In this document: positions 1 through 22,731 of the stretch, piece after piece | Layout of the letters: every line of letters begins with the position of its first letter | Numbering within the stretch: position 1 is the first letter of the stretch | Virus record (IMG/VR): IMGVR_UViG_3300044846_002887 | Coordinates: 1 to 22,731 of that record | Origin: a virus | Length of the DNA: 22,731 nucleotides | Direction: 5' to 3' (one strand) | Translations under genes and position numbers: made by a program | The notes under the pieces: model-generated | The model's input: the letters and a program-made list of their open reading frames with translations, nothing else | Told to the model about the DNA's origin: nothing | Database searches by the model: none

Positions 1-1992
1 ATCACTGAAGTTGTATGGGCATCAACGTTGTTTAATAATGGTGACGTGTCAAATTTATCAACAGAAAACGGTTGTTTTACTGTTGTCGGTCCAACTGGTG
101 CAACTGTTACAATTGACAGTTTTTTGAATTTTGATCCACAACCAGGGTGTGACCCTTGTATTGAATGTAATGGTATTAACTACCAATACGAAACTTGTTA
201 CCCTGTTTCTGGTTTTTCATATGATGGTTTAATTGATTTTGGTGGTGCAAGTGAAACTCCTTTTGATGTTGAGTATAATCCTGACACCCAACACATCTAT
301 ACAACAACTCAATCAACAAGAATGATTGTTGTTGACCCATCAACAAACTCTGTTTACACCCAATACACATTTCCTGGTGGAGGTTATGGTGATGTTTTAT
401 ATTATGATACAAATACGATGTATCTTACAAGCACTAACCAATCTAGTATTCGTAAATTAGATACATCAATTGATATTTCTGGGACAACAACACCATATAG
501 TATTGGCACAACGTCGTTTCGTATGACAAAAGATTTACCTAATAACAGATTATTTATTACTTGCAGTGACTATAGTGTTAAAATATTTAACACACTAACA
601 AATACGGTAACAGGGTCAATCTCAACAGCAAGTGGTTATTATGAAGAATTTATATCATATGATCCAATTAATGATGAGGTTTATACAACTGCAAGTGGTG
701 GGTATAGTGTTGAGGTTTATAATCCAAATACACTATCACACGTTACATCAATACCTGTGAATGGTTCTTATGATATTGCATATGAACCTAATAGTGGAAA
801 TATGTATGTTACTTGTAGTGGATATAATCAAGTAAAAGTTATTGATACAACAACAAAAACTGTGACAAATACAATAGCAACACCTCAATCTCCAGGTAAT
901 ATCAGATATAATAATTATGATGGATATATATATGTTGCACTACCAAATGGTTTATTAAAAATAAATCCGTTAACAAATGGTATTGTTGCAACAAATGATA
1001 CGGTAACACCATCTACAAATTCTATTTATGGTTTTGATTTTTACGATGTAAATAATAATATTTACCTTGGATTTAACGATAATGACGGTGGTAATGATGG
1101 GTTAAGGTATTTTTCTCAAACTGGTGGCTCAACTTTGAGTGGATATATAAAATCATACCAATATTTACAAAATGGTTCTGTTTTTTATAATCCAGCAATT
1201 GATGAATGTTGTACAATTTTAGGTACCTCTTCATCATATTATGATACATTATATAGTGTTGAAACTTTTAGTGGTAATGACGATGACTGTGCCACTTGTT
1301 ACTTTAATGGGCAACCAAATATACAGATATGGAATGCTTCAGCATGCACAAACTCAAATACATATAGTTCTTTTTATGTTACAACGGATAATACAGTAGC
1401 ACAGGGTGATATTGTAAAATTAATGTGGGGTTCAAATGAATGGATTTGTGCTGGGTTAATAAATACTGTTAATTCTAATAGTGGTTATTACACATATTAT
1501 AATACACAAAAAAATGGACTTGGTGACACATTAAAATATGATAGTTGTGAAAATTGTAATTCACAAGGACTAATTGGTGTTACATTAGTTAATTGTAATA
1601 CAGGGGTTGAGTCGTTTGTGAGTATAACACTTGATAATTACTTATCTATTTATTCTTTTGATAGGTTTGCTTTACCTAATTATAGCGTGAGTGATAAATT
1701 TGGTAATTGTTATCAAATATCAAATTTATGTCCAATACCTTTAGAAGAAGAAGGATTTACACCTGTTGAGTTTTACTTTAATTGTATTATTTGTTCGGAA
1801 GACAATCCAGGTGTTGTTCCGAGAAGTGCAAATACTGAATCAACAGTTTGTGAAATTTGTTGTGACTGTGGTGCCACTGGTTCAACTATAAATATTATAA
1901 CACCACCTCATCCTGTTTGGACTGATGGTTACGGGACACCAGTCACGCAATTAAATATGATTGTAATTGGTGGAAATGGATTAAATAGTTAA
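1..1992 (+). CDS. Beta-propeller phage structural protein (5' end outside window)
   Basis: The frame is open from the first base and ends at TAA 1990-1992, so the gene begins upstream; the TTG at 28 is just an internal codon. About 660 residues are visible. Roughly residues 75-370 (counted from the TTG) carry repeated blocks of the YVTN/NHL beta-propeller type: a short strand with small and aromatic residues, then phrases such as NPNT, DTTTKTV, NPLTNG and IDP..N. The C-terminal third is rich in Cys (CC, CxxC, CxC pairs) and Asn/Tyr/Thr and ends in a glycine-rich strand. The composition suits an extracellular or virion surface protein, for example a tail fibre, baseplate or decoration protein. 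The next gene starts 10 nt downstream on the same strand. The function is inferred from the fold and context only; the propeller call is fairly secure, the virion role less so. Confidence 0.7.
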   Translation: MTEVVWASTLFNNGDVSNLSTENGCFTVVGPTGATVTIDSFLNFDPQPGCDPCIECNGINYQYETCYPVSGFSYDGLIDFGGASETPFDVEYNPDTQHIYTTTQSTRMIVVDPSTNSVYTQYTFPGGGYGDVLYYDTNTMYLTSTNQSSIRKLDTSIDISGTTTPYSIGTTSFRMTKDLPNNRLFITCSDYSVKIFNTLTNTVTGSISTASGYYEEFISYDPINDEVYTTASGGYSVEVYNPNTLSHVTSIPVNGSYDIAYEPNSGNMYVTCSGYNQVKVIDTTTKTVTNTIATPQSPGNIRYNNYDGYIYVALPNGLLKINPLTNGIVATNDTVTPSTNSIYGFDFYDVNNNIYLGFNDNDGGNDGLRYFSQTGGSTLSGYIKSYQYLQNGSVFYNPAIDECCTILGTSSSYYDTLYSVETFSGNDDDCATCYFNGQPNIQIWNASACTNSNTYSSFYVTTDNTVAQGDIVKLMWGSNEWICAGLINTVNSNSGYYTYYNTQKNGLGDTLKYDSCENCNSQGLIGVTLVNCNTGVESFVSITLDNYLSIYSFDRFALPNYSVSDKFGNCYQISNLCPIPLEEEGFTPVEFYFNCIICSEDNPGVVPRSANTESTVCEICCDCGATGSTINIITPPHPVWTDGYGTPVTQLNMIVIGGNGLNS

Positions 1993-2002
1993 AATATATA
2001 AT

Positions 2003-2449
2003 ATGAAAAATTTAGACAGAATTATTAAAAGGGTTATAAAAGAAGAAGGTGATCGTTCATCAAGATATATGTTCTTTTCTAACTTACAACAAATGAGAAG
2101 ACAATGTGATATGTTATTAGATTTAGATGAAAATATGGTTGAGTCAATTTTAGAAAACGGACATGATTGGGCACAAGATCATATTGCTGAAGCAAAAAAT
2201 AATATGGATCAAGTATTTGATTTTATTATGAATGAGTCAAAAAGAGAAAACATAGATAATGACGACATGGTAATGTCTGAAGGAAAAAAGAAAACGGGAA
2301 CTAAACTTTGTGCGAGAGGTAAAGCTGCCGCAAAAACAAAGTTTGAGGTGTATCCAAGTGCTTACGCAAACGGTTTTGCTGTTCAGGTGTGTAAAGGTAA
2401 AATTAAAGGACTTGACGGTAAAAAACGTTGTTCAGGTTCTTACTGTTAA
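2003..2449 (+). CDS. Small Cys/Lys-rich protein, candidate phage internal (capsid-targeted) protein
   Basis: 148 residues starting at ATG 2003, 10 nt after the stop of the propeller gene, so probably co-transcribed. The N-terminus is an amphipathic basic helix, MKNLDRIIKRVIKE, followed by EGDRSS. The middle is helical and acidic. The last ~55 residues form a compact basic domain with the phrase LCARGKAAAKTKFEVYPSAY, then VCKGKIKG, ending in RCSGSYC. I recall this 'CARGKAAAK.KF.VYPSAYAN' block from proteins of marine T4-like phages and some large DNA viruses, where its function is unknown. The N-terminal helix ending in IKE resembles the capsid-targeting peptides of T4 internal proteins, which the prohead protease removes after (L/I)xE. 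A role as a packaged internal protein is inference. Confidence 0.65.
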   Translation: MKNLDRIIKRVIKEEGDRSSRYMFFSNLQQMRRQCDMLLDLDENMVESILENGHDWAQDHIAEAKNNMDQVFDFIMNESKRENIDNDDMVMSEGKKKTGTKLCARGKAAAKTKFEVYPSAYANGFAVQVCKGKIKGLDGKKRCSGSYC

Positions 2450-2465
2450 AATAATTTTTAATTAA

Positions 2466-2498
2466 TTTGTTTTATTCAAATATTTTTCATTATCTTTG
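2466..2498 (+). promoter_or_regulatory. Bacteroidota-type housekeeping promoter
   Basis: TTTG at 2466-2469 and TATCTTTG at 2491-2498 are separated by 21 nt. This matches the Bacteroidota primary-sigma consensus (-33 TTTG, 19-21 nt, -7 TAnnTTTG) at every defined base. The predicted start of transcription lies a few bases before the ATG at 2517, giving a very short leader with no Shine-Dalgarno sequence, as is usual in this phylum. It implies transcription of the 2517 gene by unmodified host RNA polymerase. Confidence 0.7.
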
Positions 2499-2516
2499 TT
2501 AAATAAAAACAAAACG

Positions 2517-2948
2517 ATGAAAAAGAGAATAATCAGATTTTTTACCAGAACAAAATTAAAATTGTATATTTGGAGTAAACGTAGTAGCTTTATGCCTACT
2601 GCGGAAGAAGAAATTACCACATACGAAAAGACAACATTTCAGATATGTCTTAAAATGATTAAAAATCCAACGTCAAAGTTTATGATTGCTCCTATGTCAA
2701 ACAAAAGATACATAGAGAACAAAGACATGGATTTATTCATCACAATGGATTATGGTAGAGTTGATTTGACTAACCACGTTTATCATTATAGTGTAAAGCT
2801 AAGCCAAAGAGATTGGGAACGAATTACATTTATCTTTGATAATGAAGCAGAAAAAAGAAGACTAAACTACGAAGATAAGGTTAATTCACAAATCAAAAAT
2901 TCACTACACAACGTATTACAAAAAATATCAAATAAATTAGACGATTAA
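2517..2948 (+). CDS. Hypothetical phage protein behind a host-type promoter
   Basis: 143 residues from ATG 2517. A longer reading from TTG 2496 is rejected because that TTG lies inside the -7 promoter box. The first ~20 residues are strongly basic (MKKRIIRFFTRTKLKLYIWS) and could be an RNA/DNA- or membrane-associating helix. The rest is mixed alpha/beta (ICLKMIKNPTSKFMIAP, DLFITMDYGRVDL, YHYSVKLSQRDWERITFIFD) and ends in a charged helix. I do not recognise the family. It stops 20 nt before the stop of a convergent gene, with no clear hairpin between them. The perfect host promoter suggests expression earlier than the head genes. Confidence 0.6.
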   Translation: MKKRIIRFFTRTKLKLYIWSKRSSFMPTAEEEITTYEKTTFQICLKMIKNPTSKFMIAPMSNKRYIENKDMDLFITMDYGRVDLTNHVYHYSVKLSQRDWERITFIFDNEAEKRRLNYEDKVNSQIKNSLHNVLQKISNKLDD

Positions 2949-2968
2949 ACTTTTTCTACTTGATGTTA

Positions 2969-3604
2969 TTATTGTTCATTAAGAACTCTTCTAACAATTC
3001 TCATCAAATCAGTTTCAGTTAAAGTTACAATATTTTTTTCTGTGTTTTCATTTTTTGGTTTGTAGGATGTCATTACAGGTTTTTGTCCTTTACCTGTTTG
3101 TGTGTCTTTCTTTTCTGCTCTTCTTTTTTGTTGACAGGCGGCTTTTTTTTGTGAATCAGACATTTTACCTGCAACTCCTGCGGCTCTACATTTAGGATAT
3201 GAACCTTTATCCGCGTCACTTCTTCCACAAGGTGGATGTTTTCCGTTAACTTTTCGGCAAATATCCACCCAAGGACCTTTTGGTTGTTTTGAACCTTTAG
3301 GTTTTTTCTTTGTTCCAAACCATACGGCTAAATCTTCACTGATTGCGTGAACATCGTGTTCATCAACATCATACGTACCGTCAGCATTTTTCTCCCAAAC
3401 ACCCACAGTTTTTTTAATATTATTTTTCAAAGTTTTTTGTTTTTTGTTGTGGTTGAATTCAGTATCAACAAATTTATAAAAAGGACCTAATTCACTTTCT
3501 TTCCATTTTTTTAAACCTATTTCAACAGGTCCATTATATAAACCCGCGGTAACAGAAGTATTTGCTTCCTTTAATATTTTCTTTATAATATCGTCAATTA
3601 TCAT
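2969..3604 (-). CDS. Cys/Lys-rich putative internal protein with targeting-like motifs at both ends
   Basis: 211 residues if read from the ATG at 3604. The frame also has an ATG at 3622, but the promoter-like octamer at 3611-3618 lies between the two, so 3604 is preferred; AAAGGTA precedes it. The N-terminus MIIDDIIKKILKE|ANTSV is a basic amphipathic helix ending in LKE. The C-terminus ends LTETDLMRIVRRVLNEQ, a similar helix ending in LNE. The middle has WFGTKKKPKGSK, WVDICRK, HPPCGRSDADKGSYPKCRAA, a helix (KMSDSQKKAACQQKRRAEKK) and a basic tail. This 'W.D.CR...PCGR...YPKCR' module occurs in phage and large-virus proteins (I recall it as DUF5872; name from memory). It is probably a zinc- or nucleic-acid-binding packaged protein, by inference. 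Confidence 0.65.
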   Translation of the reverse strand: MIIDDIIKKILKEANTSVTAGLYNGPVEIGLKKWKESELGPFYKFVDTEFNHNKKQKTLKNNIKKTVGVWEKNADGTYDVDEHDVHAISEDLAVWFGTKKKPKGSKQPKGPWVDICRKVNGKHPPCGRSDADKGSYPKCRAAGVAGKMSDSQKKAACQQKRRAEKKDTQTGKGQKPVMTSYKPKNENTEKNIVTLTETDLMRIVRRVLNEQ

Positions 3605-3610
3605 TACCTT

Positions 3611-3618
3611 TATAAATA
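3611..3618. promoter_or_regulatory. TATAAATA/TATTTATA octamer between divergent genes
   Basis: The octamer lies 6 nt upstream of the minus-strand ATG at 3604, reading TATTTATA in the sense direction. It is 9 nt upstream of the plus-strand ATG at 3628, reading TATAAATA. The same octamer precedes most minus-strand units here. TATAAATA is the T4 late-promoter consensus, so for the plus-strand gene it is in the T4 orientation. Which gene it serves cannot be decided from sequence alone. Confidence 0.45.
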
Positions 3619-3627
3619 TCATAGAAT

Positions 3628-3843
3628 ATGGAAAAAGGAAATGAAGCGTTTGGTAATATTTTTGGGACTATTGAACTTTTGTCTGAAGAACATTTAGATA
3701 CCATATTAGATTCTATGAATAAAGAACACTCAATGTTTTATTTAATTGAGGGTGTTAAATCCGCCTACCAAAGAGGTGCGTTTACTTTAGGTGAAGTAGA
3801 AGTTTTATCTAAAGCGATTAGAGTTCTTTCTAGAACGGAGTAA
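3628..3843 (+). CDS. Small hypothetical phage protein (71 aa)
   Basis: 71 residues from ATG 3628, predicted largely helical (FGTIELLSEEHLDTILDSMN, then MFYLIEGVKSAYQRGAFTLG, then VEVLSKAIRVLSR). Its amphipathic pattern and normal phage codon use support a real gene. It is divergent from the 3604 gene with only 23 nt between the starts. Its last 39 nt overlap the end of the convergent membrane-protein gene. I recall similar 'Y.IE.VK.AYQRGA' proteins in Bacteroidota phages, with no known function. The tail-to-tail overlap is unusual but modest. Confidence 0.5.
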   Translation: MEKGNEAFGNIFGTIELLSEEHLDTILDSMNKEHSMFYLIEGVKSAYQRGAFTLGEVEVLSKAIRVLSRTE

Positions 3844-4287
3844 ACTTTTATATGTAATTAAAAATAAGTGATACACACACATCACAACAATTCCCCACAC
3901 CTCCATCCAAAATATCCCCCAAAAAAAACCAACAACCAAACTAATTAAGTATAGATACAAAAAATACTTAAATCTTTTTGTCATATATAATGGATATATC
4001 ACTGAAACAAAAAAACAAATTGCAATAATGTCGTGTGCAATTGGATATGTTACTAATGAAAAGGATGTTAATAATAATAAACAAAGTGCAGGTAGTTCCC
4101 ACCTTTTCATTGAAAATAAATAATAACTTGTAAGGGCATTTGTTGCAATAAATAAGGGTTCTAATGGTGTTCCCCAAACTAACGACAGGGCTTCTATATC
4201 ACCCAATGTCCTATAAACAATGTAAGGTTGTAGTAATGCTAAAATAATTACAAACAACCTTACAAAAAAATCATATTTTTTTAACAT
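3805..4287 (-). CDS. Five-helix membrane protein coupled to a secreted-protein gene
   Basis: 160 residues. Five hydrophobic segments are visible: about residues 8-27 (FVRLFVIILALLQPYIVYR), 45-60, 66-80 (LPALCLLLLTSFSLVTYPIA), 85-103 and 110-145 (the last may be two passes: LYLISLVVGFFWGIFWMEVW, then VVMCVYHLFLITY). The C-terminus is basic (RSRKNSNRFR), suggesting a cytoplasmic tail. The ATG follows the stop of the 665-residue secreted protein directly (TAAATG), so translation is probably coupled. No holin, transporter or exclusion-protein signature is recognised. The coupling suggests it acts with the secreted protein at the host envelope, but that is inference. It overlaps the end of the opposite-strand gene by 39 nt. 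Confidence 0.65.
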   Translation of the reverse strand: MLKKYDFFVRLFVIILALLQPYIVYRTLGDIEALSLVWGTPLEPLFIATNALTSYYLFSMKRWELPALCLLLLTSFSLVTYPIAHDIIAICFFVSVIYPLYMTKRFKYFLYLYLISLVVGFFWGIFWMEVWGIVVMCVYHLFLITYKSLLRSRKNSNRFR

Positions 4288-6285
4288 TTACCTTATTACT
4301 TTTCTCATAGACCCATCGTCATATACCTCCATATAAATACCTGTTGCGTTCATATCTTTTACTTCTTGTCCACTCATATTGATGATTTTGACAAGGATTC
4401 TATTATTTAATGTATTATCAATTGAAATTATATTAAATGTTTCTGAATTACCATCAAAATCAGTTTGAGACAATCTGTAGTAATTAACCTTTCCTCTTTC
4501 GTAATCTGAATCCAAGTAAGAATAGGATAGTACTTCTTGTGAGTTTCCTGCCCCATTGATTGTTGCGACATTAATCCAGTTTTCACCATCAGCTGTTCTT
4601 TCAAGTGTGAAGTAGTTGTTATTTTGTTCAGATGCGGTATTCCAGTAAAGTAAGTTATTTACACCATTTTCTTTCCCGTTGAATTCCATAAGTTCTATCG
4701 GTAGTGATGTTGTTAGTGTGATTGTTACATCCCTACAATTTGCATCCTCCACACAATTCCCATTCACATTTACGTGAACATAATACGTATTGTTTGTTGG
4801 TGCTGTAAAGCTATATGGATGAGAACCAAATCCTACAACAGTTCCTGTTGGTGACCCTTCTGTTACTGTAATCCAATCACTACTAATAGATGACAATACG
4901 GTATATGTGTTTCCTTGTACACCTGTGTTCCATTGACTATACTCATCAGTAAATTGTCCAAAACCTGATACACAAGTTGTAGAAACTGAACCAACTGTTG
5001 ATGTTGGCATATTATTTATTGCGTAAGGTGTGGCATTAAGACAAGGTCCTGGTGGTGGAGGTGGTGGTGGAGGTGAACACAAGAATTGTAATGTAAATGA
5101 CGATGTTGTACCAAATCCGTGTATTAATATAAAATATGTTACACCAGGTGTTGATGTCCAAGAATATGATGCAGATGTACCAGCACAAGACGGACCGTTA
5201 TCGTCAATACCACCCACACAAGTTGGGGACGCACAGGTTCCTTGAAAAACTGATATCTTACTGTCCCAAGCCGTGGCACAGAGAGATGCGGTCATTACAT
5301 CTCCCGTGCCCACAACTTTATACCACACACCTCCCGTAGTTTGTGTGGTCCCACAAGAACCTCCTTCACCTGTACCTGATAAAGTAGAACCTACAGTAGT
5401 TCCCGCCAAAAGAGAACCACAGGTGATTGTTGTTGCATTACATATTAAATCGTTAGATGGTGCAACTATTGGACACCCTAAATTAAATGTTACATTATAT
5501 GAACCTGTTGTTTCAGGGTCTAAAAGGATATAATATGTAACACCTGCAGTAAATGTCATTGGTGTTATCGCATTATAATTTCCTGCAGATGATATGTCGT
5601 CAACACAATTCCATCCCGTATTTCCACATCCTCCCGATGCAGGTTTCCAAAAGAAATCAATAAAACCACCTGTAATTGTTGTAACATTAAGTGAATAAGT
5701 TCCTGTTGTTGTTGGTGTGAATTGGAATATTCTTTCTTGTCCTGGTGTGGAAAATCCACAAGATGATGGATTCCATCCTGCCCCACCACCTGACATTGTA
5801 GTTGATACGTTTGTTCCACAACTGCTTATTGTGGTTATAGATGAACAAGGATTATAAACAGGGGCACAAGTTACCCTATAACTTAATATTGTTGTGGCAC
5901 TTAAATTAGCACAACTATAATTAGTTACTAAAATAGAATAAGTTCCATTTGCAGGACAAATCCAAGTAAGTGATGCTTTTGTTCCTGTACAAAACGGACC
6001 ATTATCGTCGTTCTGAGCTAATACGGTTCCTCCTGTTGCAGTTGAATATAATCTCAGATATGTGTCATTTGTGTTTACACTATTACAGGTAGAGAAATCG
6101 TAAGTACATCCAGCCGTTGCTGTGAATCTCCAATACCTTTTTGCTGATGCGGCGTTTGATACATTTTGAAATGTTCCTGTAGGTGTAATAACACCCATAT
6201 TCACCAACGCAGTTGCAGAACAGAATTGGGAAAGTAAATTAAAATTAATTAATAACGTAAATAGAAATAATGCAAGTTTTTTCAT
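4288..6285 (-). CDS. Large secreted protein with T9SS-cargo-like C-terminus
   Basis: 665 residues. Residues 1-20 are a clear Sec signal peptide (MKKLALFLFTLLINFNLLSQ). Next come at least three Cys-rich beta-sandwich units: ~22-142, ~147-272 and ~275-405, each with Cys pairs and phrases such as NDDNGPFC or IDDNGPSC, resembling bacterial PPC-like secreted domains. A polyproline linker leads to a fourth unit. Residues 528-627 (LPIELMEFNG, WNTASEQNNNYF, VNYYRLSQTDFDGNSE) are the module commonly found just before the sorting signal of Flavobacteria T9SS cargo. The last ~38 residues (VKIINMSGQEVKDM, then GIYMEVYDDGSMRKVIR) resemble the end of the type A sorting domain, though the usual YPNP half is missing. 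Expected location is the cell surface or medium of the infected host. It is followed immediately by the membrane-protein gene. The function is unknown; adhesin, receptor masking and superinfection exclusion are all possible. Confidence 0.75.
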   Translation of the reverse strand: MKKLALFLFTLLINFNLLSQFCSATALVNMGVITPTGTFQNVSNAASAKRYWRFTATAGCTYDFSTCNSVNTNDTYLRLYSTATGGTVLAQNDDNGPFCTGTKASLTWICPANGTYSILVTNYSCANLSATTILSYRVTCAPVYNPCSSITTISSCGTNVSTTMSGGGAGWNPSSCGFSTPGQERIFQFTPTTTGTYSLNVTTITGGFIDFFWKPASGGCGNTGWNCVDDISSAGNYNAITPMTFTAGVTYYILLDPETTGSYNVTFNLGCPIVAPSNDLICNATTITCGSLLAGTTVGSTLSGTGEGGSCGTTQTTGGVWYKVVGTGDVMTASLCATAWDSKISVFQGTCASPTCVGGIDDNGPSCAGTSASYSWTSTPGVTYFILIHGFGTTSSFTLQFLCSPPPPPPPPGPCLNATPYAINNMPTSTVGSVSTTCVSGFGQFTDEYSQWNTGVQGNTYTVLSSISSDWITVTEGSPTGTVVGFGSHPYSFTAPTNNTYYVHVNVNGNCVEDANCRDVTITLTTSLPIELMEFNGKENGVNNLLYWNTASEQNNNYFTLERTADGENWINVATINGAGNSQEVLSYSYLDSDYERGKVNYYRLSQTDFDGNSETFNIISIDNTLNNRILVKIINMSGQEVKDMNATGIYMEVYDDGSMRKVIR
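4332..4339 (-). promoter_or_regulatory. Possible intragenic octamer upstream of the membrane-protein gene
   Basis: TATTTATA in the minus-strand sense, inside the last codons of the 665-residue protein (encoding GIYME), 44 nt before the ATG at 4287. It matches the octamer seen upstream of other minus-strand units and could give separate late expression of the membrane protein. It is also simply a codon-driven match within a GIY phrase, so confidence is low. Confidence 0.2.
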
Positions 6286-6378
6286 ATGACCTTTAATTTT
6301 GTGGGTTTAAAACTAAAGTCACACTTGAAGAACCTTGTGGAGGAACCCCCAACTTCCTTGGGCAGGTCGTGTCTTTAT
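6286..6378 (-). other. GC-rich 5' leader of the 665-residue secreted protein
   Basis: About 93 nt lie between the candidate promoter octamer and the ATG at 6285. The segment is markedly richer in G and C than other intergenic DNA here, with runs of G and C (around 6328-6368) that can pair weakly (AGGAA with TTCCT, 8-nt loop). It ends with AAAGGTCATATG, an SD-like AAAGG five to six bases from the start. The other secreted gene has nearly the same start context. No known riboswitch is recognised. Confidence 0.35.
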
Positions 6379-6386
6379 TATAAATA
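6379..6386 (-). promoter_or_regulatory. Late-promoter-like octamer for the 665-residue secreted protein
   Basis: TATTTATA in the sense (minus) direction, 93 nt before the ATG at 6285. It lies downstream of a terminator that closes the preceding unit, which supports a separate transcript. It is the same octamer found at the portal, terminase, scaffold and capsid genes, tying this bacterial-looking gene to the phage's own regulation. Confidence 0.5.
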
Positions 6387-6421
6387 CAATGATATAAGTA
6401 AAAATACGTAGTGGAAATACC

Positions 6422-6450
6422 AAAAAAGGGGTGAATTATCATACACCCCC
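6422..6450 (-). terminator. Intrinsic terminator after the 318-residue secreted protein
   Basis: On the minus strand, GGGGTG (6444-6449) pairs with CACCCC (6428-6433) across a 10-nt loop and is followed by six T (6422-6427). It lies 28 nt beyond the stop of the gene at 6478. Shape and position are those of a rho-independent terminator. Confidence 0.8.
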
Positions 6451-6477
6451 TCTTGTTTAATATTTATCAACTATGAA

Positions 6478-7434
6478 TTAAAATTGGTAAGTTTTAACAA
6501 ACTCACCATTTTTGTAATAGATGATAACAACCCCTTTATAGTTTTCATCAACTTCTTTACTTGATAAATCAACGATTCTTTCAATGTCTTTCTGTACTCT
6601 ATTATCAATTGCAATAATTGGGTAAACTTTATATTCACCATCAAAATCATATTGAATTAATCTATAATAATTGATTGTGTTTTCTACTTTCATATCAAGT
6701 AAATCATAATCAATAATTTCTTGGGAATTACCTGAACCCATCAGATTTCCAACTATTGATGAATTATCAAAATCTCCCGTTGTTGATTTTTCCACAATAA
6801 AATGAGATGAATTGTGTTCTGACGCTGTTTGCCATTTTAATAAATTAAAACCATCTTGTTTTATACCATCAAAATAAGTTAGTTCAACAGGAAGTGACGT
6901 TGGCGCATACAGATAAACATCGTCAATTCTAAATTGTGCTAATGAAGAATTTTGTCTGAATCTTAATCGTAGATTTGTTGTGATTGGAATTGTCCCTGTT
7001 GGTGAAATTGTTCTCCATACCGCAGTTCCCGTACCTGTGGGTCTTGTATAAGTAAGTGGGGTAAAGTTTGAACCATCAGAACTAACCTCAATTATTAATT
7101 CGTTACTTGACGCTATTGTACTTTTATGGTGACTTAATATCAAATATACTTCACTATACGTACTTGTGTTTATACCTGAAATGGTAAAAACTCGTGATGG
7201 ATTATTTGTAAAAAATACATTTCCACCCCCACTTGCACCTGAATTTGTGGATGGTGTTGTGTTTCTAACATCCACATTTCCCGCAAAAGAAATGGGACTT
7301 GTACTTTGCCAACCAGTGTATGAACTAATAACTGTGGTAGTTGTGGGAGAACCAAAGTTTTCAGAAAGAATGGTTGATTGTGATAACGTAAATTGTGATA
7401 ATAATACCACAAAAAATAGTAAGAAATTTTTCAT
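6478..7434 (-). CDS. Secreted protein, paralogue of the 665-residue protein in its C-terminal module
   Basis: 318 residues with an N-terminal signal peptide (MKNFLLFFVVLLSQFTLSQS). Residues ~20-175 look like a jelly-roll or carbohydrate-binding-like beta sandwich (ILSENFGSP near the start, RFRQNSSLAQFRIDDVYLYA at the end), a fold common in Flavobacteria exoproteins. The last 138 residues begin LPVELTYFDG and align with the last 138 residues of the neighbouring 665-residue protein: WQTASEHNSSHF, GSGNSQEIIDYDLLD, NYYRLIQYDFDGEYK, then IVDLSSKEV and GVVIIYYKNGEFVKTYQF. This places it among putative T9SS cargo, although the terminal sorting motif is divergent. Translation starts after AAAAGGTCATAA, nearly the same context as its neighbour. 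It is bounded downstream by a strong terminator. Ligand and role are unknown. Confidence 0.75.
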   Translation of the reverse strand: MKNFLLFFVVLLSQFTLSQSTILSENFGSPTTTTVISSYTGWQSTSPISFAGNVDVRNTTPSTNSGASGGGNVFFTNNPSRVFTISGINTSTYSEVYLILSHHKSTIASSNELIIEVSSDGSNFTPLTYTRPTGTGTAVWRTISPTGTIPITTNLRLRFRQNSSLAQFRIDDVYLYAPTSLPVELTYFDGIKQDGFNLLKWQTASEHNSSHFIVEKSTTGDFDNSSIVGNLMGSGNSQEIIDYDLLDMKVENTINYYRLIQYDFDGEYKVYPIIAIDNRVQKDIERIVDLSSKEVDENYKGVVIIYYKNGEFVKTYQF

Positions 7435-7458
7435 TTATGACCTTTTATTGATAAGTAT

Positions 7459-7491
7459 CAAAAGTATATGAAAAACAATGTTATTTTTAAA
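7459..7491 (-). promoter_or_regulatory. Weak host-type promoter for the 318-residue secreted protein
   Basis: On the minus strand, TACTTTTG (7459-7466) fits the Bacteroidota -7 box TAnnTTTG. TTTA (7488-7491), 21 nt upstream, is one base from the -33 TTTG. No TATTTATA octamer is present in this 57-nt gap, so this gene may be read by host polymerase or through transcription from the HNH gene. Confidence 0.35.
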
Positions 7492-8175
7492 TTAATAAAC
7501 TATCTTATTGGATTTTCTAATGTTTTCATCACCCCATAATGGTTGGAGGTTTTCTAACGCCCAACATTTATTAAACTCTTTATCACCTATTTCTTTAATA
7601 TCAAACGATGAAATTGGGATGATGTGGTCTACGTGCCATTGTCCATAATTATCCCAAGTAATAACTCCTGTGAATTTGCTTTCTAAATGTTCTATTAATT
7701 GTTCGGGAGTATATTTTAGAATATCAAAATAGTGTCCGTTTTTTTGAATGTTTCTTTCTTTTAATACTTGATAAATTGCGGTTCTGAAATTGTTGATTAA
7801 CTTATAGAGGGGATCGTTTGCTTTACGGGTTTTTTCGTAATTCCTTTTGGTTTCTCTCCATTTATCAATATTTTCTTCTCTCCATTTTTTTTGATATTCT
7901 TTAAGGTGTTCTTTTTTATCTTGAGACCATATTTTATGATAGTTAAGTTTCTTTTCTTTATGTTTATGGTAATTTCTTTTATCTGAAACAGATTTACCAC
8001 CCTTATATTTCATTCCAGATGGTCCTATCTTTATACCGCTTTCTTTTAATACCCGTAATACAATATGTTTTTTAATGTTTAGTTTTTCGGAAATAGATGG
8101 TGAACCCAACATTTCATCGGTATAAAGCCTGATTATTTCTTTTATAGTGTTATCATCTAAAATAATTTTTTTCAT
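7492..8175 (-). CDS. HNH endonuclease (free-standing, possibly homing)
   Basis: 227 residues. Residues ~1-50 look like a helix-turn-helix (NTIKEIIRLYTDEMLGSPSI, then SEKLNIKKHIVLRVLKESGI), followed by a long basic linker rich in Lys, Asn, Tyr and Trp. The nuclease core is near the C-terminus: WHVDHIIPISSF supplies the paired histidines, and CWALENLQPLWGDENIRKSN supplies the Asn and the final metal-site region. Such genes insert next to conserved phage genes; this one lies just downstream of the major capsid gene, separated from it by a terminator, and has its own octamer 4 nt before the ATG. It may promote its own spread or affect related phages. The enzyme class is secure; the homing role is inferred from position. 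Confidence 0.85.
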   Translation of the reverse strand: MKKIILDDNTIKEIIRLYTDEMLGSPSISEKLNIKKHIVLRVLKESGIKIGPSGMKYKGGKSVSDKRNYHKHKEKKLNYHKIWSQDKKEHLKEYQKKWREENIDKWRETKRNYEKTRKANDPLYKLINNFRTAIYQVLKERNIQKNGHYFDILKYTPEQLIEHLESKFTGVITWDNYGQWHVDHIIPISSFDIKEIGDKEFNKCWALENLQPLWGDENIRKSNKIVY

Positions 8176-8179
8176 ATAA

Positions 8180-8187
8180 TATAAATA
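8180..8187 (-). promoter_or_regulatory. Late-promoter-like octamer for the HNH gene
   Basis: TATTTATA in sense direction, only 4 nt before the ATG at 8175, on the far side of the capsid-gene terminator. If it is a -10-type element the message would be essentially leaderless. Confidence 0.5.
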
Positions 8188-8218
8188 TAACCATAAAACC
8201 TATTATTGTAAATTAAAC

Positions 8219-8251
8219 AAAAAAAAAGAGTTAGATTTCTCTAACTCTTTT
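8219..8251 (-). terminator. Intrinsic terminator after the major capsid gene
   Basis: A perfect 12-bp inverted repeat (AAAAGAGTTAGA at 8224-8235 and TCTAACTCTTTT at 8240-8251) with a 4-nt loop is followed on the minus strand by a T-run (8219-8227). It lies 24 nt past the capsid stop. The A/T flanks would also permit function in the other direction. Confidence 0.85.
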
Positions 8252-8274
8252 CTTATTCTATTTTAAGATTTTGA

Positions 8275-10137
8275 TTATCTCAATTCTCTCAAATCAAATG
8301 TACGAACACCATCAACAGTAATACGCGCATAAAATCTGTTGTTAACCATTTTTTTCGCGTAACGTGTCATTATACCTTTGATAGGTGTAAAGTTGAACGG
8401 ATTGTACATTGTAGGTGTTAATTGTAGAGGTACATACGGTGCGTAGATGTAACCTGTGTCAAGAAGTGAAGTACCTTTATGACCCAACAATACTTGGTTT
8501 GGTGGGAAGTAAGGATCACGATACACTTGGTAACGTCCTGCAAGAGTACCAACTCTTTCAATACCCATGTTATACTGATCTTGCTCAGGAGATGCGTTAG
8601 ATACGTGGAAGTATTCTAAATCATCAAAGATTGCTGAAACTTCAGAAGATACAACGATCCAGTTTGCACCACCTCTCAAAGTAGATTTGTGGATTTGTGC
8701 AGACAATTGGTTAATCGCAGTAATCAACGTTTGATTCCAATCTTTTTGAGTGTAAGATGTAGTTTGTGCAATTCTTCTCCATCCGTTGTAATCCCAACGT
8801 AGGTTCCAAGCCGCACCTTTTCTCAAGTCACGAAGAATTTCACGATCGATTTCAGCAGCAACTTGCTCTGACAATAGGGCTGTCAATTCAGCCTCAGCAT
8901 CAATGTTGTGGAATGCCGCAACATCTTGTGCTAATTCAGGAGACCATTGTGCTCTAAGTTTTCTTTCAGACACAGAAACTGTTACAGATTCCAAGTCAAA
9001 AGAAACCTCACCGATTTTTTCTTCAAACTCAAGTTCTTCATATCTTCTCCAAACAGCAGTAAATGAAGTTCCTGAAGTGATAGCAGAAATAGATGAACCT
9101 GTGTAACCATCAAGTGAATCATCACCACATGAAGCACAAGCAGGACAAGACAAATCTACTTCAAGGAAAATACAACCATTAGCATCACAAATATCGTAGA
9201 ATGAACCACCGTTACCATCTACAGGCCATGTAGTTGGTGTTTGTTGTCCATACTGAACAATACCTTTACCATATTTTTGAGTTACAACTCTAAACAATAG
9301 TGGAGTTGTTGTTGTAGGTAGAGGACAAACGTTATTTGAACCAAACCCAAGACCTGTATTAGGAAGAACTTTCAAATCAGACAAGAAAGTCTCACTATCA
9401 ATTTCATTTCCATCAGGACCTACTAATTTACCAGCACCAGGGATATTGTTCCATCCACAAAGTTTGATAAGAACTTTACGTGTGTTACCAACATATGCGT
9501 TAGTCAAAGAACCTGTAGCGTCAACTAAATCACCATTACTCCATACAACAACTTGTGCTGGTGCAGTAATTGCAGACCAACGTCCTTTAGAGTAATCAAA
9601 CAATCCTGGAGGATCAAGTCCTGCTTCAGCACCTTCGTAGAACAAGTCATAAAGGTTTTTAGCGAAAGGATAGTTAGGCGATGCACTTGAATTAGGATAA
9701 CCTTGTCCAGGGTTATTCAATGCATTATTATTAGCCGCAGCTTCAGGAGATCCAATTGGTGGATAGTGTTCTGCAGAAGTTGTTCCATATCCGTCTTGAA
9801 ATCCTTGGATACGAGGTACAAAGTAGAACAATTTACCGATAGGTAAGTTCATTGCTTGTACTGATACGATATCGTTAGCCAACAATTTAGAGAAAACTCT
9901 TCTTACGATAGGGAAAACAACAGTTTCAAAAGCTCCGTTTGAACCTTCAGAAGTTGCTTCGTTAATCAAGAAAGAAGCTTGGTTTTCATACAACTGTGCT
10001 ACGTTTTCTTTTAGATGTCCTTTAAGTCCATCAAGGAACCCTAATCTGTCCCATTTGTTAATTGTGTCTTCTTTGATAACTTTTAGGTGCTTAAGCCCAA
10101 TGTTACCTACAAGACCTGATTCTAATAATGCTCCCAT
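8275..10137 (-). CDS. Major capsid protein, T4 gp23 family
   Basis: 620 residues, longer than T4 gp23 (about 520). The N-terminus ends in ENQASFLINE|ATSEG. Like T4 gp23, where cleavage follows FLTE at residue 65, this gives a predicted prohead-protease cut after Glu60. Residues 79-108 (RRVFSKLLANDIVSVQAMNL, then PIGKLFYF) and ~393-433 (KLRAQWSPELAQDVAAFHNI, then DAEAELTALLSEQVAAEIDR) match gp23 closely; further on are YQVYRDPYFPPNQVLLGHKG and GYIYAPYVPLQLTP. The family has the HK97 fold and forms the hexamers of the head. An insertion around residues 225-350 carries a Cys cluster (C317, C322, C331, C334, C337) absent from T4. The gene follows the scaffold gene and is closed by a terminator. 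No T4 gp24-like vertex gene follows it. Confidence 0.95.
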   Translation of the reverse strand: MGALLESGLVGNIGLKHLKVIKEDTINKWDRLGFLDGLKGHLKENVAQLYENQASFLINEATSEGSNGAFETVVFPIVRRVFSKLLANDIVSVQAMNLPIGKLFYFVPRIQGFQDGYGTTSAEHYPPIGSPEAAANNNALNNPGQGYPNSSASPNYPFAKNLYDLFYEGAEAGLDPPGLFDYSKGRWSAITAPAQVVVWSNGDLVDATGSLTNAYVGNTRKVLIKLCGWNNIPGAGKLVGPDGNEIDSETFLSDLKVLPNTGLGFGSNNVCPLPTTTTPLLFRVVTQKYGKGIVQYGQQTPTTWPVDGNGGSFYDICDANGCIFLEVDLSCPACASCGDDSLDGYTGSSISAITSGTSFTAVWRRYEELEFEEKIGEVSFDLESVTVSVSERKLRAQWSPELAQDVAAFHNIDAEAELTALLSEQVAAEIDREILRDLRKGAAWNLRWDYNGWRRIAQTTSYTQKDWNQTLITAINQLSAQIHKSTLRGGANWIVVSSEVSAIFDDLEYFHVSNASPEQDQYNMGIERVGTLAGRYQVYRDPYFPPNQVLLGHKGTSLLDTGYIYAPYVPLQLTPTMYNPFNFTPIKGIMTRYAKKMVNNRFYARITVDGVRTFDLRELR

Positions 10138-10176
10138 TTTTTTATTTTTTTAGGCTTTATTTAATTTTATGTATAT

Positions 10177-10184
10177 TATAAATA
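10177..10184 (-). promoter_or_regulatory. Late-promoter-like octamer for the major capsid gene
   Basis: TATTTATA in sense direction, 39 nt before the capsid ATG, giving an A-rich leader without a Shine-Dalgarno sequence. It would let capsid protein be made independently of and in excess of the scaffold. Confidence 0.55.
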
Positions 10185-10208
10185 TACGGGTTGTTTAAAA
10201 AGTTTATT

Positions 10209-11798
10209 TTATTTAATTTTTGTCATTAAATCTTTCATTCTTAAGAATTGAGGATTTTCGTAAGTTTTAGATTCAATCAAGTTTACTGCCGATCCTGTTG
10301 AAGGTGTTTTTTCTACAGTTCTTTGTACTGACTCGTTAATTGGCGAGGCACTCGGTCCTTCAGTTCCTAACTCACTTTTAATCACTCTATAAAGATTTTT
10401 TGACTCTTTTAAAGTATCAACATTGTCAAATCTTCTTAAAATGTTGATTTTTTCTTGTTTTGTTGTTGAATGTTCGGTAAACAATCTGGTTGCGTATGCA
10501 AGGTTAGAATTAAAAATAGCAACCTCATTTAATTTAGTTCTAAACAAATCAAGAGCTTTTCTGTATTCTTCATTTTTTGCTCTCATTAGTTCAAGTTCTT
10601 TTGAACTTTCAACTCTTAAATGACGTGGTGCTGCTTTTGGTTTATCTAAACCTTTTCTACCCCATCTTTTACCGTTACCTAAAGTTCTTGATGCTTCTTT
10701 GGTTTCCATCTTTTTTACTTGTTTTTTTGGATGTTTACCAAATCCATCATAATTAACTTCCTCCTTATATTCAAATTTAGGTTTACCAGTACCCATAGCT
10801 TTAACTTTACCACCACCAAAAGCTTCCTTTTGTTTGTGTGTTGGGTAATCAGTGGTTTTCCCATATTTAAATTTAGAGGCATTACCCATACCCATACCTT
10901 TGGCTTTTGTGGTTTTCTTTGACTCATTCATCCAAGATTCGTACATTTCGTCCTCATCTTCAAAGTCCATTTCGTCCTCATCTTCAAAATCCATTTCCAT
11001 GTCGTCAAATTCATCATACATTTCCATCATTTCAGATTCTAACTCATCGTCTTCAAAACTCATTTCGTCAAATTCCATCATTTCTGATTCACGTCCGAAA
11101 GAAACTTTTTTTCTATTTCCACCCATGTCATCATCAAGTTCTAATTCATAGATTGTTTCTTGCATAGTAGATTGGAATTCAGGTTCAATAGTAGGAATCG
11201 CTTCACCCTCGGTGAATTCGTCCTCATCATCAAACCCCATTTCGTCATCGTCCTCAAATGACATACCATCAAAATCCATGTCCTCATCATCAAAGTCCAT
11301 TTCTTCCTCATCATCAAAGTCCATATCGTCAAATTCCATCATTTCTTCTTCGGATTCGCCCAGTTGGATAAGATAATCTGTATTATTTTCTGTATCAGAT
11401 AAATGCAACATATTATTATCTTTTTTTACGATAACACCGTCATTATCACCCATTGCTTTGAATACTTTCAAAACCTCTTCATCAGAAGCTTGGGTTAAAT
11501 CAATTGTGTCATCTTCAGGTTCTACAGGTGGCTCCATCATTTCATCATCTTCTAATTCAGTGTCTACCATTTCGGTATCTTGTTCTTCGGCACCTGTTTC
11601 ATCCTCATTATCAACATCCACTTCCGTTTCAGTTTCTGTGTCAACCTCATCTTGTTCTTTAAGAGATTCTTTTACTAAAGAGCTGATTTCCTCCTTCATT
11701 GTAGAAGAAAGTATTCCTTGTGCATTTCTGTTAAGAGCTTCCTCCAAATTCTTGATTTGGAATAGTGCGTCTTCAATAGCTGTTTCTTTTCTTGCCAT
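10209..11798 (-). CDS. Prohead core scaffold protein, T4 gp22-like
   Basis: 529 residues, extremely acidic. A short helical N-terminus (MARKETAIEDALFQIKNLEE) is followed by ~200 residues dominated by Asp/Glu/Met/Phe blocks (MDFDDEDMDFDG style), then a basic Gly/Lys linker (~290-395). The C-terminal helical region (AKNEEYRKALDLFRTKLNEV, then FNSNLAYATRLFTEHSTT, then KINILRRFDNVDTLKESKNL) is the conserved signature of T4-like scaffolds in marine phages. It sits between prohead protease and capsid genes, as gene 22 does in T4. It should form the inner core of the prohead and be degraded by the protease; (L/I)xE sites such as LVKE and SLKE are visible. It is about twice the length of T4 gp22, the excess being the acidic and linker regions. 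Confidence 0.85.
   Translation of the reverse strand: MARKETAIEDALFQIKNLEEALNRNAQGILSSTMKEEISSLVKESLKEQDEVDTETETEVDVDNEDETGAEEQDTEMVDTELEDDEMMEPPVEPEDDTIDLTQASDEEVLKVFKAMGDNDGVIVKKDNNMLHLSDTENNTDYLIQLGESEEEMMEFDDMDFDDEEEMDFDDEDMDFDGMSFEDDDEMGFDDEDEFTEGEAIPTIEPEFQSTMQETIYELELDDDMGGNRKKVSFGRESEMMEFDEMSFEDDELESEMMEMYDEFDDMEMDFEDEDEMDFEDEDEMYESWMNESKKTTKAKGMGMGNASKFKYGKTTDYPTHKQKEAFGGGKVKAMGTGKPKFEYKEEVNYDGFGKHPKKQVKKMETKEASRTLGNGKRWGRKGLDKPKAAPRHLRVESSKELELMRAKNEEYRKALDLFRTKLNEVAIFNSNLAYATRLFTEHSTTKQEKINILRRFDNVDTLKESKNLYRVIKSELGTEGPSASPINESVQRTVEKTPSTGSAVNLIESKTYENPQFLRMKDLMTKIK
10946..10993 (-). repeat. 24-bp tandem repeat in the scaffold acidic region
   Basis: Two near-identical 24-bp copies (10946-10969, 10970-10993; one difference) encode the octapeptide DEDEMDFE-type unit. 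More decayed copies of the same Asp/Glu/Met/Phe unit lie at about 11220-11340. The pattern points to growth of the acidic region by slippage or duplication. Confidence 0.7.
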
Positions 11799-11817
11799 TT
11801 AATTTTTTTCTTATTCA

Positions 11818-11825
11818 TATAAATA
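11818..11825 (-). promoter_or_regulatory. Late-promoter-like octamer for the scaffold gene
   Basis: TATTTATA in sense direction (preceded by TG), 19 nt before the scaffold ATG and just downstream of a terminator, so it starts a new unit. Confidence 0.55.
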
Positions 11826-11858
11826 CACCATCTTATTAAAAAATTCGTTATTGGACAT

Positions 11859-11894
11859 AAAAAAAGGGAACAACTATTGTCATTCCCTTTTTTT
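11859..11894. terminator. Intrinsic terminator between DUF4494-like gene and scaffold gene
   Basis: AAAAAAAGGGAA (11859-11870) and TTCCCTTTTTTT (11883-11894) form a 12-bp stem with a 12-nt loop and T-runs on both strands. It closes the protease/DUF4494-like unit on the minus strand. Confidence 0.8.
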
Positions 11895-11913
11895 ATTTGT
11901 ATTTTATTTGTTT

Positions 11914-12129
11914 TTATTCTATCACCTCATCAATTTTACTTTCGGTAATTGATGTAATTCTCCAGTCCATTGTATAGTGTTCATATACTTTTGTGACTTT
12001 TGCCTCAACATCCGTGGGTGTATACCCTAAAACTAATTTTTCTTCTTTAACTTTTTTTACTTTACCTGATTCAGTATCCAATAAATCAGAAGTGATTTTT
12101 GCTACAAAATATTTTTCTCCTTGTTCCAT
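11914..12129 (-). CDS. DUF4494-like small protein
   Basis: 71 residues: YFVAKITSDLLDTESGKVKK, then VKEEKLVLGYTPTDVEAKVT, then YEHYTMDWRITSITESKIDE. The order of a YF..K..Y start, a 'G...KVKE..LV' strand, a '(S/T)xxEAxxx' helix and a final strand 'xxITSIxxSKIxE' fits the DUF4494 family of short proteins found in Bacteroidota and their phages (recalled from memory, no search). The biochemical role is unknown. It starts 7 nt after the protease stop and is followed by a terminator, so it is in the protease transcript and likely made late. There is no T4 equivalent at this position. Confidence 0.65.
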   Translation of the reverse strand: MEQGEKYFVAKITSDLLDTESGKVKKVKEEKLVLGYTPTDVEAKVTKVYEHYTMDWRITSITESKIDEVIE

Positions 12130-12136
12130 AATTTTT

Positions 12137-12853
12137 TTATTTACCCAAATAATCGGATAAACGTTTCATTAAGTCAAGTGATTTGTTTCCACTATCACCA
12201 ACATTTCTCTCAACTGCCATTTTTTTGTCCTCTTCTAAATTCTCATCAAACTTCATTCTTTCATTTTCATCACTGAAAAGATAAGCACCAGGAGTTGATG
12301 GAGAAGATACCAAGTCAAAACAGATTAATTCAAAATCATCTTGAACTTCGTTTTGTTCACCAACCTTTTTTAGAGAGCCAACACCACGAGAAGAAATACC
12401 AAGTGTTACACCTTGTCTTAAATAGTTTGCGGCTAAATCGCCTTTTGTGGAACATATACCCCTTTCGTGAAATCCAGGACTTGTAAGTAACCTTAACTTA
12501 CCTAAAAGAACAGGTCCGTCCCACCATACTTCAGTTATAATGTGTGATACTCTATCTAAATCTATAAGAGATGATTCGGGGTGGTTAAGTTCGGAAAGGG
12601 AAGTTCCTTTGTCAATCATTTTTTTATAATTTTCAGCTTCCCTTTTTAATACCTTTTCTGGATATACTCTTCCGTTCCTATTTGGGGTGTTGTATTTTTG
12701 TAAAACAGCGTAGAATTCAAATGGTTTTGAATGATCTAAAAAGTTCTTCTGTTCCATTATAAAATGGTTTTCGTGAGTTTTTGGATTAATATATCCTGCG
12801 TCATATTCAATAAGAATTCCCCTACCTGTATCGTTTGGTCCTAGTATCTTCAT
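12137..12853 (-). CDS. Prohead maturation protease, T4 gp21 family
   Basis: 238 residues. The serine-protease signature of the gp21/herpesvirus-assemblin-like fold is visible: FEFYAVLQKYNTPNRNGRVY near residue 46, catalytic His91 in SELNHPE, and the Ser pair 154-155 in LGISSRGVGS. Residues D174-D180 (DDFELICFD) and PSTPGA at 185-190 follow as in other family members. The enzyme cuts scaffold, capsid protein and internal proteins after (L/I)xE in the assembled prohead, then removes itself; sites of this type occur in the neighbours (for example FLINE|A in the capsid protein). Gene order (portal, protease, scaffold, capsid) matches T4. The residue choice for the third catalytic position is not certain. 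Confidence 0.92.
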   Translation of the reverse strand: MKILGPNDTGRGILIEYDAGYINPKTHENHFIMEQKNFLDHSKPFEFYAVLQKYNTPNRNGRVYPEKVLKREAENYKKMIDKGTSLSELNHPESSLIDLDRVSHIITEVWWDGPVLLGKLRLLTSPGFHERGICSTKGDLAANYLRQGVTLGISSRGVGSLKKVGEQNEVQDDFELICFDLVSSPSTPGAYLFSDENERMKFDENLEEDKKMAVERNVGDSGNKSLDLMKRLSDYLGK

Positions 12854-12868
12854 TTCAAAAGTTTTTAT

Positions 12869-12876
12869 AATAAATA
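12869..12876 (-). promoter_or_regulatory. Late-promoter-like octamer (7 of 8) for the protease gene
   Basis: TATTTATT in sense direction, 15 nt before the protease ATG and immediately after the stop of the 12877 gene. Only the last base departs from TATTTATA. Confidence 0.4.
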
Positions 12877-13344
12877 TTAAACTTTTTCTATTTTTACCTT
12901 CTGTGGTTTTGAATTTCCATTTTTTGTCAAATAAAACTTGAAATACTCATTTCCCGTGAAAACATCAGAGTATATTTCTTTGGTTAAATTTTTAAGTGAT
13001 TTTTTTAGTTTTGTGGATTTGAAATCTATTGTTTCATTTAAGAATAGATTTATTTCTAAATTCATAAAAGATTTCTTTTTTAGTTGTAAACCACTTGTTC
13101 TTAAATCTAAATCAACAATAAATTTATCATCAAATAATGTTTTATCTAAATTTTCATAAACGGAGTGTTTAACTGCTCTATTCATATTAAGAACTAATCT
13201 TGTCCAATTTTCTACTTCTAATTTTGGTTCTACCCATGTTTGAATGTTTAAGTAAAGTGATTTGAATTCTTTTGAGTCAACTGTACCATACAATACTTTT
13301 GATGTCCTAAAACCGTTGATTTTGGAGGTTTTTCCTTTTTTCAT
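12877..13344 (-). CDS. Hypothetical protein in the head operon (155 aa)
   Basis: 155 residues, basic, mixed alpha/beta: INGFRTSKVLYGTVDSKEFK, then SLYLNIQTWVEPKLEVENW, then LVLNMNRAVKHSVYENLD, ending in a strand plus a Lys-rich tail (QKVKIEKV). I do not recognise a family with known function, though I believe similar proteins recur in Bacteroidota phages. Position between portal and protease corresponds to T4 genes 67/68, which encode small core proteins; sequence does not show relationship to either. The start is 92 nt from the divergent bS21 gene; no octamer is present there, so its promoter is uncertain. Confidence 0.6.
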   Translation of the reverse strand: MKKGKTSKINGFRTSKVLYGTVDSKEFKSLYLNIQTWVEPKLEVENWTRLVLNMNRAVKHSVYENLDKTLFDDKFIVDLDLRTSGLQLKKKSFMNLEINLFLNETIDFKSTKLKKSLKNLTKEIYSDVFTGNEYFKFYLTKNGNSKPQKVKIEKV

Positions 13345-13365
13345 AATAATTTTTCATATCTATCA

Positions 13366-13396
13366 TGTTTATTTTATTGAAGTTTATGTAAATTTG
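13366..13396 (+). promoter_or_regulatory. Host-type promoter for bS21 (strong -7, weak -33)
   Basis: TAAATTTG at 13389-13396 matches the Bacteroidota -7 box TAnnTTTG exactly. Nineteen nt upstream the sequence is TGTT (13366-13369), a poor match to the -33 TTTG. The leader to the ATG would be ~30 nt, A-rich, with no Shine-Dalgarno sequence. Confidence 0.45.
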
Positions 13397-13436
13397 GGAT
13401 ATATATCAATATAACAAAAAACTAACTAAATAATTT

Positions 13437-13622
13437 ATGCTTATTGTAACAGTCAAAAAAAATGATATTGAACGTGCCCTGAAGGAACTTAAAAGTAAGG
13501 TTATTAAAACACGTCAAAATTCTAAACTAAATGAGAGGAGAGAGTATACAAAAAAATCTGTCCTTAAAAGACAGATTTTTAAAAAGGCTGAATATCTTCA
13601 GAAATTTAAATCACAAAATTAA
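13437..13622 (+). CDS. rpsU: Phage-encoded ribosomal protein bS21
   Basis: 61 residues with the full bS21 layout: strand MLIVTVKKNDIERALKELKS, then a first helix with K..RQNSKLNERREYTKK (the R-x-R-x-E/Y-x-x(K/P)-S segment) and a second basic helix SVLKRQIFKKAEYLQKFKSQ. It resembles the Bacteroidota form (starting MLI.PVK...IERALK.Y/LK) more than the E. coli form. bS21 binds the small subunit near the anti-Shine-Dalgarno end of 16S rRNA; in Bacteroidota it helps hold that sequence occluded. Phage copies are known in large and T4-like aquatic phages. Here it is the only + strand gene inside a minus-strand head module, with its own host-type promoter box, and its stop overlaps the convergent stop by 4 bases (TTAA). 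It probably joins host ribosomes to alter initiation; that effect is inference. Confidence 0.9.
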   Translation: MLIVTVKKNDIERALKELKSKVIKTRQNSKLNERREYTKKSVLKRQIFKKAEYLQKFKSQN

Positions 13623-14338
13623 ATATTTTTATTTAACTCTTGTAGTTTGAAATAGTTAATACGGGAGAACTCTTCCGCGTTTACTCTATTTAATGTTTCA
13701 TTAATACGTTGTAATGTTTCCGTATCACTCTCACTTTCTTTAAGTTCCTCTAATTTGTCTGTGACACTTTCTTTTATTACCTCAAATTTTAATTTTAATT
13801 TTTTTTCATCTTCAGATAAGATACTTTTAAGTTTTTTAGTATCACTTTCATTTAATGAACCTAAAAAATCGTTTACAGTTTTGTTTGCAACATTGACTAA
13901 TTGTTTTAGAGGTATCTTTTCTGAAATTTCAGTTACATCTGAAGGTTCTTGTTTTAAGTTTTCTAAAATTATTTTTTTACTTTTAATTTTATTTTCTAAT
14001 GTAAGAACGTTTGTTGAGAATAGGTTATCTAAATTTTCATATTTGTTTTCAGTTTTAACGTCCGCTAACCAAAGGTTCACCTCATCAATCTGTTTTTTCG
14101 TTATTTTATTTACAGTATTTTCATATAACGTGATTGACTCATTAATTAACTCGGTTCCTGTAGATTCGTTTAACGATTTTTTTGAGGATAGTTCGTCGTA
14201 AAGAAAAAACAATTTACTTAAATTTTTATTCTCCAAAACCAACTCCTTAAAAATAAACATATTCGGTTTAAATGTATCTCTTCCGTAAGATTCAGTTAGA
14301 CATTTTTCCACCTTACTTTTTATTAATCCTATTTTCAT
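13619..14338 (-). CDS. Putative prohead core/internal protein (239 aa)
   Basis: 239 residues, almost entirely charged helices (Lys/Glu/Leu/Asn/Ser) with likely coiled-coil stretches (for example LKKLKLKFEVIKE-type and LEELKESESDTETLQRINE). The N-terminus MKIGLIKSKVEKCLTE|SYGRD ends in LTE, like the T4 gp23 and internal-protein cleavage sites. Many further (L/I)xE tripeptides occur (LNES, INES, SLNE, VIKE). It lies directly downstream of the portal gene, where T4 has the prohead core genes 67 and 68, and its composition fits a core component degraded or trimmed at maturation. No sequence family is recognised. The stop overlaps that of bS21 on the other strand by 4 nt. Confidence 0.6.
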   Translation of the reverse strand: MKIGLIKSKVEKCLTESYGRDTFKPNMFIFKELVLENKNLSKLFFLYDELSSKKSLNESTGTELINESITLYENTVNKITKKQIDEVNLWLADVKTENKYENLDNLFSTNVLTLENKIKSKKIILENLKQEPSDVTEISEKIPLKQLVNVANKTVNDFLGSLNESDTKKLKSILSEDEKKLKLKFEVIKESVTDKLEELKESESDTETLQRINETLNRVNAEEFSRINYFKLQELNKNI

Positions 14339-14349
14339 AACTTTTTTAA

Positions 14350-14357
14350 TATAAATA
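14350..14357 (-). promoter_or_regulatory. Late-promoter-like octamer for the 239-residue core protein
   Basis: TATTTATA in sense direction (within TATATTTATATT), 11 nt before the ATG at 14338 and 2 nt beyond the portal stop. Confidence 0.5.
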
Positions 14358-14359
14358 TA

Positions 14360-16138
14360 TTAATCTTTAAGTATTTTCAGTAATTCGTTTTCAATATCCC
14401 CCAAAGAAGAGTTTTTATACATAAAATCAATATCGTCACCTTCTAAAAGTAAATTTTCAAGCTTCTTTTTACTTTCAGGTAAACCACCTGGTTCTGGTGG
14501 TGGCGGTCCTGGAGGTGGTGCTCCTCCACCCATATCTAATCCACCTCCTTCAGGTGGTGGCGGTGGTGTACCATCAGTTGTACCACTTACAGTTTTGTAT
14601 AATCTATCAATAGTATCAAACATACCTGTATGTGTAATGACTGTTGCAGTATTTGCAAGTTCCGCAGCAACTGCTCTTTCCATTCTTTGTCTTTGTGTAT
14701 CAATTTTAATATCTTCATCAGAGAACCCAAAAATATGTTTTTTAGCCCAAGTTGCTGATGTTGGTGCAAGCGAATTTGGTATTTCACTAACAAGATCTTT
14801 ATATAACAATACTTTTTCTTTCCATACATCAACCATTAATAAATCTGCCTGTTTTGATGGATTATTAAGTCCTAACGTGAAATTTTGTAGTTCGTCCTCA
14901 AAACCTAATAAGAATAAATGAATAATTGCAATTTTATTTAATTCACCAAGCATATTTTTTTGGATTCTATTAATTGTTCTTGCAAAACGAATATCTAATA
15001 AAGATAAATTTTTACCATCACCAACTGGTTCCTCAAACCCAAGATACGCTTTAGGGATACGTAAAGCTGTGACAAGTTTCTTTTGAATATATTCAATATC
15101 CGCAATTTCAGATAGGTTTTGTGCGCCGGCTAATGTCTCAATAGGCATTGTTTGTGTCGCATCTCTAACAGGAATAAAATAATCTTGATCTACTGCCATT
15201 TGATTAAAACGTAAATCAACATTTCCTGTTTTATTATCTACTATTTGATCTCTCTTAAATTTATTAGCGACTCTTTGTACATACGGTTCAACATCCTTGT
15301 CGTCCATATTACCTACAAATATTTTAAATACTCTCCTTTCAGGGGCTCTTGATGTTCTATAAATCAACATTGCGTCTTCCGCTAAAACTAATTGTTTCCA
15401 AATCCTTCGTGCTTTTTCTAACATAGATGTTCCATATGGTAGTTTTCTGTCATCACCCAACAATCTAAAGTGAGCCACCTCAAAAGTGTTGAACTCCATA
15501 TTCTTTTCTTTCCAATTGAACCTTAAACCTTTTTCATCTGTTTTGACTTCGGTATTTGGACTTCTTGGTGTCATACCCTTTTCCATCCTCTCAATTTCAA
15601 TATTAGGTAATTGCACACCGCCAATTATACCTTTTTCTGGATCTAATTTTAGATAAACAAAATTATCACCATACTTACAGGTGTTTCTAATCCACATCTG
15701 CAGATTGGTATTAATATCTAAAGTATTATTAAATAAATCGGCTAAAATACCTTTTATTCTTTTTGATTCTGAATATATTTGAAGTATGTGTCCGTCTTCA
15801 TTTGGTGTTGTGGATTCTTCAGCATAGATATCAAGAGCTGTTGATATTTCAGGAGTAAACTCCATAGATTCATAATCGTAAAACGCGGCTAATCTCGTTG
15901 GTTCATAATAAATTGCTTGAGTATATAGGTTGTTTTCAATCTTTGTCCATTGATTTGCCAAAAATAAAGATTGTTGCGCTTGTAATTTTTCTTTCTCAAA
16001 CTCGTTTCTATCTTTAGTTCTTAATAACTCTTTTTTATCAAATCTATGTGTTGGCACATCCTGTCCTAATAATGAATTAGGTCCAAATGTTTTTGATAGC
16101 CTTTGCCATACGGTTAATTGGTTTGTGTTTTGTTCCAT
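14360..16138 (-). CDS. Portal protein, T4 gp20 family
   Basis: 592 residues, close to family size. Signature regions: YEPTRLAAFYDYESMEFTPE (79-98), ALDIYAEESTTPNE (101-114), CKYGDNFVYLKLDPEKGI (154-171), EVAHFRLLGDDRKLPYGTSM (220-239) and especially LIYRTSRAPERRVFKIFVGN (258-277), the most conserved gp20 segment. The dodecameric portal sits at one vertex, nucleates prohead assembly and is the channel for the DNA pumped by the terminase two genes upstream. The C-terminus is unusual: residues ~525-554 are a Pro/Gly linker followed by a short acidic helix-rich tail (LLLEGDDIDF, SLGDIENELLKILKD), which might be trimmed by the protease (LLLE|G). It is preceded by a TATTTATA octamer. Confidence 0.95.
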   Translation of the reverse strand: MEQNTNQLTVWQRLSKTFGPNSLLGQDVPTHRFDKKELLRTKDRNEFEKEKLQAQQSLFLANQWTKIENNLYTQAIYYEPTRLAAFYDYESMEFTPEISTALDIYAEESTTPNEDGHILQIYSESKRIKGILADLFNNTLDINTNLQMWIRNTCKYGDNFVYLKLDPEKGIIGGVQLPNIEIERMEKGMTPRSPNTEVKTDEKGLRFNWKEKNMEFNTFEVAHFRLLGDDRKLPYGTSMLEKARRIWKQLVLAEDAMLIYRTSRAPERRVFKIFVGNMDDKDVEPYVQRVANKFKRDQIVDNKTGNVDLRFNQMAVDQDYFIPVRDATQTMPIETLAGAQNLSEIADIEYIQKKLVTALRIPKAYLGFEEPVGDGKNLSLLDIRFARTINRIQKNMLGELNKIAIIHLFLLGFEDELQNFTLGLNNPSKQADLLMVDVWKEKVLLYKDLVSEIPNSLAPTSATWAKKHIFGFSDEDIKIDTQRQRMERAVAAELANTATVITHTGMFDTIDRLYKTVSGTTDGTPPPPPEGGGLDMGGGAPPPGPPPPEPGGLPESKKKLENLLLEGDDIDFMYKNSSLGDIENELLKILKD

Positions 16139-16166
16139 ATAAAAAAATTAATTTATAATTGTCAAA

Positions 16167-16174
16167 TATAAATA
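16167..16174 (-). promoter_or_regulatory. Late-promoter-like octamer for the portal gene
   Basis: TATTTATA in sense direction, 28 nt before the portal ATG, in the gap after the small Pro/Thr-rich gene. Confidence 0.55.
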
Positions 16175-16193
16175 TTCATAAATTTTTAATTTA

Positions 16194-16274
16194 TTATTCT
16201 TCGTATTTTAAATACAAATCAGTCCCAACTTCTATGTAAACGTCATTTGTTACTACTATAGCGTCAAGTATGTT
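16194..16274 (-). other. In-frame coding-like extension behind the stop of the Pro/Thr-rich gene
   Basis: Directly after the TAA (16275-16277) of the small gene, the same frame stays open for 26 codons to TAA at 16194-16196, reading NILDAIVVTNDVYIEVGTDL and then YLKYEE. This looks like a regular beta-strand-rich protein end rather than AT-rich noise, and it has no ATG of its own. Possible explanations are stop read-through, a recent nonsense change, or an assembly error in the repetitive Pro-Thr codons. Confidence 0.4.
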
Positions 16275-16490
16275 TTAAGTTGGGGTTGGTGTAGGAGTTG
16301 GTGTAGGTAAAGGTGTTTGACTTGGTGTGGGAGTTGTAACGTTATAAATTCTTTTATTATCAACACCACTACCTTTCTTGAACCCAAAAGTATTTGGTGC
16401 AACTTTTACGGAATATACATTTAACCCAGGAACTATTAAGTTAGATCCACCATTTATTTTTCCAGAAGTAGGTCTTCGTTCTAATCCCAT
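16275..16490 (-). CDS. Small Pro/Thr-tailed protein between terminase and portal
   Basis: 71 residues starting 4 nt after the terminase stop, so presumably translated from the same message. Residues 1-48 (MGLERRPTSGKINGGSNLIV, PGLNVYSVKVAPNTFGFKKG) suggest a small beta-rich phage structural protein. The C-terminus is a (Thr-Pro)n run ending at TAA. In the same frame 26 further codons remain open (see 16194-16274), so the protein may be a truncated version of a ~97-residue one. In T4 this position holds the tail sheath and tube genes (18, 19), to which it shows no resemblance. The function is unknown. Confidence 0.55.
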   Translation of the reverse strand: MGLERRPTSGKINGGSNLIVPGLNVYSVKVAPNTFGFKKGSGVDNKRIYNVTTPTPSQTPLPTPTPTPTPT

Positions 16491-16494
16491 TTTT

Positions 16495-18270
16495 TTATCT
16501 TTTCATACCCCCGAATAACCATCCGTATTTTATATATTCATCCTTTGATGGACCTGAATTCATTCTTTGTCTTTCAGAAAACATATGAGTATTTGGCATT
16601 ACAGGATCAAAATGAACTTGTTTACCAACAGAATCATTATTACTTACAGTCCACGATTCAATCATTATTTTAGTTTTTTCAACAACTTTTTCAAGTTTTT
16701 GAAATGACGACTCCCCAACGTATATTGCCATTGCTATTGACATTATTAAATCATCATGTTGACCTTTTTGGTGATCGGGTCTACCATTAACATATATGAA
16801 AGTATTCATTTCATTATATAAACGAACACTTTTTACTTTAAACTTATGTCTAACATATTCTTCAAAAGCTGCTATTATTTGAACTCTTTTATTATTAAAG
16901 TTTATTCCTGGTATTTTATCTTGTGCCTTTGGATTATAACTCCAAATATTTGTTGAGTCCACGCCATCAATGTATAAATTCTTATATCCTAATTCTTGCA
17001 TTTTTCTAACTGTTGTAATACCCATACCACCAGTTATATCCACAACACAAAAAGCATTATACATTAACCCCCATTTATATGCGATTTCCGCTAAAGAATC
17101 AGGAGGTATTTTACCAACGTATTCAAAAACCTGCTCTCTTTCGTCAAAATCAACTATTTGGATTGTTGAGAAATCTTCACTATCACCACGAGATACGTCA
17201 ACACCCATAATATATTTGTGTCCCTCAATAGGTTCTTTCCATAACCACAATGAATTACCCATCATTTTATTTGGTGCATCCTCCAGTGTGTTTTGTTTGA
17301 TATAATCAAGTTGTTTACTATCAAATACGTTATCCCCTGAACCTAAAAATTCACAATTTAACTCCTGATTTATTTTTCTTTTGTCATACTTAAGTTTTTT
17401 AACCATTTTCTCATACCAAGTAGAACAAGGTTTGTAACCCTTTGAAAATAAATCACTTAATTCTTTATAATCTCTTTCGTAAGGATCTATGTGTGCAAAT
17501 GAAATATTTTTAGAAGTATCCTTTTCGTCTTTATTTAACAAATAATCAATTAAATCGTCCGTTGGAACCAAAAACAAATCTTTTGCATATCTTGGATCTC
17601 TATACCAAAACATTTCAGAGATTCTGAAATTATTCATCCCCTTTGTTGCTTGGTTATATATCTCGTAATAAATTGGATCATACCCGTTTGGTGTTGATAC
17701 AACGATTACTTTACCACCCGTAGATAGTGACGCCATACAAGCAGCCCAAAAGTCACTATCAGCCTCAATAAACGCCGCCTCATCAAATACAAGTATTGTG
17801 GGGGTAAATCCACGTAATGCATCTTTTGATGTTGCAACTGCTTTTACCTCTGAACCATTTGTTAATTTATAATGTTTTTGTGAGTTTTTATCAACAGAAA
17901 ACCCTGCACCAACCCATTTGGGCCATTGTTCAACAAACGCTCTAATCTTATTTGCCATCTCCATTGATGTATCAAGTTTGTTGGCAATAATTAGAATTTT
18001 TTCGGGACGTTCTTTTTTTGCAAAAACTAACCTTTTTGATACCCAAGCAGCAGTTACAGTTGATACACCCGCCTGTCTATATTTTAATGCGATATTTTCT
18101 TCGTAATCCTCATAATCTTTAAGTAGTGAAACCTGATCTGGAAACAATTCTAATGGAACATATTTTGATACTGTATTATCATATGTTTGTAGGTATGTGC
18201 GAAGAGCATATGGTGTATCCCTCATACATTTAACATATTCAAGCATCAACTGTTCTTTTGTCAAACTCAT
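16495..18270 (-). CDS. Terminase large subunit, T4 gp17 family
   Basis: 591 residues, typical for the family. The ATPase half shows Walker A YRQAGVST (64-71, with Val where most P-loops have Lys), Walker B ILVFDEA (159-165; D163, catalytic E164) and the coupling motif STPNG (192-196). The RNase H-like nuclease half shows the acidic residues D358 (GVDVSRGDSEDF), D411 (VVDITGG) and D506/D507 (GQHDDLIMS). The enzyme cuts concatemeric DNA and pumps it through the portal. A TATTTATA octamer precedes it by 13 nt, on the far side of a terminator closing the upstream operon. No small terminase subunit is visible in the window. Confidence 0.96.
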   Translation of the reverse strand: MSLTKEQLMLEYVKCMRDTPYALRTYLQTYDNTVSKYVPLELFPDQVSLLKDYEDYEENIALKYRQAGVSTVTAAWVSKRLVFAKKERPEKILIIANKLDTSMEMANKIRAFVEQWPKWVGAGFSVDKNSQKHYKLTNGSEVKAVATSKDALRGFTPTILVFDEAAFIEADSDFWAACMASLSTGGKVIVVSTPNGYDPIYYEIYNQATKGMNNFRISEMFWYRDPRYAKDLFLVPTDDLIDYLLNKDEKDTSKNISFAHIDPYERDYKELSDLFSKGYKPCSTWYEKMVKKLKYDKRKINQELNCEFLGSGDNVFDSKQLDYIKQNTLEDAPNKMMGNSLWLWKEPIEGHKYIMGVDVSRGDSEDFSTIQIVDFDEREQVFEYVGKIPPDSLAEIAYKWGLMYNAFCVVDITGGMGITTVRKMQELGYKNLYIDGVDSTNIWSYNPKAQDKIPGINFNNKRVQIIAAFEEYVRHKFKVKSVRLYNEMNTFIYVNGRPDHQKGQHDDLIMSIAMAIYVGESSFQKLEKVVEKTKIMIESWTVSNNDSVGKQVHFDPVMPNTHMFSERQRMNSGPSKDEYIKYGWLFGGMKR

Positions 18271-18283
18271 AAAATGATTTACA

Positions 18284-18291
18284 TATAAATA
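18284..18291 (-). promoter_or_regulatory. Late-promoter-like octamer for the terminase gene
   Basis: TATTTATA in sense direction, 13 nt before the terminase ATG and directly after a terminator hairpin. Confidence 0.55.
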
Positions 18292-18325
18292 TCAAAACCC
18301 CCAATTATTTTCATAAAAGGGGGTT
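18292..18325 (-). terminator. Intrinsic terminator between the upstream structural operon and terminase
   Basis: On the minus strand AACCCCC (18319-18325) pairs with GGGGGTT (18296-18302) across a 16-nt loop and continues into TTTTGAT. It lies 23 nt after the stop of the gene at 18348. Confidence 0.65.
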
Positions 18326-18347
18326 CATAGTAAAAAATATAAATTTA

Positions 18348-19718
18348 TTATAATCCTAATCTTGTAAGAATGTCGTCATCTTCTTCATCCTCATCATAGT
18401 CGTCATCTTCTTCATCATCGTTAACTTTTTTGTATTCCGCTTTAGCTTTAGCAAAAATTTCCTCAAATTTTCTTGTCGCTTTACTATTATCTGATGCGTC
18501 ATCAGAAATTACATTTGCAATAACGTCCTTTAAAAATTGTTCCGCAGGAATACTATAAAGGATTTGTTCAAAGTAAGGCATATATTTTTTCCCTTCAGCA
18601 TCTAATACCAATTCATCAGGAAGTAATGATCTTAACTTTCTTACAACCTCAGCACCCACTCTAAAATTCATTGGTTCGTTTGACATTGTATCTGTTTGTG
18701 AAATAACTTGTGTTGCCATTTCAGGATCAACATCTTTCCATTGAGCACGTGCCGTAACCATTGAAAATGCCTTAAATAATTCGTGAAGTAAAACAGGAAA
18801 TATTAGCCCATTAGCAAAATAAGTGTCATTTGGCATTTCCTCTTCTCCACCATCCTCTTCTTCTTCTTCGTCTTCATCCGAATCTACTTTACCTGCAGAT
18901 CCTGCAGCATTACCACCAAGAGCCTCAATTAAATCTTCATCCGTAAAATACATCAAATCGTTTGCGCCCATAATTTTGTTGTAAAGTGGATAAAGAGCCG
19001 GATCAATTGCATCCAATCTATCCTTAAACATTTGGTAAGCAAATTGTCCTCTTTTACCTTTACCCATTATTAATGCATTGATTACATTACGTTTTTCTAT
19101 TTCTAACTGTTTTTGTTCTTCAGGAGTTAATTCATCAATATCAAATGAAAAATTCTTTGGTAATGGTAGTTTCTCATTTTTTTGTGGTTTCATTTGAAAC
19201 TGATTCGGGTCTATTCTTTGTTCACCTAAAAAAGTTAACATATTAACAAAATCAAATTGGTATACTACTCCACCCATTTTTCTTTCCTTAACAACTAACC
19301 CTTCACCTATGGCTTCTTCCATAGTTTTAGAATAAGGCATCCACCCTTCTTCTTTAGCTGCAATTTCTACCGCCAAATCTCTTAATTGTTCACGGTAATT
19401 AGGTTCTTTGGACATTGCACTTCTTACTGCCATCATTTGTTCCATCTGAATTGCCATCTTAACTTGTGGTTCAGTTATATTTCTATCCGTTGCATAATAT
19501 CTTTTTACATAATCCACAACTTCCTTAAATCTTTTACCTGCAATCCTCTCAACGTCAGATACACCACCTTTAAAGGCACGATTCTTTGCATATATACCTT
19601 CAGGATCCTCAACCCTTTGTTGAGTTCTTGGGTGCATTCTTTCAGGATAATCACCATAATCAATAGGAGCTTCCTTAACTACCTTTCTAATCAATTTTTC
19701 TAATCTTGAGTTTCCCAT
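18348..19718 (-). CDS. Putative phage structural/internal protein (456 aa)
   Basis: 456 residues. The N-terminus MGNSRLEKLIRKVVKE|APIDYG is a basic amphipathic helix resembling the 2003 and 3604 gene products. Residues ~20-130 are charged helices (DVERIAGKRFKEVVDYVKRY, PNYREQLRDLAVEIAAKEEG). A central conserved-looking region (NMLTFLGEQRIDPNQF, FAYQMFKDRLDAIDPALYPL) is followed by an acidic linker (~290-310), a helical domain (ANGLIFPVLLHELFKAFSMV) and an acidic tail ending ILTRLGL. I recognise no family with known function. Its ATG overlaps the previous stop by one base and a terminator follows, so it is last in a four-gene operon. A packaged or head-associated protein is plausible but inferred. 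Confidence 0.65.
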   Translation of the reverse strand: MGNSRLEKLIRKVVKEAPIDYGDYPERMHPRTQQRVEDPEGIYAKNRAFKGGVSDVERIAGKRFKEVVDYVKRYYATDRNITEPQVKMAIQMEQMMAVRSAMSKEPNYREQLRDLAVEIAAKEEGWMPYSKTMEEAIGEGLVVKERKMGGVVYQFDFVNMLTFLGEQRIDPNQFQMKPQKNEKLPLPKNFSFDIDELTPEEQKQLEIEKRNVINALIMGKGKRGQFAYQMFKDRLDAIDPALYPLYNKIMGANDLMYFTDEDLIEALGGNAAGSAGKVDSDEDEEEEEDGGEEEMPNDTYFANGLIFPVLLHELFKAFSMVTARAQWKDVDPEMATQVISQTDTMSNEPMNFRVGAEVVRKLRSLLPDELVLDAEGKKYMPYFEQILYSIPAEQFLKDVIANVISDDASDNSKATRKFEEIFAKAKAEYKKVNDDEEDDDYDEDEEDDDILTRLGL

Positions 19719-20701
19719 TACTTTGTATTAACTGCTTGTTTAATTGCCATCATAAAATCACTTTTTTGTTTTTCTACGTCAGCTTTAGGTTTTTCTTTCA
19801 CACCAGGGTTTGGATCCTTGAAAGGATTTTTTCTTGTAGGGGTTTTTGTTTTTTCCCTTTCTTTTGTTCTTTCTTTTTCTTTTGTATCCGCCTTTGGTTT
19901 CTCCTTAACACCAGGATTTGGATCCTTAAAAGGATTTTTTCTTGTAGGAGTTTTTGTTTTTTCCTTTTCTTTTGTTCTTTCCTTTTCTTTTGTGTCCTCT
20001 TTCATTTCACCACCGATACTTGATAATTTTCCGATAGGTAATTTCATTTTACCTTTTTGAAACATACTATTTTTAGGTGGGTTTTTCAAGACGAAGTTTT
20101 CTTGTTTATTAACCTTTTCCATAAGGGTTTGAATAATCTCACCTTTAGTCATACTCGGTTCAATATGTTTTTCAATCATCTCAAAAATTCTTTCTTCTAA
20201 ATATTTTTGATACGCTTCGTCTGTTTTATTCTTTCTATATTTTACAGTTTTTTCTGGGTGAAGTTTTTCAGGCATTTTTTTATATTGTTTTTTTGTTGTA
20301 GATTTTGCAAATTCATCTCTCATTCTACACCATTTTTTTTGTTCCTTTGTTTTACCATTACCACATTTTGCAAAAAATAATTTTTGTTGTGCCTTTGATT
20401 CAAATCTTTCTTCTAACTCTTTTGACTCTGTTGTTTCACCAGTCCCAACAGGTTTTGTTTTTGAGGTTATTGTAATACCTTTTGCCGGATCAACTTGTAA
20501 ATTTGCCCCGCCAACCTCTAAATTTGCAGGACTACCTGGTGTTATTGTTGTTTTAAACCCGGTCTGTGAGGTAGTTGTAACAGCCTCCTTTGTCTCAAAC
20601 TTTTCCGCAAGAATCCTAACTTGGTTTTTATTCATTTTAGAAATAGTATTAAAATGGATACCATTCTCCATAAGGATTTGTATATAATTTTTAGTTTTCA
20701 T
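19718..20701 (-). CDS. Basic repeat-containing putative internal protein (327 aa)
   Basis: 327 residues, strongly basic. The N-terminus MKTKNYIQILME|NGIHFN closely resembles T4 internal-protein targeting peptides, which begin MKTYQEFIAE. Residues ~100-150 carry a compact motif (SKAQQKLFFAKCGNGKTKEQ, KKWCRMRDEFAKSTTKKQY, KKMPEKLH) like the 'SKAQQ.FF...EFA....KKMPEK' segment I recall in phage structural proteins. Towards the C-terminus, two 36-residue tandem copies of a Lys/Glu/Thr/Pro unit (KEKERTKEKEKTKTPTRKNP, FKDPNPGVKEKPKAD) form a flexible, highly charged stalk. The gene overlaps its upstream neighbour by 11 nt and its downstream one by 1 nt. Likely a DNA-binding packaged or head-lining protein, by inference from charge and context. 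Confidence 0.65.
   Translation of the reverse strand: MKTKNYIQILMENGIHFNTISKMNKNQVRILAEKFETKEAVTTTSQTGFKTTITPGSPANLEVGGANLQVDPAKGITITSKTKPVGTGETTESKELEERFESKAQQKLFFAKCGNGKTKEQKKWCRMRDEFAKSTTKKQYKKMPEKLHPEKTVKYRKNKTDEAYQKYLEERIFEMIEKHIEPSMTKGEIIQTLMEKVNKQENFVLKNPPKNSMFQKGKMKLPIGKLSSIGGEMKEDTKEKERTKEKEKTKTPTRKNPFKDPNPGVKEKPKADTKEKERTKEREKTKTPTRKNPFKDPNPGVKEKPKADVEKQKSDFMMAIKQAVNTK
19782..19997 (-). repeat. Two 108-bp in-frame tandem repeats
   Basis: Copies 19782-19889 and 19890-19997 align base for base with a period of 108 nt (36 codons); for example CCAGGGTTTGGATCC at 19803 and CCAGGATTTGGATCC at 19911. Most differences are synonymous, so the protein repeat is under constraint or the duplication is recent. 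Within each copy a shorter KEKERTKE-type repeat is nested. Confidence 0.85.
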
Positions 20702-21098
20702 ACACTACTTTTTTTTCAAACTGTAATACGATATCTCTTTCGTATAATTTATCTTTCACATCTTGTTCATTTTCACCATACTTAAAAACTAATCTTTTAA
20801 CCAGTGAAAAATCAATCTCCTCTTCCTTTTCCCACCCAAGGGCAATAACACCATCAATAGAATCTTGAACTGAAAAAACATCAGAGTTTTGAACCAACTC
20901 CAATGTTATCTCACCATTTGTTAACATTCCTACTTTTTTTGCGTGTTCCACATCAGGGGGACTTGGGTAACCATTTGCAGGTCTTGCCTCCCAATTTTCA
21001 CCCCAAACATCATCTAATGAATCTGAAAAAATAAACTCATAAATATTTTCACCCCTATAATTAGGTCCTAAACCATTTATGTAAATTAAATAACTCAT
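20691..21098 (-). CDS. Conserved hypothetical phage protein (135 aa)
   Basis: 135 residues: MSYLIYINGLGPNYRGENIY, then EFIFSDSLDDVWGENWEARP, then NGYPSPPDVEHAKKVGMLTN, then LVQNSDVFSVQDSIDGVIAL. Mixed alpha/beta, acidic, no membrane segment. I recall similar 'YEFIFSD...W...PA.G.P.PP....KKVG.L' proteins in uncultured T4-like phages, with no assigned function. It starts within the stop of the upstream gene (ATGA, 4-nt overlap) and ends 11 nt into the downstream gene, so it is translationally coupled within a structural operon and probably made late. Confidence 0.7.
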   Translation of the reverse strand: MSYLIYINGLGPNYRGENIYEFIFSDSLDDVWGENWEARPANGYPSPPDVEHAKKVGMLTNGEITLELVQNSDVFSVQDSIDGVIALGWEKEEEIDFSLVKRLVFKYGENEQDVKDKLYERDIVLQFEKKVVYEN

Positions 21099-22654
21099 AT
21101 CACCAAACCGTTTGTTGTGATTTTAGTTTTAACAACCCCTTCCGAAAATACTAAACTTCCCTTATTAGTTCTTCCTAATAATTTGGATGTTGGGTTCTTC
21201 TCAACGTATTCTAATGCCGCTCTTCTCTGTTTTACAGTTTCACATAACTTATTTACAGCTTTATATGCGGTTTGTTTTTTTCTTTCAATCTCCTCAAGTG
21301 TTTTTAATCTTTTTCTTTCTTCTGAAATAATCTCACTTTTAGTTGTGTTAAAGTAATTTGATAAAATCTTATCTACTTTTGACTCACCAAAAGTTCCGTG
21401 TGATAAGTGGTTATATTGATGACGACTTGTTCTTGCCCCGTGTTTTGGATATTCTTCATCCATTTCACCACCAAAGGTTGGTTTTTCGGCAAGTTTATCT
21501 TTCATACTACCAACGTATCTTTGTGAGATACTTTTATTTATAGCATCACCCATATTATATTCCGACATTTCACCTCCTTCGGGTGGTGTTGGTGGTTCTT
21601 CTTCACCTCCACCCATAGGTTCTTCAGAACCTTCTTCAGGTATATCAGTATCTTCTGGAGTTTCAGTTTCTTCATCTTCCGTATCCTCATCCTCATCTTC
21701 GTCAAAGTCACCCTCTAAACGAGAAATAATTTCTTCAATATCGTCCTCATCTAATAAATCAACATCAAGAGCTGATAATACAGAATTTAAGATGTATTTA
21801 ACATCATTAGGATCCATATCGTCTTCAGCGTTATATTTTCTGATTTTTTGTGCGAGTTTCCCTGTAAGTTTTTGAATTACCTTAAAACTTGTTGGTTCTT
21901 CTTTTTTTGATTTTTTTTCTTCATCACCTTCATCGTCCACCATTGGTTCTTCTTCTGATCCAGTATCCTCACCACCTTCTTCGTCAGGCATTGGTGGTAG
22001 TGTATCTGAACCCATTTCATCACCTACGGCAGGCGGAGGTGTTTCAGTCCCACCTTCTGTTGGTAATTCTCCCATACCCCCTTCATTAGGTAATGGTGGT
22101 GGTGTGTCTGAACCCATTTCAGTAGGTGATGGTGTTTCACCACCAAAACCTGCTGGTGGAGGTGGTATTTCACCTCCCGCACTCATTCCTGCTGGTGGAG
22201 GTGGTAATGGTGAACCGCCACCTGTTTCTACTGGTGGGGTTGTAGCCGTATCTGTAGTAGTTTTACCTTTACCAGGTAATTTTAGTTTAAACTTTTTTTT
22301 TTGCTCTGTAAAGAGCGACATACCTTCATCGTTTCCGTAAAGGGTGTTAAACTCTTTTGACATCAAATTTAACCTTTTTAATGCTTGTGAATACGAAGGA
22401 TAGTATTTTCTACTTTGGATTGTGTCAATATAATCAGATGTTGACTCATTAAGTCCTTTTTTGATGATATAACCCAATCTTTCTTTTACAATAAAGTATG
22501 TATGTCCGTCTGCAAGATTTGCAGAATATTCAGTTGATTTAGTTTCATTTATTGGATTTGGAATGTTCTCATTGTACGTAGCAATTTGCATAATTCTACG
22601 TATCTTATCCATTCCTTCCAATTTCTCACTTCCGATAGGTTTTAATCCTCCCAT
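21095..22654 (-). CDS. Large Pro/Gly- and acid-rich phage structural protein (519 aa)
   Basis: 519 residues. Residues 1-120 are a conserved-looking domain (GGLKPIGSEKLEGMDKIRRI, MQIATYNENIPNPINETKST, YPSYSQALKRLNLMSKEFNT). Residues ~139-225 are Pro/Gly-rich with repeated PPPPAG-type units. Residues 255-315 form a helical module (FKVIQKLTGKLAQKIRKYNA, then DVKYILNSVLSALDVDLLDE). An acidic stretch (316-362) and a basic helical C-terminal domain with a likely coiled coil (436-475) follow. I believe this architecture recurs in uncultured Bacteroidota/marine T4-like phages, without known function. It is first in the four-gene operon, 32 nt after an octamer. A head-core or head-associated role is inferred from the company it keeps and its (L/I)NE sites. 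Confidence 0.7.
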   Translation of the reverse strand: MGGLKPIGSEKLEGMDKIRRIMQIATYNENIPNPINETKSTEYSANLADGHTYFIVKERLGYIIKKGLNESTSDYIDTIQSRKYYPSYSQALKRLNLMSKEFNTLYGNDEGMSLFTEQKKKFKLKLPGKGKTTTDTATTPPVETGGGSPLPPPPAGMSAGGEIPPPPAGFGGETPSPTEMGSDTPPPLPNEGGMGELPTEGGTETPPPAVGDEMGSDTLPPMPDEEGGEDTGSEEEPMVDDEGDEEKKSKKEEPTSFKVIQKLTGKLAQKIRKYNAEDDMDPNDVKYILNSVLSALDVDLLDEDDIEEIISRLEGDFDEDEDEDTEDEETETPEDTDIPEEGSEEPMGGGEEEPPTPPEGGEMSEYNMGDAINKSISQRYVGSMKDKLAEKPTFGGEMDEEYPKHGARTSRHQYNHLSHGTFGESKVDKILSNYFNTTKSEIISEERKRLKTLEEIERKKQTAYKAVNKLCETVKQRRAALEYVEKNPTSKLLGRTNKGSLVFSEGVVKTKITTNGLVI

Positions 22655-22686
22655 AATATTTTGTTTTGATTAAATTATTTTTTCTT

Positions 22687-22694
22687 AATAAATA
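22687..22694 (-). promoter_or_regulatory. Late-promoter-like octamer (7 of 8) for the four-gene operon
   Basis: TATTTATT in sense direction (within ATATATTTATTAAG), 32 nt before the ATG at 22654. The remaining bases to the window end hold no other feature that I can see. Confidence 0.4.
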
Positions 22695-22731
22695 TATCAA
22701 TAATTAAGATTATTTGTTATTTGGTAAAATT

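Follow-up and report, generated by a model that had tools for sequence, protein, structure and literature searches.

Phages can encode accessory products targeted to the host envelope, among them morons and lipoproteins that mask receptors (T5 Llp, for example). T4 Hoc, encoded near the capsid gene gp23, is an Ig-like capsid decoration with neither a signal peptide nor a sorting tail. With respect to the type IX secretion system (T9SS) of Bacteroidota, phage exploitation of this outer-membrane export machine is almost undocumented, with one 2020 paper found. In Cryophage, genes for enzymes (an endoglucanase and a GH39 protein) and for a PA14 protein encode recognised sorting domains of type A and differ between phage variants; Bellas et al. 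(2020, PMC7468147) proposed that the phage hijacks its host's T9SS. While T9SS cargo in phages has thus been reported before, the slot, the short tail and the swapping of passengers described below appear to be new.

We analysed a 22,731-nt viral stretch (hereafter the window), in which homologues of gp17, gp20, gp21 and gp23 in order identify a T4-like phage. Two minus-strand open reading frames, confirmed at 665 and 318 aa, occupy a variable slot that has the capsid gene on one side and conserved phage genes on the other (Table 1). Our main reading, to which we assign a probability of roughly three in four, is that this is a late-expressed slot for swappable host-T9SS cargo with a compact sorting tail, serving to remodel the exterior of the infected cell. 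As opposed to that of Cryophage, the cargo belongs to a T4-like lineage, has a fixed position beside gp23 and carries at its end a short, unrecognised tail common to one host order. The cargo resembles morons and T5 Llp in being encoded by accessory, separately transcribed genes within a structural region and in its putative targeting to the envelope, but carries a T9SS-type tail in place of a lipid anchor, and an exchangeable passenger.

Table 1. Features of the cargo slot and its flanks in the window; signal peptides and sorting tails are predictions
Feature	Position	Strand	Match
Conserved 217-aa phage protein, right slot flank	2969..3622	-	
Conserved 71-aa phage protein, right slot flank	3628..3843	+	
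160-aa membrane protein, its start codon directly adjoining the stop of cargo 2 (TAAATG)	3805..4287	-	
Cargo 2, 665 aa, with signal peptide, beta-sandwich repeats of PPC type, LPIEL module and short tail	4288..6285	-	
Cargo 2 short sorting tail (final 38 aa; putative)	4291..4404	-	
Cargo 2 C-terminal module and tail (residues 526-665)	4291..4710	-	
Cargo 2 5' leader, conserved and structured, extending to the start codon; TATTTAT at 6380-6386	6285..6387	-	
Terminator-like hairpin between both cargo genes, GGGGGTG...CACCCCTTTTTT	6424..6450	-	
Cargo 1, 318 aa, with signal peptide, jelly roll of CBM/MAM type, FN3-like module (LPVEL) and short tail	6478..7434	-	
Cargo 1 short sorting tail (final 38 aa; putative), three predicted strands	6481..6594	-	
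Cargo 1 C-terminal module and tail (residues 179-318)	6481..6900	-	
HNH/endonuclease VII-like gene, capsid-proximal slot end	7492..8175	-	phrog_1035, E 2e-16
Left slot border, a terminator-like site following the capsid gene	8221..8254	-	
gp23 major capsid protein, left slot flank	8275..10137	-	PF07068, E 6e-73

An earlier, sequence-only reading had credited both proteins with N-terminal signal peptides and homologous C-terminal modules of 138 residues, and both claims were borne out. The N-termini are signal-peptide-like (MKKLALFLFTLLINFNLLSQ before F in one protein, MKNFLLFFVVLLSQFTLSQ before S in the other), and a simple hydrophobicity/charge rule, counted on unique relatives, was passed by 73 of 78 proteins sharing the module as compared to 59 of 1034 other phage ORFs (6%). 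The modules, which begin with LPIEL at residue 528 of the longer and LPVEL at residue 181 of the shorter protein, share 40% identity over ~140 aa. A module profile retrieved full-length relatives with E-values of 1e-42 to 1e-66, and a tail-only profile matched 106 forward but 0 reversed ORFs, indicating a resemblance beyond chance. Cargo 2 has relatives in L004-L006, L169 and L171-L173. The ending GQEV...YDDGSMRKV, previously ascribed to both proteins, belongs to the 665-aa protein only; the 318-aa protein reads SKEV...GVVIIYYKNGEFVKTYQF.

All 111 phage module proteins carry one and the same ~38-aa tail as the last part of the module, and each terminates 0-4 aa past the module profile. At least 18 passenger architectures precede this constant C-terminal tail, several of which include GEVED or GBD_T9SS_assoc domains. 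Exchange of passengers is evident between L008 and L009, from phages with close capsid sequences: the two proteins share 87% identity over their final 275 aa and 100% over the final 35, whereas their first ~520 aa are unrelated.

A survey of related phages revealed that the same slot holds canonical T9SS cargo. Sister phages encode a subtilisin (S8, PF00082) and a SprB-repeat protein (PF13573) with T9SS domains above Pfam and NCBIfam cut-offs (TIGR04183, 29-41 bits against a cut-off of 23; PF18962, 39-51 against 27), and these genes are followed by relatives of both window proteins. They recall the SprB-repeat gliding adhesins and S8 proteases of the Bacteroidota T9SS, although the phage-borne versions are small (198-683 aa). 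The window itself has neither and carries the HNH gene in their position. Canonical sorting domains occurred in only 6 of 50 phage records, five of them of the S8/SprB type.

Direct profile tests of the window proteins were negative. Neither window protein matched TIGR04183, PF18962 (Por_Secre_tail) or, in the NCBIfam search, the type B cargo profile TIGR04131, and no tested short-tail protein exceeded a curated sorting-domain cut-off. The proposal that the two proteins are T9SS cargo stands through their relatives and through a tail shared with likely host bacteria, and not through direct profile matching. Sorting domains in sister-phage slots, together with a tail common to secreted Flavobacteriales proteins, nevertheless support phage T9SS cargo well.

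Alignment to 79 bacterial sorting domains placed the tail collinear with their C-terminal half at a score of 16.4, whereas none of 200 column shuffles exceeded 9.0; the hhalign probability was only 4-12%. Like a type A sorting domain (TIGR04183/PF18962), the tail is C-terminal, comes after a signal peptide and passengers of the beta-sandwich type, and presents DLxGxxV, GxY and K-rich end motifs in the same order. Unlike the ~70-75-aa type A domain, it spans ~38 aa, lacks the YPNP-containing first half and scores below curated cut-offs or is absent from the matches. A bridging phage SprB protein covers TIGR04183 positions 23-71 only, likewise below the cut-off.

The missing profile matches would also be expected if the proteins were exported by Sec only and halted in the periplasm or outer membrane, with the tail capping the FN3-like module and the whole serving an envelope role such as lysis. 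The AlphaFold model of cargo 1 is compatible with such a cap, its tail forming three strands immediately after the FN3-like module at high confidence (the cargo 2 model is of low confidence, pLDDT 64.5), and late-type promoters would suit an envelope or lysis function. A phage-only tail profile, however, also matched bacterial C-termini, including those of proteins without the module (L250, L255), which marks the tail as a separable unit. This observation, the canonical T9SS cargo that the slot also holds and the motif order shared with the C-terminal half of sorting domains lead us to consider a periplasmic or outer-membrane destination improbable, though the most serious competitor. The further suggestion that the shortened tail is a decoy is weakened, because host proteins end in the same tail.

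With respect to expression, 80% of cargo genes are preceded by the late-promoter-like motif TATTTAT, compared with 14% in shuffles, and so are 65% of portal genes; the motif is thus common to cargo and virion genes. In the window it precedes the 665-aa gene and is absent from the 318-aa gene. Hairpins similar to the one between the two cargo genes occur in L005, L169 and L171-L173. None of 120 candidate host genomes matched a model of the RNA leader, in a search run without a positive control. The slot itself is inconstant: 16 of 58 closed slots held cargo and 13 were empty, and in many relatives it was empty or filled with unrelated genes; conversely, a scan starting from the module placed 52 of 78 loci in the slot. 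Variable presence at a fixed site, a putative promoter motif and terminator-like sites together identify a moron-like accessory cassette.

Adjacency to gp23, a promoter motif in common with virion genes, and Ig/FN3-like folds with structural matches to phage tail and FN3 proteins could alternatively point to Hoc-like virion decorations or fibres, with incidental signal-like N-termini. The likeness to Hoc extends to the Ig-like fold and gene position, yet not to the signal-peptide-like N-termini and tail. So strong an excess of such N-termini over other phage ORFs, the many slots devoid of cargo and a C-terminal tag shared with secreted host proteins all argue against a virion component; moreover, none of the relatives is a known virion protein, and for the cultured relative immuto no secreted T9SS-type protein is annotated after the capsid gene. 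We regard this explanation as very unlikely.

On the host side, a tail model that included 5 bacterial rows detected the tail on secreted proteins in 74 of 120 genomes of a Fluviicola family and in 155 of 299 genomes of the order containing it, as compared to 1 of 247 genomes in a phylum-wide draw, that one being the query genome. All 20 tail-bearing genomes tested encode dozens of canonical sorting domains each. SprA, present in 292 of the order's 299 genomes, marks the order as T9SS-positive but is near universal and hence non-discriminating. Judged from the tail distribution only, the phage host would be a Bacteroidota-type member of this tail-bearing Flavobacteriales order. When clustered, phage and bacterial modules separate from each other (8 changes against 36 when shuffled). 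Although the modules resemble host proteins and are gained and lost by phages, host fragments misjoined to phage contigs, or functionless genes acquired passively, are the least credible source: beyond this separate clustering, the layout recurs, bordered on either side by phage genes, in dozens of independent contigs that reach 229 kb in length, which led us to reject a chimera, and the cargo genes bear the phage promoter motif and remain intact throughout divergent relatives.

Under the T9SS cargo reading, the two genes would be interchangeable cassettes that directly follow the 3' end of the T4-like capsid gene, transcribed late and mostly from their own TATTTAT-type promoters. Signal peptides would take the products out of the cytoplasm via Sec; in the periplasm, the host T9SS may recognise the compact ~38-residue tail, which would correspond to the final strands of a type A domain, and deliver the cargo to the cell surface or the medium. 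The passengers would be beta-sandwiches that adhere or bind sugars, joined in sister phages by subtilisin and SprB-repeat proteins, and would be exchanged among close phages on a constant stem and tail. Their likeliest use would be to remodel or coat the infected-cell exterior and debris around lysis, for instance covering or cutting receptors to spare progeny from loss, or excluding rivals. Late-type promoters accord better with action near release than with exclusion early in infection.

A bolder version, for which we put the chances at slightly under even, holds that the tail is a new minimal T9SS sorting signal of Flavobacteriales, which many T4-like phages, forming a large group, have captured for use as a universal plug, and that passenger swapping changes a late surface display, possibly with the 160-aa membrane protein as partner. 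This protein was confined to cargo-bearing slots (9 of 9), and its link with cargo looked strong (hypergeometric 1e-6). The association clusters by phage lineage, with only 2 of 5 independent pairs supporting it; as the co-occurrence follows phage ancestry, we dropped an independent link and retain it as a lead.

Phage use of the T9SS would here be organised and recurrent, with a fixed capsid-side slot, late-type promoters and passengers swapped on a constant tail. Two questions become testable: what minimum portion of a sorting domain the T9SS requires, and what a phage gains by altering the host surface on leaving. The tail may double as a host-prediction marker for uncultured phages. As Pfam and NCBIfam miss it, such putative cargo is under-annotated in phages and Flavobacteriales alike.

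Neither window protein had a function-relevant match in Pfam, NCBIfam or PHROGs, or a meaningful sequence match among solved structures, and the window had no Rfam match. A PDB fold search with the cargo 1 model, informative for the general fold only, returned CBM/FN3-like two-domain enzymes and MAM-Ig proteins (TM 0.2-0.3) and no sorting-domain structure. Matches in INPHARED included huge phages, LR745206 and LR756502 among others.

The window is a 22.7-kb viral contig of a T4-like phage, in which terminase, portal gp20, prohead protease gp21 and major capsid protein gp23 keep the T4 order. Among named phages, the nearest capsids (~41–45% identity over the matched segments) belong to an uncultured huge phage, a Microcystis phage and the immuto group of cultured Flavobacterium phages. 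The two proteins that the sequence-only reading had proposed as cargo of the type IX secretion system (T9SS) are both present as open reading frames, each with a signal-peptide-like N-terminus and homologous C-terminal modules (40% identity) beginning with LPIEL at residue 528 of the 665-aa protein and LPVEL at residue 181 of the 318-aa protein. The main check of that proposal came out negative: TIGR04183, PF18962 and TIGR04131 all lacked a match among the window proteins (E up to 1). Structure prediction gave the 318-aa protein a CBM/MAM-type jelly roll and an FN3-like module, with the tail (the last ~38 residues, behind the module) contributing three strands. Its structural neighbours among viral proteins come from uncultured phages, and one carries the label ‘Secretion system C-terminal sorting domain’.

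Features of the phage contig (cargo 1 and cargo 2, the two secreted-type proteins)
Feature	Position	Strand
654-aa protein with YncE-like beta-propeller region	28-1992	+
160-aa multi-span membrane protein	3805-4287	-
Cargo 2, 665-aa protein	4288-6285	-
Structured leader, ~105 nt, ending at cargo 2 start codon	6285-6387	-
Cargo 1, 318-aa protein	6478-7434	-
Endonuclease VII/HNH-type gene, capsid-proximal end of slot	7492-8175	-
Terminase	16495-18270	

The phage tail is collinear with the C-terminal half of 79 bacterial sorting domains (DLxGxxV, GxY, K-rich end), scoring 16.4 where 200 column-shuffled controls reached at most 9.0, though with an hhalign probability of just 4–12%. A phage SprB-repeat protein from locus L239 matches TIGR04183 at positions 23–71 only, below cut-off, and is, judged by its sequence, a bridge between the short tail and that domain. 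Given the collinear alignment, the score above shuffles and this bridge, we treat the tail as a putative compact sorting domain, TIGR04183-like in working and formally outside that family.

Bacterial genomes usually place a full YPNP-type sorting domain after the LPVEL module, but in several Flavobacteriales proteins the short tail stands at the C-terminus in its stead. A 39-position tail model that includes five bacterial rows was positive in 74 of 120 genomes from the family, and 155 of 299 from the order, of a genome titled ‘Fluviicola sp.’; a phylum-wide draw returned a single positive among 247, the centre genome itself. SprA occurs in 292 of the 299 genomes of the order, which are thus T9SS-positive, and is too widespread to discriminate; all 20 tail-bearing genomes tested hold at least 63 canonical sorting domains each. 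A phage-only model built from 71 tails matched bacterial proteins at their C-termini within the set of loci analysed, some of these proteins being devoid of the LPVEL module, and the tail is therefore a separable unit.

Close relatives put the negative profile check in another light. The slot is the variable region between gp23 and the conserved right-flank genes. Directly 3’ of gp23, sister phages L001, L002 and L004–L006 (contigs of up to 229 kb, phage genes on both sides) encode an S8 subtilisin with SprB repeats and then an SprB-repeat protein, both with T9SS sorting domains above cut-off; the subtilisins retain the catalytic-type motifs DANx, HGT and GTSFASP. A second SprB protein is present in some, and homologues of the 318-aa protein follow, as do those of the 665-aa protein where the contig extends that far. 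Among 58 capsid-anchored slots closed on both sides, 16 held module cargo, 13 were empty and 17 had an HNH/endonuclease VII-like gene directly after gp23; 52 of 78 loci from a second, module-anchored scan lacking the capsid anchor fell in the same slot. Such an endonuclease occupies the place of the S8/SprB cargo in the window, and in L010 (capsid 89% identical) an S8 gene follows it; these genes may be homing elements through which the slot becomes open to exchange. Slot S8 proteases of other phages (L206:4973-6427, L213:4167-5621, L205:4403-5833) bear another compact tail (...VIDINGRTTNLDNTLPGYYFVVNNGIITKKIYKN), likewise unmatched by TIGR04183. Elsewhere in the window, the 654-aa protein closes with HPVWTDGYGTPVTQLNMIVIGGNGLNS, an ending also borne by neighbouring proteins of relatives, e.g., L004 and L086, and apparently a structural C-terminus that they have in common.

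All 111 phage module proteins stop 0–4 residues past the module profile, and module plus tail are joined to at least 18 passenger architectures (~200–1080 aa). Between L008 and L009, whose capsids are very similar, the last 275 cargo residues are 87% identical, the last 35 100%, and the first ~520 unrelated: the stem has stayed constant while the passenger was exchanged. In several short-tail cargoes there are GEVED domains and GBD_T9SS_assoc domains, the latter's Pfam name referring to T9SS association.

Upstream of cargo genes, TATTTAT occurs in 80% of cases (14% in shuffles); the figures are 65% for portal genes and 85% for right-flank genes, whereas P150, a different flank gene, has the Bacteroidota-type TAnnTTTG instead (79%; shuffles 13%), by sequence a host-type promoter. 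TATTTAT, seen upstream of structural genes in L001–L086 and L166–L243, has the appearance of this lineage's late promoter motif and, being common to cargo and virion genes, leads us to infer late cargo expression along with the latter. In the window it precedes the 665-aa gene, the 318-aa gene having a TAnnTTTG-like site instead; a terminator-like hairpin lies behind gp23 and another behind the 318-aa gene. The cargo 2 leader comprises two stems with three compensatory pairs (7 sequences). Its model matched 11 times in 69 loci, always immediately before a PPC-type cargo gene or the place at which such a gene would begin, including in L180, where no capsid slot is recognised; the leader thus seems to travel with the gene. 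The 160-aa protein gene abuts the cargo 2 stop codon (TAAATG). Of the 16 cargo slots, 9 contain a relative, against none of the other closed slots (9/9 with cargo), and one more relative lies next to cargo at a site other than the slot (L230); because carriers cluster on the capsid tree, this association is a lead rather than proof.

The best-supported chain, to which we assign a probability of roughly three in four, is that the cargo would be exported by Sec, its compact tail recognised by the T9SS, and the protein displayed on the surface or released late in infection. Modification of the cell surface or of debris around lysis, including receptor masking or shaving and exclusion of rivals, would suit a late timing, the adhesive or sugar-binding nature of the passengers, the occasional proteases and the rapid exchange better than a block early in infection would. 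The principle of phage T9SS cargo is already known: Bellas et al. 2020 (PMC7468147) described in Cryophage three variable genes encoding type A T9SS domains and termed them a unique occurrence, and a search of openly accessible journal papers gave no second report. New here are the fixed slot beside gp23, an unrecognised short tail common to phages and one host order, passenger swapping and the late-promoter signature. The uncultured INPHARED huge phages LR745206, LR756502, LR756504 and LR756500 (460–640 kb) also have matches to the C-terminal module, and two of them match the SprB-repeat protein.

Follow-up and report, generated by a model that had tools for sequence, protein, structure and literature searches.

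Why does a phage carry a gene for ribosomal protein bS21 among its head genes, on the strand opposite to its neighbors, and how could this gene be expressed and act in the infected cell? Many aquatic phages carry bS21, and we approach the reason for this here through a contrast in Shine-Dalgarno (SD) pairing between phage and host genes. The DNA analyzed was a 22,731-base virus record (the window; G+C content of 32.9%), in which an earlier note had picked out such a gene.

The window encodes a Bacteroidota-type bS21 protein

The ORF at 13437-13622 on the plus strand, which starts with ATG and has 61 codons, matched the Ribosomal_S21 family (PF01165) at E 2.7e-8 and 33.8 bits, compared to the curated Pfam cut-off of 27. 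The closest solved structure was the bS21 protein of 7jil (E 3.3e-6), which is the ribosome of Flavobacterium johnsoniae according to Chen et al. (2022; PMC9723584). The complete 61-residue plus-strand bS21 gene described in the earlier note was thereby confirmed, and its product is a Bacteroidota-type phage bS21 with an aromatic residue that blocks the anti-SD sequence. This residue is Tyr53 in the window protein, corresponding to the Tyr54 position, and it was kept in 82/82 distinct phage proteins (74 Tyr, 6 Phe, and 2 His); the 49 distinct host proteins all have Tyr. The C-terminal core of phage bS21 is likewise conserved, the consensus lines of the N-terminal half are consistently unlike those of host bS21, and protein identity between phage and host bS21 is about 40%. 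The median dN/dS was 0.305 for 237 usable pairs from 50 bS21 sequences of equal length. Scans of the window for tRNAs and Rfam families gave no matches.

bS21 occupies a conserved place in a T4-type head gene cluster

bS21 lies on the plus strand, and the T4-type genes around it all lie on the minus strand. These encode a gp17-type terminase large subunit (16495-18270; PF03237, phrog_2), a gp20-type portal (14360-16138; PF07230, E 1.4e-73), a gp21-type prohead protease (12137-12853; PF03420, E 1.6e-22; late-type box TATTTATT at 12869-12876), and a gp23-type major capsid protein (8275-10137; PF07068, E 6e-73). Next to bS21 itself are two minus-strand genes of unassigned function. The convergent 239-aa gene (13619-14338), recognized from its ORF, the neighbor table, and its leaders, has late box TATTTATA at 14350-14357, and the divergent 155-aa gene (12877-13344) is 92 bp from bS21. 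The 4-base tail-to-tail stop overlap noticed earlier is present, with the convergent gene ending at 13619 inside the end of bS21. The earlier placement of bS21 between the core protein and the protease has to be corrected: the portal and 239-aa genes are on one side and the 155-aa and protease genes on the other, and the core-like protein, rather than adjoining bS21, is encoded beyond the protease. Behind the capsid gene, a 227-aa ORF (7492-8175) with its own late box resembles by eye a freestanding HNH-type endonuclease; Pfam gave no HNH-type match for it.

A scan with the bS21 protein confirmed 268 relatives, 80 of which were kept. The left neighbor is the minus-strand 155/156-aa gene in 75/81 rows of the neighbor table (window included), and in the remaining 6 no gene is called to the left of bS21 before the contig edge; the overlap of -4 with the convergent gene occurs in 67/81 rows. 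Protease and portal scans were added so that loci would not be selected on bS21. Among 80 protease-selected loci, 76 span the bS21 interval, and 72 of these have bS21, always on the strand opposite to its neighbors. Among 78 newly fetched portal-selected loci, 67 span the interval and 64 have bS21 (opposite strand in 64/64); the two sets have contigs in common and are not independent. bS21 is missing from 4/76 protease-selected loci (L112-L115), and 3/67 portal-selected loci gave no bS21 match. L112-L115 form one group, in which a deletion has removed the first half of bS21 but spared its leader and 3' portion; the leader box and the hairpin described below, with a longer T run, are retained (4370-4420 in L112). 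Its loss from part of the group makes bS21 dispensable in some settings.

This arrangement is a published one. Chen et al. (2022; PMC9723584) described 47 Bacteroidetes lake-phage genomes, in clades a-e, whose bS21 gene lies on the reverse strand, flanked by two hypothetical genes, amid the terminase, portal, protease, and capsid genes. The window likewise has an opposite-strand bS21 between two conserved hypothetical genes in that region, its G+C content falls within their 31.0-33.7%, and its bS21 has both the aromatic residue at the Tyr54 position and the N-terminal half divergent from hosts that they reported. Their genomes are 293-331 kb long, compared to a fragment here and a relative contig of 290,887 bases. 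We found no feature that sets the window phage apart from those phages as described in the accessible text. Judged by its sequence, the gene is the bS21 of a T4-type Bacteroidota phage, and the phage adds to the lake-phage bS21 group already in print.

The divergent 155-aa protein is highly conserved, with 26 invariant columns across 73 sequences, and gave a confident alpha/beta model (pLDDT of 90.7). The model had no match in the PDB at E 0.001. VIA-align returned no Z of at least 8, and its rows (channel, chaperone, and biotin-ligase domains) are at a level that the VIA-align notes call common. Among viral models, there was one match, to A0A8S5L9A5 of Myoviridae sp. ctPuP5, whose function is unnamed, and Pfam and PHROGs gave weak matches only. 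The protein may or may not correspond to bS21_CN as named by Chen et al. (2022; PMC9723584): the 155-aa gene is present in all seven spanning loci without bS21, whereas bS21_CN is absent from their outgroups.

The bS21 promoter is most simply read as an altered late box

Host-type promoters of Bacteroidota have a -7 box with the consensus TAnnTTTG. In the earlier note, an exact match upstream of bS21, TAAATTTG at 13389-13396, was taken to indicate control by the host polymerase, unlike that of the late neighbors. The match is there, but it does not stand out as a signal: TAAATTTG occurs 9 times in the window compared to 4.85 expected, and 6/100 shuffles hold as many. Similarly, TANNTTTG occurs 48 times compared to 38.7 expected, with as many in 11/100 shuffles. 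On these counts, we did not take the -7 box as a significant signal.

The most conserved element of the leader is TATATATCAA (13400-13409), which is present in 37/38 distinct close leaders. It overlaps a putative promoter box, GATATATA at 13398-13405, which is followed by TCAA and aligns with TATTTATA, the late box that divergent relatives have. TATTTATA itself was found on the bS21 strand in 0/38 close leaders, and the window box is not an exact TATTTAT late box. Among 76 distinct bS21 leaders, 45 contain TATATATCAA, 9 TATTTATATCAA, 7 TATATATATCAA, 2 TATATTTATCAA, 2 TATGTATCAA, and 3 TATATCAA only, and 8 contain none of these. Divergent lineages read TATTTATATCAA at the homologous site, and TATTTATATCAA contains the late box found before late head genes. 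Distinct late leaders carry TATTTAT before the core-like (52/52), protease (73/73), 239-aa (76/76), and terminase (23/23) genes, and less constantly before the portal (37/61) and capsid (29/61) genes. In the 290,887-base relative, 221 genes have leaders of at least 35 bp; TATTTAT occurs within 60 nt upstream of 69 of these genes, compared to 30 for its reverse complement; for TATTTATA, the corresponding counts are 31 and 11. The reversed-sequence control of TATTTATA exceeds its count (48 compared to 31); this control is uninformative for TATTTAT, which is the same read backwards, and we relied on the reverse complement instead. TATATATCAA was tried as a genome-wide promoter motif and rejected, because the contigs of six relatives contain 1 to 3 copies each, about as many as of the pattern read backwards. 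Late boxes on the minus strand of the window are located at 18291, 16174, 14357, 11825, 10184, and 8187. More generally, many genes of this phage group, in the window and in the relative contig L442-L456, have TATTTAT[AT] 5-20 nt upstream, in a strand-specific manner that makes it a candidate late promoter.

Could bS21 nevertheless be expressed from a host-type promoter, with TAAATTTG as its -7 box, and be made early or throughout infection, independently of late control? TAnnTTTG stands directly 5' of TATATATCAA in 30/38 close leaders, and the bS21 box of this clade, unlike those of the late neighbors, is not the exact late box. Yet the -7 match is absent or displaced in 7/38 leaders and, by eye, is not seen at the equivalent place in the nine TATTTATATCAA leaders. 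Nor is TAnnTTTG enriched strand-specifically before genes of the 290-kb relative (23 compared to 17 for the reverse complement, of 221). Moreover, transcript data on relatives, as reported by Chen et al. (2022; PMC9723584), put bS21 alongside the late structural genes, contrary to the separate timing suggested earlier. We consider a host-type promoter unlikely. A late box altered in the clade of the window is the simplest reading, from which we infer late timing of bS21 in this phage; a host-type box may also have been gained beside the altered late box, which would make a double promoter.

A second element in the intergenic region, which reads GTTTATTTT on the plus strand, was considered as a -33 element of bS21. 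Its distance from TATATATCAA is 24 nt in close leaders, except for three (23 or 25). However, each of the 77 leaders of the 155-aa gene has it at 18-22 nt from the start codon ATG, even where the bS21 box is missing, which ruled it out as the main reading. On the minus strand, the element reads AAAATAAAC (13367-13375), and it probably belongs to the 155-aa gene, because 76/77 distinct leaders of that gene carry AAAATAAAC (38/38 close leaders).

Phage bS21 genes lack the strong SD of host rpsU

In F. johnsoniae, rpsU, the host bS21 gene, is autoregulated: ribosomes lacking bS21 have a free anti-SD and translate rpsU through its strong SD (McNutt et al., 2023; PMC9976891). As described there, SD-autoregulated rpsU genes have exceptionally strong SDs, below -13 kcal/mol, and the autoregulation is suggested as a host defence. 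We scored SDs as pairing of the 16S tail AACACCUCCUUUCU, whose genomic form was found in 3/8 host genomes, with the 25 nt before the start. All 80 leaders of Flavobacterium-like host rpsU scored -19.0 kcal/mol or lower (median of -21.5), although they comprise only 15 distinct 25-mers. In a phylum sample of 119 genes, 81 scored -9 or lower and 67 scored -13 kcal/mol or lower; a few starts in this sample had been placed too far downstream, so that the count is too low, and another gene, for which there was no start, was dropped. By contrast, 0/71 phage bS21 leaders reached -9 kcal/mol (median of +1.6, lowest of -5.7), and a search extended to -60 found a strong SD in 0/72. The window leader scored +1.6 kcal/mol, with another 16S tail than AACACCUCCUUUCU, and has no strong SD. 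Mock windows scored near -1 for phage and host alike.

By its leader sequence, phage bS21 lacks the element that makes host rpsU responsive and is placed outside host bS21 autoregulation. Phage bS21 is thus like the Flavobacterium rpsU product in its protein family and its anti-SD-occluding aromatic residue, and unlike it in its missing SD (0/71 compared to 80/80), its identity of about 40%, and its late-type box (rpsU as described by McNutt et al., 2023; PMC9976891).

The bS21 codons contain a putative terminator of the opposite strand

An inverted repeat at 13552-13580 in the bS21 codons folds on the minus strand at -12.7 kcal/mol, which 0/200 shuffles equaled, and is followed on that strand by a T tract that extends to about 13545. 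This stable hairpin and T tract, beyond chance, have the sequence features of an intrinsic terminator. Hairpins of -9 kcal/mol or lower occur on the minus strand in 34/88 distinct phage bS21 coding sequences, and 27 of these 34 are at the same site, compared to 1.64 expected from synonymous shuffles; the sequences are related, and hence no probability is attached to this difference. Among the RQI/RQT sequences at the hairpin (n=28), 26 have GTC valine and CAG glutamine, compared to 22/304 valines and 48/264 glutamines elsewhere; the tally covers all RQI/RQT sequences, as a comparison on rows defined by the hairpin would be circular. A paired change, AAA with ATT in 19 sequences and AAG with ACT in 7, alters the amino acid and occurs mostly in one clade. 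On a protease tree of 91 rows, the hairpin at this site is scattered and requires 8 changes.

The 13552-13580 hairpin looks like a terminator of the convergent 239-aa late unit; with the ends of the two genes overlapping, such a terminator would have to lie within bS21. A custom scan found four terminator-like hairpins on the minus strand of the window, compared to 0 to 2 in ten random sequences; the built-in terminator scan, which applies its own stem and tail rules, did not list the 13552-13580 hairpin. Alternatively, the hairpin could act on the plus-strand bS21 message in a stabilizing or regulatory role, as its stem is close to a palindrome, with almost the same folding energy on the two strands (-12.9 and -12.7 kcal/mol). 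This role appears improbable to us: in 32/35 cases, the minus strand has the longer T tract (mean of 7.2 compared to 3.9 of 10), two of the three other minus-strand hairpins fall between late units, and L112-L115, which have lost bS21, retain the hairpin with its longer T run. The antisense relation raised in the earlier note is real in form, and the putative terminator seems to halt opposite-strand transcription within bS21. A late-unit terminator antisense in the codons of a ribosomal protein would be an unusual case of double coding.

A model for phage bS21 in infected cells

We propose that a late-transcribed, SD-less bS21 fills 30S subunits, re-occludes the anti-SD, and displaces host bS21, and that its codons carry an antisense terminator; we assign this model as a whole a probability of roughly 0.55. 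bS21 would be transcribed late from the late-box variant at 13398-13405, in the intergenic region common with the divergent head-cluster gene. As the mRNA has no SD, it should be readable by ordinary host ribosomes with their anti-SD tucked away. Since the occluding aromatic residue is kept, phage bS21 should fill 30S subunits lacking bS21 and hold host rpsU down: with the anti-SD re-occluded, SD-driven translation of rpsU would stay low. As ribosomes turn over, the phage protein would gradually displace host bS21, and its divergent N-terminal half would alter initiation during bulk synthesis of head proteins. In this lineage, the bS21 codons would also carry, in antisense, the terminator of the convergent late unit. 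Replacement of the host copy by the phage copy on the 30S subunits of infected cells, raised in the earlier note, is an idea already present in Chen et al. (2022; PMC9723584), and we infer it here as well.

In favor of this model, we count the protein family, the context in 72/76 and 64/67 loci, the SD contrast, the aromatic residue, the dN/dS, the hairpin tests, and the late box, which occurs at late genes and which divergent lineages have at the homologous site. Expression of bS21 together with late genes in relatives (Chen et al., 2022; PMC9723584) and rpsU autoregulation (McNutt et al., 2023; PMC9976891) also count for it. Against it, we count that the box of the window clade differs from TATTTATA and is preceded by TAnnTTTG in 30/38 leaders, that 54/88 coding sequences have no strong hairpin, and that bS21 is lost in 4/76 loci and unmatched in 3/67. 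In addition, nearly all genes in such hosts and phages have no SD, so that its absence alone is the default state.

This last point also bears on a simpler explanation, in which phage bS21 is a spare part that keeps ribosomes complete once host transcription stops, leaving mRNA choice and rpsU control unchanged. Most late genes of these phages also pair weakly (scored with an incorrect 16S tail), and conservation of the C-terminal core and of the residue that contacts the anti-SD fits a mere substitute. A spare part agrees less well with an N-terminal half that consistently differs from host bS21, which Chen et al. (2022; PMC9723584) also noted, and we place this explanation on the unlikely side.

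A broader interpretation of the displacement model, which we advance tentatively and at distinctly less than even odds, is that the phage turns the host sensor of ribosome composition against the host. Host bS21 would normally be replenished because ribosomes lacking it have their anti-SD free to pair with the SD-rich rpsU message. By filling these ribosomes, an SD-less, occluding phage bS21 would silence the replenishing loop and make replacement one-way late in infection. Placing the phage genes outside the SD feedback loop converts the general idea of replacement into a directional prediction, that host rpsU translation falls and does not recover. Such a protein would answer the defence by autoregulation suggested by McNutt et al. 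(2023; PMC9976891).

The missing SD together with the kept aromatic residue, and the hairpin in the codons as a putative terminator, are additions to the published layout that we did not find in print. The passages at hand of Chen et al. (2022; PMC9723584), which include none on promoters or motifs, make no mention of a missing SD, a late-type box, or a hairpin. A literature search, which was not exhaustive, found no previous account of whether phage bS21 has an SD, or of its promoter or terminator.

bS21 genes without an SD in other phages and in cells

The closest bS21 proteins in the phage collection are those of uncultured phages of 635-642 kb (LR756502, LR745206, and LR756504), with 49%, 42%, and 40% identity, respectively. 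In two of these phages, bS21 is SD-less (-2.4 and -5.1 kcal/mol), like that of the window. Unlike the window gene, it is part of a same-strand gene run with its start touching or overlapping the preceding gene, and none of the 12 query genes from the window occurs within 6 kb of it. The position of the start at the end of the preceding gene in these loci (L457 and L458; 5.7-6.2 kb) suggests that, with no SD, translation is coupled to that of the preceding gene.

In cells, the phage gene has a parallel in two Bacteroidota genomes, G102 (L440) and G117 (L405/L434), where one bS21 gene has a strong SD and a second is SD-less. The SD-less gene of G102 adjoins a sigma-70 gene.
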